Of a DNA stretch of 64,000 nucleotides, positions 1-64,000 are shown piece after piece. Location of the stretch: positions 1 through 64,000 of the forward strand of contig NZ_FQVK01000012.1 in the NCBI RefSeq assembly GCF_900129345.1. The letters run 5' to 3'. A program made the position numbers and the translations under genes. Under the pieces are notes generated by a model. It made no database searches and was not told the origin of the DNA. It saw only the letters and a list, made by a program, of their open reading frames with translations. Source of the DNA: Ruegeria intermedia. Its GTDB lineage: Bacteria; Pseudomonadota; Alphaproteobacteria; Rhodobacterales; Rhodobacteraceae. Position 1 is the stretch's first letter. Each line of letters begins with the position of its first letter.

Positions 1-34
1 ATCCGTGAGAAAGCTACCGAAATCAAATATCAGG

Positions 35-95
35 GGGGTCAAATTTGGACGCCGATTACCCCAATACCGGGGTCAATTTTGCATGCCGGTTCACA
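35..95. mobile_element. terminal repeats of an IS21-family-like element (remnant)
   Basis: Two imperfect direct repeats that start GGGGTC and continue with A/T-rich sequence and a GCCG core lie at 35-58 and about 69-92, offset by 34 bp. The second runs into TTCACA at 90-95. Repeated GGGGTCAA-type blocks closing with a CA end are typical of IS21-family termini. No istA or istB gene is visible because the window starts here. The family assignment is an inference from the repeat style. Confidence 0.45.
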
Positions 96-326
96 ACCTT
101 GAGCGAGCGACGAAAGACCCAAAGAGGATTGCGAATGAATTGACTTCGCTCCTCACCCGACATGGTTATTCGGAGAAGTCCGACAACAAGCATATCCGGC
201 TAGAAGCCAACAAGGGCTTTGACGGCTTGGACGCCATCACGCTTCCGAAGACCCCGAGCGAGCGCAGGGGGCTCAAGAATCTTCGGAAGCAGATCGCGCG
301 CACTCGGCATCAACAAACTCGGCTGA
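96..326 (+). pseudogene. broken small protein gene (possibly HicA-like), 5' end cut by the IS end
   Basis: The frame reads through the IS21-type end into a coherent peptide containing SDNKHIRLEANKGF and ITLPKTPSERRGLKNL. At about 305-310 the frame breaks. Two bases later the sequence would read LGINKLG followed by TGA at 324-326, so a 2-base deletion near the C-terminus is likely. The small size and basic C-terminus recall HicA-type toxins or small phage-linked proteins, but the family is not certain. The N-terminus appears to have been removed by the insertion. Confidence 0.35.
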
Positions 327-552
327 TTGAGCGATTCGTATGCCGCTTTCGCCACCCCGTCCAGCCGCACCGCGACACTCGCTTTGGGCAGTTGGAACAC
401 GCCGGGTTGGAGAGCTCGACCGGGTTGCCTTAGGCTGACGAATACGCGGCGATGCCGAAGATGCTGCCCACGATCAGCGCGTTGCCCGAGGCGGTGACGC
501 CCGCGGGCGTGGTGACGCGGACGATGTGGCCGTTCTGATGGTAGTTCTTCAT
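327..552 (-). pseudogene. decayed phage DUF2190-type capsid-associated protein
   Basis: From ATG at 552 the minus strand encodes MKNYHQNGHIVRVTTPAGVT followed by an A/G/I-rich stretch ending AAYSSA. This is the typical N-terminus of DUF2190 phage proteins, which are about 110 residues long. A TAA at 430-432 ends it after 40 residues. Downstream, in a shifted frame, VFQLPKASVAV matches the later part of this family. The gene therefore carries a nonsense codon and a frameshift near 400. It starts 1 base after the gpW-like fragment stop (TGA-G-ATG), as in a phage head operon. Confidence 0.5.
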
Positions 553-553
553 C

Positions 554-769
554 TCAGAGCCTTTTCGAGAATTGGACGCGGGCGACTGAGATGCACTCGG
601 TCGCCCCTGCGATCTGTAGGTTGAGGTCCGCGGGCGCGGCGGCCATTTCGCCCTCGCTCGCGTAGGTCATGCGCTTGCCTTCGTCTTCGACAGTGCGGAC
701 GCCTTGGTACCGCGCGGACAGCCGGGAAGGCCCGGCGATTAGAGTGAAGCGCACACTGAACTCGGTCAA
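554..769 (-). pseudogene. gpW-like phage head-tail joining protein fragment
   Basis: The 3' part encodes RYQGVRTVEDEGKRMTYAS, then EMAAAPADLNLQIAGA and VARVQFSKRL. This fits the small (about 70 aa) gpW-like head-tail joining proteins of tailed phages: a Tyr-Ser-xxx-Glu-Met segment, an amphipathic helix, and a C-terminal SKGL-like tail. The upstream end stops at the IS3-type remnant near 770, so the N-terminus is probably lost. Portal and protease genes, usually found between gpW and DUF2190, are absent here. Homology is by pattern only. Confidence 0.45.
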
Positions 770-1153
770 TGTGATCTATGCCCGAACGGATCTGGTCATA
801 CTTCGGGGTGCACCCCGATTCATGCGTTCAGACAATTGGCCAAAATTTATCGCCCAGGCTGTCCGAGACTGGATCGCCGCAGTTGGCGCCAAAACGGCTT
901 ACATCGAACCTCGGAGCCCGTGCGAGAACGGATACCGTGAAAGTTGCAATGGCCGGTTCAGGGATGAACTGCTCAACGGTGAAGTCTTCTACAGCCTGCG
1001 CGAAGCGCAAATCCTGATCGAACAATGGAGGAAACACTACAACACAAAACGTCCCCACAGTGCGCTGGACTATCGCCCGCCAGCACCTGAAACGACCATT
1101 CCGATGGAGCAGAGGCCAATGATGCACCAACAATCAAATTGGAGCAGTCAGAT
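770..1153 (+). mobile_element. IS3-family transposase (OrfB) C-terminal remnant
   Basis: The plus frame encodes the end of an integrase-core transposase: FMRSDNWPKFIAQAVRDWI, then GAKTAYIEPRSPCENGYRES, a DELLNGEVFYSL segment, and IEQWRKHYNTKRPHSALDY. The second Asp and the Glu of DDE are present (RSDN and CENGYRES). Residues that are usually Gly and Glu after RSDN are Trp and Lys, and the N-terminal half is missing, so the element is probably dead. The open frame runs past 1153 into unrelated sequence. It separates the phage debris from znuB. Confidence 0.75.
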
Positions 1154-1203
1154 GAGGCTGCTCAGTCACAGTTGGGCAAAAAGACCTGTTGGGAATCGGA
1201 ATA

Positions 1204-2004
1204 CTAGCGGCGGCCCTGAGCTCTCGACGGAAAAAAGCTCAGGCAAGCAAATACGAGGGATGCCATGCAAACGATCGTCGGCCCCGCCGGCGTGTCCGCC
1301 ACATAGGCGGCTCGAAGTCCGGCCACGGCTGACGCCCCGCCAATGACCGCGGCGGTCAAGGCCATGGTCTCGGGCGATCGCGCAAGGTTGCGGGCCGCTG
1401 CGGCCGGAACGATCAACATCGCTGCGATCAACAGCACGCCGACGACCTTGATCGCAACCGCCACCGTCACGGCCAGAGCAACCGTCAGAAACAGTTGTTC
1501 CTTCCTGGGGTCGAACCCGCTGGCATAGGCCAGATCCTCGTTCAACGTCGCCGTCAGCAATCGCGACCAGCGCCAGCCGATCAGCGCGACGACAAGAGCG
1601 GCCCCGCCCCAGATGACGGCCAGATCCGCGCGCGACACCGCGAGGATGTCGCCGAAGAGATACGCCATGAGGTCGATTCGTACGCCGGACAGGAAGGACA
1701 CCGCTACCAAGCCGAATGCCAGTGCCGAGTGCGCCATCACGCCCAGCAACGTATCCATCGCGTAGCCGCGCCGTGACAGCATGGTGACCGTCAGGGCCAT
1801 CAACAGTGCAACGACCAAGGCGCCGGTGAAGACCGACATCTGAAATGCCAGTGAAAGCGCCACGCCCAGAATCGCGGCATGGGCGGTCGCATCCCCGAAA
1901 TAGGCCATGCGGCGCCAGACGACGAAACATCCCAAAGGGGCAGCGGCAAAGGCGACGCCGACCCCTGCGAGCGTGGCGCGTATCATGAAATCATCAAGCA
2001 TCAT
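1204..2004 (-). CDS. znuB: zinc ABC transporter permease ZnuB
   Basis: A 266-residue membrane protein of the ABC-3 (ZnuB/TroC) permease family that carries Zn2+ across the inner membrane. The N-terminus has FVVWRRMAYFGDATAHAAIL, the usual first-helix and cytoplasmic-loop signature (GDATAHAAILG). About eight hydrophobic segments follow. Length matches the family (260-280). Its start overlaps the znuC stop by 4 bases (ATGA), so the two are translationally coupled. It lies last in zur-znuC-znuB. The ATG at 2001 would be an equally good start. The IS3 remnant ends only about 50 bp beyond its 3' end. Confidence 0.92.
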   Translation of the reverse strand: MMLDDFMIRATLAGVGVAFAAAPLGCFVVWRRMAYFGDATAHAAILGVALSLAFQMSVFTGALVVALLMALTVTMLSRRGYAMDTLLGVMAHSALAFGLVAVSFLSGVRIDLMAYLFGDILAVSRADLAVIWGGAALVVALIGWRWSRLLTATLNEDLAYASGFDPRKEQLFLTVALAVTVAVAIKVVGVLLIAAMLIVPAAAARNLARSPETMALTAAVIGGASAVAGLRAAYVADTPAGPTIVCMASLVFACLSFFPSRAQGRR

Positions 2005-2741
2005 TCAGCAGCTTCCCGCGTGGTGTCGCATTGGTCATGGGCGTGGTCATGGTCGTGGCGGTACAAGGCCAATGCGCCGCCGGTGCCGGTGCCGAACAGC
2101 GCCCGGTATTCCGGCGCCGAGGCCACCACCGCCGGAGAGCCCGCGCAGCACACGTGCCCATTGAGACAGATGACCCGGTCCGAGGCGCTCATGACCACGT
2201 GCAACTCGTGGCTGACCATCAAGATGGCGCAGCCGGTTTCCTGGCGAACCTCCTCGATCTGGCGATAGAAGGCGGCCGAGCCGGGTTGGTCCAGCCCCTG
2301 CGTCGCTTCGTCAAGCAAAAGCAGATCGGGCCGGTCGATCAGCGCGCGCGCCAGCAGAACCCTTTGAAACTGCCCGCCGGACAGCTGCGACATCTGACGC
2401 TTCATCAGGTCGGGGGCGCCGGCGCGTTTCAGGGCGGCAACACAGTCTTTGCGTGTCACCGGATGGGTCAGGCGCATGAACCGTTCGACCGAGATCGGCA
2501 GTGTCGGGTCGATATGCAGCTTTTGCGGCACATAGCCAAGCTTGAGGCCGGGCTTGCGGATGACCCGGCCGGAACTTGGCTTCTCGGCGCCGATAATGGC
2601 CCGCAACAGGCTGGTCTTGCCCGACCCGTTGGGGCCGACGATGGTGACGATCTCGCCCGGCTCGATCACCATGTCCACGTCGCGCAGAACGGTGTTGGCG
2701 CCATAGCGCAGGCTGAGGTTTTCAACGGTCACGAGGGGCAT
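2001..2741 (-). CDS. znuC: zinc ABC transporter ATP-binding protein ZnuC
   Basis: A 246-residue ABC ATPase energising ZnuB. Walker A GPNGSGKT is at residues 36-43, the signature LSGGQ at 120-124 and Walker B LLLLDE at 140-145, followed by the switch His (MVSHELH). The C-terminus is His/Asp-rich (RHDHDHAHD), a possible metal-binding tail. The frame is open 135 codons upstream, but ATG 2741 is chosen because the protein then begins MPLVTVENLSLRYG and overlaps the zur stop by one base (TAATG). It is co-transcribed with zur and znuB. Confidence 0.93.
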   Translation of the reverse strand: MPLVTVENLSLRYGANTVLRDVDMVIEPGEIVTIVGPNGSGKTSLLRAIIGAEKPSSGRVIRKPGLKLGYVPQKLHIDPTLPISVERFMRLTHPVTRKDCVAALKRAGAPDLMKRQMSQLSGGQFQRVLLARALIDRPDLLLLDEATQGLDQPGSAAFYRQIEEVRQETGCAILMVSHELHVVMSASDRVICLNGHVCCAGSPAVVASAPEYRALFGTGTGGALALYRHDHDHAHDQCDTTREAAE

Positions 2742-3256
2742 TATTGGGCCTTTTCGGTGCAATCCGGGCACAAGCCTTCGGCTTCCACCACGGCGCGTTC
2801 GATTTCGAACCCCGCCGCGCGGGCGGCGGCGCCCAGGCCACCCTTGGCCGTTGCTGCCATTGCCTCGGCGACCGCATCGCATTTCCGACAGATCATGAAG
2901 GCCGGCGAATGGGCGGCCCCAGGATGCGAACAGGCGACAAACGCGTTGAGGCGCTCGATCTTGTGGGCAAACTCGTTTTTGACAAGGAATTCCAGCGCCC
3001 GATAGGCCACCGGCGGCTGAGAACCGAATCCCGCTTCGCGCAGGCGGTCCAGAATGGCATAGGCGCCCATCGCGCGATGTTCCTGCAACAACATCTCGAG
3101 CACCTTGCGCCGGACCGGGGTCATGCGCAGCCCACGTTCCTTGCATTGTGCTTCGGCCGCGGCCAAGGCCGTTTCCACGCAGCTGTCATGGTCATGCGCC
3201 CGAAATCCGACCGGGGACGTGTGGTCGGACGGCGGGGATTGCGGATCACTTGTCAT
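2741..3256 (-). CDS. zur: zinc uptake regulator Zur (Fur family)
   Basis: A 171-residue Fur-family repressor. The winged-helix part contains GLRMTPVRRKVLEMLL (residues 42-57) and AYRALEFLVKN. The two structural-zinc Cys pairs are C123-x2-C126 and C163-x2-C166. An N-terminal HDHDSC segment (21-26) may add a metal ligand. As first gene of zur-znuC-znuB and divergent from znuA, it should repress both units when zinc is plentiful. The palindrome at 3254-3272 overlaps its start codon, which suggests autoregulation. No clear Shine-Dalgarno precedes the ATG. Confidence 0.9.
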   Translation of the reverse strand: MTSDPQSPPSDHTSPVGFRAHDHDSCVETALAAAEAQCKERGLRMTPVRRKVLEMLLQEHRAMGAYAILDRLREAGFGSQPPVAYRALEFLVKNEFAHKIERLNAFVACSHPGAAHSPAFMICRKCDAVAEAMAATAKGGLGAAARAAGFEIERAVVEAEGLCPDCTEKAQ

Positions 3257-3272
3257 GTTATTTTATATCATG
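3254..3272. promoter_or_regulatory. Zur-box-like palindrome in the zur/znuA divergent region
   Basis: CATGTTATTTTATATCATG is an imperfect palindrome (CATG-n-TAT-nnn-ATA-n-CATG) in an A/T-rich gap within very GC-rich DNA. A related half-site, AATGTTATAAAATCAC, follows at 3285-3300 next to the znuA start. TGTTATA-type repeats are the usual style of alphaproteobacterial Zur boxes. The site covers the zur start codon and sits 41 bp before znuA. Function is inferred. Confidence 0.55.
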
Positions 3273-3312
3273 TATGTCGCTCGCAATGTTATAAAATCAC
3301 ACAGAGGGTCCG

Positions 3313-4371
3313 ATGTCCAGAACGCTTGTCTTGAAAACGATCGCTGCGGTCTTGCTGGGGGGCGCGGCCATGGCAGATGCACCGCGCGTGGCCGTCGATA
3401 TTGCGCCGGTCCATTCGCTGGTGGCGCGGGTCATGGCCGGGGTGGGCAGCCCTGACCTGATCGTGCCGCCCGGCGCTTCGCCTCATGAGTACAATCTGCG
3501 TCCGTCCGAAGCCGCCGCGCTGCAAGAGGCCGATCTGGTGTTCTGGATGGGTGAAGATCTGACCCCCTGGCTGGAAGGTGCGATCGATTCGCTGGCGGGC
3601 GGGGCGACCGTGACCACCCTGCTGGACTCCGATGGCACGCAGCTTTTGGACATCCGCGAAGGGGCTTTGTTCGAAGCACACGACCATGACGATCATGCCG
3701 ATCAAGATGATCATGCCGATCATGAAGGGCACGACCATGCGGATCATGATGATCATGCCGACCATGAAGGGCACGACCATGCGGATCACGACGACCATGG
3801 CCACGAAGACGAGCACGACGATCACCACGCAGACCGACATGGTCATTCACATGGCGCGCATGATCCGCACGCCTGGCTGTCTCCGCAAAACGCGCAAAAC
3901 TGGCTGACCTTGATCGCAGCACAGCTTTCGGCGGCCGACCCCGAGAATGCAGGCGCCTACTACGCCAACGCCACGGCTGCGCAAGAGGACCTGTCGGCTC
4001 TGACCGATGAACTCACCACCATGCTTGCGCCGGTCCGGGGCGGGCGGTTCATCGTGTTCCACGATGCCTATCAGTATTTCGAGCACGCGTTCGATTTCCC
4101 GGCCTCCGGTGCGATCTCGGTCAGCGACGCGACCGACCCGTCGCCGGCGCGACTTGCGGAAATCCGGGCGCGCATCCGGGATGAAGGTGTCGATTGCGTG
4201 TTGACCGAGCCGCAATTCAACCCGGGCCTCGTCGCAACCGTTTTGGAAGGATCCACGGCCGAGACGGCCGTCTTGGACCCGCTGGGGGCGACTCTCGAGC
4301 CGGGCGCGGATCTGTACCCGCAGACCATCCGCAACATTGCCCGGACTCTGGCCGATTGTCTGTCGCGGTAG
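3313..4371 (+). CDS. znuA: periplasmic zinc-binding protein ZnuA
   Basis: A 352-residue cluster A-I substrate-binding protein that captures Zn2+ for ZnuBC. A signal peptide ends around MADA (residues 20-23). The first metal-ligand His is in DIAPVHSLVARV (H34), a later one in FIVFHDAYQYF, and an acidic ligand is expected in the C-lobe. Residues about 120-178 form a very long His/Asp loop with a tandem duplication. Such loops in ZnuA serve as zinc chaperone or sensor. It is transcribed divergently from zur-znuCB, so it should share zinc control. Confidence 0.93.
   Translation: MSRTLVLKTIAAVLLGGAAMADAPRVAVDIAPVHSLVARVMAGVGSPDLIVPPGASPHEYNLRPSEAAALQEADLVFWMGEDLTPWLEGAIDSLAGGATVTTLLDSDGTQLLDIREGALFEAHDHDDHADQDDHADHEGHDHADHDDHADHEGHDHADHDDHGHEDEHDDHHADRHGHSHGAHDPHAWLSPQNAQNWLTLIAAQLSAADPENAGAYYANATAAQEDLSALTDELTTMLAPVRGGRFIVFHDAYQYFEHAFDFPASGAISVSDATDPSPARLAEIRARIRDEGVDCVLTEPQFNPGLVATVLEGSTAETAVLDPLGATLEPGADLYPQTIRNIARTLADCLSR
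3691..3792 (+). repeat. tandem repeat coding the ZnuA His-rich loop
   Basis: Two 42-bp units (3709-3750 and 3751-3792) differ at only a few third-position or near-silent bases and encode DHADHEGHDHADHD-type peptide. An 18-bp partial unit precedes them at 3691-3708. The reading frame is kept, so the repeat lengthens the metal-binding loop without disrupting ZnuA. Confidence 0.8.
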
Positions 4372-4447
4372 GCTGTATCGCAACTGCGCACCCGGCGCTT
4401 GTCCGGTTGCCGCCGCCATTTGTGGCGGGCCACCCCGAAGAAAAGGC

Positions 4448-4463
4448 TTGCAACCGGTTGCAA
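4448..4463. promoter_or_regulatory. LacI-family operator (perfect palindrome) before iolG
   Basis: TTGCAACCGGTTGCAA is a perfect 16-bp palindrome with a central CG, the form bound by LacI-family repressors. It lies 45 bp before the iolG start. Identical or similar copies occur at 5501, 8672, 17826 and 21207, and a lacI-type gene closes the cluster at 20147-21196. Confidence 0.75.
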
Positions 4464-4507
4464 AAAATAACATGGTCCCCTCAGATTTCTAATCTGGGGG
4501 GATCGAA

Positions 4508-5521
4508 ATGCTCAGGGTCGGATTGCTTGGGGCGGGTCGTATCGGGCAGGTTCATGCGCGGACGATCTCGCAGCACCCCAACAGTGTCCTGTCCGCGGTT
4601 TCGGATGCAATCGAGGACAGCGCCCGAACGCTGGCCGCGGCGCATCGGGCCGAGATGCGCCGTTCGGAGGACATCATCGCGGATCCCCAGATCGACGCGG
4701 TCCTGATCGCGACGCCGACCGATACCCATTCGGACCTGATCGAGACCGCAACCGCTGCGGGCAAGGCGGTGCTGTGCGAGAAGCCGGTGGACCTTGACCT
4801 GGCCCGCGCCATGGCCTGTCAGCGCGTTGCCGCCCAGAACGGGCAACCCGTCATGATCGGGTTCAACCGCCGGTTCGACCCGAATTTCGCGACCCTCAAG
4901 GCCTCGTTGCAGGACGGCGAGATCGGTGCGCCCGAACTGCTGGCCGTGACCTCGTTCGATCCGGCGCCGCCGCCGGTCAGCTACATCAAAGTGTCCGGCG
5001 GGCTGTTCCGGGACATGATGATCCACGATTTCGACCTGTCCAACTACATGATGGGCGCGCTGCCCGAAACCGTCTCGGCGGTCGGAACCTCGGTCGTCGA
5101 CCCTGAAATCGCCGCCGCCGGTGATGTCGATACCGCCGTCGTCACCATGACCTATGCGGATGGCCGGATCGCGGTCATCAAGAATTCGCGCCGCGCGGTC
5201 TATGGCTATGACCAGCGCGTCGAGATCCTGGGCTCGGGCGGGTTGCTGCAGGCGCAGAACGTTCTGGAACACACGGTCGTCAAATCCACCGCCGATGGCG
5301 TCCTCAGCGCCAAACCGACCTATTTCTTCCTCGAACGCTACATGGCGGCCTATCGCGCCGAATGGGATGCGTTCGTGACGGCGGTCACCACCGGAACCCA
5401 GGTGCCGGTCACCCTGGAAGACGGGGTCGCCGCGCTGGCGATGGCCGAGGCCGCGACCCGCTCGGCGCGGACCGGCGCGCCGGTCCGATTGGAGGAAATT
5501 TTGAAACCGGTTGCAAAATGA
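4508..5521 (+). CDS. iolG: inositol 2-dehydrogenase IolG (Gfo/Idh/MocA family)
   Basis: A 337-residue NAD-dependent dehydrogenase, probably oxidising myo-inositol to 2-keto-myo-inositol (scyllo-inosose), the first catabolic step. The Rossmann motif GAGRIG is at residues 8-13. The EKP motif holds catalytic Lys92, and GGLFRDMMIHDFDL (164-177) supplies Asp169 and His173 of the usual Lys-Asp-His triad. It stands first in the iol region behind a palindromic operator. Its last codons (LKPVAK) themselves contain a second operator copy at 5501. Two further Gfo/Idh/MocA genes lie downstream; this one is closest to IolG. Confidence 0.85.
   Translation: MLRVGLLGAGRIGQVHARTISQHPNSVLSAVSDAIEDSARTLAAAHRAEMRRSEDIIADPQIDAVLIATPTDTHSDLIETATAAGKAVLCEKPVDLDLARAMACQRVAAQNGQPVMIGFNRRFDPNFATLKASLQDGEIGAPELLAVTSFDPAPPPVSYIKVSGGLFRDMMIHDFDLSNYMMGALPETVSAVGTSVVDPEIAAAGDVDTAVVTMTYADGRIAVIKNSRRAVYGYDQRVEILGSGGLLQAQNVLEHTVVKSTADGVLSAKPTYFFLERYMAAYRAEWDAFVTAVTTGTQVPVTLEDGVAALAMAEAATRSARTGAPVRLEEILKPVAK
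5501..5516. promoter_or_regulatory. LacI-type operator inside the 3' end of iolG
   Basis: TTGAAACCGGTTGCAA differs from the perfect palindrome at 4448 by one base. It lies within the last codons of iolG and 130 bp before the ABC importer operon, so it probably governs the transporter genes. Confidence 0.6.
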
Positions 5522-5645
5522 CGCCGAATGCGGAAACTGAAATGGTCCCGTCACACTGCGGGACGGCAGAGATTCGGCCTCGGCCGAATGAAAGGGTCCT
5601 GGGACCCGGACAAGGAAATGATCTGTCCTAGTGGGAGGAAACGTA

Positions 5646-6566
5646 ATGAACAAATTTTTCAAAGGGGCGCTGGCCGCCGGCGCGCTGGCGCTGGCCACTC
5701 CGGCCTTTGCGCAGGATATCGTGGTCGTGTCGCACGGCCAGGCCAATGACGCGTTCTGGAACGTGGTCAAGAACGGCGTCGAGCAAGCCGGCAAGGACAT
5801 GGGCGTGAACGTCGAATACCGCGCGCCCGAAACCTTCGACATGGTTGCCATGTCGCAGCTGATCGACGCCGCCGTGAACCAGGAGCCCGACGGGCTGATC
5901 GTCTCGATCCCGGACGCCGACGCGCTTGGCCCCTCGATCGAACGCGCGGTTGCTGCGGGCATCCCGGTGATCTCGATGAACTCGGGCTCGGACGTGTCCA
6001 AGAAGCTGGGCGCGGCGCTGCATGTCGGCCAGGATGAGTTCGACGCCGGCAAGGCCGCCGGCGAGAAGCTGGCCGAAATGGGCGGCAAGAACGCGATCTG
6101 CGTGAACCACGAGGTCGGCAACGTCGCGCTGGACCTGCGCTGCGCCGGTTTCACCGAGGGCTTTGGCGGCAACGTGACCGTTCTGCCTACGTCGAACGAC
6201 CCGTCCGAGATCGAGTCGAAAGTGTCGGCGGCTCTGGCTGCGGATGAAAGCATCGATACCGTGATGGCGCTGGGCGCAAGCTCGGCCGGCGAGCCCGCCG
6301 TGGCCGCCGTCAAAGGGTCGGGGCGCGACGTGAACGTGGCCTCGTTCGACCTGTCGGCCAACTTCCTGCAGTCGATCGTCGATGGTGACGCGGCCTTTGC
6401 CGTGGACCAGCAGCAGTATCTGCAGGGCTATCTGCCGGTCGTGTTCATGGCGCTGAACGCCAAGTACGGCCTGATGCCGGGCGGCAACGTGCCCTCGGGT
6501 CCGAACCTGATCACCGCCGACAAGGCCGGTCAGGTGGTCGAGCTGTCCGCTCAGGGCATCCGCTGA
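5646..6566 (+). CDS. inositol/sugar ABC transporter substrate-binding protein (IbpA-like)
   Basis: A 306-residue periplasmic binding protein of the ribose/inositol (RbsB, Peripla_BP_4) type. The signal peptide MNKFFKGALAAGALALATPA ends near AFAQD (residue 22). The mature part starts DIVVVSHGQANDAFWNVVKN, the usual first strand and helix. ATG 5646 is preferred over an in-frame codon 15 bases upstream because GGGAGG at 5632-5637 sits at the right distance. It heads a binding protein-permease-ATPase operon between iolG and iolD, which supports myo-inositol as ligand. The Caulobacter equivalents are ibpA-iatA-iatP. Confidence 0.85.
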   Translation: MNKFFKGALAAGALALATPAFAQDIVVVSHGQANDAFWNVVKNGVEQAGKDMGVNVEYRAPETFDMVAMSQLIDAAVNQEPDGLIVSIPDADALGPSIERAVAAGIPVISMNSGSDVSKKLGAALHVGQDEFDAGKAAGEKLAEMGGKNAICVNHEVGNVALDLRCAGFTEGFGGNVTVLPTSNDPSEIESKVSAALAADESIDTVMALGASSAGEPAVAAVKGSGRDVNVASFDLSANFLQSIVDGDAAFAVDQQQYLQGYLPVVFMALNAKYGLMPGGNVPSGPNLITADKAGQVVELSAQGIR

Positions 6567-6585
6567 TACCGGCGGGCTGAAAATC

Positions 6586-6609
6586 GGGGCGGCGTCTGGG
6601 CGCCGCCCC
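6586..6609 (+). other. intercistronic hairpin after the binding-protein gene
   Basis: GGGGCGGCG (6586-6594) pairs perfectly with CGCCGCCCC (6601-6609) around a 6-base loop, with no T-run after it. It lies in the 62-base gap between the binding protein and permease genes. In ABC operons such hairpins often stabilise upstream mRNA so the binding protein is made in excess. Confidence 0.55.
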
Positions 6610-6628
6610 TGCCAAACGGGAGGAAACC

Positions 6629-7735
6629 ATGACCGAGTCTGCACAAGTGGCGGTGGACGAACGGATCAAGAAGGAACCGTTCCTGACCAAACTGATGAAG
6701 CGGCCCGAACTGGGGGCCATCGCAGGGGCGATCCTTGTCTTCATCTTCTTCGCCATCACGGCCGATGAAACGATGTTCACGCTTGCCGGCATCATGAACT
6801 TCATGACCCCGGCCGCCCAACTGGGTATTCTGGCGATCGGCGCGGCGCTGCTGATGATCGGGGGCGAGTTTGACCTGTCGATCGGGTCCATGGTGGCCTT
6901 TGCCGGCCTGTTCTTCGGGGTCTGCGTGGTGACCTGGCAATTGCCGCTGGCGGCCGCGATCCCGATGACCTTTGTCTTTGCGGCCTTTGTCGGAGCAGTC
7001 AACGGCACCATCGTCATCCGCTCGGGCCTGCCGTCCTTCATCGTGACGCTGGCCTTTCTGTTCATTCTGCGCGGCCTGTCCCTGGTGGGGCTGAAGGCGG
7101 CCACCGGCGGGTCGACCCAGCTGCGCGGCGTGCGCGACCAGGTCGAAAATGACTGGCTCGCGCCGTTCTTTTCCGGCGAGGCCTTCGGCGGCCTGTTCAG
7201 CTGGCTGGCCGAAAAGGGCTTGATCGACACGTTCAAAAGCGGCGCGCCCAAAGTGCCGGGTGTCCCGGTTGAAATCCTGTGGTTCGTGGCCTTCGCCATC
7301 GCCGCCACCTATGTTCTGCTGCGCACCCCGGCCGGCAACTGGATCTTCGCCTCGGGCGGCGACCGGGTCGCGGCGTCGAACTCGGGCGTTCCGGTGAACC
7401 GGGTCAAGGTATCGCTGTTCATGCTGACCGCCTGCTGTGCCGCGCTGGTGGCGATCATCACCGTGATCGACGCAGGCTCGACCGACGCGCGGCGCGGCTT
7501 CCAGAAGGAATTCGAGGCGATCATCGCCGCGGTGATCGGCGGCTGTCTGCTGACCGGCGGGTATGGATCGGCCATCGGAGCATTCTTCGGGGCGATCATC
7601 TTCGGCATGGTGGTCATCGGCCTGACCTATACCGATTTCGATCAGGACTGGTTCCAGGTGTTCCTGGGGGCGATGCTGCTGATCGCCGTTCTGTTCAACA
7701 ACGCGATCCGCAAACGCGTAACCGGGGAGCGCTGA
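6629..7735 (+). CDS. inositol/sugar ABC transporter permease (IatP/RbsC-like)
   Basis: A 368-residue inner-membrane permease of the BPD_transp_2 (RbsC) type. After a short cytoplasmic N-terminus it shows about ten hydrophobic segments. [16 protein letters not shown] is the family's conserved second-helix motif and [19 protein letters not shown] the late signature. A hydrophilic insertion of about 60 residues (around 160-220) is longer than in E. coli RbsC. The start is supported by GGGAGGAAACC before ATG. The next gene starts one base after its stop, so it forms one importer with its neighbours. Confidence 0.87.
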
Positions 7736-7736
7736 C

Positions 7737-8558
7737 ATGACCGAAGACACCAAGTTCCACCACGGCGACGCGGTCAAGGACGTGGCCCCGATCGTCGAAA
7801 TGAAGGACATCGAAAAACATTTCGGCAACATCATCGCGCTGGCGGGCGTCAGCTTCGACGTCAAGCCGGGTGAATGCCACTGCCTGCTGGGTGACAACGG
7901 GGCGGGCAAATCGACCTTCATCAAGACGATGTCGGGCGTGCACAAGCCCACCAAGGGCGAGATCTATTTCGAAGGTCAGCCGATGTCCTTCGACACGCCC
8001 CGCGACGCGATGGAGGCGGGCATCGCCACCGTGTTCCAGGACCTCGCGATGATCCCGCTGATGAGCGTCACGCGCAATTTCTTCATGGGGCGCGAACCCA
8101 CCAAGGGGAAAGGCCTGTTGAAACGGTTCGACATCGAGCACGCCAACGAGGTCTGCATGGAGGAGATGCGCAAGATGGGCATCAACCTGCGCGGCCCCGA
8201 TCAGGCGGTGGGCACCCTGTCGGGGGGCGAGCGTCAGACCGTGGCGATTGCCCGCGCGGTCTATTTCGGCGCCAGGATCCTGATCCTGGACGAACCGACC
8301 TCGGCACTGGGTGTGCGGCAGACCTCGAACGTGCTGGCCACCATCGACAAGGTGCGCAGCCAGGGCATCGGCGTGGTCTTCATCAGCCACAATGTCCGGC
8401 ACGCGCTGGCCGTGGGCGACCGGTTCACGGTTCTGAACCGCGGCAAGACGCTGGGCACCGCCCGGCGCGGCGAGATCTCGCCCGAAGAGCTGCAGGACAT
8501 GATGGCCGGTGGGCAGGAGATGGCCGAACTGGAAGGGTCGCTGGGCGGCACCGTCTGA
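7737..8558 (+). CDS. inositol/sugar ABC transporter ATP-binding protein (single domain)
   Basis: A 273-residue ABC ATPase with Walker A GDNGAGKS at residues 52-59, signature LSGGE at 161-165 and Walker B ILILDEP at 181-187. Unlike RbsA or classical IatA proteins of about 500 residues it has only one nucleotide-binding domain, so it should act as a homodimer. It starts one base after the permease stop and completes the importer of the inositol cluster. Confidence 0.87.
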
Positions 8559-8621
8559 AGGATTCTCCCCGGTGTCCCGCTTCATGCGGGGCACCACAAT
8601 CACTTGGGTCCGGCAGGTTGG

Positions 8622-8640
8622 ACCACCCGGTCTGGGTGGT
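8622..8640 (+). terminator. hairpin between the importer operon and iolD
   Basis: ACCACCC and GGGTGGT form a perfect 7-bp stem around GGTCT. No T-run follows, so it may be a weak or Rho-assisted terminator or an mRNA stabiliser after the ATPase gene. Confidence 0.35.
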
Positions 8641-8671
8641 GGGCGTGTCGGATCCTTTCACGACAGAATGA

Positions 8672-8687
8672 TTGCAACGGATTGCCC
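8672..8687. promoter_or_regulatory. degenerate LacI-type operator before iolD
   Basis: TTGCAACGGATTGCCC matches 12 of 16 bases of the palindrome at 4448 and lies 30 bp before the iolD start. It is the weakest of the copies but is in the expected place. Confidence 0.4.
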
Positions 8688-8716
8688 ACGGCGGCCTCGT
8701 TCTGAAAGGGATCATG

Positions 8717-10549
8717 ATGAGCAAGACAATCCGACTGACCGCGGCGCAGGCGCTGGTGCGCTACCTTGGCGCGCAGATGAACGAAGACGGCGAGCCCTTC
8801 ATCGCGGGTGTCTGGGCGATTTTCGGCCATGGCAACGTGGCCGGTCTGGGCGAGGCCCTCTATGGGGTGCGCGACAGCCTGCCCACCTATCGCGGTCACA
8901 ATGAACAGACCATGGCCCATTGCGCCATCGCCTATGCCAAGCAGATGCGGCGCAGCCGGGCCATGGCGGTCACCTCGTCGATCGGGCCGGGGGCCACCAA
9001 CATGGTCACGGCCGCCGCGCTGGCCCATGTGAACCGCCTGCCGGTGCTGCTGTTGCCCGGCGATGTGTTCGCCAGCCGCGGCCCTGACCCCGTTCTGCAG
9101 CAGATCGAGGATTTCACCGACGGCACCGTCAGCGCCAATGACTGTTTCCGCCCGGTCAGCCGCTATTTCGACCGGATCACCCGGCCCGAGCACCTGCTGA
9201 CCGCCCTGCCGCGCGCCTTCCGCACCATGACCGACCCGGCCGATTGCGGGCCGGTGACCCTGGGCTTTTGCCAGGACGTGCAGGCCGAGGCCTATGACTA
9301 TCCGCTCAGCTTCTTCGAGCCGCGTATCTGGCACCAGCGCCGCATCCGCCCCGACGCAGCCGAGCTGACCCGCGCGGCCGAGGCCATCCGGTCGGCCAAA
9401 CGCCCGATCATCGTGGCCGGCGGCGGTGTCCATTATTCGGGCGCGACCGACGCGCTGCAGGCCTTTGCCGAGACCCACAACATTCCTGTTGCCGAGACGC
9501 AGGCCGGCAAGTCGGCCCTGGCTTGGGATCACCCGCTGAACCTCGGTCCCGTCGGCGTGACCGGGGGCGAACCCGCCAACACCGTCTGCGCCGAGGCGGA
9601 CTTGATCCTGGGCATCGGCACGCGGTTTCAGGACTTTACCACCGGGTCCTGGGGGCTGTTTTCCAACCCCGAGCGCAAGATGGTCTGCCTGAACACGGCC
9701 GCCTATGACGCCGCGAAACACGGCGCGATGCCTCTGTTGGCCGATGCGCGGGTCGGGATCGAGGAATTGGGCGCGGCCCTGCAGGGCTATCGCGCCGATC
9801 CGGTGGCCGACACGCTCAAGGCTGAGTGGTTTGCCAAGGTCGATGCGCTGACCGATGCGCCGGGCGACGCAAACGCGTTGCCCACCGACATGCAAGTAGT
9901 GGGCGCAGTGCAGCGCGCGGCGCATGACGACACGGTGGTGATGTGCGCCGCCGGCACTATGCCGGGCGAGCTGCACAAGCTGTGGAAGGCGCCGCGTCCG
10001 GGGGCCTATCATATGGAATACGGCTTCAGCTGCATGGGCTACGAGATCGCCGGCGCCATGGGCATCAAGATGGCCCAGCCCGACCGCGACGTGATCTGTT
10101 TCACCGGGGACGGCACCTACATGATGGCCAACTCGGAAATGGCGACGGCGGCGATGATGGGCGTGTCCTTCACCGTGGTGATCACCGACAACCGGGGCTT
10201 TGGCTGCATCAACCGGCTGCAGATGGGCACCGGCGGGGCCGAGTTCAACAACCTGCTGGACCATGCGGTGCACGAGACGCCCTCGGCCATCGACTTTGCG
10301 GCCCATGCAGCGGCAATGGGGGCGACCTCGGTCAAGGTCGGATCGATCGCCGAGCTGGAAGAGGCGCTGGCCAAACGCGGCGACATAAAAGGCCCCTATG
10401 TGATCGTCATCGACACCGACCCGTACCCCTCGACCGAATATGGCGGCACGTGGTGGGAAGTGGCGGTGCCCGAGGTCAGTGTCCGCCCTGCAGTGAATGA
10501 AAAGCGCGCAGCCTACGAGGCTGCAATCAAGGAAAGAAACACCAAATGA
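8717..10549 (+). CDS. iolD: 3D-trihydroxycyclohexane-1,2-dione hydrolase IolD
   Basis: A 610-residue thiamin-diphosphate enzyme that opens the ring of 3D-(3,5/4)-trihydroxycyclohexane-1,2-dione to 5-deoxyglucuronate. The ThDP-activating Glu is in YRGHNEQTMAH (about residue 63) and the Mg/diphosphate motif begins GDGTYMM near residue 464. Domain order is the acetolactate-synthase pattern. Length matches IolD. Tandem ATGs at 8714 and 8717 are possible; 8717 is chosen for spacing from AAAGGG and because IolD proteins begin KTIRLT. It overlaps iolE by 4 bases. Confidence 0.93.
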   Translation: MSKTIRLTAAQALVRYLGAQMNEDGEPFIAGVWAIFGHGNVAGLGEALYGVRDSLPTYRGHNEQTMAHCAIAYAKQMRRSRAMAVTSSIGPGATNMVTAAALAHVNRLPVLLLPGDVFASRGPDPVLQQIEDFTDGTVSANDCFRPVSRYFDRITRPEHLLTALPRAFRTMTDPADCGPVTLGFCQDVQAEAYDYPLSFFEPRIWHQRRIRPDAAELTRAAEAIRSAKRPIIVAGGGVHYSGATDALQAFAETHNIPVAETQAGKSALAWDHPLNLGPVGVTGGEPANTVCAEADLILGIGTRFQDFTTGSWGLFSNPERKMVCLNTAAYDAAKHGAMPLLADARVGIEELGAALQGYRADPVADTLKAEWFAKVDALTDAPGDANALPTDMQVVGAVQRAAHDDTVVMCAAGTMPGELHKLWKAPRPGAYHMEYGFSCMGYEIAGAMGIKMAQPDRDVICFTGDGTYMMANSEMATAAMMGVSFTVVITDNRGFGCINRLQMGTGGAEFNNLLDHAVHETPSAIDFAAHAAAMGATSVKVGSIAELEEALAKRGDIKGPYVIVIDTDPYPSTEYGGTWWEVAVPEVSVRPAVNEKRAAYEAAIKERNTK

Positions 10550-11445
10550 GCGTGAAGATCGGCATCTCTCCGATTGCGTGGCAAAATGACGACCTGCCCG
10601 ACCTGACGGCGGCGTTCACGATGGAACAGGCCCTGAAAGAGGCGCGACAGATCGGCTATACCGGGGTCGAGCGCGGGCAGCGCATGCCCGCCGACACCGA
10701 AGGCCTGCGCGCCTATCTGGAAGGCAACGACATCGCTCTGTGCGGCGGCTGGTGTTCGGGCAATTCGCTGGTCAATGATTTCGCCGCCGAACGCGACGCG
10801 GTGCGCGCGCAGGTCGAACAGTTCGTGGCGCTGAACAGCCCCTGCATCGTCTATGCCGAATGCTCGAACACGGTTCAGGGTCAGATCGGCACCCCGGTCA
10901 ACGACCGCCCGCAACTGTCGAAGGACGAGATCAAAGCCTATGGCGCCAGGATCACCGAACTGGCCAAGTGGATGGCCGATCAGGGCATGCCGATGGCCTA
11001 TCACCATCACATGGGCACGATCATCGAAAGCGAAGATGACGTGAACTGGCTGATGGAGGGGTCGGGGCCGGAGGTGAAGCTGTGCTTTGACACCGGCCAT
11101 TTGCTGTTCGGCGGCGGTGATGTGCTGGCCACGCTGAACCGCTGGGGCGACCGGGTGCATCACGTGCATTTCAAGGATATCCGCCCCGGCATCGTGCGCG
11201 ACACGCGCGGCAACCGGCGCAGTTTCCTGGATGCGGTGATCGCGGGGGCCTTCACGGTGCCCGGCGATGGCTGCATCGACTTTCAGGAGGTCGCCCATGC
11301 GTTGAAAGCCATGGATTACGAGGGCTGGATCGTGGTCGAGGCCGAACAGGACCCGGCCAAGGCCCCGCCCTATGAATATTCGAAGATGGGTTATGACCAC
11401 ATCGTCGAGGTCTGCGGTCAGGCCGGATTGACGATCACGGCCTGA
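10546..11445 (+). CDS. iolE: myo-inosose-2 dehydratase IolE
   Basis: A 299-residue TIM-barrel lyase of the AP-endonuclease-2-like fold that dehydrates 2-keto-myo-inositol to the 1,2-dione used by IolD. It opens with VKIGISPIAWQNDDLPDL, the family N-terminus. Metal-site segments include AYHHHMGTIIES, LCFDTGHLLFGGG and HHVHFKDIRPG. Its start overlaps the iolD stop (ATGA). Confidence 0.93.
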   Translation: MSVKIGISPIAWQNDDLPDLTAAFTMEQALKEARQIGYTGVERGQRMPADTEGLRAYLEGNDIALCGGWCSGNSLVNDFAAERDAVRAQVEQFVALNSPCIVYAECSNTVQGQIGTPVNDRPQLSKDEIKAYGARITELAKWMADQGMPMAYHHHMGTIIESEDDVNWLMEGSGPEVKLCFDTGHLLFGGGDVLATLNRWGDRVHHVHFKDIRPGIVRDTRGNRRSFLDAVIAGAFTVPGDGCIDFQEVAHALKAMDYEGWIVVEAEQDPAKAPPYEYSKMGYDHIVEVCGQAGLTITA

Positions 11446-11486
11446 TCCTTCGCCCCCGGGGCGCCGCCATGGGAAAGGAGCGTTTC

Positions 11487-12668
11487 ATGGTCCGTCAGCA
11501 ACCTGGTTTCGCCGGCTATTTCGGCCCCGAGTCCTGTGACCTGGACGAATTCAAGGCGCTGACCTCGCAGAGTCTGCGGCCCGAGCAGGTGCCCCACGCG
11601 GCCGCGGTGGAAAAGAACGTGCCGGTCTATGACATGCACGCGCTGCGGCCCGCCCTGGAAACCCCCGACACCCGGCGCGCCCTGCTGGCCGAATGGGGCT
11701 GGGTTCTGGGCCGATCCGCCGGGGTGATCGCGTTGAAAGGCGCCTATGCGGATACCGCGGTCATCGACCGGGCGACCGAGGTGTTTCGCCGGATCATCGA
11801 AGATGAGCGTCAGGCCGGGGGTGGCGAGGGCGATCACTTTGCGGCCTCGGGCGCGAATGACCGGGTGTGGAATGCGCTGCAAAAGCAATGCCTGCGCGAC
11901 CCCGAGGGTTTTGCGCTCTATTTCGGCAACACGGCGATTGCCGCCGCCAGCGAGGCCTGGCTGGGCCCCGATTACCAGGTGACTGCGCAGATCAACCAGG
12001 TGCGGCCGGGCGGCAAGGCCCAGCAGGCGCATCGCGACTATCACCTGGGGTTCCAGACCGCCGACAAGGCGGCCCAGTTCCCGGCGCATGCCCATATGGT
12101 CACCGCTGCGCTGACCCTGCAGGGCGCGGTTGCCCATTGCGACATGCCCGTTGAAAGCGGCCCGACCAAGCTGTTGCCCTTCTCGCAGCTCTATGGCCCC
12201 GGCTATGTCGCCTTTCACGACGATGCGCATCGGGCGCATTTCGAACGGGTCTGCATCCAGTTGCCGCTGTCCAAGGGCGATGCGGTGTTCTTCAACCCGG
12301 CGCTGTTCCATGCCGCCGGCGAAAACCGCAGCGCCGACATCCACCGGATGGCCAACCTGCTGCAGGTTTCGTCGGCCTTCGGGCGCGCGATGGAGGCGGT
12401 GGACCGCAAGGCGATGTGTTTGGCCGTATTCCCGGCACTGGTGGCATTGAAACAGCGCGGCGATCTGGATGATGCCCGCATCGATGCCGTGATCGCGGCC
12501 ACGGCCGAAGGCTATCCCTTTCCGACCAATTTGGACACCGATCCGCCGGTGGGCGGAAACGCCCCGCCCAGCCAGGCCGACATCCTGCGCCGTGCGGTGT
12601 CGGAAAGCTGGACGCAGGCACAGCTGGAACAGGCGCTGGACGCGCAGCAGGCGCGGCAGGCGGCATGA
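11487..12668 (+). CDS. phytanoyl-CoA dioxygenase (PhyH) family protein
   Basis: A 393-residue probable Fe(II)/2-oxoglutarate oxygenase. The HxD of the iron triad is His182-Arg-Asp184 (QQAHRDYHLGF). The distal His275 is in FNPALFHAAGENRS, with Arg281 as likely 2-oxoglutarate partner. ATG 11487 is preferred over 11469 because AAAGGAG at 11474-11480 precedes it. It stands between iolE and iolB in the same orientation, although no PhyH enzyme belongs to the standard inositol pathway. It may act on an inositol derivative such as a methyl ether; that is inference. The C-terminus is Gln/Ala-rich. Confidence 0.75.
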   Translation: MVRQQPGFAGYFGPESCDLDEFKALTSQSLRPEQVPHAAAVEKNVPVYDMHALRPALETPDTRRALLAEWGWVLGRSAGVIALKGAYADTAVIDRATEVFRRIIEDERQAGGGEGDHFAASGANDRVWNALQKQCLRDPEGFALYFGNTAIAAASEAWLGPDYQVTAQINQVRPGGKAQQAHRDYHLGFQTADKAAQFPAHAHMVTAALTLQGAVAHCDMPVESGPTKLLPFSQLYGPGYVAFHDDAHRAHFERVCIQLPLSKGDAVFFNPALFHAAGENRSADIHRMANLLQVSSAFGRAMEAVDRKAMCLAVFPALVALKQRGDLDDARIDAVIAATAEGYPFPTNLDTDPPVGGNAPPSQADILRRAVSESWTQAQLEQALDAQQARQAA

Positions 12669-12711
12669 CGGAACCCGGGCGGCCGGTGCTGCCCCAACAC
12701 AGGTGAAACCG

Positions 12712-13518
12712 ATGGCAGAACTGCTGAGAAAACCGTTCGGAACCCATGGCAAGGTGCATGACATCACGCCGGCCAGCGCCGGCTGGCGCTATGTGGGCTT
12801 TGGCCTTTATCACCTGCGGGCGGGCGAGCGCGCCGCCGAAGTCACCGGTGACCGCGAGGTCATTCTGGTGATGGTCGAGGGCAAGGCCCGGATCACCGGC
12901 GCCGGGCAGGATTGGGGCGTGCTGGGCGACCGGATGAACGTGTTCGAAAAGTCCCCGCCCCATTGCCTGTACCTGCCCAACGGCACCGAGTGGGAGGCCA
13001 CGGCCGAAACCGACTGCGTGATCGCCGTGTGCTCGGCTCCGGGCAAGGGCGGCCATGCCGCGCGCCGGATCGGGCCCGAGGGCATCACCCTGACCGAGCG
13101 CGGCAAGGGAACGAACACGCGCCACATCAACAACATCGCGATGGAGGCCGAGGATTACGCGGACAGCCTGCTGGTGACCGAGGTCTTTACCCCCAGCGGT
13201 CATTGGTCATCCTATCCCAGTCACCGGCATGACGAGGATGACTATCCCCGCATCACCTATCTGGAAGAGACCTATTACCACCGCCTGAACCCGGCCAGCG
13301 GATTCGGCATCCAGCGCGTCTATACCGATGACGGTCAGCTGGACGAAACCATGGCCGTGTCCGATGGCGATGTCGTCCTGGTGCCGCGCGGGCACCACCC
13401 TTGCGGGGCGCCCTACGGGTTCGAGATGTATTACCTCAACGTCATGGCCGGGCCGCTGCGCAAATGGCGTTTCGTGCCAGCACCCGAAGTGGAATGGATC
13501 ATGGAGCGCGACAAATGA
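12712..13518 (+). CDS. iolB: 5-deoxy-glucuronate isomerase IolB (copy 1)
   Basis: A 268-residue bicupin that converts 5-deoxyglucuronate to 5-dehydro-2-deoxygluconate. The second cupin has the metal site SSYPSHRHDEDD, then YLEETYYHRLNP and VPRGHHPCGAPYGFEMYYLN, giving the His/His/Glu/His set of IolB. The frame extends 40 codons upstream into the dioxygenase 3' end, but MAELLRKPFGTHGKV is the natural start. It overlaps the SDR gene by 4 bases. A more distant second IolB lies at 15919-16755. Confidence 0.92.
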   Translation: MAELLRKPFGTHGKVHDITPASAGWRYVGFGLYHLRAGERAAEVTGDREVILVMVEGKARITGAGQDWGVLGDRMNVFEKSPPHCLYLPNGTEWEATAETDCVIAVCSAPGKGGHAARRIGPEGITLTERGKGTNTRHINNIAMEAEDYADSLLVTEVFTPSGHWSSYPSHRHDEDDYPRITYLEETYYHRLNPASGFGIQRVYTDDGQLDETMAVSDGDVVLVPRGHHPCGAPYGFEMYYLNVMAGPLRKWRFVPAPEVEWIMERDK

Positions 13519-14273
13519 CCAAGGGTTTTGCCATCTATCCCAGCCTGAAAGGGCGCACCGTATTCGTGACCGGCGGGGCCTCGGGCATCGGGCGCGAGAT
13601 CGTGCGCGGCTTTGCCGAGCAGGGGGCCAAGGTCGGCTTTGTCGACATCAACTCCGAGGGCGGCAATGCGCTGCTGGCCGAACTGGACGGAACCCACGCC
13701 TTTGCCGCCTGCGACCTGCGCGACATCGCGGCGTTGCGGTCCGCTTTTGACGAGCTGGCGGGCGCGCTGGGCACGGCGGACGTACTGGTCAACAACGCCG
13801 CACATGACGACCGGCACGACTGGCGCGAGGTGACGCCGGACTATTGGGACGAGCGCATGGCGACCAACCTCCGTCACATGTTCTTTGCCATCCAATCCGT
13901 GGCGCCCGCCATGATCGACAAGGGCGCGGGGTCGATCATCAATATCGGCTCGAACTCGTGGTGGGAGGCCGGCGCGGGCTTTCCCGCCTATGCCACCGCA
14001 AAATCGGCTGTGCACGGCCTGACCCGCACCATGGCGCGGGAATTGGGCGATCACCGGATCCGGGTCAACACGGTCGTGCCCGGCTGGATCATGACCCAGC
14101 GCCAGAAAGACCTGTGGGTCACGCCCGAGGCGCTGGCCAAACAGATCGACCGCCAATGCCTGCCCGACCCGATCGACCCGGTCTATGTGGCGCGGATGGT
14201 TCTGTTTCTGGCCTCGGACGACGCGGCCATGTGCAGTGCCGGGAACTTCATGGTCGAGGGCGGCTCGATCTGA
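13515..14273 (+). CDS. SDR family NAD(P)-dependent oxidoreductase
   Basis: A 252-residue classical short-chain dehydrogenase. The cofactor motif TGGASGIG is at residues 19-26, VNNAA follows, and the catalytic Tyr159-x3-Lys163 lies in FPAYATAKSA with the Ser in IGSNSWW. The C-terminal part carries VVPGWIMTQRQ. The sequence resembles sugar or polyol dehydrogenases such as arabinose or galactitol dehydrogenase-like enzymes. Start ATG overlaps the iolB stop (ATGA), so it belongs to the inositol operon and may oxidise another inositol stereoisomer or a sugar. Substrate unknown. Confidence 0.8.
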   Translation: MTKGFAIYPSLKGRTVFVTGGASGIGREIVRGFAEQGAKVGFVDINSEGGNALLAELDGTHAFAACDLRDIAALRSAFDELAGALGTADVLVNNAAHDDRHDWREVTPDYWDERMATNLRHMFFAIQSVAPAMIDKGAGSIINIGSNSWWEAGAGFPAYATAKSAVHGLTRTMARELGDHRIRVNTVVPGWIMTQRQKDLWVTPEALAKQIDRQCLPDPIDPVYVARMVLFLASDDAAMCSAGNFMVEGGSI

Positions 14274-14299
14274 GTCCTTTCATGCCGAAAGCGAAATCA

Positions 14300-15079
14300 A
14301 TGCCTCAACCGTTTCAACTTGCGGCCTGTGCCGAGATGCTGTGGCTGGACAGGCCGATGGAATGGCGCGCCGCCCGGCTGGCCGAGTTGGGGTTCGGCGT
14401 CGGGCTGTGGAACTGGCCGGGTCTCGATATTGACAAGCTGATCGCAACCGGCGCCAGTTTCACCATCATGAACGGCTATCTTCAGGGGCGGCTGGCTGAT
14501 GATGACGGGGCCGATATGCTGCTGGCTTCGGCCGCCGAAACGATTCAGGTCGGCAAGCGACTTGGCGTTGCACGTCTGAACCTGCATGGCACCGGTCTGG
14601 GCGATGGCGGAATCCCGATCTGGCAGCATGACGTGATCACAGGGTCGATGTGGCTCAAGGCTCGGGACACCCTGAACCGCATCTGCGATCTGGCCGAGGC
14701 GAACGATGTGGTGTTCACGCTTGAAAACCTGAATCCACTGGACCATCCCGGCTGTCCGTTCGGGTCAACGGCGGACGTGCTTTCCTTGGTTTCTTCGGTT
14801 GATCGTCCGCAGTTGCGGATCAATCTCGACCTTTACCATACCCAGATCGGCGAGGGGGACCTGATCCGCTGGTGTGAAAAATGCCTGCCCTGGATCGGAG
14901 AAGTGCAGGTGGCCGACAATCCCGGCCGCTGCGAGCCCGGGACCGGCGAGATCAATTATGCCACAGTGGCGCGTGCATTGAACGACCTAGGCTATCGTGG
15001 CCCTGTCGGGATGGAAGCCTTTGCCTCAGGCGATCCGGAAGACGCGTTGGGCGCCTTCCGGTCGGCATTCACGCTCTGA
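14300..15079 (+). CDS. TIM-barrel isomerase-like protein (hydroxypyruvate isomerase family)
   Basis: A 259-residue (265 if ATG 14282 is used) xylose-isomerase-like TIM barrel. It begins FQLAACAEMLWLDRPMEW, as hydroxypyruvate isomerase-like proteins do. Metal-site segments are FTLENLNPLDHPG, INLDLYHTQIGEG and VQVADNPGRCEPGTGEINY, ending VGMEAF. In inositol clusters related barrels interconvert keto-inositols (IolI), so that is one possible role; hydroxypyruvate or tartronate-semialdehyde isomerisation is another. It follows the SDR and faces iolJ with only 3 bases between the two stop codons. Confidence 0.75.
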   Translation: MPQPFQLAACAEMLWLDRPMEWRAARLAELGFGVGLWNWPGLDIDKLIATGASFTIMNGYLQGRLADDDGADMLLASAAETIQVGKRLGVARLNLHGTGLGDGGIPIWQHDVITGSMWLKARDTLNRICDLAEANDVVFTLENLNPLDHPGCPFGSTADVLSLVSSVDRPQLRINLDLYHTQIGEGDLIRWCEKCLPWIGEVQVADNPGRCEPGTGEINYATVARALNDLGYRGPVGMEAFASGDPEDALGAFRSAFTL

Positions 15080-15082
15080 GCG

Positions 15083-15922
15083 TCACCGCTGCGGCGGCGC
15101 ACCAAAGGCGCGGATCACGGTGCGGGCAGCAGCCTCAACCGGGTCATGGGTTTCCTTCAGGATCGTCACCCGGTCGAACCGGTCGGGGTCGCGGTTCACG
15201 GCCTCGCGCAGGGCGGCGCCGAAGGCCATGCGCAGTTCGGTGCCGATGTTGAACTTGCAGATCGCGGTTTCACGCGCCAGCCGCGCGCGCTGTTCGACCG
15301 GCACACCTGATCCACCGTGGATCACCAACGGCACGTTGGTCACGGCCTGAATCCGACGGATGCGGTCCTCGTCCAGCCCGCCTTCCTTGTTCTGCTGAAG
15401 ATGGACGTTTCCGACCGAGATCGCCATCGCATCCACGCCGGTCTGGGCGGCGAAGGTGGCGGCCTCGTCCGGGTCGGTCCCGGCCGAGCCTTCGCCCCCG
15501 GAATAGCCGACGAAGCCGATCTCGCCCTCGCACGATATCCCGGCGGCATGGGCCATTTCGGCGATCGCGGCGGTCTCGTCGATATTTTGCTGCAGGGGCT
15601 TGCGCGATCCGTCGAACATCAGCGAGGTGAACCCGCTGTCCAGCGCGATCCTGCACTCCTCGAACGTATAGCCATGGTCCAGATGCGCCACGACCGGAAC
15701 CGAGGCGTTCTCGGCCAGATACCGGAACATCTTGCCCAGGATCGGCAGCGGCGTGTGCTCGCGGCAGCTGGGGCCGGCCTGCAGGATCACCGGGGCGTTT
15801 TCGGCCTCGGCCGCGGCGACATAGGCGCGCATGTCCTCCCAGCCCAGCGTCACCAGGCCGCCGACGGCATAGCCCTGTTCATAGGCGGGTTGCAGGACGT
15901 CTTTGAGCGTAACGAGGGTCAT
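15083..15922 (-). CDS. iolJ: class II aldolase IolJ-like (5-dehydro-2-deoxyphosphogluconate aldolase)
   Basis: A 279-residue class II fructose-bisphosphate-type aldolase. VVAHLDHGYTFEEC carries the zinc His and nearby Asp. Then follow GEIGFVGYSGGEGS, NVHLQQNKEGGLDEDRI and VIHGGSGVPVEQRARL, the phosphate-binding and metal segments. In this setting it should cleave 6-phospho-5-dehydro-2-deoxygluconate to dihydroxyacetone phosphate and malonate semialdehyde. Its start overlaps the stop of the second iolB (ATGA); order of transcription is iolC, iolB2, iolJ. Confidence 0.83.
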   Translation of the reverse strand: MTLVTLKDVLQPAYEQGYAVGGLVTLGWEDMRAYVAAAEAENAPVILQAGPSCREHTPLPILGKMFRYLAENASVPVVAHLDHGYTFEECRIALDSGFTSLMFDGSRKPLQQNIDETAAIAEMAHAAGISCEGEIGFVGYSGGEGSAGTDPDEAATFAAQTGVDAMAISVGNVHLQQNKEGGLDEDRIRRIQAVTNVPLVIHGGSGVPVEQRARLARETAICKFNIGTELRMAFGAALREAVNRDPDRFDRVTILKETHDPVEAAARTVIRAFGAPPQR

Positions 15923-16755
15923 TTGAACTTGGCGATCATGTCTTTGATGCCCGGGATCGTCTCGATCTGATAGGCATGGGTGGGTTGGAAATACTGCACC
16001 AGCGACCGCTGGGTCAGCCCGCCGAGGATGGTGAAATAATACATCTCGTATCCCGGCAGCACGCAGCAGGGGTGATAGCCCTTGTCGATGCAGATCGTCG
16101 AGCCATCGACGATGTGATAGGCGTCACCCGGTTCGTTGTCCTTGCGCTGCAACATCTGCAGGCCCGAGCCCCAGTTGGGTTTGAAGCGGAAATTGTAGGT
16201 CTCGTCATGCCGGGTCTCGTCCGGCAGGCGGTTGGTGTCGTGCTTGTGGCTGGGAAAGCCCGACCAGCCGCCCTGACCCACAGTGAACAGCTCGCTGACC
16301 AGCAGGCGGCCGACCTTGTCATGCTGCTTCTGGCCCAGGATATGCTTGATCTTGCGATGGGTCTTGGTGTCGTCGCTGCCATATTGCACCAGATCGTGCT
16401 CGCGCACGTCGAACGGGTCCAGCACCTTGTCATACTTCGCGCCGGCCACGAACACCTCGGCCGTTTCCGAGACGCAGACCATCTGCGCCCGGGCCCCCGA
16501 CGGGACATAGGCGCCCTCGGGCTCGCCATCCCAGACATCCTCGCCCCGGTTGCCCAGATGTGCAAAGCGCACGCCCTCGACATCCACATCGACGCTGCCG
16601 GTGGCGGGCACGATGCAGGTCTCGTATCCCGGGACCTGGTATTCGAAAGCTTCGCCCCGCTTCAACTTGACGATGTTGAAATAGTTCAGCGGCACGGTCG
16701 GGTCATCGACATCGACGATGGGCTTGTTCTGGTTGTCGAACGGGGGGATGTGCAT
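15919..16755 (-). CDS. iolB: 5-deoxy-glucuronate isomerase IolB paralogue (copy 2)
   Basis: A 278-residue bicupin of the IolB family that differs clearly from copy 1. It has SGFPSHKHDTNRLPDETRHD, then YNFRFKPNWGSGLQML and DKGYHPCCVLPGYEMYYFT. The metal-binding His and Glu pattern is kept. It sits between iolC and iolJ on the minus strand, while copy 1 is on the plus-strand operon. Either the two have different substrates (stereoisomers) or one is redundant; the sequence does not decide. Confidence 0.85.
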   Translation of the reverse strand: MHIPPFDNQNKPIVDVDDPTVPLNYFNIVKLKRGEAFEYQVPGYETCIVPATGSVDVDVEGVRFAHLGNRGEDVWDGEPEGAYVPSGARAQMVCVSETAEVFVAGAKYDKVLDPFDVREHDLVQYGSDDTKTHRKIKHILGQKQHDKVGRLLVSELFTVGQGGWSGFPSHKHDTNRLPDETRHDETYNFRFKPNWGSGLQMLQRKDNEPGDAYHIVDGSTICIDKGYHPCCVLPGYEMYYFTILGGLTQRSLVQYFQPTHAYQIETIPGIKDMIAKFK

Positions 16756-16764
16756 TGGGTTCTC

Positions 16765-17769
16765 CTATCCGGCCGGGGTGGGGCCGGGGTGGGACGCAAG
16801 GAAAGCGTCCAGGTCTTCGGTGGTTGGCATGGCGGGCGCGCAGCCCGGTTTGGACACGACGATCGAGGCGCAGGCCGATCCGCGCAACACCGCCTGTTCC
16901 AGCGGATGGCCCGCCGCGATCGAGGCCAGCAGCCCGGCCATGAAGCTGTCGCCCGCGCCGTTGGGTTTGACGGCGGTGACCGGGTAGATGCCCGTGTGGA
17001 TTTCTTGCCCGTCGGTCAGAGTGACGGCGCCCTTTTCGCCCATCTTGTAGATGACGATGCGGCCGGGTTTCTCGGCCAGATCGCAGGCTTTCCGGAAGCC
17101 TTTCTCGATCCCGCCGGCCATGAAGCCGAACTCTTCGTCATTGCCGACGATCATGTCGCTGGCCTCGCCCGCGCGCGATAGCACGTCGGCGGCGACCTGC
17201 GCCGAGGGCCAGCTGTAGGGCCGATAGTCGATGTCGAAGATCACCGGCAGACCAGCCTTGCGCGCGTTTTCGAAGGCGCGGAACGTTGCGCTGCGAGACG
17301 GTTCGGCGGCAAACACGGTTCCGGCCGAGATCGCCGCGCTGAAACGGCCATAGTCGACCCGGTCCATGTCATCTTCGGTGACCTGGAAATCGACGGCGCC
17401 GTTTCGGTAGATGACGTTCTGAAAGTTCTCGATGCAGCTTTCATAGACGGCCAGAGACGTGCGGTATTCACCGCCGACGACGCGAATGTAGGACGTGTCC
17501 ACGCCGTAGTGGTGCAGCTTGTTCAGGCAGAACCGACCCACCGCATCATCCGAGACGGAGGTGATCAGCGACGCCTGGCTGCCCAGCTTGACCAGACCCG
17601 CGCAGATATTCGCGGACGAGCCGCCCAGATCGGCGCGGAACATGTCGGCATGTTCGCTTTTGACGCCGACCGGATCGGCGAACAGGTCCATGCCGGCGCG
17701 GCCGAAAACGGCAAACCGGTTTCCTTTGATACCGTCGATCAAGTGACTCAAACTGTTCCTCCCAGGCAT
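16765..17769 (-). CDS. iolC: 5-dehydro-2-deoxygluconokinase IolC (PfkB family)
   Basis: A 334-residue ribokinase-like kinase that phosphorylates 5-dehydro-2-deoxygluconate. The N-terminal NRFAVFGRAGMDLFADP and LGGSSANICAGLVKLG are substrate and first PfkB motifs. The second PfkB signature is KPNGAGDSFMAGLL with the catalytic Asp. It is a stand-alone kinase, without the aldolase-like domain fused to IolC in some proteobacteria. First gene of the iolC-iolB2-iolJ operon (9-base gap to iolB2), it is divergent from the next dehydrogenase with the operator at 17826 between them. Confidence 0.9.
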   Translation of the reverse strand: MPGRNSLSHLIDGIKGNRFAVFGRAGMDLFADPVGVKSEHADMFRADLGGSSANICAGLVKLGSQASLITSVSDDAVGRFCLNKLHHYGVDTSYIRVVGGEYRTSLAVYESCIENFQNVIYRNGAVDFQVTEDDMDRVDYGRFSAAISAGTVFAAEPSRSATFRAFENARKAGLPVIFDIDYRPYSWPSAQVAADVLSRAGEASDMIVGNDEEFGFMAGGIEKGFRKACDLAEKPGRIVIYKMGEKGAVTLTDGQEIHTGIYPVTAVKPNGAGDSFMAGLLASIAAGHPLEQAVLRGSACASIVVSKPGCAPAMPTTEDLDAFLASHPGPTPAG

Positions 17770-17825
17770 TTTGATCCCGCCGATCCGATGGACCTTGCAT
17801 TGGATCGATTCTCACGATACTGATT

Positions 17826-17841
17826 TTGCAACCGGTTGCAA
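17826..17841. promoter_or_regulatory. LacI-type operator in the iolC/dehydrogenase divergent region
   Basis: TTGCAACCGGTTGCAA, a perfect palindrome identical to the copy at 4448, lies 57 bp before iolC (minus strand) and 25 bp before the dehydrogenase at 17866 (plus strand). It can serve both promoters. Confidence 0.75.
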
Positions 17842-17865
17842 TCAGTATGTTCGGAGCCGTCCAAA

Positions 17866-18969
17866 ATGCCAGAAATCGGAATTGGAATCGTCGGAGGCGG
17901 CTATATGGGCAAGGCCCATTCGGTGGCCATGTCCGCCGTGGGCGCCGTGTTTGACACCGCGCTCAGACCGCGGCTCGAGATGATCTGCGCCTCTAGCCCC
18001 GACAGCGCCGAACGCTACCGCGCCGCCTACGGGTTCCGGCGTGCCACAGCCGACTGGCAGGCGCTGGTCAATGACGCGGCGGTCGAGGCCGTCGTGATCG
18101 CCTCGCCCCAATCCACGCACCGGCAGATCGCCGAGGCGGCGCTGGCGCTGGGCAAGCCGGTGCTGTGCGAAAAACCGCTGGGTGCGTCGCTGGAGGACAG
18201 CCGTGCCATGGTGGCGGCGGCCGAGGCCTCGGGCACCGTCAACATGGTCGGGTTCAACTATATCCGCACCCCGGCCAGCCAGTTTGCCCGCCAGCTGATC
18301 GCCGACGGCGCGATTGGCGACATCACATGGTTCCGCGGTGAACATACCGAGGATTTCTATGCCGACCCCGAGGCCCCCGCGACCTGGCGCACGACCGGCA
18401 TGGCCAACGGCACCATCGGCGATCTGGCACCGCATATGGTCAATGGCGCGCTGGCCTTGGTGGGACCGATCGCGCAGGTCATGGCCGATGTGGAAACCGT
18501 TCACCACACCCGCCCGGGCGGCGTGGTGACCAATGACGACCACGCCCAGATGATGTGCCGGTTTGAAAACGGCGTCATGGGGAACCTTTATTTCAGCCGC
18601 ATCGCGACGGGCCGCAAGATGGGCTATGCCTACGAGATATCGGGCACCAAGGGCGCGATCCGGTTTGACCAGGAGGATCAGAACGCCCTGTGGCTCTATC
18701 GCCGCGAAGGCCCCGAGGCCCATCGCGGTTTCACCAAGATCCTGACCGGCCCGGCGCATCCCGATTATGAACCCTTCTGCCAGGGTCCAGGCCACGGCAC
18801 CGGATATCAGGATCAGATCATCATCGAGGCCAAGGATTTTCTGACCGCCATTCACTCCGGACGGAACATCTGGCCCACCTTCCGGGACGGGCACGAGGTG
18901 AACCGGGTGCTGGTCGCAGCGCTGGCCTCGGCCGACAGTCGCGGCTGGCAGGACGTCAGCGCATTCTAG
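17866..18969 (+). CDS. Gfo/Idh/MocA family dehydrogenase (inositol cluster, second)
   Basis: A 367-residue NAD(P)-dependent dehydrogenase. The Rossmann motif GGGYMGKAH follows EIGIGIV, and CEKPLGASLEDS holds the catalytic Lys. GTIGDLAPHMVNGALAL supplies the Asp/His pair. The frame is open 10 codons upstream; MPEIGIGIVGGGYMG is taken as start. The family includes IolG, IolW, IolX and scyllo-inositol dehydrogenases, so it may oxidise scyllo- or D-chiro-inositol. It follows the divergent operator and precedes a third family member by 43 bases. Confidence 0.8.
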   Translation: MPEIGIGIVGGGYMGKAHSVAMSAVGAVFDTALRPRLEMICASSPDSAERYRAAYGFRRATADWQALVNDAAVEAVVIASPQSTHRQIAEAALALGKPVLCEKPLGASLEDSRAMVAAAEASGTVNMVGFNYIRTPASQFARQLIADGAIGDITWFRGEHTEDFYADPEAPATWRTTGMANGTIGDLAPHMVNGALALVGPIAQVMADVETVHHTRPGGVVTNDDHAQMMCRFENGVMGNLYFSRIATGRKMGYAYEISGTKGAIRFDQEDQNALWLYRREGPEAHRGFTKILTGPAHPDYEPFCQGPGHGTGYQDQIIIEAKDFLTAIHSGRNIWPTFRDGHEVNRVLVAALASADSRGWQDVSAF

Positions 18970-19012
18970 GCGCGGCGCGTTTTCAAACATCGTTCGCAGA
19001 GAGACCAAGACC

Positions 19013-20146
19013 ATGGCAAAGTTGAAATGGGGCATGATCGGGGGCGGAGAAGGCAGCCAGATCGGGCCCGCCCACCGTCTGGGCGCACAGGCCGACGGCC
19101 TGTTCGAATTCGCCGCCGGCGCGCTGGACCACAGGCCCGAGGCGGGGCGGGCATATGCGCAGCGGCTGGGTGTGCCCGCCGACCGCGCCTATGGCGACTG
19201 GCAGGAAATGCTGGCCGGTGAAAAGGACCGGCCCGACCGGATCGACCTTGTGACCATCGCCACCCCGAACGCGACCCATTTCGAGATCGCCAAGGCGTAT
19301 CTCGAGGCCGGGTTCAACGTGCTGTGCGAAAAGCCGATGACCATGACCGTGGAAGAGGGCGAGGAGATCGTGCGCGTGGCCCGGGCTTCGGGCAGGATCT
19401 GCGCGGTCAACTACTGCTATTCGGCCTATCCGATGGTGCGGCAGGCCCGCGCCATGGTCCGCGCCGGCGAGATTGGCAAGGTGCGCCTGGTCGTCACCAA
19501 TTTCAGCCACGGCCATCATGGGGATGCCACCGACGCGGACAATCCGCGCGTGCGCTGGCGCTATGATCCGGCCATGGCGGGCGTGTCGGGGCAATTCGCC
19601 GATTGTGGCATCCACGCGCTGCACATGGCCAGCTTCATCTGCGATGACAAGGTCGCGACGCTGTCGGCCGACATGGCCTCGACCATTTCCAGCCGCCAGC
19701 TGGAGGACGACGCCATGGTCAATTTCCGCATGGAAGGCGGCACCGTGGGCCGGTTGTGGACCTCGTCCGTGGCGATCGGGCGGCAGCACGGGTTCGATAT
19801 CCAGGTGTTCGGCGAAACCGGCGGGCTGCGCTGGGCGTCCGAACACCCCAACCAGCTGATCTATACCCCGGTCGGTGGGCGCACCCAGATCATCGAAAAG
19901 GGCGAGGGCGGCCTGCATGACGACGCCATGCGCCTGTCGCGCGTGGCGATTGCCCATCCCGAAGGCTTTCCGCTGGCCGTGGCCAATATCTATTGCGATC
20001 TGGCCGACGCGATCCGGGGCGAACCGCGCGATGGGCTGCCCGATGCCGCCGATGGCGTCCGCTCGATTGCCGCGGTGCACGCGGCCGTGGCCTCGGCCCG
20101 GGCCGAGGGCGCCTGGCAGGACGCGCGCCCGCCGATGTTCCGCTGA
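19013..20146 (+). CDS. Gfo/Idh/MocA family dehydrogenase (inositol cluster, third)
   Basis: A 377-residue dehydrogenase starting LKWGMIGGGEGSQIGPAH, with CEKPMTMTVEEGEE holding catalytic Lys and FADCGIHALHMASFICDD supplying the Asp/His pair. The GGGEGSQIGPAHR glycine-rich loop is the form seen in scyllo-inositol dehydrogenase-like (IolX/IolW) proteins. AGAGAGACC precedes the start. Its stop (20144-20146) directly abuts the stop of the convergent lacI gene. The exact inositol isomer is unknown. Confidence 0.8.
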   Translation: MAKLKWGMIGGGEGSQIGPAHRLGAQADGLFEFAAGALDHRPEAGRAYAQRLGVPADRAYGDWQEMLAGEKDRPDRIDLVTIATPNATHFEIAKAYLEAGFNVLCEKPMTMTVEEGEEIVRVARASGRICAVNYCYSAYPMVRQARAMVRAGEIGKVRLVVTNFSHGHHGDATDADNPRVRWRYDPAMAGVSGQFADCGIHALHMASFICDDKVATLSADMASTISSRQLEDDAMVNFRMEGGTVGRLWTSSVAIGRQHGFDIQVFGETGGLRWASEHPNQLIYTPVGGRTQIIEKGEGGLHDDAMRLSRVAIAHPEGFPLAVANIYCDLADAIRGEPRDGLPDAADGVRSIAAVHAAVASARAEGAWQDARPPMFR

Positions 20147-21196
20147 TCAGGGGCGGGGCCGCAACGTGCCCCGCTCGATCACCCGGCAGGGGAAGATCCG
20201 CGCCTCGGGGTAGCGATCGGGTGTCTTCAGCATCTCTTCGACCAGATCGACCGAGGCGGTGATGATCTGCTTGATCGGCTGATGGATGGTCGTCAGGTTG
20301 ATGTATTCCCAGCGCGACATCTCCATGTCGTTCAGGCCGATGATCCCGATGTCGGAACCCGGTTTCAGCCCGTGATCGGCCAGCGCCGACAGCGCCCCGA
20401 TCGACAGGATGTCGTCACCGCAGAAGTAGGCCTGCGCCGGGTCACCCGCCAGCAGGCGCAGCATCTCGGCCCGGCCGGCCTCGAAGGAGTAGGCCCCGGC
20501 GAAGGAGTGGCTGACCGGAATCTGCGGATGGTTGGCCATTTCCTCGGTAAAGCCCCGTTGCCGGTCCAGGGACGAGGTCGCATCCTGCGGCCCGCCCAGA
20601 TAGCCCACGCTGGCATAGCCCCGCGCGACCAGCTCGCGCGCGGCCATGCGCCCGCATTCCACATTGTCGATGCCCACCACATGCACCTCGGGCGAGGTCG
20701 CCGAGCGCCCGAAGGTGTGCACCACCGGCACGCCGGCATCGTGGAACGCCTTGGCAAAGCTGGGCGGCAAGGTCGACGAGGCGACGATCACCGCATCCAC
20801 CGAATACTGCCGCAGCATGCGCACGGAATTGGCGGGCTCGGTCTCGTCGGTCAGGTTCACGATCAGGGGACGCAGCCCGCGTTCCTGCAGGGCGCGGGTG
20901 AACTGGTCGAAAACCTCAAGAAAGATGGGGTTGTGGAAGTTGTTCGAGATCAGCCCGATCAGCTTGGTCCGCCCCGTCGTCAGCGACGAGGCCAACGCGT
21001 TGGGGCTGTAGCCCAGTTCCTTGGCGGCCTTTTCCACCTTGGCGCGGGTCTTGGCCGAGACCGAGGCGCCCGGCGTGAAGGTGCGCGACACCGCCGACCG
21101 CGACACCCCGGCCAAGGCCGCAACTTCCTTCAGCGTAACGCCCACCTGCCTGGTCTCCTTTGTTCGGTCGATCGGGTCTGTTGACTGTCGCATCAT
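20147..21196 (-). CDS. LacI family transcriptional regulator of the inositol cluster
   Basis: A 349-residue LacI-type repressor. The helix-turn-helix TLKEVAALAGVSRSAVSRTF is at residues 21-40, followed by the hinge helix NALASSLTTGRT with the minor-groove Leu. The C-terminal periplasmic-binding-protein-like sensor domain contains GLISNNFHNPIF, CGDDILSIGAL and NDMEMSRWEY. It should bind the TTGCAACCGGTTGCAA palindromes of the cluster and release them on an inositol-derived inducer. Overlapping palindromes at its own start point to autoregulation. ATG 21193 is an alternative start. Confidence 0.87.
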   Translation of the reverse strand: MMRQSTDPIDRTKETRQVGVTLKEVAALAGVSRSAVSRTFTPGASVSAKTRAKVEKAAKELGYSPNALASSLTTGRTKLIGLISNNFHNPIFLEVFDQFTRALQERGLRPLIVNLTDETEPANSVRMLRQYSVDAVIVASSTLPPSFAKAFHDAGVPVVHTFGRSATSPEVHVVGIDNVECGRMAARELVARGYASVGYLGGPQDATSSLDRQRGFTEEMANHPQIPVSHSFAGAYSFEAGRAEMLRLLAGDPAQAYFCGDDILSIGALSALADHGLKPGSDIGIIGLNDMEMSRWEYINLTTIHQPIKQIITASVDLVEEMLKTPDRYPEARIFPCRVIERGTLRPRP

Positions 21197-21222
21197 TGCA
21201 AAACTGGTGCAATCGGTTGCAA
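21196..21222. promoter_or_regulatory. overlapping LacI-type half-palindromes at the lacI start
   Basis: GTGCAATCGGTTGCAA (21207-21222) matches the cluster palindrome at 14 of 16 bases. It overlaps TTGCAAAACTGGTGCAA (21196-21212), which touches the lacI start codon. This placement would block translation initiation region transcription and suits autorepression. Confidence 0.55.
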
Positions 21223-21287
21223 GGGGTTTCCACCCCTGACGTCAGGTTCCAAAGCGCTGCAGGCCGTGATCTGACATTGTGATTCAA

Positions 21288-21308
21288 TTTCCGTCATTAT
21301 GACGGAAA
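21288..21308. promoter_or_regulatory. perfect 21-bp inverted repeat before the saccharopine dehydrogenase gene
   Basis: Arms TTTCCGTCAT and ATGACGGAAA flank a single T. The site lies 84 bp before the start at 21392. Lysine-catabolic genes are often controlled by Lrp/AsnC-type regulators, which bind palindromes of about this size, so this is a candidate operator. No such regulator gene is adjacent. Confidence 0.55.
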
Positions 21309-21391
21309 AGATGCCCGTTTCGTCAACTCGATTGCTGTGCCCGGACGGCGGCGCGGTCATACTGGAACCAGAGCAGAGGAGGAGGCGCGCA

Positions 21392-22498
21392 ATGAGTTGG
21401 AACATCTGCGTCGTCGGGGCCGGAAAGATCGGACAGATGATCGCCGCCCTGTTGAAGAAATCGCACAATTATACCGTAACCGTGGCCGACCATGACCTGA
21501 CGGCCTTGTCGGCGTTGAACAGGCAGGGCATCACCACCCGCCAGATCGACGCGGGCGACGAAGCCGGGCTGGCACAGGGGCTTGCGGGGTTCGATGCGGT
21601 GATCTCGGCCGCACCGTTTTTCCTGACGCCTGCCATCGCCAAGGCAGCCAAGGCGGCGGGTGCGCATTATTTCGACCTGACCGAGGATGTCGCCGCCACC
21701 AACGCCGTGCGCGAACTGGCCCGCGACAGCGGCACCGCCTTCATGCCGCAATGCGGATTGGCACCGGGTTTCGTCGGCATCGCGGGGGCCTCTTTGGCGG
21801 CCGAATTCGACACGCTGGACAGCCTGCACATGCGGGTGGGTGCGCTGCCGCTCTACCCGACCAATGCGCTGAAATACAATCTGACCTGGTCCACCGACGG
21901 GCTGATAAACGAATACTGCAATCTCTGCGACGCCATCGTGAATGGCGAACGGGTCAAGACCGCGCCGCTCGAGGATTACGAGATCATCGGCCATGACGGT
22001 GTGGAATACGAATGCTTCAACACGTCGGGCGGCCTGGGCACCTTGCCCGAGACGCTGGCCGGCAAGGCGCGGGCGGTGTCCTATCGCTCGATCCGCTATC
22101 CCGGCCACCGCGACATCCTGAAACTGCTGTTGACCGATCTGGGCCTGGGCCAACGCCGCGACCTGTTAAAGGACATCTTTGAAACCGCGCTGCCGCGCAC
22201 CGATCAGGACGTGGTTCTGGTCTATTGCACGGCCAAGGGCATGATCGACGGGGCGCTGCGCGAGAAATCCCTGATCAACAAGTCCTTTGCCCGCACCATC
22301 GACGGCCAGGTCTGGAGCGCGATCCAGATCACCACCGCCGCCGGCGTTCTGGGCGTGGTCGACCTGATGCGCACCGGCGCGCTGCCCACCCAAGGCTTTG
22401 TCCGGCAAGAGCAGGTCCGGCTGGGTGATTTCCTGAACACCGAATTCGGCCAGCTGTACCGCGCTGGTGAAGTGACCCCCCAGAACAAGGCGGCCTGA
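21392..22498 (+). CDS. saccharopine dehydrogenase family protein (lysine catabolism)
   Basis: A 368-residue protein with N-terminal Rossmann motif [15 protein letters not shown] and the family segments [25 protein letters not shown] and [12 protein letters not shown]. It should oxidise saccharopine to glutamate and alpha-aminoadipate semialdehyde. The start at 21392 is fixed by GAGGAGGAGG at 21376-21385. The next gene, an ALDH7, begins 3 bases after its stop and would oxidise the semialdehyde product. A lysine-ketoglutarate reductase is not in the window. Confidence 0.83.
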
Positions 22499-22500
22499 AC

Positions 22501-24015
22501 ATGAAAGACGTAGTCATGACTGCAGAACACACACTCGAAAAACTGGGCCTGACGGCGGCCGAGCTGACCGGCGGGACGCTGGATGTCCGTTCGCCCATCG
22601 ACGGCCGCGTGCTGGCGCGGGTGCATGAAACGCCCGTTGCCGAAATGGATGCGGTCTTTGCCCGCGCCACGACGGCCTTCAAGGCCTGGCGCACCGTGCC
22701 CGCCCCGCGACGGGGCGAGCTGATCCGCCTGCTGGGCGAGGAGCTGCGCGCGGCCAAGGAGGACCTGGGCGCGCTGGTCAGCTGGGAGGCCGGTAAGATC
22801 ACCTCGGAAGGTCTGGGCGAAGTGCAGGAGATGATCGACATCTGCGATTTCGCCGTCGGCCTGTCGCGCCAGCTGTATGGCCTGACCATCGCCTCGGAAC
22901 GCCCCGGCCACCGGATGATGGAGACCTGGCACCCGGCCGGTCCGGTCGGCGTGATCTCGGCCTTCAACTTCCCGGTCGCGGTCTGGTCGTGGAACGCGGC
23001 GCTGGCGCTGGTCTGCGGCGACCCGGTGATCTGGAAACCGTCCGAGAAAACGCCCCTGACCGCGATGGCCTGTCAGAAGATCCTTGAAAAGGCCGTGGCC
23101 CGGTTCGGCGACGCGCCCGACGGGCTGCTGCAACTGCTGATCGGTGGTGCCGATCTGGGCAAGGCGCTTGTGGCCAGCGAGGCGGTGCCGATCATTTCGG
23201 CCACCGGCTCGACCCGAATGGGCCGCGCGGTCGCGCCGATCGTGGCGCAGCGGTTCGGCAAATGTATCCTGGAACTGGGCGGCAACAACGCCATGATCGT
23301 GGGTCCCTCGGCCGATCTGGAAATGGCGGTGCGGGCCATCGTCTTCTCGGCCGTCGGCACCGCGGGTCAGCGCTGCACCTCGCTGCGGCGGCTGATCGTG
23401 CACAACTCGATCCGTGCCGATCTGGTTGCGCGGCTGAAAAAGGCCTATGCCGGTCTGCCCATCGGAGACCCGCTGGCCCAAGGCACGCTGGTCGGGCCGC
23501 TGGTGGACGAGGCCTCGGGGCAGGCGATGCAGGCCGCGCTGAAGGCGGCCGAGGCCGAGGGCGGTACCGTCTTTGGCGGCAGGCGCGTGACAGACGGCGT
23601 GCCCGAGGGCGGTGTCTACATGCAGCCCGCGATCGTCGAAATGCCGGGCCAGACCGAGATCGTAAAGACCGAGACCTTTGCGCCGATCCTCTATGTGATG
23701 GGCTATGACGGTTTCGACGAGGCGCTCGAGATGCAGAACGACGTGCCGCAGGGCCTGTCGTCTTGCGTGTTCACGCTGAACATGCGCGAGGCGGAACAAT
23801 TCCTGTCGCCCGCCGGGTCCGATTGCGGCATCGCCAACGTGAATATCGGCCCCTCGGGCGCCGAGATCGGTGGCGCGTTCGGCGGCGAAAAGGAAACCGG
23901 CGGCGGACGCGAAAGCGGCTCGGACGCATGGAAGGGCTATATGCGGCGGCAGACGAACACTATCAACTATTCGGCCGAGCTGCCTTTGGCGCAGGGCGTC
24001 AAGTTCGACATCTGA
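22501..24015 (+). CDS. alpha-aminoadipate semialdehyde dehydrogenase (ALDH7 family)
   Basis: A 504-residue aldehyde dehydrogenase of the antiquitin type. ISAFNFPVAVWSWNAALAL and WKPSEKTPLTA form the NAD site, ISATGSTRMG and LELGGNNAMIVG give the general base Glu, and GTAGQRCTSLRRLIVH holds the catalytic Cys. The end has the family stretch ETGGGRESGSDAWKGYMRRQ. It should make alpha-aminoadipate from its semialdehyde, completing the saccharopine route with the upstream gene. MTAEHTLEKLG at 22516 is an alternative start. Confidence 0.87.
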   Translation: MKDVVMTAEHTLEKLGLTAAELTGGTLDVRSPIDGRVLARVHETPVAEMDAVFARATTAFKAWRTVPAPRRGELIRLLGEELRAAKEDLGALVSWEAGKITSEGLGEVQEMIDICDFAVGLSRQLYGLTIASERPGHRMMETWHPAGPVGVISAFNFPVAVWSWNAALALVCGDPVIWKPSEKTPLTAMACQKILEKAVARFGDAPDGLLQLLIGGADLGKALVASEAVPIISATGSTRMGRAVAPIVAQRFGKCILELGGNNAMIVGPSADLEMAVRAIVFSAVGTAGQRCTSLRRLIVHNSIRADLVARLKKAYAGLPIGDPLAQGTLVGPLVDEASGQAMQAALKAAEAEGGTVFGGRRVTDGVPEGGVYMQPAIVEMPGQTEIVKTETFAPILYVMGYDGFDEALEMQNDVPQGLSSCVFTLNMREAEQFLSPAGSDCGIANVNIGPSGAEIGGAFGGEKETGGGRESGSDAWKGYMRRQTNTINYSAELPLAQGVKFDI

Positions 24016-24017
24016 CC

Positions 24018-24047
24018 GCCCGGCCCGGCGGCCCGGTGCGGCCGGGC
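24018..24047. terminator. GC-rich hairpin between convergent genes
   Basis: GCCCGGCC (24018-24025) pairs with GGCCGGGC (24040-24047). It fills the 34-base gap between the ALDH7 stop (24015) and the glycosyltransferase stop (24050), so it probably ends transcription from both sides. No T-run. Confidence 0.4.
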
Positions 24048-24049
24048 CG

Positions 24050-25627
24050 TCAATCGGCGAACAGGTAGTCCAGCCGCAGAATGGCCTGCGCGGTGTCCTT
24101 CGGCACGCCCAGAAACTTTGAGATCGCGGCGACGTTTTCCGCCGGATCTCCGGTTTCGCGCAGCCGGTGGAACCGGTCCAGCCCGGCGCTGCGCAATTGT
24201 TCGGATTCATAGGCCAGATCGCTGCGGATCGTGGGCAGCAGACGTTCAACCGTGGCGGCGGGTGAGTTCTGACCTGCCAGCCCGACCCGGTGGGCATGCC
24301 CCACCAGGTAGTCGTCGGAATAGGTGCATTGCACCTCGAGAACATGGGTGCGGGCGCGGTCCGAACAGAAATCCTGCACGATGTCCAGGCTGGCGGGGTC
24401 CAGGCAGATGACCAGCTTGTCGGTGTCGAAATGATCGAACAGCAGCCGCATCACCGCGCGGCGATGGCGTGACCGCTTGACCAGCGTCGTCTCGATCCCG
24501 CCCAGATCGGGCAGGGGGGCGTCCGCTTCGTTGAACAGGTATTCGATGCAGGGCAGGTTGGTTTCCGAGGCGATCTGGTCGATCAGCCGCTTGGCCACGT
24601 GCCATTTCTTGCACACCACAAGATACAGGTCGCGATCGGGGCCGATCGTGTTGGCGGCCTCCCAGAAGCGGGGGGCGAACCGGCGGCCCACGCGGCCGCG
24701 GCCCGTCAGGAAACCATGCAGGTTTCGGCCCTCGTTCGAGATCTGGAACGCCACCCCTTCGCTGGCATAGAGCTCCCCCAGCTTCTGTTTCAGCTGATGT
24801 GCCTCGGGGCTGATCTTGCGCGCGAACAGGTAGTCCTGGCTCAGCAGCATGTCATAGTGATCGTTGTAGAAAGTCACCGGCATGCCATAGTCGGAAAACA
24901 TCAGGAAGGTCAGCGTGCGGTTCTCGATCTCCGAGCGCGGGATCAGGTGGCGCACGAGGGTCTGAAAGAACGTCTCGTCCGGGATCCAGGTCGTCGAGAA
25001 GAACCGCACCACGTCGCGGCGCTGGCGCAGAAACTCCAGGATCGCCTCGATCGTGCGGCGGCGCAGGCACCACCACTGGCTGCCGATCATGATCTGCAGA
25101 TCCTCAGGGATTTCGCGAGTCAGGCCGAGGCGTTTCTGGGCCTCGTAGGCGGCGTAGAACAGTTTGCTCTGGGTGCGTTCGTTGAAATAGTGGCGATAGA
25201 TCAGCCGGTCTTCCTTCATGCCGGTCTTGATCCAGTCGCTGGCAAAGAAATCGTGGCTTTCGATGAAGTCCTTGTCGTTTTCGTCCAGAAAGCGATGGGC
25301 GTATTCCGCGGTCTTGATCGCCATGCAGTCGCCCGACAGCATGTAGAAATGGGTGGCGCGGGGAAAGGCCTCTACCGCGGCCTGCACCGCATGCAGAGAG
25401 GCCTGAACCAACGACCATTCGCCCCAGCCGCATTTGATCCGCTTTTTCGCGAAGGCGACGTTGGGGCTGTTTTTCAATGCGCCCCGGATACGTTTGAAAT
25501 CGGCCGCCGAGGCGCTGGCGTCGAAATGAATCGCGATGTAGTCGCCGACCGCCGTCAGGCGTTCGGCCTGCGCGATGATCGCGTCGGGGTCTTTGTGACA
25601 CAGCAGAATATAGGCGATTCTGGCCAT
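24050..25627 (-). CDS. beta-1,6-N-acetylglucosaminyltransferase-like glycosyltransferase
   Basis: A 525-residue protein. Residues 1-260 resemble the core-2/I-branching GlcNAc transferase family: IAYILLCHKDPDAIIAQAER, then IHFDASASAADF, KCGWGEWSLVQASLHA, HFYMLSGDCMAIKT and IGSQWWCLRRRTIEAIL, with WIPDETFFQTLV later. The remaining 260 residues form a second domain with no function I recognise (contains DRDLYLVVCKKWHVAKRLID). The pattern is common in Rhodobacteraceae. It is divergent from a sulfotransferase gene, suggesting joint work on a surface glycan. No signal peptide or membrane helix is visible. Confidence 0.75.
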   Translation of the reverse strand: MARIAYILLCHKDPDAIIAQAERLTAVGDYIAIHFDASASAADFKRIRGALKNSPNVAFAKKRIKCGWGEWSLVQASLHAVQAAVEAFPRATHFYMLSGDCMAIKTAEYAHRFLDENDKDFIESHDFFASDWIKTGMKEDRLIYRHYFNERTQSKLFYAAYEAQKRLGLTREIPEDLQIMIGSQWWCLRRRTIEAILEFLRQRRDVVRFFSTTWIPDETFFQTLVRHLIPRSEIENRTLTFLMFSDYGMPVTFYNDHYDMLLSQDYLFARKISPEAHQLKQKLGELYASEGVAFQISNEGRNLHGFLTGRGRVGRRFAPRFWEAANTIGPDRDLYLVVCKKWHVAKRLIDQIASETNLPCIEYLFNEADAPLPDLGGIETTLVKRSRHRRAVMRLLFDHFDTDKLVICLDPASLDIVQDFCSDRARTHVLEVQCTYSDDYLVGHAHRVGLAGQNSPAATVERLLPTIRSDLAYESEQLRSAGLDRFHRLRETGDPAENVAAISKFLGVPKDTAQAILRLDYLFAD

Positions 25628-25769
25628 TGGCGTCGTCGTTTTCCGTTACTGCCCGGTTCCGACCGTGATACTGAGGATGAACGATTGAATAAACAGAATA
25701 TTTTTGCTTGTCTGGCGCCAAAAGCTGGCGCATCACCCTGAGACTCGGCTGGCAGAGGAGGCATGGCAG

Positions 25770-26588
25770 ATGGGATTTCCCGGCACATGGATGACCGAGA
25801 GCGAAAGCATGGTCTATCGCGTGGTGCCCAAATGCGCCTGCTCGACCATCGGGCAGATCATGTATTACTCGGATCATGGCCGGTTCTTTGACGGCGATAT
25901 CCATGATGCAAAGGACGGATTGCACAAATGGGCCTTCGGTCACAGCCAGGATCCGATCTCGGCCAATGTGCGCGGGCACAAGTCCTTCGCCTTCACCTGC
26001 GTTCGCAACCCCTATACGCGGATCCTCAGTTCGTTCTTCGACAAGATCTGCGGCATTCAGCGCAACGGGAAACGGTACCGGGGCAATCTGGTGCCGACGC
26101 TGATCTACAATTACGGGATCGAGGTCGGAGGCGAGGACGGCAAGGGCGAATTCGACCAGATTGCCAGTTTCCGCCGGTTTCTTCTGTTTGCGCGCGACAC
26201 GATCCGTTGGCGCCGGCCAATGGACCCGGACATCCACTGGTCGGCCATGTCGGGGCATGTCTCGACCTTCATCGTGAATGGCGGGCGCTATGACCGGATA
26301 TTCTGGACCGAGAAATTCAACGAAGGCATGCAGGGCGTGCTGGATCAGATCGAAACGCCCCACCCGGTGACTTTGTCCGAAATCCCGCGCTTCAACGAGT
26401 CCGAAGGCCACGGCCCAAAGCGCGCGCATCCGGTCGAGGACTATTTCGACGACCTGTCGATGCATCTGGTCTACGAGATCTACAAGCAGGATTTCGAGCT
26501 GTTCAAATACGATTTCGAAAACCCGGCCAACAAAATGCCGACGGGCGAAATCGATCTGGATGAGATTCACGCCAAGCTGGGTGATTGA
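25770..26588 (+). CDS. sulfotransferase family protein (Sulfotransfer_2 type)
   Basis: A 272-residue likely carbohydrate sulfotransferase. The 5'-phosphosulfate loop is YRVVPKCACSTIGQIMYY (about residues 16-33) and the 3'-phosphate motif is FTCVRNPYTRILSSFFDK, the order found in HNK-1/chondroitin-type enzymes using PAPS. ATG 25770 is chosen over an earlier in-frame start because AGAGGAGG at 25754-25761 precedes it. It is divergent from the GlcNAc-transferase-like gene with a 142-base promoter region between them. The acceptor is unknown. Confidence 0.8.
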   Translation: MGFPGTWMTESESMVYRVVPKCACSTIGQIMYYSDHGRFFDGDIHDAKDGLHKWAFGHSQDPISANVRGHKSFAFTCVRNPYTRILSSFFDKICGIQRNGKRYRGNLVPTLIYNYGIEVGGEDGKGEFDQIASFRRFLLFARDTIRWRRPMDPDIHWSAMSGHVSTFIVNGGRYDRIFWTEKFNEGMQGVLDQIETPHPVTLSEIPRFNESEGHGPKRAHPVEDYFDDLSMHLVYEIYKQDFELFKYDFENPANKMPTGEIDLDEIHAKLGD

Positions 26589-26648
26589 TCCCACAGGCAG
26601 AGGTGCTCCCGCCCATCGTCGATGTCTCTGGCGAGACACCTCCTCTGG

Positions 26649-26687
26649 TTGGGCCGGGCGCCGCGCATCGCGCGGCGCCCGGCCCAA
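26649..26687. terminator. perfect 18-bp hairpin between convergent genes
   Basis: TTGGGCCGGGCGCCGCGC (26649-26666) and its exact reverse complement (26670-26687) enclose a 3-base loop ATC. It lies in the 199-base gap between the sulfotransferase stop and the ilvD stop. The TT/AA ends make it symmetrical, so it could stop transcription from both directions. Nothing else was seen in this gap. Confidence 0.6.
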
Positions 26688-26787
26688 GGCTGACGGCGGC
26701 AGCGGCGCAGCCGATGGGGCCTGTCAGACGCGGGAGCCCTTTGGTTTCAGGCAACGATCCGGCCCGCATCACGCAGGCCGGCAGTGT

Positions 26788-28620
26788 TCAGACCTGGCGC
26801 ACGGCGCCTTTTGCGGCGCTGGTGGCCAGCTTTGCATAGGCCTTCAACGCCGTGGACACCTTGCGTTTGCGCGGCTGCGCCGGCTCCCAGCCTTTCGCGT
26901 CCTGCGCCTTGCGGCGTTCGGCCAGTTCCTCGTCGGACACGGCCAGATAGATCGAGCGGTTGGGGATATCGATCTCGATCCTGTCGCCGTTCTGAACCAG
27001 ACCGATCTCGCCGCCTTCGGCCGCCTCGGGCGAGACGTGACCGATCGACAGGCCCGAAGTGCCGCCCGAGAACCGCCCGTCGGTCAGCAGTGCGCAGGCT
27101 TTGCCCAGGCCTTTGGATTTCAGATACGAGGTCGGGTACAGCATCTCTTGCATACCAGGACCGCCGCGGGGGCCTTCATAGCGGATCACGACCACGTCAC
27201 CTTCCTTGACCTTGCCGGTCAGGATGTCGTTCACCGCTTGGTCCTGGCTTTCGCAGACATAGGCGGTGCCGGTGAATTTCAGGATGTTCTCGTCCACACC
27301 CGCGGTCTTCACGATGCAGCCGTCGCGCGCGATGTTGCCGAACAGCACAGCCAGACCGCCATCCTGGCTGAAGGCGTTCTCCTTGGACCGGATCACGCCG
27401 TTCACGCGGTCAGTGTCCAACTCCTTGTAGCGGTTCGACTGGCTGAACGCCTGGGTCGTGCGCACGCCGCCGGGGGCGGCCTTGAACAGTTCCTGCGCCT
27501 TTGGGTTGTTGGTGACCTTGATGTCCCAGTTTGCGATCGCCTCGGCCATGGTGGCCGAATGCACGGTACCGCAGTCGTCATGCAGCAGGCCGGCGCGGCT
27601 CAACTCGCCCAGGATCGAGAAGATGCCACCCGCGCGGTGCACGTCCTCCATGTGGACGTTCTCGGTATTGGGCGCGACCTTGCACAGGCAGGGCACCTTG
27701 CGGCTGAGCCGGTCCATGTCGGACATGGTGAAATTCACCCCGCCCTCATGCGCGATGGCCAGCAGATGCAGCACCGTGTTGGTCGAGCCGCCCATGGCGA
27801 TGTCCAGGCTCATGGCGTTCTCGAAGGCCTCGAACGTGGCGATCTCGCGCGGGAGGAAGCCTTTTTCGTTCAGCTCATAGTGACGCTTGGTGATCTCGAC
27901 GATGCGGCGGCCGGCTTCCAGGAACAGTTCCTTGCGGTCGGCATGGGTGGCCAGGGTCGAGCCATTGCCCGGCAGCGCCAGACCCAGCGCCTCGGCCAGG
28001 CAGTTCATAGAATTCGCCGTAAACATGCCCGAGCACGATCCGCAGGTGGGGCAGGCGTTTTCCTCGATATGTTGCACCTGTTCGTCGGTATAGGCATCGC
28101 TGGCCGCCGCGACCATCGCATCGACTAGGTCGATCTTTTTGGCGTCCAGATCGGCGATGTCGATCTTGCCGGCCTCCATCGGGCCGCCCGACACGAAAAT
28201 GGTCGGGATGTTCAGCCGCATCGCCGCCATCAGCATGCCCGGCGTGATCTTGTCGCAGTTCGAGATGCAGACCATCGCATCGGCGCAGTGTGCGTTGACC
28301 ATGTATTCGACGCTGTCGGCGATGATCTCGCGCGAGGGCAGCGAATACAGCATCCCGTCATGGCCCATGGCGATGCCGTCATCGACGGCGATGGTGTTGA
28401 ACTCTTTGGCCACACCGCCGGCGGCCTCGACCTCGCGGGCGACCATCTGGCCCAGATCCTTGAGGTGGACGTGTCCCGGCACGAATTGCGTGAACGAGTT
28501 GACGATGGCAATGATCGGCTTGCCGAAATCGTCGTCGCCCATCCCGGTGGCGCGCCACAGGCCACGGGCACCGGCCATGTTGCGGCCATGGGTCGAAGTT
28601 CTGGATCGGTACATTGGCAT
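26788..28620 (-). CDS. ilvD: dihydroxy-acid dehydratase IlvD
   Basis: A 610-residue Fe-S dehydratase making 2-ketoisovalerate and 2-keto-3-methylvalerate in branched-chain amino acid synthesis. Cluster Cys residues lie in [15 protein letters not shown] and [40 protein letters not shown] and the early [20 protein letters not shown] are family signatures. The frame is open 28 codons further upstream, across the operators, so [14 protein letters not shown] at 28620 is taken as start. It is divergent from an XRE-cupin regulator. Confidence 0.95.
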
Positions 28621-28660
28621 GATGCTGTTTCCCTTTTGCCCGGTTGCAAAACCAGTGTTG

Positions 28661-28678
28661 CGTGCGTTATAGCGCACG
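28661..28678. promoter_or_regulatory. operator palindrome 1, ilvD/XRE-cupin divergent region
   Basis: CGTGCGTTATAGCGCACG is a palindrome with one mismatched pair. It lies 41 bp before ilvD. Its core GTGCGTTATA recurs 25 bp away in the perfect copy at 28686-28703. Confidence 0.6.
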
Positions 28679-28685
28679 TAGCACA

Positions 28686-28703
28686 TGTGCGTTATAACGC
28701 ACA
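28686..28703. promoter_or_regulatory. operator palindrome 2, ilvD/XRE-cupin divergent region
   Basis: TGTGCGTTATAACGCACA is a perfect 18-bp palindrome 23 bp before the regulator start. With the copy at 28661 it forms two sites with centres 25 bp apart, a layout suited to binding of the adjacent XRE-cupin protein and to autoregulation. Confidence 0.65.
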
Positions 28704-28725
28704 AGGTAAATCGCGGGACGTGGCC

Positions 28726-29289
28726 ATGGAATCGGACGACATCACCCTGAAACTCAGAGAGGTCCGGGCGGCATCGGGGCTGAGCCTGGCCAAAGCGGCC
28801 GAGTTGACCGGAGTCAGCAAGGCCATGCTGGGCCAGATCGAGCGCGGCGAATCAAGCCCAACCATCGCCACCCTGTGGAAGATCGCCAAGGGGTTCCAGA
28901 TGCCGCTAAGCGCGCTGATCGGCACCAGCGCCCTGCGCGATCCGGCGGATGCGGCCCGGTTCCGCACCGTGACCTTTCCGGGCAGTCTGAAGGTCAAGAT
29001 CGTCTTTCCCTTCGACCCGGTTCTGGCGGCCGAGACCTTTCACGTCGAACTGGACCCCAACCAGTGCCACGAATCCCCCGCCCATGCCGCCGGCGTGACC
29101 GAGGAGGTCTTCGTACTCAATGGCGTGCTCGAGGTGCTGCGGAACGGCGAATGGGTGCCGCTGAGCGCGGGCCAGGGGTTGCGCTTTCCCGCCGACCTGC
29201 CGCATGGCTATCGCGCCGGTCCCGAGGGTGCGGCATTCTTGAACATGCATCACTACGGACCCCGGCCCGCGACCGCCGCGGCCGGTTGA
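28726..29289 (+). CDS. XRE family regulator with C-terminal cupin domain
   Basis: A 187-residue regulator. Residues 7-62 form a Cro/CI helix-turn-helix ([20 protein letters not shown], then [20 protein letters not shown]). Residues about 110-180 form a cupin ([32 protein letters not shown]). XRE-cupin proteins usually sense small metabolites through the cupin. A longer upstream frame exists but crosses the palindromes; [14 protein letters not shown] is the natural start. It may regulate itself and ilvD, or the small downstream gene. Ligand unknown. Confidence 0.85.
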
Positions 29290-29311
29290 TACGGCGGAAA
29301 GGGGAGACATC

Positions 29312-29581
29312 ATGGCGGATTTCCTGAACGGCCTGACGCTGGCCGATGGCATCGGGTCCTTCGGGGCGCTGATCGTGGTTGCGGCCTATTTCGCCACCCA
29401 GATGCGGATGATGAATTCCGACGATCTGGCCTTTCCGGTGGTCAACCTGGTGGGGTCGGTTCTGATCGTCTATTCGCTGCTGCAGAACTTCAACCTGGCC
29501 TCGATGCTGATCGAAAGTTTCTGGATCGCGATAAGCGTGATCGGCATCATCCAGCATTTCCGCCTGCGACGGGCGCGATAG
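29312..29581 (+). CDS. small membrane protein, CBU_0592 type
   Basis: An 89-residue protein with three predicted membrane helices: GALIVVAAYFAT, VNLVGSVLIVYSLLQ and FWIAISVIGIIQHF. The layout and length match the CBU_0592 family of unknown function. AAGGGGAGA precedes the ATG. It lies 22 bases after the XRE-cupin stop, so the two may be co-transcribed. Confidence 0.65.
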   Translation: MADFLNGLTLADGIGSFGALIVVAAYFATQMRMMNSDDLAFPVVNLVGSVLIVYSLLQNFNLASMLIESFWIAISVIGIIQHFRLRRAR

Positions 29582-29620
29582 GGCCGCAGGGACCCGATCC
29601 AGCCTTGAACCCGCACCCTT

Positions 29621-29653
29621 GCGCGTATAGGGAAATCCCTGCGCGTAAAGGGG
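29621..29653. repeat. direct repeat before sseA
   Basis: GCGCGTATAGGG (29621-29632) and GCGCGTAAAGGG (29641-29652) are spaced 20 bp apart, with GGGAAATCCC between them. The second copy merges into the GGGGAGG ribosome-binding site of the next gene. It could be a regulator site or a chance duplication. Confidence 0.35.
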
Positions 29654-29661
29654 AGGCATTG

Positions 29662-30516
29662 ATGCTGGACGATCCAAAAACCCTGGTTTCCACCGAGTGG
29701 CTTGCCGCCCACCTCAAGGACCCGGATCTGCGGATCCTCGACGCCTCGTGGTACCTGCCGCAGCAGGGGCGCGACGCCCGCGCCGAATACGAGGCCGGAC
29801 ATATTCCCGGTGCGCGGTTCTTCGACATCGACGAGATCTCGGACCACCGCTCGGACCTGCCGCATATGGCGCCTCCGGTCGAGAAATTCATGTCGCGCCT
29901 GCGGGCCATGGGCGTGGGCGACGGCCATCAGGTCGTGGTCTATGACGGCGCGGGCCTGTTCTCGGCGGCGCGGGTCTGGTGGCTGTTCCGCCTGATGGGG
30001 CAAGAGAACATCGCCGTTCTGGACGGCGGCCTGCCCAAATGGGTTGCCGAAGGGCGCGAGATCGAGGATCTGCCCCCCGTCATCCGCGACCGCCACATGA
30101 CCGTGCGCGTGCAGAACCACCTGGTCCGCGACGTGACCCAGGTCTCAGCCGCCGCCAAGCTGGCCGATCACGAAATCATCGACGCCCGCGCCGCCGACCG
30201 TTTTGCCGGAACCCAGCCCGAACCGCGCCACGGGCTGCGGGCGGGGCACATCCCCGGTTCGCGCAATGTGCCCTTCGGACAGTTGCTGAACCCCGATGGC
30301 ACCATGAAATCGCCCGAGGAGTGCCGCGCGGTGTTCGAGGCTGCAGGCGTCGATCTGTCGAAGCCCGCCATCACCACCTGCGGGTCGGGCGTGACCGCCG
30401 CGATCCTCAGCCTCGCGCTCGAGCGCATGGGCAAGAAAGATCATTCGCTTTATGACGGCAGCTGGGCCGAATGGGGCGCCTTCCCGACCCTGCCCGTCGC
30501 AACCGGAGAGTCCTGA
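29662..30516 (+). CDS. sseA: 3-mercaptopyruvate sulfurtransferase SseA
   Basis: A 284-residue protein with two rhodanese domains. The first, inactive, has RILDASWYLPQQGRDARAEY and HIPGARFFDID. The second carries the catalytic Cys240 in TTCGSGVTA, the loop that marks mercaptopyruvate sulfurtransferases rather than thiosulfate enzymes (CRKGV-type). It transfers sulfur from 3-mercaptopyruvate to thiol acceptors. ATG 29662 follows GGGGAGG; an earlier in-frame start at 29605 is less likely. Its stop overlaps the aminotransferase start (TGATG). Confidence 0.9.
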   Translation: MLDDPKTLVSTEWLAAHLKDPDLRILDASWYLPQQGRDARAEYEAGHIPGARFFDIDEISDHRSDLPHMAPPVEKFMSRLRAMGVGDGHQVVVYDGAGLFSAARVWWLFRLMGQENIAVLDGGLPKWVAEGREIEDLPPVIRDRHMTVRVQNHLVRDVTQVSAAAKLADHEIIDARAADRFAGTQPEPRHGLRAGHIPGSRNVPFGQLLNPDGTMKSPEECRAVFEAAGVDLSKPAITTCGSGVTAAILSLALERMGKKDHSLYDGSWAEWGAFPTLPVATGES

Positions 30517-31700
30517 TGTTCGAAAATCTCAAGCCGCAGCCCGCCGACAAGATCCTGGCCCTGATGCAGATGTATCGCGACGACCCCCGCGAGCAGAAGA
30601 TCGACCTGGGCGTGGGCGTCTACAAGAATGCGCAGGGGGTGACGCCGGTGATGCGCGCGGTCAAGGCCGCCGAGCACCGCATCTGGGAAGAACAGCAGAC
30701 CAAGGCCTATACCGGGCTGGCCGGTGACCCGGCCTATGCCGATGCGATGATCACGCTGATTCTGGGCACCAGCGTGCCGCGCGCCAATATCGCCGCCGTG
30801 GCCACCCCGGGCGGCACCGGCGCCTGCCGCCAAGCGTTCGAGCTGATCCGCATGGCCAACCCCTCGGCCCGGGTGTTCGTGTCGAACCCGACCTGGCCGA
30901 ACCACATCTCGATCCTGAACTACCTGGGCATCGAAACTGTCGCCTACCGCTATTTCGACGAGGAAACCCGTGGCGTCGATTTCGACGGCATGATCGAGGA
31001 CCTCAAGACCGCCAAGGCCGGCGACGTCGTGCTGCTGCATGGCTGCTGCCACAACCCGACCGGCGCCAACCTGAACATGGTCCAGTGGCAAGAGGTGGTG
31101 AACCTGATCAACGACCGCGGCCTGGTGGCGATGATCGACATCGCCTATCAGGGCTTTGGCGACGGCCTGAACGAGGATGCGCAGGCGACCCGGCTTGTCG
31201 CGTCGTCGGTCAAGGAATGCCTGATCGCGGCGTCCTGTTCGAAGAATTTCGGTGTCTACCGCGAGCGCACCGGCCTGCTGATGGCCGTCAGCGCCGATGC
31301 GGGCCAGACCGCGCTGAACCAAGGCACGCTGGCTTTTCTGAACCGCCAGAACTACTCGTTCCCGCCCGATCACGGCGCGCGCGTGGTGACCACGATCCTG
31401 ATGGATGAGGGTTTGCGCGCCGATTGGATGGCCGAACTGGAAGAGGTTCGCCTGTCGATGCTGGGCCTGCGCCGCCAGCTGGCGGACGAGCTGCAGCGGC
31501 TGAGCGGATCGGACCGGTTCGGCTTCCTGGCCCAGCACCGCGGCATGTTCTCGCGCCTGGGCGCCGCGCCCGAATTGGTCGAGAAGCTGCGGGTCGAGCA
31601 CGGCATCTACATGGTCGGCGACAGCCGCATGAACATCGCCGGGTTGAACGAGGCCACCGTGCCGATCCTGGCCAAGGCCATCGTCGACGTCGGCGTCTGA
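30516..31700 (+). CDS. aromatic/aspartate-type aminotransferase
   Basis: A 394-residue PLP-dependent class I aminotransferase of the TyrB/AspC (Ialpha) type. It begins MFENLKPQPADKILALM, typical of that subgroup, with NPTWPNHISIL, GCCHNPTGANL, and SCSKNFGVYRERTG holding PLP-lysine Lys243. RMNIAGLN near the C-terminus holds the substrate carboxylate Arg. Coupling to sseA suggests it supplies 3-mercaptopyruvate by transaminating cysteine, but aromatic or aspartate transamination is equally possible. A strong terminator follows. Confidence 0.85.
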   Translation: MFENLKPQPADKILALMQMYRDDPREQKIDLGVGVYKNAQGVTPVMRAVKAAEHRIWEEQQTKAYTGLAGDPAYADAMITLILGTSVPRANIAAVATPGGTGACRQAFELIRMANPSARVFVSNPTWPNHISILNYLGIETVAYRYFDEETRGVDFDGMIEDLKTAKAGDVVLLHGCCHNPTGANLNMVQWQEVVNLINDRGLVAMIDIAYQGFGDGLNEDAQATRLVASSVKECLIAASCSKNFGVYRERTGLLMAVSADAGQTALNQGTLAFLNRQNYSFPPDHGARVVTTILMDEGLRADWMAELEEVRLSMLGLRRQLADELQRLSGSDRFGFLAQHRGMFSRLGAAPELVEKLRVEHGIYMVGDSRMNIAGLNEATVPILAKAIVDVGV

Positions 31701-31724
31701 GGCCGATCTTGAACGACCTTGCCT

Positions 31725-31802
31725 CCTGATCGCGAAATTTCGCGACCAGGGGTCCGCAACCCTGCGCCCGGCAATGTGCTGATGCACTGCCGGGCATTTT
31801 TT
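31725..31802 (+). terminator. Rho-independent terminator after the aminotransferase gene
   Basis: The main hairpin is GCCCGGCA (31766-31773) with TGCCGGGC (31788-31795), followed by ATTTTTT (31796-31802), a classical intrinsic terminator. A 13-bp imperfect inverted repeat (CCTGATCGCGAAA with TTTCGCGACCAGG, 31725-31750) lies just before it. Confidence 0.85.
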
Positions 31803-31885
31803 CGCAGAACGGGTGGCCGGGACTTGTCCGAAATCCGGCTTCCGCGAATGGCGTGTTCGGTTCGGCGTGCCCTGTCCGCGCCGTG

Positions 31886-32299
31886 TCACGGCTGCGGCGG
31901 CTGATAGACGCAATCGGACAACGTGCTGCGGTTGAGGTCGGCGATGAAGGCGGCCTCGGCCTCGGCCAGTCGCGCCTTGAGCCGGCAATGCGGGGTCAAC
32001 GTGCAGGCCGCGCCGCCGGGCATAAAGCACTCGACCAGCACCTGATCCGCCTCGAGATAGGCGACCACGTCGCCCAGCCGGATGGTCTCGGGGCGCCGAG
32101 CCAGCATCGCGCCGCCGCCGCCGCCGCGCCGGGTCTTCAGATATCCCGCTGCCGACAGTGCCGAGATCACCTTGGCCAGATGATTGCGTGATACGCGGAA
32201 CTCGTCCGCCAGTTCCGCCGTGGTGAAGGCCCGGTCGGGGCTGCCCGCCATCCGCATGAGAACGCGCAGCCCGAAATCGGTGAAGGAGGTGAGGCGCAA
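31886..32299 (-). CDS. Rrf2 family regulator, NsrR-like
   Basis: A 137-residue Rrf2 regulator. The winged helix contains LRVLMRMAGSPDRAFTTAEL and VSRNHLAKVISALSAAGYL, then RGGGGGAMLARRPETIRLGD. Three Cys (VECFMPGGAACTLTPHCRL, about residues 93-107) have the spacing of the NsrR [Fe-S] site that senses nitric oxide. The start codon is TTG at 32299, well supported by AAAGGAG seven bases upstream and by the family N-terminus MRLTSFTD. It is divergent from the hemerythrin/ubiTUV operon and probably regulates it. Confidence 0.85.
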   Translation of the reverse strand: MRLTSFTDFGLRVLMRMAGSPDRAFTTAELADEFRVSRNHLAKVISALSAAGYLKTRRGGGGGAMLARRPETIRLGDVVAYLEADQVLVECFMPGGAACTLTPHCRLKARLAEAEAAFIADLNRSTLSDCVYQPPQP

Positions 32300-32400
32300 A
32301 AGATGACTCCTTTAATCAGTATTTACAATGCGCATACACAAGTATATTCGGCAAATCAAATACCAATTCGTCCCGAGTCGGACCAGAGCGAGGACCTGAC

Positions 32401-32919
32401 ATGCGGCTGGCAAGCGTTTCGGCACAGGGTCGCGGGGAAACGGACCGCCTGCTGGAAGCGGTGGTGGCGCAGCTGAGCGCCGAAGGGTGCAAGGTGCTTG
32501 GCGCGCTGCGCGCCGCCGGTGCGCGGGACGCCGCCCCTTGCAACAGTGACCTGCGGCTTTTGCCGGACGGGCCGGTTCTGCGGATCACCCAGGATCTGGG
32601 CGCCGGGTCGACCGCCTGCCGGATGGACGCCGGGGCGCTGGAACGGGGTGTGGGCATCGTCACGGCCCGGCTTGCCGCCGAAGGCGCCGACCTGATCGTA
32701 TTGAACAAATTCGGCCTGAGCGAAGCCGAAGGGCGCGGGTTCCGGTCGCTGATCTCGGATGCGGTGGTCCGGGGTGTGCCGGTGCTGACCGGGCTGACCG
32801 AAGCCCATCGGCGGGCCTTCGAGCAGTTCGCGGACGGGATGCACAGCCCGCTGCCGCCGGACGAAACCGCCATCCTGCGGTGGTGCCGAACGGCCGCCGC
32901 CATGCCCCGCGAGGTGTGA
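32401..32919 (+). CDS. DUF2478 domain protein
   Basis: A 172-residue protein matching the DUF2478 family of unknown function. It has the features LIVLNKFGLSEAEGRGFRSL and VPVLTGLTEAHRRAFEQFAD, suggestive of a nucleotide-binding-like fold, but no clear Walker A. Members occur beside molybdenum or denitrification genes. It is first in an operon with a hemerythrin protein and ubiTUV, and abuts the next start with no gap. Function unknown. Confidence 0.7.
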   Translation: MRLASVSAQGRGETDRLLEAVVAQLSAEGCKVLGALRAAGARDAAPCNSDLRLLPDGPVLRITQDLGAGSTACRMDAGALERGVGIVTARLAAEGADLIVLNKFGLSEAEGRGFRSLISDAVVRGVPVLTGLTEAHRRAFEQFADGMHSPLPPDETAILRWCRTAAAMPREV

Positions 32920-33423
32920 ATGCTGGTTCCTGATGCCCAAACGCCGACTCTGGTCCTGATGAGCCATATCCGAGATCGCGTGCTGCATGCGCATCGACGG
33001 CAATTGCCGCGGCTGGTCAGCCTGGCCCAAAAGGTTGAAGCCCGCCATGCCGACGACATCGCCGCACCGCATGGTCTGACGGCGGCCTTGGAGGCCATCT
33101 CGCAGGCGCTTGACGCCCATATTGACCACGAGGAAGCCGTCGTCTTCCCCGCGCTGAGCCGGGGGCAGGCGGGCCGCGTGCAGGAGGCGCTGGCCGGTCT
33201 GCGCGACGACCATGCGGAACACGAAGCCGCATTGAACCGGATCGCCGCCATGACTCACGGGTTCCGCCTGCCGCGCAGCGCCTGCCCGTCGTGGCGGCGG
33301 CTCTATGCCGGGCTGGGCCGGTTGGCCGAGGATCTGGACGAGCACCGATATCTTGAAAATGAGCTGCTGTTTCCACGGTTCGAAACCCCGGTCCGGCCCG
33401 GACCGGCAGACCCCACCCGATGA
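32920..33423 (+). CDS. hemerythrin HHE domain protein (RIC/YtfE-like)
   Basis: A 167-residue protein with a diiron hemerythrin four-helix bundle. Ligands lie in VLHAHRRQLPRLV, ALDAHIDHEEAVVFPAL, LRDDHAEHEAALNRI and LDEHRYLENELLFPRF. It resembles the C-terminal domain of the Fe-S repair protein RIC (YtfE/ScdA) without the N-terminal ScdA domain, as in DnrN-type nitric-oxide-induced proteins. With the NsrR-like gene nearby, a role in NO stress or Fe-S protection is likely. It starts directly after the DUF2478 stop. Confidence 0.82.
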   Translation: MLVPDAQTPTLVLMSHIRDRVLHAHRRQLPRLVSLAQKVEARHADDIAAPHGLTAALEAISQALDAHIDHEEAVVFPALSRGQAGRVQEALAGLRDDHAEHEAALNRIAAMTHGFRLPRSACPSWRRLYAGLGRLAEDLDEHRYLENELLFPRFETPVRPGPADPTR

Positions 33424-33433
33424 AGGCCCCGCC

Positions 33434-33940
33434 ATGACCGCACATCCAGATACCGTTCCCCGCACCGCCGTCCCGGCCAGACCCGTCCTTGCCCGTCTGT
33501 CCTGCCTGATCGTGCAGCCCGTGCTGACCCGCGTGGTCCGGCGCATCGCGGCGCAGCACCCGACGCTGTTCGAGCGTTTGGGGCCGCATCAGGGCACCGA
33601 TTTCGTGATCGACCCGGTGGATCTGCCCTTTGCCCTGCACCTGCGCCCGGATCCGCGGGCGCTGGTGTTCCGTGCCGTGCCCCGCGATGCGGTGCCGCCC
33701 GCCGGCGCCACCATCCGCGGTACGTTCCTGTTGTTGCTTGAACTCATCGATTCCGAGGAAGACGGCGATGCCGCGTTCTTCGCGCGCGATCTCGAGGTCA
33801 CGGGCGATACCGAGGCGGTGGTGCGTCTGCGCAATGCGCTGGACGATGTCGATGGCTCGATCGCCGAGGATGCCGCCGCGATGTTCGGCCCTCCGGGCCG
33901 CGCCATCCTGGCCCGGCTGCGCCGCGCCTATCAAACCTGA
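33434..33940 (+). CDS. ubiT: SCP2 domain protein UbiT
   Basis: A 168-residue lipid-binding SCP2-domain protein. The hydrophobic core includes LVFRAVPRDAVPPAGATIRG, then TFLLLLELIDSEEDGDAAFF and FARDLEVTGDTEAVVRLRNA, as in E. coli UbiT (YhbT). It accompanies UbiU and UbiV in oxygen-independent ubiquinone synthesis, probably presenting the lipid intermediate. The start follows the hemerythrin stop by 10 bases. The same order ubiT-ubiU-ubiV occurs in other alphaproteobacteria. Confidence 0.88.
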   Translation: MTAHPDTVPRTAVPARPVLARLSCLIVQPVLTRVVRRIAAQHPTLFERLGPHQGTDFVIDPVDLPFALHLRPDPRALVFRAVPRDAVPPAGATIRGTFLLLLELIDSEEDGDAAFFARDLEVTGDTEAVVRLRNALDDVDGSIAEDAAAMFGPPGRAILARLRRAYQT

Positions 33941-33958
33941 AGAAAGGACCTCCCGCCC

Positions 33959-34957
33959 ATGAGCCTTGCCGAACTGATCTGCCCAGCCGGCACGCCCGCC
34001 GCCCTGCGCACCGCCGTCGATGCCGGCGCCGACGCGGTCTATTGCGGATTTCAGGATGCGACCAACGCCCGCAATTTCCCCGGGTTGAACTTCACCCCCG
34101 ACGAGATGGCCGCCGCCGTGGCCTATGCGCATGACAAGGGCACCAAGGTGCTGCTGGCGCTGAACACCTATCCGCCCGCGGGCAAGGTCGATCTGTGGCG
34201 GCAGGCCGCCGATGCGGGCGCGCGGATCGGCGTCGATGCCTTCATCGTGGCCGACATGGGCGTGGCCGACTATATCGCGCGCACCCATCCGGATATCCGC
34301 CTGCACCTGTCGGTCCAGGCCGCTGCCTCGAGCCCCGAGGCGATCCGGTACTACTGCGACAATTTCGGCGTCAAGCGCGTGGTGCTGCCGCGCATCCTGA
34401 CCATCCCCGAAATCCGCGAGATCCGCCGGGAAATCCCCTGCGAGATCGAAACCTTCATCTTCGGGAACCACGGGCTGATGGTCGAAGGCCGCTGCAGCCT
34501 GACCAACTATCTGACCGGACAGTCCACCAACATGGACGGGGTGTGTTCTCCGGCTTCGGACGTGGAATATGCCCGCCATGCCGACGGGTCGATGTCGTCC
34601 CGGCTGGCCGGGTTCACCATCGATTGTTTCGGCGCCGACGAAAAGGCGGGCTATCCCACGATCTGCAAGGGGCGCTATCGGGCGCCGCACCGGCCCGACG
34701 GGTATTACGCCTTCGAAGAGCCGATCAGCCTGAACCTGTCGCGCCTGCTGCCCGAACTGATCGATGCCGGGGTTCACGCCTTCAAGATCGAGGGGCGTCA
34801 GCGATCCAAGAGCTATGTGCGGGGCGTGGTCTCGGCCTTCCGGCAGGCTGTCGATGACATTCGGGCGGGCCGGCAGGCCAACATCGCCGATCTGGTCGCC
34901 CTGACCGAGGGTCAGAAACAGACCCAGGGCGCGTTCGAAACCAAGAAATGGCGGTAA
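33959..34957 (+). CDS. ubiU: U32 family protein UbiU (O2-independent ubiquinone hydroxylation)
   Basis: A 332-residue U32 (peptidase-like) protein with the four-Cys [4Fe-4S] set in VEGRCSLTNY, NMDGVCSPASD, TIDCFGADEK and PTICKGRY. The start LAELICPAGTPAALRTAVDA and NARNFPGLNFT are U32 signatures. UbiU forms a complex with UbiV that hydroxylates ubiquinone precursors without O2. Gene spacing to ubiT is 18 bases, and ubiV follows after 5 bases. Confidence 0.9.
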   Translation: MSLAELICPAGTPAALRTAVDAGADAVYCGFQDATNARNFPGLNFTPDEMAAAVAYAHDKGTKVLLALNTYPPAGKVDLWRQAADAGARIGVDAFIVADMGVADYIARTHPDIRLHLSVQAAASSPEAIRYYCDNFGVKRVVLPRILTIPEIREIRREIPCEIETFIFGNHGLMVEGRCSLTNYLTGQSTNMDGVCSPASDVEYARHADGSMSSRLAGFTIDCFGADEKAGYPTICKGRYRAPHRPDGYYAFEEPISLNLSRLLPELIDAGVHAFKIEGRQRSKSYVRGVVSAFRQAVDDIRAGRQANIADLVALTEGQKQTQGAFETKKWR

Positions 34958-34962
34958 GAGAG

Positions 34963-35871
34963 ATGACGAAACTGACTTTGGGACCCATCGCCTATCACTG
35001 GCCGGCCGAGGACCGGCGGGATTTCTACGCCCGCATCGCCGACGAGGCACCGGTGGATGAGGTCTATCTTGGCGAGGTGATCTGCTCGAAACGCGCGCCC
35101 TTCCACGAGCCCGACCTGCCGGCCACGATCGAGCGGCTGCAGCGCGGCGGCAAGACGGTGATCGTGTCGTCGCTGGCCGAGGTTATGCTGAAACGCGAAC
35201 GCAAGGCCACCGCCGATCTTGCTGCGCTGGACGCGCCCGAGATCGAGATCAACAACGCCGCCGGCCTGTACGCGCGCGGGCGGCGCCCGCACCGGGTCGG
35301 GCCGTTTCTGAACGCCTACAACGAGGCCACGATCGCCTGGATGGCATCGCAGGGTGCGACGCATGTCTGCCTGCCCACCGAACTGCCCGGCGCGGCGATC
35401 GCCACGGCGGCTGCAACGGCGCGCGAACTGGGGCTGGGGGTCGAGGTCCAGGTGTTTGGTCGGGCCTCGCTTGCGGTGTCGGCGCGCTGCTACCATGCGC
35501 GTGCGCATGGCCGCACCAAGGACAACTGTCAGTTCGTCTGCGAAGAAGATGCCGACGGCATGCCGCTGCGCACGACCGACGACCGTCCGATCCTGCGCGT
35601 GAACGGCATCCAGACCCAATCCGAAAGCTATGTCGACCTTTTGCCTGAAACCCGGCGTCTGATCGCCGACGGGGTTACCCATCTGCGGCTGATGCCGCAG
35701 GCGGTCGACATGGTGGCGGTGGCCGGCACGGTCCGGGACCTGCTGGACGACCGGCTCGATCCGGCCGGGGCCGAGGCCGCGCTGCGCCGGATCTGCGACG
35801 CGGTTCCGTTCTCGAACGGGTTCTACCACGGTCAGGCCGGGTATCGGCGCATTGCCGCCGCGGCGGGCTGA
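34963..35871 (+). CDS. ubiV: U32 family protein UbiV (O2-independent ubiquinone hydroxylation)
   Basis: A 302-residue U32 protein partnering UbiU. Cys ligands are in LGEVICSKRAPF, VSARCYHARAHGRTKDNC and QFVCEEDADG. ATG 34963 is chosen over the in-frame ATG at 34948, which lies inside ubiU, because TAAGAGAG sits before it. It closes the DUF2478-hemerythrin-ubiTUV operon. Confidence 0.9.
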   Translation: MTKLTLGPIAYHWPAEDRRDFYARIADEAPVDEVYLGEVICSKRAPFHEPDLPATIERLQRGGKTVIVSSLAEVMLKRERKATADLAALDAPEIEINNAAGLYARGRRPHRVGPFLNAYNEATIAWMASQGATHVCLPTELPGAAIATAAATARELGLGVEVQVFGRASLAVSARCYHARAHGRTKDNCQFVCEEDADGMPLRTTDDRPILRVNGIQTQSESYVDLLPETRRLIADGVTHLRLMPQAVDMVAVAGTVRDLLDDRLDPAGAEAALRRICDAVPFSNGFYHGQAGYRRIAAAAG

Positions 35872-35961
35872 TCCGCGCGGCGCGCCATGCGTGGCGCGGG
35901 GCCGCGTCAGCCGCGCTTTCGGCGCGCATAGCGACCACTCGGAGGCTGTCCGGGAAAGGAT

Positions 35962-35989
35962 GCAGCCGCGACGGGGACGTCGCGGCTGC
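35962..35989. terminator. hairpin between ubiV and amtB (convergent)
   Basis: GCAGCCGCGACG pairs perfectly with CGTCGCGGCTGC around GGGA (12-bp stem). It lies between two convergent stops (35871 and 36019). No T-run on the plus strand; it may work with other factors. Confidence 0.5.
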
Positions 35990-36018
35990 GATCATGCTTG
36001 CGGCTGGGCAAACGGGGC

Positions 36019-37347
<1,329 letters not shown>

Positions 37348-37381
37348 GTTCAGTCCTCGAATGATTGTCGGTCGCGGCGCC

Positions 37382-37720
37382 TTACAGCGCCTCTTCGTTG
37401 AGTTCCCCGGTCCGCACGCGCAGGGCCTGCTCGACATCGAGGACGAAAATCTTGCCGTCGCCGATCTTGCCGGTCTTGGCGGTTTTGGTGATGGTCTCGA
37501 CGATCTGGTCGGTCATCGCGGCGGGCACCACGATTTCCAGCTTGATCTTGGGCACGAAGTTCACCGCGTATTCGGCGCCCCGATAGATTTCGGTGTGACC
37601 GGATTGCGAGCCGAAGCCCTTGATCTCGGTCACCATCATGCCGCGCACGCCCGCCTCGGTCAGTGCCTCGCGCACCTCCTCGAGCTTGAACGGCTTGATT
37701 GTCGCAATGATCAGTTTCAC
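37382..37720 (-). CDS. glnK: nitrogen regulatory protein P-II, GlnK
   Basis: A 112-residue PII protein. The T-loop GSQSGHTEIYRGAEYAVNF has the uridylylatable Tyr51. It begins with a GTG codon at 37720 (MKLIIATIKPFKLEEVREAL); this start gives the canonical PII length. The longer frame to 37840 is spurious. It precedes amtB, whose transport it blocks when nitrogen is plentiful. Confidence 0.93.
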   Translation of the reverse strand: MKLIIATIKPFKLEEVREALTEAGVRGMMVTEIKGFGSQSGHTEIYRGAEYAVNFVPKIKLEIVVPAAMTDQIVETITKTAKTGKIGDGKIFVLDVEQALRVRTGELNEEAL

Positions 37721-37834
37721 GTCTTTCCCCTCTTCTGGTCCGGCGGGGCCGGCTTTGCACCTGCAGAAAAAGAGCGCGACAGGGCCGCCCAAGGAACGGT
37801 TTGGGCAAAAAGATGCCGGGGCAGAGGGGCAAAA

Positions 37835-37852
37835 TTGCACATTATTTGCACA
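37835..37852. promoter_or_regulatory. TTGCACA direct repeat upstream of glnK
   Basis: TTGCACA occurs at 37835-37841 and 37846-37852, one helical turn (11 bp) apart, in an A/T-richer gap about 115 bp before glnK. TGCAC-containing sites are typical of NtrC binding, so this may be an enhancer of a sigma-54 promoter. No clear GG-N10-GC pair was recognised. Confidence 0.35.
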
Positions 37853-37975
37853 AATTCCCGCCGATGATGAAAAAATGGGCGGGTATGAGAGGGAGATTGC
37901 CGCTATTTCACATCTCTACACCGATACGCCAGCAGGGTATGGTGCGAAGAAACGATAAACGGGCAGAGTTTGAGC

Positions 37976-40150
37976 ATGACTGAGTCCAAGCGTCGAAAAC
38001 CGCTGGTGGCGGACAAACGGTATCCGTCCGGAGGCCGCAAGACCGCGTCTGCCAAGCGGTCGGCGAAACCGGCGGGCAAGAAGGCGACGGCGCGCAAGAC
38101 CACCACGCGCAAAACCCGGCGCAAGCATTCGGGTGGCGGGCAGGGCGGCTTCTTTCGCCGGCTGTTGCGCTGGATCGGTCGGCTGATCTGGGGCGTGACC
38201 TGGCGCGTGGGGGCGGTGGTGGCGCTGCTGATCGCGCTGGCGGTCGGCGTCGTCTACAGCACCTTGCCCGAGGTCGATGCCCTGCTGGACGGGCGCGCGC
38301 GCGGGTCGGTCACCCTGCTGGACCGCGACGGCAAGGTCTTTGCCTGGCGGGGCGATCAGTTCGGTGGCGTCATCACCGCCGATACCGTGTCGCCCCATCT
38401 GAAGAACGCGGTCATCGCGACCGAGGACAAGCGGTTTTATCGGCATTTCGGTGTCAGCCCGCGCGGCATCGCCAGTGCGATCAGGATCAACCTGTCCGAA
38501 GGGCGTGGCCCGCTGTCGGGGCATGGCGGTTCGACCATCACACAGCAGACGGCCAAGCTGCTGTGCCTGGGCGTGCCCTATGATCCGAGCCAGTGGGAAT
38601 CGGAAGCGGCGTACGAGGCTGACTGCCGCCAGGGGTCGCTGTGGCGCAAGGCCAAGGAAGCGATCTATGCGATGGCGATGGAGGCCAAATATACCAAGGA
38701 CGAGATCCTGACCATCTATCTGAACCGGGTGTTTCTGGGGGCCGGGGCCCGCGGGTTCGAGGCGGCCAGCCAGCGGTACTTCGGCAAGTCCGCCGCCGAA
38801 GTGGACCCGGCCGAGGCGGCGATGCTGGCGGGGCTGCTGGTGGCGCCCACGCGCTACGCGCCCACCAACAACCTGCAACGCTCGCAGGACCGGGCCAAGG
38901 TGGTTATCAGCCTGATGGAGGATCAGGGTTACCTGACCGAGTCACAGGCCAATGCGGCGCGGAACAACCCGGCCGAGCTGTCCGAGGCCGCCGCCGCCCG
39001 CGCCGGGGGCTACTTTGCCGACTGGGTCATGGCCAGCGGCCCCGAGTTCTTTACCCGCAACACCACCGAGGACGTGGTGATCAAGACCACGTTGGACCAG
39101 CGGATCCAGCAGGCGGCCGAGGCGGCGCTGAAACAGGTGTTCGACGAAAAGGTCAGCGAAGGGTCAAAGGCACAGGCGGCAATCGTGGTGATGTCGGCCG
39201 ATGGTGCGGTCCGGGCCATGGTGGGCGGGCGCAAGACCAAGGTGTCGGGCGCGTTCAACCGCGCGACGCAGGCGCTGCGCCAGACCGGGTCCTCGTTCAA
39301 GCCCTTCGTCTATGCCACCGCGCTGGAGCTGGGCTATTCGCCACTGGCCACGGTGGTGGACGAGCCCTATTGCATCGACATCCCGGGGTCCGGCCAGTGG
39401 TGCCCCAAGAACTACACAAACAAGTTCTACGGCCGCGTCACGCTGGCGGATGCGCTCAAGAATTCGCTGAACATTCCGGCGGTCAAGGTGGCCGAAGTGG
39501 CCGGGCTGGACAATGTGCGCACGGTGGCCAGCGGGTTCGGCATCGAAAGCGATCTGGCGGCCGGGCCGGCGCTGGCGCTGGGCGCGTCGGAAAGCACGCT
39601 GATCGAGATGACCGGCGCCTATGCGGGCATCCTGAACGGCGGCTCGGCGGTGGAACCCTATGGCCTGACCGAGCTGAAGCTGCTGGGCGATGACACGCCG
39701 GTGATGGTGACGACGACTGGCATCGGCGAACGCGTGATCCGCGACGAGGCCGCCAAACAGCTGATCTGGATGATGGAGCGTGTGGTGTCCGAAGGTACCG
39801 GCCAGCGCGCCAAATTGCCGGGATGGCAGGTGGCGGGCAAAACGGGCACGACCCAGGCCGCGCGCGATGCGTGGTTCATCGGCTTTACCGCCGATTACGT
39901 GGCCGGCGTCTGGGTGGGCTATGACGACAATACGCCCCTGAAAGGCGTCACCGGCGGCGGGTTGCCGGCCGAGATCTGGCGGGAAACCATGCTGCGCGTG
40001 ACCGAGGGCATGACCCCCACGCACCTGCCGATGCTGGCGCCGGCGGCTCCGGTCCAGACGACACGGCAAACCCAGCCCCGGCGCAGACAGCAGGGAGGCT
40101 TTGCCAAGGCCGTCGACAATCTGTTGAAGGATATCTTCGGCGGCAACTAG
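37976..40150 (+). CDS. class A penicillin-binding protein (PBP1A family)
   Basis: A 724-residue bifunctional peptidoglycan synthase. A Lys/Arg-rich cytoplasmic tail (1-60) precedes one membrane helix (about 75-97). The glycosyltransferase domain has IATEDKRFYRHFGV with catalytic Glu150 and GGSTITQQTAKLL. The transpeptidase has SSFK with Ser439, Lys442, a SLN motif (KNSLNIPAV) and KTGT with Lys622. The end is basic and Gln-rich. An upstream TTG at 37970 is possible; ATG 37976 is used. It stands alone, transcribed away from glnK. Confidence 0.92.
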   Translation: MTESKRRKPLVADKRYPSGGRKTASAKRSAKPAGKKATARKTTTRKTRRKHSGGGQGGFFRRLLRWIGRLIWGVTWRVGAVVALLIALAVGVVYSTLPEVDALLDGRARGSVTLLDRDGKVFAWRGDQFGGVITADTVSPHLKNAVIATEDKRFYRHFGVSPRGIASAIRINLSEGRGPLSGHGGSTITQQTAKLLCLGVPYDPSQWESEAAYEADCRQGSLWRKAKEAIYAMAMEAKYTKDEILTIYLNRVFLGAGARGFEAASQRYFGKSAAEVDPAEAAMLAGLLVAPTRYAPTNNLQRSQDRAKVVISLMEDQGYLTESQANAARNNPAELSEAAAARAGGYFADWVMASGPEFFTRNTTEDVVIKTTLDQRIQQAAEAALKQVFDEKVSEGSKAQAAIVVMSADGAVRAMVGGRKTKVSGAFNRATQALRQTGSSFKPFVYATALELGYSPLATVVDEPYCIDIPGSGQWCPKNYTNKFYGRVTLADALKNSLNIPAVKVAEVAGLDNVRTVASGFGIESDLAAGPALALGASESTLIEMTGAYAGILNGGSAVEPYGLTELKLLGDDTPVMVTTTGIGERVIRDEAAKQLIWMMERVVSEGTGQRAKLPGWQVAGKTGTTQAARDAWFIGFTADYVAGVWVGYDDNTPLKGVTGGGLPAEIWRETMLRVTEGMTPTHLPMLAPAAPVQTTRQTQPRRRQQGGFAKAVDNLLKDIFGGN

Positions 40151-40167
40151 GCCGCGGTTGATCGGAC

Positions 40168-40188
40168 GGGCGGCGCTGGGCGCCGCCC
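40168..40188. terminator. hairpin between PBP and leuB (convergent)
   Basis: GGGCGGCGC and GCGCCGCCC form a perfect 9-bp stem around TGG. It lies between the convergent stops at 40150 and 40199. A T-poor flank suggests a bidirectional hairpin rather than a strict intrinsic terminator. Confidence 0.5.
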
Positions 40189-40198
40189 GGATCAATTC

Positions 40199-41302
40199 TT
40201 ACAGGCTGGCGTCCAGCGCGGCGACGATCGCGTCGCCCATTTCGCTGGTCGAGACCGGCTGCACGCCCTCTTCGGCCAGCAGATCGGCGGTGCGCACGCC
40301 ATCGGCCAGCACCTTCTCGATGGCGGCTTCCAGACGGTCGGCCTCGGCCCCCTGGTCGAAGGAATAGCGCAGCGCCATGGCAAAGCTGAGGATGCAGGCG
40401 ATCGGGTTGGCCTTGCCCTGACCGGCGATGTCGGGGGCCGAGCCGTGGACGGGTTCGTACAGCGCCTTGGGTCGGCCGTTGGCCATGGGTGCGCCCAGCG
40501 AGGCCGAGGGCAGCATGCCCAGCGAGCCGGTCAGCATTGCCGCGCAGTCCGACAGGATGTCGCCGAACAGGTTGTCGGTCAGGATCACGTCGAACTGTTT
40601 CGGCGCGCGCACCAGCTGCATGGCGCCGTTGTCGGCATACATGTGGCTCAGCTCGACCTCGGGGTAATCCTTGCCGACGCGGGTTACCACCTCGCGCCAC
40701 AGGATGCCCGATTCCATCACGTTGGCCTTTTCCATCGAGCACAGCTTCTTGTTGCGGCGCATCGCCAGCTCGAAGGCCGAGCGCGCGACCCGCTCGATCT
40801 CGGATTCGGTGTAACGCTGGGTGTTGATGCCGACGCGCTCGTTGCCTTCCTCGAAGATGCCGCGCGGCTCGCCGAAATAGACGCCCGAGGTCAGCTCGCG
40901 CACGATCATGATGTCGAGCCCGGCGACCACGTCCTTTTTCAGCGACGAGAAATCGGCCAGCGCGTCAAAGCACTGGGCCGGGCGCAGGTTGGAATACAGG
41001 TCCATCTCCTTGCGCAGGCGCAGCAGGCCGCGCTCGGGCTTCACGCTGAAATCCAGATCGTCGTATTTCGGGCCGCCCACGGCGCCCAGCAGAACCGCGT
41101 CGACCTCTTGCGCCTTGGCCATCGTCTCGTCCGCCAACGGAACGCCGTGCTTGTCATAGGCGGCGCCGCCGACCAGATCCTCGCTCACGTCGAATTTCAG
41201 GCCGCGCCTGGCGCCGAACCAGTCGATGATCTTGCGCACTTCGGTCATCACTTCGGGGCCGATTCCGTCTCCGGGCAGGATGAGGAGCGAGGGGTTGGAC
41301 AT
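40199..41302 (-). CDS. leuB: 3-isopropylmalate dehydrogenase LeuB
   Basis: A 367-residue beta-decarboxylating dehydrogenase of leucine synthesis. [20 protein letters not shown] begins the NAD-binding domain, [20 protein letters not shown] binds isopropylmalate, and the metal Asp residues lie in [40 protein letters not shown] is the family end motif. [13 protein letters not shown] is the start; the earlier ATG at 41329 is unlikely. It is separated from leuCD by two other genes. Confidence 0.95.
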
Positions 41303-41432
41303 GAGCGGTCTCCTTGCGTTTTTCAGCATCGGGCCTAGCGTTTGCGGGGCATCTGGTCAATGAGGCGTTCCGCCCGTTTTGCCCGGGCATCACGCGTCAT
41401 GCGGGCGCAGGTCGGCAAGGGTGGGCGGCGCG

Positions 41433-42491
41433 TCAGTCGGTACCGGCCGGCCGGTCCTGCGCGCCCGCTCCGGTCAGGTCGACCCAGACCAGCCGGTGCC
41501 GGCTTGCCGCCCGCGCCGCGGGATGGGGTTGACCGTCCGCACCGGTCCAGAACACGCCGGCGTCTTCGACCACCCAATCCGCCGATGGCAGAACATAGTC
41601 GACGCGGCGGTCTCCGACGGTTTTCCAGGTGACGGTCGTGTCTGCGCCGGTTGCATCCGTCGGTCGCGGATCCTGCAGCAACGGGTTGGTCAGCAGGGCG
41701 CGCAGGGCCTCGGTGTGGCCTTCGCCACGCGCGGGGTCCAGGTTGGCATCCCCGGCGATTACGAAGCGGCGGGTCGGCGCCGGCCCCAGATCGCCCCGCA
41801 GAAGAACGGACCAGAACCGGATTTCATCGCGGTTGCGCAGGCCGTTGCGGTCCTCGGGGCCGTCAAAGACCGGCGGGGTGGCGTGAAAGGTCATCAGGGT
41901 CAACCGGCCCTGCGGCGTGTCGATCGGAACGACCCAATGCGCGGTCGAGGACAGCCGTTGGACCGATTGCGCCTGCTCCGAGGGAAACGGGGCGCCGTCC
42001 CGGCCGGGAAGCATGGCGCCGGGCAGATCCTTCCACAGCAGGGCCGAGTGGTCTGCGATCTGATCTTCGATGATCGGATACCGGGACAGGACGGCAATTC
42101 CCCCATTGCCGGTGAATCGCCCCCAGCCCTGCGCATCGCCCGGCCCGCCGAGCCTGCCGTCTCCGTCCAGATCGAGGTCGGTCATCAGCCCCGAATTGGG
42201 CTGACGGGCGAACCGATAGGGATAGTCCAGACCCGCCGCCGCCAGCAGATCGGCCAGCGCCGACAGCGCCACGTTGTCATGGTCCCAGTCCAGCCCCTGC
42301 AGGGCGACGACATCCGGCGCCGTGGCCCGCAGAACATCGACGACGGCGCGGACCTGCGGTGTCTCCTTGCGGATGTCACGCAGCATCAGCCCCGGCCCAT
42401 CGCGCTGCAATTCGGTGTTGAAGCTGGCCACGCGCAGAGGGTCGGCCTGGGCCGCAAAAGGCAGCAGCGCCAGAACCAGAATGCGGATCAT
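41433..42491 (-). CDS. endonuclease/exonuclease/phosphatase family protein, secreted
   Basis: A 352-residue protein of the EEP superfamily. The signal peptide is MIRILVLALLPFAAQA. LRVASFNTELQRD, GLDWDHDNVALSALADLLAA, RYPIIEDQ, FVIAGDANLDPARGEG and the end RHRLVWVDLTG provide the Asn, Glu/Asp, Asp-Asn and His motifs. It is exported, so it may scavenge phosphate or nucleic acids; the substrate is unknown. Its ATG overlaps the stop of the upstream membrane protein gene (ATGA), so they form an operon. Confidence 0.8.
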   Translation of the reverse strand: MIRILVLALLPFAAQADPLRVASFNTELQRDGPGLMLRDIRKETPQVRAVVDVLRATAPDVVALQGLDWDHDNVALSALADLLAAAGLDYPYRFARQPNSGLMTDLDLDGDGRLGGPGDAQGWGRFTGNGGIAVLSRYPIIEDQIADHSALLWKDLPGAMLPGRDGAPFPSEQAQSVQRLSSTAHWVVPIDTPQGRLTLMTFHATPPVFDGPEDRNGLRNRDEIRFWSVLLRGDLGPAPTRRFVIAGDANLDPARGEGHTEALRALLTNPLLQDPRPTDATGADTTVTWKTVGDRRVDYVLPSADWVVEDAGVFWTGADGQPHPAARAASRHRLVWVDLTGAGAQDRPAGTD

Positions 42492-43318
42492 GCGGTCTGG
42501 GTGGCCTCGGAAGTGGAATAGGCGCGCCGCTTTTCGACGATCAGCCCCGCGATTCGCAGCGTGGCGATGCCGCGCATGATCATGCTGGCCGGCAGGAAGG
42601 CCCAGGCGCTCATGGTCCAGATCAGGGTCTGCGGATTGGCCAAGGTCAGCGGATCGATGACATTGGTCAGCAGCTTGATCAGCGCAGGGATCAGGAACGG
42701 CAGCAGGATGCCGATCGATATGTTCAGCCGCCCGTCGCGTTGCAGGCGGGTCACCACGTCTCCGCCCTTGGTCGGGTCGAACAGGGGCAGGTTGGTCCAC
42801 ACGTTAAACGCCCCGTTCCCGGTGGGCCATCCCCGGACCTTGACCGCATAGACGAAGCTGGCGATCGTCACCAGCGCTGCGACATAGGCGACGCTTGCGG
42901 TGATGCGGACCAGTTCGGTCAGCGGTGCGCTGGCCTCGGCCGGCAGCATGAGGACCACCAAGCGGACCGGTGAATAGGGGAAGTCGACGACATTGGCCAC
43001 GGCCACGCCCACGGAATAAGCGGCGCTGGTCAGATCCGTGGGCGTGTAGACGTTCTTGCAGATCAAGGTCAGGATCGACACCATCGACATCAGCCCGACG
43101 AACCTCAGCCGGTTGACGGGCGGTGCGTCGCGGAATTCGATGAAGCTGGGAAAGGCCGAGTTGTATTCGGCAAAGGTCAGGATGAACGCCAGGATGGCGA
43201 CGAAGACGACAACTTCGGTACCGTTGGTGGCCGAGACCGGCAGATATAGCGCGGGGGTCAGCACCAGAAGCGCCACCAAAATCCCACGAACTGCCGCCCC
43301 TGTTGTGCGTGCAATCAC
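42488..43318 (-). CDS. multi-pass membrane protein of unknown function
   Basis: A 276-residue protein with about six hydrophobic segments (GILVALLVLTPALYLPV, VVVFVAILAFILTF, LRFVGLMSMVSILTLICKN, then a pair near 170 and two near the C-terminus). No family was recognised. The start is taken as GTG 43318, with GGAAAGGG eight bases before it. An upstream ATG at 43420 would add 34 residues with no conserved feature. It is co-transcribed with the EEP-family gene, which begins within its stop. Confidence 0.6.
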   Translation of the reverse strand: MIARTTGAAVRGILVALLVLTPALYLPVSATNGTEVVVFVAILAFILTFAEYNSAFPSFIEFRDAPPVNRLRFVGLMSMVSILTLICKNVYTPTDLTSAAYSVGVAVANVVDFPYSPVRLVVLMLPAEASAPLTELVRITASVAYVAALVTIASFVYAVKVRGWPTGNGAFNVWTNLPLFDPTKGGDVVTRLQRDGRLNISIGILLPFLIPALIKLLTNVIDPLTLANPQTLIWTMSAWAFLPASMIMRGIATLRIAGLIVEKRRAYSTSEATQTA

Positions 43319-43646
43319 TATCCGAACCCTTTCCAAACCGGACCCGTCGTTTCTTTGCCGACTCAATTCCAACTTGTGCCCGCCCATTCCCAAGTGGCGG
43401 ATGCCGTTTGGCGCCATCATCGGCGATAAGCGGCATTTCGCTCAGGCCGATGGGCAGAAAACAGGTGATTTCGGGCAAAATGATGGCGAAACTGGTGCGG
43501 CTTTGCATCAATTGCGCCGCAGAATCGTCGCTGACTTGTCGGGCGCGACTACATGTTGTGGTTGCTTGACCGTCAACCCCTAAGACGCGAACGGGGCCGC
43601 CGCAGCGACCCCGTCTGGTTGAGTATCGAAAGATTCGCCGCCCGCG
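43319..43646. other. 328-base gap between leuD and the membrane protein gene
   Basis: No gene is convincing here. The only open frame is the weak upstream extension of the membrane protein (43319-43420). A hairpin at 43591-43614 lies just after the leuD stop. The rest holds the likely promoter of the membrane-protein operon, but no clear -35/-10 pair was seen. Confidence 0.5.
43591..43614 (-). terminator. hairpin after leuD
   Basis: ACGGGG and CCCCGT with an inner CGC/GCG pair form an imperfect hairpin about 30 bp past the leuD stop. No T-run. Confidence 0.35.
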
Positions 43647-44252
43647 TCACACCCAGGGGCGGGCCTGGCTGGCCTGGGATTCAAACTGGTCGATGTGGTG
43701 CGCCTTCTCCATGGTCAGGCCGATATCGTCCAGGCCGTTCAGCAGGCAGTGCTTGCGGTGCGGGTCGATGTCGAAGGTGATCTCGACCCCGTCCGAGGTG
43801 ACGACCTTCTGCTCTTCGAGGTCCACGGTCATGCGGGCGTTTTCGCCCTTGTGGGCGTCTTCCATCAGGATGGCGTGATGCTCGTCCTCGACCACGATCG
43901 GCAGGATGCCGTTCTTGAAGCAGTTGTTGAAGAAGATGTCGGCGAAGCTGGTCGAGATGATGACCTTGATGCCGAAATCCTTGATCGCCCATGGCGCGTG
44001 TTCGCGCGACGAGCCGCAGCCGAAATTGTCGCCGGCCACCAGGATCTCGGCGTTGCGATAGGCGGGTTTGTTCAGAACGAACTCTTCGTTCTCGCGCCCG
44101 TCATCGTGATAGCGCATCTCGTCGAACAGCACGACGCCCAGGCCCGACCGTTTGATCGTTTTCAGATGCACCTTGGGGATGATCATATCGGTGTCGATGT
44201 TGATCAGGGGCATGGGGGCGGCCACGCCGTGGACTTTTTCAAACTTTTCCAT
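43647..44252 (-). CDS. leuD: 3-isopropylmalate dehydratase small subunit LeuD
   Basis: A 201-residue swivel-domain subunit pairing with LeuC to isomerise isopropylmalate. It has [20 protein letters not shown], then [17 protein letters not shown] and [31 protein letters not shown] at 44252 is the usual start. It lies on the minus strand downstream of leuC, with a frameshifted HdeD-like gene between them. Confidence 0.95.
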
Positions 44253-44295
44253 GTTCACACTCCTGCGGGAGAGGCCCGGCCCCATGCCCCGCGTT

Positions 44296-44840
44296 TCAAG
44301 CTTGTTTCGCTTCCGTCGTTTCGTTGCCGGCGTTCTTGACGAAGAACGCCATGAAGATCAGGCCGAACCCGTTGAACAGCATCTCGATGCCCAAAAGGAT
44401 TCCCAGCAGGCTGAGCGCCAGTCCGACCGAGGCATTGGCCATGATGTAGCCGGCCAGCACCAGGGACAGCAGGCCGGAAATGAGCGTGGGCCAGAAATAC
44501 TGCGTGCCGCGCATCTGGAACGACAGGATGATCCGGGCGAGACGCCGGCGATGAACAGGATCATCACCACCGTGGCCAGCGTCAGAACGCCCTGCAGCGG
44601 ATGATCCAGGAAGGACCAGCCCAGAAACAGCATCACGGCGCCCATGATGAAGGCCAGGATCTTGTTGCCGATGCCTTCCACCGAGAACCCGCCCACGACC
44701 TGCAGCACGCCCGAGATCAGCAGCAACGCCCCGGTAACCACGGTCACCGCCACCGATGCCACGATGGGCGCGCCCAGAACGAAGATGCCGAACACGATCG
44801 ACAGCAGCCCCATCAGGAGCCATTTGACCCAATCACTCAT
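44296..44840 (-). pseudogene. HdeD/DUF308-like membrane protein, frameshifted
   Basis: The N-terminal part (from ATG 44840) encodes MSDWVKWLLMGLLSIVFGIF, then LLLISGVLQVVGG and VMILFIAGV in one frame. The C-terminal part continues in another frame as RIILSFQMRGTQYFWPTLIS, ending [18 protein letters not shown]. Together they make a six-helix DUF308 protein of about 180 residues. The break is near 44535-44542, where one base seems to be missing (GTCTCGCCCGGATC). Either a pseudogene, a sequencing error, or a programmed shift; the first two are more likely. Confidence 0.75.
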
Positions 44841-44878
44841 TTCAGTTCTCCCTCAAAAAAAGAAACAATGAGGGGACC

Positions 44879-46282
44879 TTACATCAATTCGCGCACATCT
44901 GTCAGTTTTCCGGTGATTGCCGCAGCGGCAGCCATGGCCGGGCTGAGAAGATGGGTGCGCCCGCCACGGCCCTGACGGCCCTCGAAATTGCGGTTCGAGG
45001 TCGCGGCACAGCGTTCGCCGGGCTGCAGTTGGTCGGGGTTCATCGCCAGGCACATCGAACAACCCGCAAGGCGCCATTCGAACCCGGCCTGCTTGAAGAT
45101 TTCGGCGATTCCTTCCTCTTCGGCCTGCGCGCGGACAAGGCCCGAGCCTGGCACGACCATGGCGCGGATGCCGTCCTTGATCTTTTTGCCCTTGAGGATC
45201 TCGGCGGCGGCGCGCAGATCCTCGATCCGGCCGTTGGTGCAAGAGCCGATGAAGACCGTGTCGATCTCGATGTCGCTCAGCTTCTGGCCCGGCTTCAGGC
45301 CCATGTATTCGATAGAGCGGCGCGCGGCCTCGACCTTGCCGCCCTCGAAATCCTCGGGGTTGGGCACGGTCGCGGTGATCGGCAGAACGTCTTCGGGGCT
45401 GGTGCCCCAGGTGACCACGGGGGCGATGTCCTCGCCGCGGATGGTGACGACCTTGTCCCAATGGGCGTCGTCATCGGAATAAAGCGTCTTCCACCAGGCC
45501 ATGGCGGCCTCCCACTGCGCGCCCTTGGGGGCATGCGGGCGGCCCTTGACGTATTCGAACGTCTTTTCGTCCGGCGCGATCAGGCCGGCGCGGGCGCCGC
45601 CCTCGATGGCCATGTTGCAGACGGTCATGCGGCCTTCCATCGACAGGTCGCGGATCGCTTCGCCGCAATACTCGATCACATAGCCGGTGCCGCCGGCGGT
45701 GCCGGTTTCGCCGATCACGGCCAGGGTGATGTCCTTGGCGGTCACGCCCGGCTGCAGCTTGCCGGTGATCTCGACCTTCATGTTCTTGGACTTTTTCTGG
45801 ATCAGCGTCTGCGTGGCCAGAACATGCTCGACCTCGGAGGTGCCGATACCGTGGGCCAGCGCGCCGAACGCGCCGTGGGTGGCGGTGTGGCTGTCGCCGC
45901 AGACCACGGTCATGCCCGGCAGGGTCCAGCCCTGTTCGGGGCCGACGATGTGGACGATGCCCTGACGGATGTCATTCACCGGGTAGTAGTGAATGCCGAA
46001 TTCGCGGGCGTTCTTGTCCAGCGCTTCGACCTGAATGCGCGATTCGGGGTTTTCAATACCGTTCACGCGGTCGGGCGTGGTGGGCACGTTGTGGTCCGGC
46101 ACGGCAATGGTCTTTTCCGGCGCGCGCACCTTGCGGCCCGCCATGCGCAGGCCTTCGAAGGCTTGCGGGCTGGTCACTTCGTGCACCAAGTGACGGTCGA
46201 TATACAGCAGGCAGGTGCCATCGTCGGCTTCGTGCACGACATGGGCGTCCCAGATCTTGTCATAGAGTGTTTTGGGGGACAT
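44879..46282 (-). CDS. leuC: 3-isopropylmalate dehydratase large subunit LeuC
   Basis: A 467-residue aconitase-type Fe-S subunit. Cluster Cys residues lie in [16 protein letters not shown] and [40 protein letters not shown] is the N-terminal signature. The protein begins [20 protein letters not shown] at 46282; the frame is open upstream to 46381 without conserved sequence. First gene of the leuC-(HdeD-like)-leuD unit. Confidence 0.95.
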
Positions 46283-46542
46283 CGGTCCTCTCCCGTTTTG
46301 TATTGAGAAATGCTGGCGAGTGGCTGGGCGCCGATTATAGGCGGGCCAGAACCGTGCGGGCGGCCCCGAAGAACCGTTCACGCAGGCGCGCGCGGTCTTG
46401 CAGGTTGGGAGCAGGGGCCTGATGGAATGTCATGCGATCCAGATATATCGCGAGCGTCTGTCAATCAAGGTTCAATGCCGTGGCCACCCGGTGCCTTGCA
46501 TACCGGCGCGTAGCTGGTCAATCTGGCCGACAGGAGGCGTGA

Positions 46543-47904
46543 ATGGACAGCGACTTGATCCCCCGCTCGATTTCCGAGCTGTTCGATACAATGGTCGAGG
46601 CATTCCTGCTTCAGTTCGGAGCACTGATCGAGCTGATCGTGACCCCGGGCTGGCGTCAGTATCAATTGTTGATCGTGCTGCTCCTGGTGGCCGCTTCCTT
46701 TGTTCTGAAGGCCGCCACACTTGGAAGATGGGAAGCCTGGGCCCGTTCCCGCAGCGGCTGGCCCAAATGGCGGCTGCGGACTCTGGTCCAGTTCATGCGG
46801 CGGCTGACATTGGTCTATTTCGTGCTTCTGTCCTGGGGCGTCTACCTGGTGATGCAGCAGGTCACCTGGCCGTCGCGCAGCTATATCATCGGCGTTCTGG
46901 CAACGCTGGCAACCGCGTGGCTGGTCATTGCGCTGCTGTCGCATCTTGTGCGCAACCGCACGATCCGGCGCATCTTCCGCTGGTCGATGTGGATCTATGC
47001 AACGCTGGTCGCGCTGAGCCTGACCGACGACGTGGCCGAGTTTCTGGACGGGGTCGCGATCACGATCGGTGATCTGCACATTTCCGTTCTCGGGATTCTC
47101 AAGGCGACCTTGCTGATCGGCACTTTGCTGGTGCTGGCGCGGTTGGGCACCCGGGCGGCGGAACGGGGGCTGAAGAACAACGAAGATATTTCGCCCTCGA
47201 TGCAGGTGCTGCTGGCCAAGGGCATCCAGGTCGCGTTGTACGGGCTGGTCTTTCTGATCGGGATCCGCACGCTGGGCTTCGACCTGACCGGGATCGCGCT
47301 GCTGTCCGGCGCGGTGGGCGTGGGCATCGGTTTCGGCCTGCAGAAGGTCGTGTCGAACCTGATCTCGGGGATCATCATCCTGATGGACCGGTCGATCAAG
47401 CCGGGCGACGTGATCTCGCTGGGCGACACGTTCGGCTGGATCAACGCGCTGGGCGCCCGTTATGTCTCGGTCGTCACCCGCGACGGGCGCGAATACCTGA
47501 TCCCGAACGAGGATCTGATCACCGGACGGGTGGTGAACTGGTCCCATTCCGACGAATTCGTCCGGCTGGATCTGACCTTCGGCACCAGCTACGGCGACGA
47601 CCCGCACAAGGTGCGCGAGACCGCCGTGCGAACGGTGAAAACGGTCAAGCGCGTGCTGAGCGGCGGCAAGCACGAACCGGTCTGCCACATCACCGGGTTT
47701 GGCGACAGCAGCGTCGATTACGTGCTGCGGTTCTGGATCCGCGACCCGACCGCCGGACTGACCAACATCCGCGGCAATGTCTATCTGGCGCTGTGGGATG
47801 CGTTCAAGGCCGAGGGCATCTCGATTCCCTTCCCGCAGCGCGAGGTGCGCTTGCTGGGCCAGGGGCAGACCGGCGTCGTTGCGCAACAAATCGACACGGA
47901 ATGA
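46543..47904 (+). CDS. MscS family mechanosensitive ion channel
   Basis: A 453-residue channel. Several N-terminal membrane helices (about 20-190) precede the conserved pore and beta domain: LSGAVGVGIGFGLQKVVSNL, then GIIILMDRSIKPGDVISLGD and YVSVVTRDGREYLIPNEDLI, and the C-terminal alpha/beta vestibule ending IPFPQREVRLLGQG. This is a larger MscS than the E. coli one (286 aa), similar to YbdG/MscK-type members. Gene stands alone; no direct partner. Confidence 0.87.
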   Translation: MDSDLIPRSISELFDTMVEAFLLQFGALIELIVTPGWRQYQLLIVLLLVAASFVLKAATLGRWEAWARSRSGWPKWRLRTLVQFMRRLTLVYFVLLSWGVYLVMQQVTWPSRSYIIGVLATLATAWLVIALLSHLVRNRTIRRIFRWSMWIYATLVALSLTDDVAEFLDGVAITIGDLHISVLGILKATLLIGTLLVLARLGTRAAERGLKNNEDISPSMQVLLAKGIQVALYGLVFLIGIRTLGFDLTGIALLSGAVGVGIGFGLQKVVSNLISGIIILMDRSIKPGDVISLGDTFGWINALGARYVSVVTRDGREYLIPNEDLITGRVVNWSHSDEFVRLDLTFGTSYGDDPHKVRETAVRTVKTVKRVLSGGKHEPVCHITGFGDSSVDYVLRFWIRDPTAGLTNIRGNVYLALWDAFKAEGISIPFPQREVRLLGQGQTGVVAQQIDTE

Positions 47905-47971
47905 TCACCCCTGTGTGCGCACCGCCTGCGATTCATTGAATTGTTGCAATCGGCTTGCTACCTTATTACTA

Positions 47972-47988
47972 CCCCGGCGCCGGGGTTT
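47972..47988. terminator. palindrome CCCCGGCGCCGGGG followed by TTT
   Basis: A perfect 14-bp palindrome with a very short loop sits 67 bp after the MscS gene and before rsfS. It may be a weak terminator of mscS or a structure in the rsfS leader. Confidence 0.35.
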
Positions 47989-48012
47989 GGCGGCGCTTTA
48001 TCAAGGAGGACC

Positions 48013-48069
48013 ATGTCCTGTCTCTGCATACACAGGCGGGTTTGCCCGCCGATGATGGGGCCACGGTGA
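48013..48069 (+). CDS. possible 18-aa leader peptide upstream of rsfS
   Basis: AAGGAGG at 48003-48009 lies at ideal distance before ATG 48013. This frame reads MSCLCIHRRVCPPMMGPR and stops at TGA 48067-48069, whose A is the first base of the rsfS ATG. It may be a translated leader coupled to rsfS. Alternatively a single-base error separates this start from a longer rsfS N-terminus, since the rsfS frame is also open here. Confidence 0.35.
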   Translation: MSCLCIHRRVCPPMMGPR

Positions 48070-48428
48070 TGGCCCAGTCTCAGCCAATCAGCGAAAAGCT
48101 GCTTGAGCGTGTTCTTTCCTCTCTTTCCGACGACAAGGCCGAAGACGTCGTGCAGATCGATCTGCGCGGGAAATCCTCGGTGGCCGACTACATGGTCATC
48201 GCGTCGGGCCGGTCGACGCGTCAGGTGTCGGCGATGTCGGAAAAGCTGACGGATCGCATCAAGCAGGAATTCGGGTTCACCTCGAAGGTCGAAGGCAAGG
48301 ATGCCGGCGACTGGGTGCTGATCGATACGGGCGACGTGATCGTCCATATCTTCCGCCCCGAAGTGCGCGAATTCTACCAGCTGGAAAAGATGTGGCTGCC
48401 CCAGGGCGGCAGCGCCTCGGCCAACTGA
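48069..48428 (+). CDS. rsfS: ribosomal silencing factor RsfS
   Basis: A 119-residue RsfS (Iojap/DUF143) protein that binds ribosomal protein L14 and blocks subunit joining in starvation. KAEDVVQIDLRGKSSVADYM, ASGRSTRQVSAMSEKLTD and GDWVLIDTGDVIVHIFRPEV are signature segments. ATG 48069 has a poor ribosome-binding site itself; translation may depend on the leader ORF ending within its ATG. rlmH follows, the usual pairing. Confidence 0.88.
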   Translation: MAQSQPISEKLLERVLSSLSDDKAEDVVQIDLRGKSSVADYMVIASGRSTRQVSAMSEKLTDRIKQEFGFTSKVEGKDAGDWVLIDTGDVIVHIFRPEVREFYQLEKMWLPQGGSASAN

Positions 48429-48472
48429 GGCGCCATCCCGGCCCGTATTGAAGGGCCGGCGGCGAGAGCGAC

Positions 48473-48943
48473 ATGCGTATCAGCATCTGTGCGGTCGGGC
48501 GATTGCGTGCCGGACCGGAGAAGACCCTGCTTGACGATTATCTGACCCGTTTCGACCGGACCGGCCGCAGCCTGGGCTTGGGGCCTGCGCGCGTGATCGA
48601 GGTCGAGGACAAGAAGAACGCCGGCATGGGCGCCGAGGCCGCCTTGCTGCGCAAGGCGCTGCCCAATGGGGCGCTGATCTGCACATTGGACGAGCGGGGA
48701 AAGGTGATGTCGTCCCCCGATTTCGCGCGGAAGCTGGCCGGGTGGCGCGACATGGGCCGGCAGGATCTGGCCTTTGTCATCGGTGGCGCCGACGGGATCG
48801 ACCCGGCGCTGCGGGCCGAGGCCGATTTCTCGATCTCTTTCGGCGCGATGGTCTGGCCGCATATGCTGGTCCGGGTGATGCTGTCGGAACAACTCTATCG
48901 TGCCGCGACGATCCTGTCGGGCGGCCCGTATCATCGGGCCTGA
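48473..48943 (+). CDS. rlmH: 23S rRNA (pseudouridine1915-N3)-methyltransferase RlmH
   Basis: A 156-residue SPOUT methyltransferase. [20 protein letters not shown] begins it; [40 protein letters not shown] and LSGGPYHRA are the SAM-knot and C-terminal motifs. Methylates helix 69 of 23S rRNA. It sits 44 bases after rsfS, a widespread pairing. Confidence 0.93.
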
Positions 48944-48948
48944 CCGCT

Positions 48949-49434
48949 GTGGCCCGTCTGCTGATCGTCTATCATTCGCGCACCGGCGGCAGCCGGCAGA
49001 TGGCCGATGCGGCCGCACAGGCGGCCAGCACCGAGGCCGAGGTCAGCCTGAAACCCGCCGACCAGGCCGGACCCGACGATTTGCTGGCGGCCGACGGATA
49101 CATCTTTTGCGCGCCCGAGAACCTCGCGGCGTTGTCAGGCGTCATGAAAGACTTCTTCGATCGCTGCTATTACCCGGTTCTGGGCCGGATCGAGGGGCGG
49201 CCCTATGCGCAGATGATCTGCGCCGGGTCCGACGGTCAGAACGCGGCGCGGCAGCTGGCGCGCATCGCCACCGGTTGGCGCCTGAAAGAGGTGCAGCCGC
49301 CCCTCATCATCTGCACCCATGCCCAGACGCCCGAGGCGATATTGGCGGAAAAGACCATCCCCGAGGATGACCTGGACAAATGCCGCGAGATCGGCGCCGC
49401 GCTGGGCGCCGGGTTGTCGCTGGGCGTGTTCTGA
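48949..49434 (+). CDS. flavodoxin-like/NADPH-dependent FMN reductase family protein
   Basis: A 161-residue flavodoxin-fold protein with the FMN phosphate loop YHSRTGGSRQMADAA at the N-terminus and ICAPENLAALSG-type segment (FCAPENLAALSGVMKDFFDR) for the ring. GTG 48949 is the start: the frame continues upstream through rlmH, and the family begins with a hydrophobic strand (LLIVYHSRTG). It follows the rlmH stop by 5 bases. Substrate unknown. Confidence 0.72.
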   Translation: MARLLIVYHSRTGGSRQMADAAAQAASTEAEVSLKPADQAGPDDLLAADGYIFCAPENLAALSGVMKDFFDRCYYPVLGRIEGRPYAQMICAGSDGQNAARQLARIATGWRLKEVQPPLIICTHAQTPEAILAEKTIPEDDLDKCREIGAALGAGLSLGVF

Positions 49435-49437
49435 CGA

Positions 49438-49785
49438 TCAGTCCAGCGTCACAAGCGTGGTGTCCGCGTTCCAGCCATCGACACTGCACCGGGCCTGGAC
49501 CTGGACCTGGTTCGCGCCTTCGGGGATCGCGACCCCGCCCAACGACCGGGTAAAGGGCTGCTCGGTCTCGTGCGGGTGATGCAGCACCCGCATCCCCAGC
49601 TCGGTCCCGTCCATCGCCAGAACGCGCCAGCCATCGGCATAGTGGTCCCACCCGGTATCGGGGTGGCGGATGGTCACGTCGAATCGCCAGGTCTCGCCCG
49701 TGCGCGTCGCGGTGACATTTTCGACCGTCGGCGGGTCGGCGAGGGCCGGGGCGGCCAGAAACAGGCAGGGGATCAGGTGTCGCAT
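49438..49785 (-). CDS. secreted small protein of unknown function
   Basis: A 115-residue protein with signal peptide MRHLIPCLFLAAPALA. The mature part has WRFDVTIRHPDTGWDHYADG and WRVLAMDGTELGMRVLHHPH, resembling a beta-sandwich. No known family was identified. It faces the flavodoxin-like gene (3 bases between stops) and lies downstream of the DUF599 gene on the same strand, 35 bases apart. Confidence 0.6.
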   Translation of the reverse strand: MRHLIPCLFLAAPALADPPTVENVTATRTGETWRFDVTIRHPDTGWDHYADGWRVLAMDGTELGMRVLHHPHETEQPFTRSLGGVAIPEGANQVQVQARCSVDGWNADTTLVTLD

Positions 49786-49820
49786 TGCGCCAGTCTAGGA
49801 TCTGATCGGGCGGGGCGTGA

Positions 49821-50531
49821 TCACGTCTGCGTGTCCGGCGGCAGGCTCAGCAGGATCGCGCGGGAATGCGAGGCAAACTCGCGCCGATACAGAACCCCCA
49901 ATGTCAGAAGCGTGCCGATGATCAGCGCGATCGGGCCCAGGATCCACGCCAGCGAGGCCAGCGCGAAATAGGTGGCGCGCAGGGCACGGTTGAAGCTGCG
50001 CGCGGCGGTCACGCAGATCTCGGCCGCCTGCGCCGCGCGGGGATAGGCCTGCGGATCCTCGGGGTCGTTCGGCACCGCCGCCATCAGCACCGCGCAGTAG
50101 CCGAACAACCGATGCGCCCAGACGTATTTCAGAAAGGCATTCGACAGAAACAGCAACACGATCAGGATCTTGACCTCCCACACCATGGCCGGTGCGCTGC
50201 CGATGGCCAGATCCTTGGCGACGCCCGACAGCCGCTCGGTATTGCCCAGAAGGGCCAGCCCGCCCCCGATGGCGATCATCGTGGTCGAGGCAAAGAACGT
50301 GCTGCCCTGACGCATCGTGCCCACGACCTGGGCGTCGAACATGCGGGGCTGACGGGTCACCATTTCGCGCATCCAGCAGCGGCGGAATTCGTCCATCATC
50401 ACCGCGACCGAGCGCTTGCCCGGCGCGGGGTTCTCGATCCGCCAGCCGATCCATTGCCATGCGATCAGCAACAGCAGGACGGCGGCGTAGTCCAAAGGCG
50501 AAAACAGCAGGGCGCGTTCTGTCAATGTCAT
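49821..50531 (-). CDS. DUF599 family membrane protein
   Basis: A 236-residue protein with four hydrophobic segments (LDYAAVLLLLIAWQWIGW, FFASTTMIAIGGGLALLG, VWEVKILIVLLFLSNAFL and LASLAWILGPIALIIGTLLT). RQPRMFDAQVVGTMRQGSTF and RSFNRALRATYFALASLAWI match the DUF599 family. Function unknown. It is divergent from glcD, with the GntR-type palindrome between them. Confidence 0.75.
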   Translation of the reverse strand: MTLTERALLFSPLDYAAVLLLLIAWQWIGWRIENPAPGKRSVAVMMDEFRRCWMREMVTRQPRMFDAQVVGTMRQGSTFFASTTMIAIGGGLALLGNTERLSGVAKDLAIGSAPAMVWEVKILIVLLFLSNAFLKYVWAHRLFGYCAVLMAAVPNDPEDPQAYPRAAQAAEICVTAARSFNRALRATYFALASLAWILGPIALIIGTLLTLGVLYRREFASHSRAILLSLPPDTQT

Positions 50532-50576
50532 GGCGCGACAGTACGTCCGACGAAGGCAACTTGCCAGATGCAGAAA

Positions 50577-50597
50577 TTGGTAATATTATTTTACCAA
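50577..50597. promoter_or_regulatory. GntR-type palindrome before glcD
   Basis: TTGGTAA (50577-50583) and TTACCAA (50591-50597) are inverted arms around seven A/T bases, 16 bp before the glcD start. TGGT-n-ACCA palindromes are bound by FCD-type GntR regulators such as GlcC, which controls glycolate oxidase genes in E. coli. No glcC is adjacent. Confidence 0.6.
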
Positions 50598-50612
50598 ACC
50601 GGAGGACCCGCC

Positions 50613-52061
50613 ATGGACATGCCACAGCCCAACCCCGACGTTCTGGCCCGCAAGGCCAGCGTACTAGCCCGTCTGCGGCAGGTTCTGCCCGAAGATGCCA
50701 TCATTGCCGATCCGTCCGAAACCCGCGCCTATGAATGCGACGCCCTGACCGCCTACAAATGCGCGCCGATGATCGCGGTTCTGCCGTCCTCGACGCAGGA
50801 GGTCTCGGACATTCTGCGCATCTGCCATGACGAAGGCGTGCCGGTCGTGCCGCGCGGGGCCGGGACTTCGCTGGCCGGTGGGGCGCTGCCCACCGCCGAT
50901 TGCGTGATCCTGGGCGTGGCCCGCATGAACGAGGTGCTCGAGGTCGACTATGACAACCGCTTCATCCGCGTGCAGACCGGCCGCACCAATCTGAGCGTCA
51001 CCGGCGCGGTCGAAGAGCAGGATTTCTTCTATGCGCCCGATCCGTCGTCGCAGCTGGCCTGCGCCATCGCGGGCAATATCGCGATGAACTCGGGCGGCGC
51101 GCATTGCCTGAAATACGGCGTGACCACCAACAACCTGTTGGGCGTGACCATGGTGCTGATGGATGGCCGCGTGGTCGAGATCGGCGGCGCGCATCTGGAT
51201 TCCGGCGGGCTGGACCTGCTGGGCGTGATCTGCGGCTCGGAAGGGCAGCTGGGGGTCGTCACCGAGGCGACGCTGCGCATCCTGCGCAAGCCCGAAGGCG
51301 CGCGCCCGGTCCTGATGGGTTTTGATGACAACGCGGTGGCGGGCGAATGCGTCTCGGACATCATCAAATCGGGCATCCTGCCCGTGGCGATCGAGTTCAT
51401 GGACCGGCTGTGCATCGAGGCCTGCGAGAATTTTGCCCATGCCGGCTATCCGAATTGCGAGGCGCTGCTGATCGTCGAGGTCGAGGGCTCGGACGCCGAG
51501 ATCGACAGCCAGCTGGCCAAGATCGTCGAGATCGCCAAACGCCACAACCCGGTCGAGCTGCGCGAAAGCCAGTCGGCCGAGGAAAGCGCTCGCATCTGGC
51601 TGGGCCGGAAATCGGCCTTTGGCGCGATGGGGCAGATCAACGACTATATGTGCCTGGACGGCACGATCCCGGTGTCGGCCCTGCCGGACGTGCTGCGCCG
51701 CATCGGTGAACTGAGCAAAGAGTTTGGCCTGCCCGTGGGCAACGTGTTCCATGCCGGCGACGGCAACATGCACCCGCTGATTCTGTTCGACGCGAACAAG
51801 CCCGGCGATCTGGAAAAATGCGAGGCCTTCGGGGCCGAGATCCTGAAACTGTGCGTCGATGCCGGCGGCTGCCTGACCGGCGAGCATGGGGTGGGCATCG
51901 AAAAACGCGATCTGATGCATCATCAATACGCACCTCAGGACCTTGAGGCGCAGATGGCCGTCAAGGACGTGTTCGACCCGAAATGGCTGCTGAACCCTGC
52001 CAAGGTGTTCCCGCTGGATGCCAGTGCGGCCCGCCGCGTCGTGCCGATGGCGGCGGAATGA
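50613..52061 (+). CDS. glcD: glycolate oxidase subunit GlcD
   Basis: A 482-residue FAD-linked oxidase. The PP-loop is GVPVVPRGAGTSLAGGALPT, and FVYAPDPSSQ-like FFYAPDPSSQLACAIAGNIA with GGAHCLKYGVTTNNLLGVTM binds FAD. GNVFHAGDGNMHPLILFD and GCLTGEHGVGIEKRDLM are the substrate-domain motifs. Start ATG 50613 is preceded by GGAGGA. It oxidises glycolate (or D-lactate) to glyoxylate with GlcE and GlcF; the frame extends upstream across the DUF599 gene but is not used. Confidence 0.92.
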   Translation: MDMPQPNPDVLARKASVLARLRQVLPEDAIIADPSETRAYECDALTAYKCAPMIAVLPSSTQEVSDILRICHDEGVPVVPRGAGTSLAGGALPTADCVILGVARMNEVLEVDYDNRFIRVQTGRTNLSVTGAVEEQDFFYAPDPSSQLACAIAGNIAMNSGGAHCLKYGVTTNNLLGVTMVLMDGRVVEIGGAHLDSGGLDLLGVICGSEGQLGVVTEATLRILRKPEGARPVLMGFDDNAVAGECVSDIIKSGILPVAIEFMDRLCIEACENFAHAGYPNCEALLIVEVEGSDAEIDSQLAKIVEIAKRHNPVELRESQSAEESARIWLGRKSAFGAMGQINDYMCLDGTIPVSALPDVLRRIGELSKEFGLPVGNVFHAGDGNMHPLILFDANKPGDLEKCEAFGAEILKLCVDAGGCLTGEHGVGIEKRDLMHHQYAPQDLEAQMAVKDVFDPKWLLNPAKVFPLDASAARRVVPMAAE

Positions 52062-52086
52062 CTCCCAAGACAGAACGGACACCGCA

Positions 52087-53187
52087 ATGAGACCTGAATC
52101 AGAGTCTGAACTGGCCGAAATCGTGGCCGGCCTGAACGAACCGGTACGCGTTGTCGGTGGCGGCACGCGCGGTGTGACTGGCCCCGACCGGATGCTGAGC
52201 ACCGAGGGGCTGCGCGGTATCACCCTGTACGAGCCCGGAGCGCTGACGCTCGTGGCGCAGGCCGGAACGCCACTGGCCGAGATCGAGGCCGCGTTGGAGG
52301 CCGAAGGCCAGCAACTGGCATTCGAGCCGATGGACCATCGCGCCTTGCTGGGGTCCGCCGGTGAGCCCACGATCGGCGGTGTCGTGGCCGCCAACGTCTC
52401 GGGGCCGCGCCGGATCCAGGCCGGGGCCTGCCGCGATTTCCTGCTGGGCGTGCGCTTTGTCGACGGGCAGGGGCAGATCATCAAGAATGGCGGCCGGGTG
52501 ATGAAGAACGTTACCGGATACGATCTGGTCAAGCTGATGGCCGGGTCCTGGGGCACGCTGGGCGTGCTGACCGAGATGTCGCTGAAGGTGCTGCCCAAAC
52601 CCGAGGCCAGCGCGACGCTGGCCGTACCCGCCAAGGACGCAGCGACTGCGGTTCGCATCCTGTCCGAGGCGTTGAAATCACCCTTTGAGGTCACCGGCGC
52701 AGCCTATGATCCGCAGCAGCAGTGCGCCTTGATCCGGATCGAGGGGTTTGCGGAATCGGTCTCGTATCGCTCCGGGCGCCTGCAGGAGTTGCTGGGCCAG
52801 TTCGGCGCGGTTGATCCGGTCGAGCCGTCGGACGCCCTGTGGCAGACGACCCGCGATGCGGCCGATTTCGCCGACACGCCCGGCGATGTCTGGCGGATTT
52901 CGGTCAAACCCGGCGACGCGCCCGAAATCGCCGCGCGGGCCGAGGCCGACCGCACCCTGTTCGACTGGGGCGGCGGGTTGATCTGGGTGCTGGTGCCCGC
53001 AGGCACCGACCTGCGCGCGCGCATTGGCGCGTTTTCCGGCCACGCCACGCTGGTGCGGGCCGGGGCCGATACCCTTGCCCGGCTGGGCCGGTTCCAGCCG
53101 GAACCGCAGGGCATTTCGGCTCTGACACAGGGGATTCGACAGAAATTCGACCCGCGCGGCATGTTCAACCCCGGGCTGATGGAATAG
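52087..53187 (+). CDS. glcE: glycolate oxidase subunit GlcE
   Basis: A 366-residue FAD-binding subunit. VRVVGGGTRGVTGPDRML is the PP-loop-like segment; GSAGEPTIGGVVAANVSGPR and FVDGQGQIIKNGGRVMKNVT, then GYDLVKLMAGSWGTLGVLTE, are characteristic of GlcE. It starts 25 bases after glcD at ATG 52087; the upstream frame overlaps glcD. GlcF follows after 4 bases. Confidence 0.92.
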   Translation: MRPESESELAEIVAGLNEPVRVVGGGTRGVTGPDRMLSTEGLRGITLYEPGALTLVAQAGTPLAEIEAALEAEGQQLAFEPMDHRALLGSAGEPTIGGVVAANVSGPRRIQAGACRDFLLGVRFVDGQGQIIKNGGRVMKNVTGYDLVKLMAGSWGTLGVLTEMSLKVLPKPEASATLAVPAKDAATAVRILSEALKSPFEVTGAAYDPQQQCALIRIEGFAESVSYRSGRLQELLGQFGAVDPVEPSDALWQTTRDAADFADTPGDVWRISVKPGDAPEIAARAEADRTLFDWGGGLIWVLVPAGTDLRARIGAFSGHATLVRAGADTLARLGRFQPEPQGISALTQGIRQKFDPRGMFNPGLME

Positions 53188-53191
53188 GGCG

Positions 53192-54514
53192 ATGCAGACC
53201 ACATTCACCGAAGACCAGTTGAAAGACCCCGGCACCCGCCGCGCAAACGAGATTTTGCGCAACTGCGTGCATTGCGGGTTCTGCACCGCCACCTGCCCGA
53301 CCTATCAGGTGCTGGGCGACGAATTGGACAGCCCCCGCGGGCGTATCTACCTGATCAAGGACATGCTGGAAAACGAGCGTGTGCCGGATGAAAAGACCGT
53401 CAAGCATATCGACCGCTGCCTGTCCTGCCTGGCCTGCATGACGACCTGCCCGTCGGGCGTGCATTACATGCATCTGGTCGATCACGCCCGCGAATATATC
53501 GAAAACCGCTACAAGCGCCCCTTCTCGGACCGGGCGCTGCGATGGATTCTGGCACGGATCCTGCCCTATCCGATGCGGTTCCGCTGGGCGCTGATCGGGG
53601 CCAGGCTGGGGCGGCCGTTCCGCTTTCTGATGCCCGACGCGCGCCTGCGGGCGATGCTGGACATGGCACCGAAACACATCCCGCCGGTCAGCCGCAATGA
53701 CGACCCGCAAAGCTTTGCGCCCAAGGGGCAGGCGATCAAACGCGTGGCGCTGATGACAGGCTGTGCGCAAAAGGCGCTGAACACCGACATCAACGATGCC
53801 ACGATCCGCCTGCTGACTCGGCTGGGCTGCGAGGTCGTTGTGGCCGAGGGCGCCGGCTGCTGCGGGGCGTTGACACATCACATGGGCAAGACCCGCGAAA
53901 GCCATGCCACCGCCGCCGCCAATATCCGCGCCTGGACGCGCGAGATGGACGGCAAGGGGCTGGATGCGATCGTCATCAATACCTCGGGCTGCGGCACCAC
54001 CGTCAAGGATTATGGGCACATGTTCCGCGACGATCCGCTGGCCGAGGACGCGGCGCGGGTGTCGGGCATTGCCATGGATGTCAGCGAGATCCTGATGCAA
54101 CTGGACTTGCCGCAGGGCGACGACAAGGGGCTTACGGTGGCCTATCACGCGGCCTGCTCGCTGCAACACGGGCAGCAGATCAAGACCTATCCCAAGGACC
54201 TGCTGAAAAAGGCGGGGTTCACCGTGGTCGAACCCGCCGACAGCCACCTGTGCTGCGGCAGCGCCGGCACCTACAACCTGATGCAGCCCGAGATTTCGGC
54301 CAAACTGAAACAGCGCAAGGTGCGCACGCTCGAGGCCAGGAACCCCGATCTGATAGCGGCCGGGAACATCGGCTGCATGATGCAGATCGGGTCGGGCACC
54401 CGACTGCCCATCGTGCATACGGTCGAGCTGTTGGATTGGGCCACGGGCGGGCCTCGGCCCCCTGCGCTGGATCGGGTCGGACAGTCTGGGGATGCGGTTC
54501 CGATCCTGCGGTGA
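53192..54514 (+). CDS. glcF: glycolate oxidase iron-sulfur subunit GlcF
   Basis: A 440-residue subunit with two [4Fe-4S] ferredoxin motifs, CVHCGFCTATCPTY and CLSCLACMTTCPSG. Two CCG domains follow, with GAGCCGALTHHMG, NTSGCGTTVKDYGHM, HAACSLQHGQQIK and HLCCGSAGTYNLMQPEIS. It passes electrons from GlcDE to the quinone pool or membrane. Last gene of the glcDEF operon. Confidence 0.93.
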   Translation: MQTTFTEDQLKDPGTRRANEILRNCVHCGFCTATCPTYQVLGDELDSPRGRIYLIKDMLENERVPDEKTVKHIDRCLSCLACMTTCPSGVHYMHLVDHAREYIENRYKRPFSDRALRWILARILPYPMRFRWALIGARLGRPFRFLMPDARLRAMLDMAPKHIPPVSRNDDPQSFAPKGQAIKRVALMTGCAQKALNTDINDATIRLLTRLGCEVVVAEGAGCCGALTHHMGKTRESHATAAANIRAWTREMDGKGLDAIVINTSGCGTTVKDYGHMFRDDPLAEDAARVSGIAMDVSEILMQLDLPQGDDKGLTVAYHAACSLQHGQQIKTYPKDLLKKAGFTVVEPADSHLCCGSAGTYNLMQPEISAKLKQRKVRTLEARNPDLIAAGNIGCMMQIGSGTRLPIVHTVELLDWATGGPRPPALDRVGQSGDAVPILR

Positions 54515-54634
54515 TCGGGCCTGATGCGCCGACGCATCAGTCGGCGCCGGAATCCCGGCGGCCCGCGCGTGCCCTATTTTTGCCAAACGCGGCGCGTACC
54601 ACCATGGCCCGAAACCAAACAGCCGGAGAACCGC

Positions 54635-55426
54635 GTGCGCAGATGGATAAGGGCGATTGCGCTGTGTGTCTTGCCGATGGCGGCGATGGCGCAGGATACC
54701 GGGCTGCAAAGCCTCGAGACCTCGGAGTCGGGGCGCGACTGGATGGCGGTCGGGCGGCTGGACATCGACGGCACCGGGTTCTGCACCGGTGCGCTGATCT
54801 CTCCGACTCTTGTTCTGACCGCGGCGCATTGCCTGTTCGACAAGGCCACGCGCCAGCGGATCGACCCGTCGCGTATCGAGTTCCTGGCCGGTTGGCGGCG
54901 GGGGCGGGCCTCGGCCTATCGTGCGGCGCGGCAGGCGGTGATCCACCCCGACTATGACTATGACGGCAGGGCCACCGTCACCCGAGTACGCCACGACATC
55001 GCGCTGATCGAACTGTGGCAGCCCATCCGCAACACCGCCGTCATTCCGTTCGAGACCGGTTACCGCCCGTCGCGCGGCGAGGATGTCGGTGTCGTGTCTT
55101 ATGCGCATGACCGGGCCGAGGCCCCCTCGCTGCAGGAGGTCTGTTCGGTCATGGCGCGGCAATCCGGGGTTCTGGTGATGTCCTGCGACGTGGATTTCGG
55201 CGCCTCGGGGGCGCCGATCTTTTCCTTCTCGGGCGATCACCCGCGTATCGTGTCGGTCGTTTCGGCCAAGGCCGAGCTGCAGGGGCAACGCGTGGCGCTT
55301 GGCACGGCCTTGGAAGAATCGCTCGAGGTATTGCAGGCCGAACTGTCCGCAGGGCGGGGCTTTGGCCTGTCAGGCAGCGCGTCGGGTGCGGGCAAGAACC
55401 TGGGCGCAAGGTTCGTGCGGCCATGA
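54635..55426 (+). CDS. secreted trypsin-like serine protease (S1), copy 1
   Basis: A 263-residue chymotrypsin-fold protease with an N-terminal signal (VRRWIRAIALCVLPMAAMAQ). Catalytic His65 is in LTAAHC, Asp121 in RHDIALIEL and Ser191 in FGASGAPIF. The last motif has Ala in place of Asp before the catalytic Ser, unlike the common GDSGGP. GTG 54635 is chosen as start because the preceding frame is non-conserved and GGAGAA lies before it. The C-terminus ends GARFVRP, as in the next gene. Substrate unknown. Confidence 0.75.
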   Translation: MRRWIRAIALCVLPMAAMAQDTGLQSLETSESGRDWMAVGRLDIDGTGFCTGALISPTLVLTAAHCLFDKATRQRIDPSRIEFLAGWRRGRASAYRAARQAVIHPDYDYDGRATVTRVRHDIALIELWQPIRNTAVIPFETGYRPSRGEDVGVVSYAHDRAEAPSLQEVCSVMARQSGVLVMSCDVDFGASGAPIFSFSGDHPRIVSVVSAKAELQGQRVALGTALEESLEVLQAELSAGRGFGLSGSASGAGKNLGARFVRP

Positions 55427-56241
55427 TCGGGGCGATGTTCAGGGCAGTGCTTTGCCTGTGCGTCCTGGCAGGCGCCGCGCTGGCCCAGGACAGCGGCAAA
55501 CGCCGCCTGACCGACCGCGACGACCTGTACGGCTGGGAGGCGATCGGGCGCCTGGATATCGGAACCCGGTCGTTCTGCACCGGAACGTTGATTGCGCAGG
55601 ATCTGGTGCTGACCGCGGCCCATTGCGCGATGGACCGAACCACAGGGCAGCCCTATGCGCCGGGCGAGGTCAAGTTTCGCGCGGGGCTCAGCAATGGTCA
55701 CGCGCTGGCCGACCGCAAGGTGGTGCAGATCGCCGCGCATCCCGATTACGACCCCGGGGCCGGCCTGTCACCGGAAAGCGTACGCGCCGACGTGGCCCTG
55801 ATGCGGCTGGAAGAGCCCATCCCCTATGGCATCGCCAACCCCTTTGCCCTGCACAGCGGCCGGGTGGCCGGAAACGAGATCAGCATCGCGTCCTATGGCC
55901 GAGGCCGGTCCGAGGCTATCACGCGCGAGCGGTCCTGCCGGATTCTCGAGCGGCGGCAGGGCCTGATCACCTTCAACTGCGACATCACCTTCGGGTCGTC
56001 CGGGTCGGCCATCCTAGCCCGCAACGGTCCGCGCTGGCAGATCCTGTCGGTCGTTTCGGCGGTGGGCAATGACGGTCGGGGCAAGATCGGCTTTGGCATG
56101 GAATTGTCGGGGATCGTGTCGGAGCTGAAGGCGATCATGCGGCGCGACGCGCCGCGGCCCAAGGCCGCGATCAAGCGGCTGCAGGTCGGGTCGGGAAAAT
56201 CCGGCTCGGGCGCGAAATTCATCCGCCCGGGCGGGTCTTGA
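55423..56241 (+). CDS. secreted trypsin-like serine protease (S1), copy 2
   Basis: A 272-residue paralogue of the previous gene. The signal peptide is MIGAMFRAVLCLCVLAGAAL, ending AQD. Catalytic His67 is in LTAAHC, Asp123 in RADVALMRL and Ser193 in FGSSGSAIL. It overlaps copy 1 by four bases (ATGA). Both have short Cys-pairs and a C-terminal tail ending GA(R/K)F(V/I)RP. The two probably arose by tandem duplication and work in the periplasm or outside the cell. Confidence 0.78.
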   Translation: MIGAMFRAVLCLCVLAGAALAQDSGKRRLTDRDDLYGWEAIGRLDIGTRSFCTGTLIAQDLVLTAAHCAMDRTTGQPYAPGEVKFRAGLSNGHALADRKVVQIAAHPDYDPGAGLSPESVRADVALMRLEEPIPYGIANPFALHSGRVAGNEISIASYGRGRSEAITRERSCRILERRQGLITFNCDITFGSSGSAILARNGPRWQILSVVSAVGNDGRGKIGFGMELSGIVSELKAIMRRDAPRPKAAIKRLQVGSGKSGSGAKFIRPGGS

Positions 56242-56363
56242 ACCGCGCCGAAACGCTTCCCATCTCATGTCTGACGGGCCGCCGCACCGGGGCCCGTTGA
56301 ACATCACCGCCCGTCCGAACGGAGGGCCAAATCGTAGATCGCTCTGACATGAGGATGACGACA

Positions 56364-56831
56364 ATGCGCAGTTTTGATTTTGCACCGTTGCATCGTGCAA
56401 CCATCGGCTTTGACCAGATTGCCGATATCATGGACCGGGTTCTGACCAGCGAAGTGTCACAACCCAGCTATCCCCCCTACAACATCGAAAAGACCGATGC
56501 CGACACCTATCGCATCTCGCTGGCCGTCGCCGGTTTTGCCGAAGATGACCTGTCGGTCGAAGTGAAGGAAAACGCACTGGTCGTGGCCGGCAAGAAGGCC
56601 GCCGACGACAAGGAACGCACTTATCTGCACCGCGGCATCGCCACCCGCGCCTTCGAGCGCCGCTTTGCGCTGGCGGATCATGTTCGCGTGACCGGCGCCA
56701 GCCTGGAAAACGGCATGCTGCACATCGACCTGAAACGCGAGGTGCCCGAGGCGCTGAAGCCGCGCCGGATCGCGATCACCTCGGCCAAGGCCATCCAAAA
56801 GGACGTGGTCGACGCCAAGCCCGTGAACTGA
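56364..56831 (+). CDS. small heat shock protein Hsp20 (IbpA-like)
   Basis: A 155-residue alpha-crystallin-domain chaperone. MRSFDFAPLHRATIGFDQIA is the IbpA-type N-terminus, YNIEKTDADTYRISLAVAGF and EVKENALVVAGKKA start the crystallin domain, and GIATRAFERRFALADHVRVT with GMLHIDLKREVPE completes it. Start 56364 is preferred over ATG 56349 or 56355 because GAGGA precedes it and the family begins MRSFDF. It is followed by a good terminator. Heat-shock control is likely but no sigma-32 promoter was identified. Confidence 0.9.
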   Translation: MRSFDFAPLHRATIGFDQIADIMDRVLTSEVSQPSYPPYNIEKTDADTYRISLAVAGFAEDDLSVEVKENALVVAGKKAADDKERTYLHRGIATRAFERRFALADHVRVTGASLENGMLHIDLKREVPEALKPRRIAITSAKAIQKDVVDAKPVN

Positions 56832-56881
56832 GGCGGCAACCGACCGATCCGATAATCGCTTCCTCCCTCGATTATCGCCAG

Positions 56882-56910
56882 CCCCGCGTTCCTTCGGAGC
56901 GCGGGGTTTT
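56882..56910 (+). terminator. Rho-independent terminator after hsp20
   Basis: CCCCGCG (56882-56888) pairs with CGCGGGG (56900-56906), extended by TCC/GGA inside, then TTTT. It lies about 50 bp after the hsp20 stop. Confidence 0.75.
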
Positions 56911-56967
56911 CGGTTGCCGGAAGAAAAAGGGCGTCGCCGGGCGCCCTTCGTGTCCTGGCCGGTCCGG

Positions 56968-58443
56968 TCAGACCGCCATGCAGATGTATTTCATCTCGAG
57001 ATATTCGTCGATGCCGTGATGGCTGCCTTCACGGCCCAGACCGGATTGCTTGACGCCGCCGAACGGCCCCAGTTCCGTGCTGATGATACCGGTGTTGATG
57101 CCGACGATGCCGTATTCCAGCGCCTCGGCCACCTTGTACACGCGGCTCAGATCCTTGGCGTAGAAATACGAGGCAAGGCCGAAGATCGTGTCATTGGCCA
57201 TGGCGATCACCTCGTCCTCGTCCTCGAACTTGAACAGGGGTGCCAGCGGGCCAAAGGTCTCTTCCTGAGCGACCTTCATGTTTTGGGTCACGTCGGTGAT
57301 GATCGTGGGCTGGAAGAAGGTGCCGCCCAAATCGTGCGGCAGGCCACCGGTCAGGATCGTGCCGCCATTGGCCTTGGCGTCGGCGATGTGCTCCTGCACC
57401 TTGGCCACCGCCTCGTCGCTGATCAGCGGGCCGGTCGTTGTGCCATCGGACAGGCCGTCGCCGATTTTCAGCGCCTCGACCGCGGCCTTGAGCTTGGCGG
57501 CAAAGGCGTCATAGACGCCGGCCTGCACATAGATGCGGTTGGCGCAGACGCAGGTCTGGCCGTTGTTGCGGAACTTGCACAGCATCGCGCCTTCGACGGC
57601 GGCATCCAGATCGGCGTCGTCGAACACGATGAACGGCGCGTTGCCGCCCAACTCCATCGAGCATTTCATGACCTGGTCGGCGGCCTGACGCAGCAGGATC
57701 CGGCCCACTTCGGTCGAGCCGGTAAAGGTCAGCTTGCGCACGCCGGGGTTCTCGCAGAATTCCTTGCCGATCTCGCTGGCCTGTGACGAGGGCACCACGT
57801 TGAACACCCCCGCGGGAATGCCGGCCTGTTCGGCCAGCAGCGCCAGAACCAGCGCCGACAGAGGCGTTTCGGTGGCCGGGCGCGCGACAAAGGCACAGCC
57901 GGCGGCCAGTGCCGGGCCTGCCTTGCGCGTGATCATCGCGTTGGGAAAGTTCCATGGCGTGATCGAGGCCGCCACCCCGATCGGCTGTTTCAGCACCATG
58001 ATCCGCTTGTCGCGCTGATGGCCGGGGATGGTCTCGCCGTAGACCCGCTTGGCCTCTTCGCCGAAGAATTCGATGAAGGAGGCGCCATAGGCGATTTCGC
58101 CCACCGCCTCGGCCAGGGGTTTGCCCTGTTCGGCGGTCAGGATCTTGCCCAGATCCTCGGCGTTTTCCATCATCAGGTCGTACCACCGGCGCAGGATCGC
58201 GGCGCGCTCCTTGCCGGTCAGCTTGGCCCATTCCTTCTGCGCCGCCTCGGCCTGCGCGATGGCACCGGCCACCTGCGCGCGGCTGACATCCGCGACCTCG
58301 GCGATCACGTCGCCGCGGGCCGGGTTGGTGACGGCCAAGGTGCCGTTGTCCCCATCGACCCATTGCCCGCCGATATAGGCCTTGGTGACCAGAAGGTCGG
58401 GGTTCTTCAACAGCGATTTCAGGTCGGTCGTGGTATCCAGCAT
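56968..58443 (-). CDS. gabD: succinate-semialdehyde dehydrogenase GabD
   Basis: A 491-residue NAD(P)-dependent aldehyde dehydrogenase. ITPWNFPNAMITRKAGPALA forms the cofactor site, VRKLTFTGSTEVGRILL follows, MELGGNAPFIVFDDAD holds the general-base Glu and NNGQTCVCANRIYVQAG the catalytic Cys pair typical of GabD. SPIASYLE-like end FGGVKQSGLGREGSHHGIDE matches. It converts succinate semialdehyde to succinate. MLDTTTDLKSLLKNPDLL is the start. The frame is open to 58515 but not conserved. No gabT is adjacent. Confidence 0.9.
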   Translation of the reverse strand: MLDTTTDLKSLLKNPDLLVTKAYIGGQWVDGDNGTLAVTNPARGDVIAEVADVSRAQVAGAIAQAEAAQKEWAKLTGKERAAILRRWYDLMMENAEDLGKILTAEQGKPLAEAVGEIAYGASFIEFFGEEAKRVYGETIPGHQRDKRIMVLKQPIGVAASITPWNFPNAMITRKAGPALAAGCAFVARPATETPLSALVLALLAEQAGIPAGVFNVVPSSQASEIGKEFCENPGVRKLTFTGSTEVGRILLRQAADQVMKCSMELGGNAPFIVFDDADLDAAVEGAMLCKFRNNGQTCVCANRIYVQAGVYDAFAAKLKAAVEALKIGDGLSDGTTTGPLISDEAVAKVQEHIADAKANGGTILTGGLPHDLGGTFFQPTIITDVTQNMKVAQEETFGPLAPLFKFEDEDEVIAMANDTIFGLASYFYAKDLSRVYKVAEALEYGIVGINTGIISTELGPFGGVKQSGLGREGSHHGIDEYLEMKYICMAV

Positions 58444-58682
58444 GAGGCGGCCTCCGGCGCAGGGATAGGATTTGCGCACAACCAAACAGGTGGTGCCCGT
58501 CATGTCTAGGGCCACCGGGACGAGTCGATCAATCCAGATTTGATCAAAAATTCGAATTCCGTGCGGCGTGGCGAACCGCGAAATGCGGTGGACAATGCCG
58601 GATCGGGTGCTGCACAGTTCGTCATGGAACCATTTGGGCGGCGGCCCGGTGCCGGCACGGGTTGGGGGCTGGAAAGTGTGAA

Positions 58683-58949
58683 ATGATCGGAGCTTTGCGC
58701 CTGTTTGTCGGTCTGTTCGTGGTACAGTCGATTGCCTATGCGGTGCTGTCGCTGTATGCGCGGCGGGCCCGTCGGCGCAAGCTTGAGGAAAGGTGGGACG
58801 AAAAGGGAAAGACGGGCAGCAAGGACGCTTTCGTCGAGCGTGGACTGAGGGCCTATGACAGGTCTTTCCGCCGCAAACTGATCCTCGGCGTCTATATTGT
58901 ACCCTGGGCCGCCATCGCGGCCGTCATCTATGTCGTGAACTACTTGTGA
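58683..58949 (+). CDS. small two-helix membrane protein
   Basis: An 88-residue protein with hydrophobic segments IGALRLFVGLFVVQSIAYAV and ILGVYIVPWAAIAAVIYVVN, and a basic, Arg-rich middle. No family recognised. It starts ATG 58683 and lies 10 bases before the DUF1523 gene, which it probably accompanies in expression. Confidence 0.6.
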   Translation: MIGALRLFVGLFVVQSIAYAVLSLYARRARRRKLEERWDEKGKTGSKDAFVERGLRAYDRSFRRKLILGVYIVPWAAIAAVIYVVNYL

Positions 58950-58959
58950 GGTCTTGGGA

Positions 58960-59604
58960 ATGGTCTATGCCAAATGGGCAATCATCGTGGTTTTTTGGGC
59001 CACTGTCGGCGCCATTCTTCACTATGCCCTGCCGCAGCACGACATCGTGCGCATCGTGAACACCTATGAAGAGCGGCAGGATCTGAACGATTGGACGCGC
59101 ATGTTCTGGTCCGAGCCGGAGGATCAATCCACCAACCTCTCCAGCAGGGATGTCCAGTTCATTCAGGCCGTAAGGGCGAACGGCAAGCCGATCGTCTACC
59201 GCAACGAGGATACAGGATGGGGGTGGCCGCCCTATTTCAAGTTCGATACCGCGAACCTGTATACCGAAGCCAATGATGCGATCTCGTCAAAAGACGATCC
59301 CGAATGGGTCGTCGTGACCCACTACGGATGGCGGAACGAGTTTCTTTCGATCTTTCCGAATGCCATCTCGATCAAACATGTCGAAGGCCCCGACGTGCGG
59401 ATCATCCCCTGGTTCAACATTGTGTTCCTGACCGTCTTCTTCGGCCTCGTTTGGGCAATCTGGGTCCGCTGGCGGCGGTTCCGCGAAGCGCGGATAGATC
59501 CGCTGCTGGAGCAAGCCGAGGATGGGCTTTATGCCGTTGGCGACGCGATCGAGGAACGGCGTTCCGGCCTGCGTCGCTGGTGGGAGGGACGGAAATCGAA
59601 ATAG
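58960..59604 (+). CDS. DUF1523 family membrane protein
   Basis: A 214-residue protein: N-terminal helix WAIIVVFWATVGAILHYALP, a conserved periplasmic region (DIVRIVNTYEERQDLNDWTR, then NEDTGWGWPPYFKFDTANLY and VVTHYGWRNEFLSIFPNA), and a second helix WFNIVFLTVFFGLVWAIWVR with a basic tail. This pattern is DUF1523, common in Rhodobacteraceae and of unknown function. ATG 58960 follows TTGGGA. It pairs with the small membrane protein upstream. Confidence 0.8.
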   Translation: MVYAKWAIIVVFWATVGAILHYALPQHDIVRIVNTYEERQDLNDWTRMFWSEPEDQSTNLSSRDVQFIQAVRANGKPIVYRNEDTGWGWPPYFKFDTANLYTEANDAISSKDDPEWVVVTHYGWRNEFLSIFPNAISIKHVEGPDVRIIPWFNIVFLTVFFGLVWAIWVRWRRFREARIDPLLEQAEDGLYAVGDAIEERRSGLRRWWEGRKSK

Positions 59605-59652
59605 GGTTCGATCAGTCCAGCGGCGTCAGCGCGGCAGGAAAACCGGCAGAGT

Positions 59653-60747
59653 TCATCTGACCACGAATTCGGCATGGAGCGCGCCTGCGGCCTTGATCGT
59701 TTTCAAAATGTCGATCATGTCACGCGGTGAAACGCCCAGCGCATTCAGCCCCGCGACCACTTCGGACAAGGTGGTCGCCTCGGGGATTTCGGCCAAGCCA
59801 GTGCCTTCCTCTTCCTCAAGCCCGGCAACGGTGCGCGGAACCACGACCGTCTGACCTTCGGCGAACGGATTGGGTTGAACGGCAATCGGAGCCTCCTCGA
59901 CCCGCAAGGTCAGGTTGCCCTGCGAGACGGCAACACGCGAAATGCGCACATCCTGCCCCATGACGATGGTTCCCGATCGCTGGTCCACGACGACCCGGGC
60001 CTTGGACTCGGGCTCGATCAGGATGTTTTCGATGCGACCGATCGCATGGGCGGTCGATGCCGCGCGCGTTTCGGCGATGCTCAGCTCGACGGTGCCGGAA
60101 TCGCGCATGATCGCGACCGGGCGGTTGAACTCGCGGTTGATCGCCGCTTCGATGCGGCCGGCGGTCGTGAAGTCCGGCTCGCGAAGGGCAAGGCGCAGTT
60201 GCGTCAGGCCCGAAAGCTGGAAGTCGATTTCGCGTTCGACACGGGCGCCCGAAGGGATCACGCCCGATGTCGGCACTCCCCGGGTGACGGATGCGGCCTC
60301 GCCTTCGGCCACGGCTCCACCGGCCAGCACCGTCCCCTGGGCCACCGCATAGATCTGTCCGTCGGCGGCGTTCAGCGGAGTCATCACAAGTGTCCCGCCC
60401 AAAAGGCTTTTGGAATCGCCAATGGCCGACACCGTGACGTCAATCTGGCTGCCGACCCGCGAAAACGGCGGCAATGTCGCGGTCACCAGAACCGCGGCGA
60501 CGTTCTTTGGCCGAAAATCCTCGCCATTCACGTTGACGCCCAACCGTTCGAGAATGTTCGACATGATCTCTTCAGTGAACGGGGAATTGCGCAGCCCGTC
60601 ACCGGTACCGTTCAGCCCGACGACCAGGCCGTATCCGACCAGATCGTTGCCGCGCACCCCGTCGAAATCGACCAGGTCCTTGAGGCGCACGGCACCCGAG
60701 AATGCAACGGTCGGAAGCAGCATCAAAACAAAAGCCAGGAGTTTCAT
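59653..60747 (-). CDS. flgI: flagellar P-ring protein FlgI
   Basis: A 364-residue periplasmic protein of the flagellar basal-body P ring. Signal peptide MKLLAFVLMLLPTVAFSGAV. Motifs include RLKDLVDFDGVRGNDLVGYG, LVVGLNGTGDGLRNSPFTEE and SRVGSQIDVTVSAIGDSKSL. Length is normal. Its start overlaps the flgL stop, so it is the last gene of a flgE-flgK-flgL-flgI run. Confidence 0.95.
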   Translation of the reverse strand: MKLLAFVLMLLPTVAFSGAVRLKDLVDFDGVRGNDLVGYGLVVGLNGTGDGLRNSPFTEEIMSNILERLGVNVNGEDFRPKNVAAVLVTATLPPFSRVGSQIDVTVSAIGDSKSLLGGTLVMTPLNAADGQIYAVAQGTVLAGGAVAEGEAASVTRGVPTSGVIPSGARVEREIDFQLSGLTQLRLALREPDFTTAGRIEAAINREFNRPVAIMRDSGTVELSIAETRAASTAHAIGRIENILIEPESKARVVVDQRSGTIVMGQDVRISRVAVSQGNLTLRVEEAPIAVQPNPFAEGQTVVVPRTVAGLEEEEGTGLAEIPEATTLSEVVAGLNALGVSPRDMIDILKTIKAAGALHAEFVVR

Positions 60748-61751
60748 CTCAGGAAGTTCACCAGTGAAAGGTTCGAATTGCGGACGGTGACCGAATAGAG
60801 GCTTTCAAGCTGGAACTGGACGGTCTGCAACTTGGCGGCAGTTTCGTACGGGTCCGCCGCCACGATTTCGTTTCTGGCGTACTCGAAACTGGTCTTGGCG
60901 GCCGAGTTGCGCGTCGCGGCCTGTTCGATCCGGGCCTCGACCGCGCCGACCTGGGCACGCATCGTCGTCGTATCATCCTTTGCATTGGCCAGATCGACCC
61001 CGAGTTCAGTGAACAAAGCGGTCTGCAGGGTCGGCGACCAGCCCAGGCTGGGATCCGACGCCAACGCGGCCACCGCAACATCGCGCAAGGCATCGCGCAT
61101 GGCTGGATCATTTGCCGTAAACGGAAGCTCGACCCGCTCGGTTTCCGAGACCTGCATCGGCGCCAGCGTCGTATTCGACCCACGGTACATGACCGCTTCG
61201 AATCCGGCCGGATCGTTGAACCAGGTCTCGGCGGCCTGACGAATGTCGGTCACAGTTGTCAACCCGGCCAGTTGCGTGCGCAGCGCGCTCAGTAGGGTAT
61301 CGGCAGACTCCAGCGGCGCCGCGTCCGTGGCGGTGCCGGCGAACAGGCTGCGCCCCCCGGCCCGCGTGTTGAGCGCCGAGATCATGCTGTCCAGTTCGTT
61401 GCGTGCCTGATCTGCGGCCTGGGCATGCGTCACGGCCTGGTTCGACGTGCCGAACGCCAGAAGAGACCCGGATATTTCGCCCAGCGAGTCGCTGAATGTC
61501 GATAGGCTCTGTTGCATTGCGTCCGAGAACAGGCGGGCCTCGGAGGTGGCGATCGAGAAAGCATCCAGCTGCGCGATTTTCCGGTCCAGATCCAGAAGGT
61601 GAGAATAGTCTCCGCCGACCCGGCCGGAAACTTCTGCCACCTGGCCGGTAGACATCTCGTAGGACAGCGTTTCGATCTGTGACTTGATCTCGGTGCTGCG
61701 GGTCCGAAGGGTCAGGCCGCGCGCCAGATCGCCGATGGCATTCAGTGTCAT
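60744..61751 (-). CDS. flgL: flagellar hook-associated protein FlgL (HAP3)
   Basis: A 335-residue flagellin-like junction protein. The helical ends are MTLNAIGDLARGLTLRTRST and, at the C-terminus, YETAAKLQTVQFQLESLYSV, with QTALFTELG in the middle. ATG 61751 is preceded by TGAGGATGTGAAC; a GTG six bases earlier would overlap flgK. It joins hook-associated FlgK to the filament. FlgK lies directly upstream. Confidence 0.88.
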   Translation of the reverse strand: MTLNAIGDLARGLTLRTRSTEIKSQIETLSYEMSTGQVAEVSGRVGGDYSHLLDLDRKIAQLDAFSIATSEARLFSDAMQQSLSTFSDSLGEISGSLLAFGTSNQAVTHAQAADQARNELDSMISALNTRAGGRSLFAGTATDAAPLESADTLLSALRTQLAGLTTVTDIRQAAETWFNDPAGFEAVMYRGSNTTLAPMQVSETERVELPFTANDPAMRDALRDVAVAALASDPSLGWSPTLQTALFTELGVDLANAKDDTTTMRAQVGAVEARIEQAATRNSAAKTSFEYARNEIVAADPYETAAKLQTVQFQLESLYSVTVRNSNLSLVNFLR

Positions 61752-61753
61752 GT

Positions 61754-63205
61754 TCACATCCTCAGCAACATATCCATCAGTTCATCGACGACCGAGATGA
61801 TCCGGGCATTGGCGGCATAGGCCTGCTCGATCTGCATCATCCGCTGCAACTCGGCGTCGCTGTCCACACCCTGTTCCGCGACCAGTTGCTCCATCTGCTG
61901 GTGCAAGCTGGCCGCATAGGTCTGTCGGGATTGGGCCGTGTGCGCACTCGTGCCGGCCTTGGACAGCAGCGCCTCGGACAATTCGGCCGCGCGCAGATTG
62001 CCGGTGCCGAAATCTGGAATGGAGACCGGGCGCGCCTGGTTCAGCGCCGCGCTGAAGGCCTGCAGTTGCGTGGCGTCGCCGGGATCATTCGGGGCGGCGG
62101 CACCCAGACCCGCGCGCAGCTTCCAACTGCTCCCCCCGGCATCCGGATCGACCGCAGCGTTCAATGCAAGACGCGAGGCCAATCCCGCCGGCGCGGTTGC
62201 GGAGTACCGGGCCCCGTCGTCAGTAAACAGGCCAGGATCGGTTGCCAAGGCCGTCGGATCCAGGCCGGGCGTTTCAAAGCGTTCGATCAGGTCCTGGGCG
62301 ACGGCGTCGAGTTGGGCCTGCGCTTCGATCGACAGCTCGTCCCGGATCTGGAATTGCGCCATCAGGGCGCCGCCGCGAATCTGCGCGGTCTCGCCGCTGG
62401 TGCGGACTGGTTGCCCGTTCATCTCGAGGCCGGACAACAGCCCGTTGCCAACCGTCATGTGCGGTTTGGTGTCGCCCGTCGTCGTGAACGTGAATTCGGC
62501 TGCGCGCCCTTCCAAAAGGATCAGGCCACCGTCCGAGTACAAGGACACGCGGTCGTTGTCCCGTGCCACCACGTTCACGGGAATCAGCTCGTTGACCTGA
62601 TCGATCAGAACCTGCCGCCGGTCCAGAAGGCCATTGATGTCGCCGCCGGCGTTCTGAACGGCCGGAATGCGGGCATTCAGGTCCTCGATGTCCTTCAGAG
62701 TGGCGTTCAGCGTATCGACATAGCTTCCGATCTTGCGGTCTGCATCGGATCGCATGTCCCGCAGCCCTTCCGACGCATCGTTCAGGGCTCGGGCCAGATC
62801 GTCGCCGGCACGCGCGACCTGATCCAACCGTTCGGCCGAGCCGGGATTGCTGGCTGCGGTGATCAGGCTGTTTTCGAAATCAACCAGCCGCGCCGACACT
62901 GAGGCCGCGTCATCGGGCGTGCCGACCAGCGTCTCGAAACCCGCGTGAAAATCGGCGATGGCCGAATTCAGCGCCAAATCGGCATCCGCAGCCCTGAGAT
63001 TGGCGGTCAGCACCGGGTCGTGGTGCCGGGTGATACCGACAACCTGCACTCCGTTCCCCGAGATCTGACTGGTCGCCAGTTCCAGCGTTCGCTTGGCATA
63101 GCCGGGGGTCAGCGCGTTGGCGATGTTGCCGGATACGACGGCGGCGCCACGGCTGGCCGCGTTCAGCCCGCCCAGGGCGTTGTTCAGTGCCGTTGACATG
63201 CTCAT
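61754..63205 (-). CDS. flgK: flagellar hook-associated protein FlgK (HAP1)
   Basis: A 483-residue HAP1. The N-terminal MSTALNNALGGLNAASRGAA and VVSGNIANALTPGYAKRTLE and the C-terminal LQRMMQIEQAYAANARIISV form the coiled ends shared with hook proteins. The middle domain is long and divergent. ATG 63205 follows GGAGC at a suitable distance; ATG 63199 is also possible. It sits between flgE and flgL. Confidence 0.92.
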   Translation of the reverse strand: MSMSTALNNALGGLNAASRGAAVVSGNIANALTPGYAKRTLELATSQISGNGVQVVGITRHHDPVLTANLRAADADLALNSAIADFHAGFETLVGTPDDAASVSARLVDFENSLITAASNPGSAERLDQVARAGDDLARALNDASEGLRDMRSDADRKIGSYVDTLNATLKDIEDLNARIPAVQNAGGDINGLLDRRQVLIDQVNELIPVNVVARDNDRVSLYSDGGLILLEGRAAEFTFTTTGDTKPHMTVGNGLLSGLEMNGQPVRTSGETAQIRGGALMAQFQIRDELSIEAQAQLDAVAQDLIERFETPGLDPTALATDPGLFTDDGARYSATAPAGLASRLALNAAVDPDAGGSSWKLRAGLGAAAPNDPGDATQLQAFSAALNQARPVSIPDFGTGNLRAAELSEALLSKAGTSAHTAQSRQTYAASLHQQMEQLVAEQGVDSDAELQRMMQIEQAYAANARIISVVDELMDMLLRM

Positions 63206-63237
63206 GGGACCGCTCCTTTCAGGTGCTCAGGTCAGGC

Positions 63238-64000
63238 TCAGCGTTTGATGTTCGTGGTTTCCTGAAGCATCTCGTCCACGGTCTGGATCACCTTCGCGCT
63301 GGACGAATAGGCGCGTTGCGTCTGGATCATCGATGTCAATTCGGTGGCGACATCGGTCGTCGATTCTTCACGGGCAAAGGAAATCAGTTCACCGGTCGGA
63401 CCCTCGCCCGCGTTCCACAGGAAATAGGTGCCGCTGTCGCGCGAGGGAGCATAGGTCTGGCTGTCCAGTGCGGTCAGGCCGTTGGGGTTTGGAACATCCG
63501 CCAGCGGGATCTGGTACATCAGGCGCGTCACCCCGGTATCGTACAACGCATAGACAAAGCCTTTTTCATCAACCTGCACGCTCGACATCGTGCCGACGGC
63601 AGAACCGTCGCGCGTGATCGAGACCGGAGCGAACGTGTCGGACAATTGCGTGATTCCGTCAGCGTCGCCGATCAGCCCCACATTGACCTCCATCGGCCCA
63701 CCCGCGACGTTGACCACGAAACTTCCGGTCGCGGGGTCATAGGCCCCACCCGAAACCGCCGTGACGCTGGCCAGGGTCCCGCCAGCGGTGCGGCTGTCGG
63801 TGAAGGTCAGAACATATTCTCCGACGATCGCCCCGCCCGAGGCCGAATCCCGCAGGGTCATCGTCCACTGGTTGCTTGAGCCAGTGGCCGGGACGGTCGG
63901 CACAAGCTCGATGTCCACGGTCTCGGGCTTGCCGAGGTTGTCGAAATATTCGACAGACAGGGGCTGCGGATCGCCGGGCGCGCCTGCATCGGTGGCCGTA
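63238..64000 (-). CDS. flgE: flagellar hook protein FlgE, C-terminal part (runs off the window)
   Basis: The 254 residues present form the C-terminal part of FlgE: PQPLSVEYFDNLGKPETVDI, then WTMTLRDSASGGAIVGEYVL, and the end domain MIQTQRAYSSSAKVIQTVDE with METTNIKR-like LQETTNIKR. The N-terminus lies outside the window. It is the first of the flgE-flgK-flgL-flgI run on the minus strand, with 32 bases to flgK. Confidence 0.88.
   Translation of the reverse strand, partial: TATDAGAPGDPQPLSVEYFDNLGKPETVDIELVPTVPATGSSNQWTMTLRDSASGGAIVGEYVLTFTDSRTAGGTLASVTAVSGGAYDPATGSFVVNVAGGPMEVNVGLIGDADGITQLSDTFAPVSITRDGSAVGTMSSVQVDEKGFVYALYDTGVTRLMYQIPLADVPNPNGLTALDSQTYAPSRDSGTYFLWNAGEGPTGELISFAREESTTDVATELTSMIQTQRAYSSSAKVIQTVDEMLQETTNIKR

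Follow-up and report, generated by a model that had tools for sequence, protein, structure and literature searches.

The window (the whole 64-kb stretch of DNA that was analyzed) contains a gene for an Rrf2 regulator that is divergent from five genes on the plus strand, which encode DUF2478, a hemerythrin domain protein, UbiT, UbiU, and UbiV (Table 1). The original prediction had claimed these six open reading frames at the same coordinates, and the families were confirmed with Pfam and NCBIfam. UbiT, UbiU, and UbiV all passed their NCBIfam equivalog cut-offs (61.9 versus 46.9, 460.3 versus 440, and 349.8 versus 275 bits, respectively). The five plus-strand genes are tightly spaced: three pairs of neighbors lie 0, 10, and 18 bp apart, and one pair overlaps by 10 bp. 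The layout resembles that of E. coli ubiTUV in the available text of PMC6747719 and PMC10470549, as all three proteins pass the family cut-offs, ubiU and ubiV are adjacent, and ubiT lies beside them; unlike the E. coli system, the operon here includes hemerythrin and DUF2478 genes. The gene caller missed both of these genes at this locus, so that L160 and L156 were listed without DUF2478 in the neighborhood survey; a profile search corrected this. A promoter scan of positions 31600 to 36100 gave no sigma-70 site by consensus. We found nsrR, DUF2478, and ubiTUV together at 22 of 29 genome loci, a recurrence beyond chance in a set that is biased to close kin because it was retrieved via peptide patterns from the window's own DUF2478.

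Table 1. Features of the cassette and its intergenic region (positions in the window)
Feature	Coordinates	Strand	Basis
Inserted cassette, aspartate aminotransferase gene to amtB	31701..36018		Empty site in congener G043
NsrR-like Rrf2 regulator (C91, C99, C105, D8)	31886..32299	-	Pfam/NCBIfam and alignment
Candidate NsrR-type operator core, GTATTTACAATGC (GYAT-N5-ATRC)	32319..32331	+	Motif scans of nsrR upstream regions
Second operator-like site, mirrored, GCAAATCAAATAC, 1 mismatch to core	32351..32363	+	Second conserved block in the 21-region alignment
DUF2478 (PF10649), THEP1-fold, Walker A and B motifs substituted	32401..32919	+	
RIC-like hemerythrin domain protein without ScdA_N; Leu22 at YtfE His84 position	32920..33423	+	
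ubiT (SCP2 accessory factor)	33434..33940	+	NF047962 above cut-off
ubiU (U32 family)	33959..34957	+	NF047963 above cut-off
ubiV (U32 family; alternative ATG 34963)	34948..35871	+	NF047965 above cut-off

The regulator belongs to the Rrf2 family (4e-31, Pfam/NCBIfam). Among the NCBIfam equivalog models listed, NsrR scored best (112.6 bits), followed by RirA (80.1 bits) and IscR (34.2 bits). Since the NsrR score is below the equivalog cut-off (NF008240, 182 bits), we term the protein NsrR-like rather than NsrR proper. Its best PDB match was S. coelicolor NsrR (5n07, 6e-19). The three cysteines (C91-X7-C99-X5-C105) had been predicted to have NsrR spacing, and all of them align to those of 5n07, though the first loop has two more residues than that of S. 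coelicolor NsrR. The N terminus (MRLTSFTD) has Asp8, which is described as the fourth ligand in NsrR, with Asn at that position in RirA (PMC5411485 and PMC10510648, as far as the available text goes). We infer that the regulator is a [4Fe-4S] protein. One alternative is that it senses iron or Fe-S status, like RirA or IscR, rather than NO, so that the operon would answer general Fe-S damage. RirA is the next-best named model, and UbiU and UbiV are themselves Fe-S proteins (PMC6747719, available text). However, the NsrR model lies 32 bits above RirA, and the regulator has Asp8 instead of the Asn8 of RirA.

The operators bear on the same question. The core GYAT-N5-ATRC is the inner part of the NsrR motif given in the available text of PMC1274295. 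It was present in 18 of 21 nsrR upstream regions (mononucleotide shuffles, mean 0.14 and maximum 2), at loci that we chose from 39 rows by thinning out near-copies. When the full 39 rows were counted with their copies, 33 carried the core, and it was missing in L075, L078, L072, L081 (which has a run of N), L087, and L149. The full published motif with outer arms (gATGyAT-N5-ATrCATc) was found in none of the 21 regions, where the arms differ (TGG..CCA) from those of PMC1274295. The bare core is not rare, with 4 occurrences in the window versus 3.2 expected; genome-wide, the extended consensus was matched with 3 or fewer mismatches at the window's site alone, which itself has 3. The window's intergenic region and two more of the 21 loci have a TGA-N9-TCA box of the RirA type, which would fit an iron sensor, whereas the NsrR core is at 18 of them. 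A global iron regulator would also be expected to have further sites, and no second extended site was found genome-wide within 3 mismatches. In addition, nnrS and hemerythrin genes are frequent neighbors in the cassette clade of DUF2478 (13 and 15 of 20 members, respectively). We consider the iron or Fe-S reading improbable. FNR and NnrR boxes were each found in 0 of the 21 upstream regions, and a loose operator scan of the denitrification region, in which a 14-base core was allowed up to 3 mismatches, gave no site.

In the available text of PMC11707229, ubiTUV across Pseudomonadota follows an FNR rule in 1362 of 1566 cases, with largely vertical inheritance. E. coli ubiTUV is likewise under Fnr, and, as a point against NO control at the present locus, induction of ubiU in Sphingopyxis requires fnr as well as narG (PMC7713065, available text). 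Nearly all other Rhodobacteraceae loci examined, which have the same genes, conform to this rule. Using a criterion of at least 9 of 10 consensus positions no more than 450 bp from ubiT, we found an FNR-like box upstream of ubiT at 11 of 12 ubiXD-linked loci (11 of 13 with L240, which is from another family and was excluded) and at 9 of 10 stand-alone loci, all from Rhodobacteraceae without nsrR. By contrast, no such box was found at any of 33 nsrR-linked ubiTUV loci, a count that includes second copies (L160, L156, L161, and L150) and near-copies (most others of L070 to L084). In a thinned set the numbers were 10 of 11, 8 of 8, and 0 of 16, respectively, by a scan that is a simple consensus count over related loci that are not independent. 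Here, instead of the Fnr control of E. coli, an NsrR-like gene and an NsrR-type core lie beside the operon. The original prediction had linked an NsrR-like NO or Fe-S regulator to O2-independent ubiquinone genes; with a conserved operator-like site present and the usual FNR-like box absent, this link holds up more strongly than was claimed.

It could be argued that DUF2478 and the hemerythrin are passengers, that the regulator controls only its near neighbors, and that another anaerobic regulator drives ubiTUV from an internal promoter. The order of cassette genes does vary, and cassette-type DUF2478 is missing at three nsrR-linked ubiTUV loci (L186, L192, and L193). Against this, neither ubiT nor nsrR has an FNR-like box close by at any of the 33 loci, the five genes are tightly packed, and at L193 nsrR and its conserved upstream region are directly divergent from ubiT. 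At a decoupled locus (L145), where nsrR is found on the downstream side, the DUF2478-ubiTUV operon still has a core in its own upstream region, GTATTTGAAATAC. We think that this passenger reading, with separate control of ubiTUV, is quite unlikely.

In a genome of the same genus (G043), the genes that flank the cassette are about 78 bp apart, as judged from tblastn match ends, and gene order is otherwise the same; on this basis, the window's cassette is an insertion. This congener has ubiTUV of a type with an FNR-like box. Mean UbiU identity across genera is 91.4% for nsrR-linked loci versus 77.6% and 78.3% for the two remaining types, and 13 loci share up to about 15 kb at 90 to 97% DNA identity, also on a Thioclava plasmid. 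The nsrR-linked loci depart from both the FNR rule and the largely vertical inheritance in the available text of PMC11707229. From one cassette to another, UbiU (91%) is much less variable than NsrR (70%) and DUF2478 (65%), and therefore the parts of the cassette did not all spread together. In a tree whose bootstrap was not settled, UbiU of the nsrR-linked loci does not resolve as a single clade. No tRNA or over-threshold Rfam match was found in the 64-kb window, so no tRNA integration site was seen, and two compared insertion ends had no common word longer than 8 bp. The cassette is not sharply set off by GC content (0.65 to 0.70 within a profile of 0.58 to 0.70), and the two highest values (0.694 and 0.697) lie inside it.

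The hemerythrin domain was matched at 2.5e-14. The RIC/YtfE models were best but under their cut-offs (TIGR03652, 118 of 204.7 bits; NF008221, 133.2 of 254 bits), which cover the N-terminal part too, and the profiles matched only from positions 66 and 71 on, respectively. Five of the six YtfE diiron ligands given in the available text of PMC9268430 (H84, H129, E133, H160, H204, and E208) are kept, with Leu22 in place of H84. The predicted "RIC-like" is a fair label for the domain; the ScdA_N part and the His84 equivalent are absent. Together with the Rrf2 regulator, the GYAT-N5-ATRC core, and nnrS neighbors, such a hemerythrin recalls the NsrR regulons of beta- and gammaproteobacteria (PMC1274295). 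As far as the available text of that survey goes, alphaproteobacterial NsrR is found only in R. capsulatus E1F1, and no ubiquinone genes are named. The host's own genome gave no over-cut-off match to NirK or NarG. It has cytochrome cd1 matches, and because of these we regard the host as able to make NO; norB/norC-like genes, NosZ propeller repeats, and NosD are nearby.

Taken together, we believe it probable, though by no means certain, that in this group of denitrifying marine bacteria the locus encodes the O2-independent ubiquinone pathway in a form that was gained by horizontal transfer and responds to NO, with an NsrR-like repressor in place of FNR. By binding operators in the divergent promoter region, the repressor would keep both itself and the DUF2478-hemerythrin-ubiTUV operon off. 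By analogy with NsrR biochemistry in other bacteria, NO from the host's NirS-type denitrification would destroy the Fe-S cluster and release the operon, placing it under NO control. From the sequence pattern, this control would replace the FNR control predicted at other Rhodobacteraceae ubiTUV loci. When NO appears, ubiquinone synthesis by the Fe-S proteins UbiU and UbiV would then be turned on along with an NO- or iron-handling hemerythrin. If true, a genus-crossing ubiTUV lineage with an NO-type regulator and without an FNR-like box would show that the pathway can respond to NO rather than O2, and one family would offer a natural pair of otherwise alike ubiTUV loci for direct comparison.

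DUF2478 scored 153.1 bits against a PF10649 cut-off of 22.3. A structural model (pLDDT 88) matched the NTPCR/THEP1 fold with Z scores of 13.7 and 13.5 over 161 and 155 residues, and the next match was 9.1. A DUF2478 profile search against the PDB with E up to 1 gave a single weak match (E 0.24). The window's protein scores 11.6 bits, below the PF03266 gathering score of 23.9; three other DUF2478 proteins exceed that score (34.5, 25.7, and 24.4 bits), and one DUF2478 protein clears the PF10649 and PF03266 cut-offs alike. The THEP1 motifs are GxxGxGKT for Walker A and DE for Walker B, and we matched DUF2478 residues to them visually, guided by order and fold. The Walker A lysine occurs in 3 of 118 DUF2478 sequences, and at the Walker B place NK replaces DE (N102 in 110 and K103 in 108 of the 118). 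By sequence and model, DUF2478 is a homologue of the THEP1/NTPCR NTPases (PF03266; PDB 1ye8 and 2i3b), with the same predicted fold and partial sequence similarity, in which other residues appear to stand in place of the lysine of Walker A and the acidic residues of Walker B. It is probably THEP1-derived with ATP hydrolysis lost. DUF2478 as an active NTPase was also considered, and the motif counts give no support to it.

DUF2478 had been proposed as a new part of the ubiTUV system. As a general statement this finds no support, since ubiTUV is nearby at just 6 of 82 DUF2478 places fetched from a Rhodobacteraceae sample (fragment matches G047:C42, G118:C219, and G012:C54 left out), and UbiU occurs in 7 of 25 DUF2478 genomes among 299 Pseudomonadota genomes (7.9 expected). 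The expected co-occurrence was seen within the family, where DUF2478 is in 22 of 26 UbiU genomes versus 13.9 expected (P 2e-4), but not across the phylum; shared anaerobic life could be its source. A ubi-specific gene is ruled out by gene context and phylum co-occurrence. The cassette DUF2478s form a single clade (support 100/99, bootstrap not settled; labels from neighbors within 6 kb) with nsrR near 20, ubiTUV near 17, hemerythrin near 15, and nnrS near 13 of its 20 members. The Rrf2 neighbor at L149 (37% identity) was excluded from the nsrR count. This nsrR-linked clade is a stable cassette partner.

DUF2478 may instead serve in Mo-enzyme maturation, with a cassette copy that was recruited through duplication and whose role is no longer tied to ubiquinone or NO. 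Rhodobacteraceae DUF2478 is more often beside Mo-cofactor, nitrate reductase, or nnrU genes than ubiTUV (moeA/mobA at 28 and nar genes at 16 of the 82 places), and NarG is in 10 of the 25 Pseudomonadota DUF2478 genomes versus 3.2 expected (P 3e-4). Two Thioclava plasmid nar operons have DUF2478 as their last gene. The cassette clade has also lost the lysine after NKFG: all 20 members have L, V, or I there, and K is present in 82 of 118 sequences overall. However, a 30-sequence alignment that includes cassette members shows no variation in NKFG, Glu108, or Cys73 and almost none at Cys47, and nsrR is near all 20 of the clade; therefore, this DUF2478 copy has been kept beside an NO-type regulator. 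We see recruitment away from ubiquinone and NO as a real possibility that falls short of probable. Under the NsrR-for-FNR reading, DUF2478 would most likely assist the metal-cofactor enzymes of N-oxide respiration, and the cassette clade may perhaps serve the same NO-triggered response. These results give DUF2478 a predicted fold, specific residues of interest, and a place in the biology of molybdenum, nitrate, and NO. A fuller conjecture, which we offer tentatively and hold to be rather doubtful, is a mobile ubiTUV with O2-sensing FNR swapped for NO-sensing NsrR derepression, so that ubiquinone synthesis becomes an NO response, and DUF2478 as a THEP1-derived pseudo-NTPase for cofactor protection or insertion, one clade of which would serve NO-damaged Fe-S enzymes, UbiU/UbiV among them. 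The pseudo-NTPase reading of DUF2478 draws on the lost Walker lysine, the conserved cysteine pair, and the NKFG motif.

The original prediction had tied an NsrR-like regulator to a nitric oxide (NO) and anaerobic ubiquinone operon, and all six genes that it named were found in place. The five divergent genes are closely spaced: three gaps measure 0, 10, and 18 bp, and one junction overlaps by 10 bp. In profile searches, UbiT, UbiU, and UbiV exceeded the curated NCBIfam cut-offs, the top model for the regulator was NsrR with a score under the NsrR cut-off, and the top models for the hemerythrin-domain protein were YtfE/RIC, also under cut-off. Streptomyces coelicolor NsrR (PDB 5n07) aligned with the full length of the regulator (6e-19), and all three cluster cysteines of 5n07 were matched, with the loop between the first and second cysteines two residues longer. 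Residue 8 of the regulator is Asp; Asp8 is a cross-subunit ligand in NsrR (PMC5411485) and residue 8 of RirA is a highly conserved Asn (PMC10510648). On the basis of Asp8 and the cysteine matches, we named the regulator NsrR-like from its sequence. The hemerythrin has five of the six ligands described for YtfE, which include His84 (PMC9268430), and carries Leu22 at the His84 position. Leu is also found there in three other loci (L062, L063, and L154), with His in the remaining cassette copies and in the aligned upstream-type copies. Both hemerythrin copies of the Sinisalibacter cassette (L062) look decayed, with metal ligands lost relative to the close relative L063. Separately, GCCCGGCA...TGCCGGGCATTTTTT, 3' of the aspartate aminotransferase gene, looks terminator-like by eye, although the promoter scan of 31600-36100 did not list it.

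Positions of features in the window, in fetched loci (L), and in the host genome (G000)
Feature	Source	Position	Strand	Remark
Rrf2 regulator, 137 residues	window	31886-32299	minus	divergent from DUF2478, hemerythrin-domain gene, ubiT, ubiU, ubiV
NsrR-type operator core (candidate)	window	32319-32331		
Terminator-like sequence	window	31766-31802		
Second host DUF2478 (L001, L091)	G000, contig C3	134189-134665		
5-Formyltetrahydrofolate cyclo-ligase family gene	L078	8567-9217		
Hemerythrin copies that look decayed	L062	7524-9056		
NsrR-like gene and the DUF2478 after it	L087	7539-8474		
ubiXD-linked ubiTUV and DUF2478	L239	6693-9600		

Alignment of 21 chosen nsrR upstream regions revealed TTTGGTATTTACAATGCGCATT and a second, mirrored block conserved across them. 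Of the 21 regions, 18 contain the core GYAT-N5-ATRC, which forms the inner part of the NsrR motif published by Rodionov et al. (PMC1274295); in 200 mononucleotide shuffles, this count averaged 0.14 and never exceeded 2. The core was also found in 33 of 39 nsrR upstream rows, which include copies and two remote Rrf2 genes. Among the 21 regions, none had the full published NsrR motif, an FNR box, or an NnrR box, and three, the window included, had a RirA-like TGA-N9-TCA. The core by itself occurs 4 times in the 64-kb window, versus 3.2 expected, and so is not a rare sequence; what gives it weight is its conservation and position. Allowing up to 3 mismatches, the extended consensus matched the whole genome only once, at the site in the window, which carries 3 mismatches; this suggests that the regulon would be small. 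In the thinned set of 16 nsrR-linked ubiTUV loci, 15 have nsrR upstream of the operon and in divergent orientation. The exception is L145, in which nsrR lies behind nnrS and the DUF2478-ubiTUV upstream region has its own core, GTATTTGAAATAC.

UbiU was over cut-off in 26 of 120 sampled Rhodobacteraceae genomes. The surroundings of ubiTUV, limited to 1.5 kb per side for G028 and G069, were of three types: divergent from ubiD-ubiX (type A), nsrR-linked (type C), and neither (type B). Type C accounts for 7 of the 26 genomes (the host, G000, and G031, G044, G047, G065, G070, and G119). We scanned 450 bp upstream of ubiT for FNR-like boxes (TTGAY-N4-RTCAA, at least 9 of 10 positions). Boxes were found at 11 of 12 type A loci of the family (11/13 with L240, from another family) and 9 of 10 type B loci, and at none of 33 type C loci, a count that includes near-copies and four duplicates; the type C nsrR upstream region was likewise empty. 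In the thinned set, the counts were 10/11, 8/8, and 0/16 for types A, B, and C. The type A locus without a box at this threshold (L182) has 8/10 positions, and the type B locus without one (L058) has nnrS directly upstream. A recent survey reports FNR sites at 1362/1566 ubiTUV sets and inheritance that is mainly vertical, with a single transfer (PMC11707229); type C departs from both. Other papers describe control of Escherichia coli ubiTUV by Fnr (PMC10470549) and no induction of Sphingopyxis granuli ubiU in a narG mutant or in an fnr mutant (PMC7713065). The narG dependence would fit an NO or nitrate signal in this other alphaproteobacterium, where fnr is needed as well. In the literature searched, which excluded subscription papers and preprints, we found no tie between NsrR and ubiTUV, and DUF2478 appeared in one paper, as a table label.

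Host contig C7 has cytochrome cd1 matches near a COX1-type (norB-like) and cytochrome c (norC-like) pair, a VWA protein, a Crp/Fnr regulator, an nnrS-like gene, NosZ propeller repeats, and NosD, names that are our reading of Pfam matches and gene order. Because cd1, nor-like, nnrS-like, and Nos genes are present, the host is probably able to make and remove NO. NarG and NirK had no match over cut-off in the host genome.

The same-genus genome G043 keeps the flanking gene order, with the aspartate aminotransferase gene and amtB ~78 bp apart, and has a type A ubiTUV elsewhere. Mean UbiU identity was 91.4% for type C (7 genera) versus 77.6% for type A (11 genomes) and 78.3% for type B (8 genomes), with the same pattern for UbiV and UbiT. 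The UbiU tree groups types B and C together, apart from A (99/97), and recovers B as a single clade (98/99); type C was not resolved as a clade. Thirteen loci (L070, L071, L073-L081, L083, and L084) from different Rhodobacterales (Actibacterium, Donghicola, Marivita, Aestuariivita, Cognatishimia, Phaeobacter, Celeribacter, Roseovarius, Marimonas, Roseibacterium, Histidinibacterium, Roseibaca, and one MAG) share 90-97% identity over 9-16 kb, within fetched loci that end at ~16.5 kb. This identity implies that the stretch moved recently. It contains nsrR-hemerythrin-DUF2478-5-FCL-ubiTUV-nnrS-nnrU, among other genes, and is also on a Thioclava plasmid (L191); the window cassette is a shorter version surrounded by housekeeping genes. 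Within the same cassettes, UbiU is 91% identical between genera, and NsrR (70%) and DUF2478 (65%) are far more varied. A 5-formyltetrahydrofolate cyclo-ligase family gene (PF01812) lies in or beside nsrR-ubiTUV cassettes (L078 and equivalents, L186, L145, and L066), including those of 7 of the 20 cassette-clade DUF2478 members described below.

DUF2478 had been proposed as a possible new part of this system. Its co-occurrence with UbiU held in the family sample (22 of 26 UbiU genomes versus 13.9 expected; P = 2e-4) but not across 299 Pseudomonadota genomes, where 25 had DUF2478 and 7 of these had UbiU (7.9 expected). NarG was over cut-off in 10 of the 25 (3.2 expected; P = 3e-4). The 82 DUF2478 places fetched from the family sample lie near moeA/mobA (28), nar (16), nnrU (15), nsrR (8, omitting a ninth with a remote Rrf2), and ubiTUV (6), in overlapping classes; 9 had an ABC-ATPase only, and 21 had none of the marker genes used. 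On two Thioclava plasmids, nar operons end in DUF2478, and the adjoining nsrR-ubiTUV set is without its own. A tree built from 118 thinned domains places all 20 cassette DUF2478 in a single clade (100/99). Of these, 17 lie near ubiTUV and three (L064, L069, and L157) do not; their constant neighbor is nsrR, not ubiTUV. Outside this clade, a Rhizobiales MAG (L087) has an NsrR-like gene (49% identity) directly before DUF2478, without ubiTUV, and L242 has a weak Rrf2 match near DUF2478. In genome G350 (L239), an other-clade DUF2478 directly follows a ubiXD-linked ubiTUV that has an FNR-like box. This is a second and independent DUF2478-ubiTUV neighborhood. The host's second DUF2478 follows nnrU behind an ABC transporter set, an order that recurs in several genera.

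The AlphaFold model of the window DUF2478 has a pLDDT of 88 and is weaker at residues 41 to 50, which include Cys47. Its structural matches were human NTPCR (Z, 13.7) and Aquifex THEP1 (Z, 13.5), with the next at 9.1; Foldseek itself found nothing at an E value of 0.001 or below. One nar-type DUF2478 was over both cut-offs (DUF2478, 163.9 bits; THEP1, PF03266, 34.5 bits), two further proteins were narrowly over both, and the window protein reached only 11.6 bits with PF03266. This similarity at the sequence level agrees with the NTPCR/THEP1 fold match. The Walker A lysine position is Lys in only 3 of 118 domains, and the Walker B position reads NKFG (N in 110, K in 108, F in 118, and G in 117). 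Glu108 is invariant, and Cys73 and Cys47 are present in 117 and 107 domains. Lys follows NKFG in 82 of the 118 domains, but all 20 cassette members have L, V, or I at this position. We infer that DUF2478 is a pseudo-NTPase, which may retain ligand binding.
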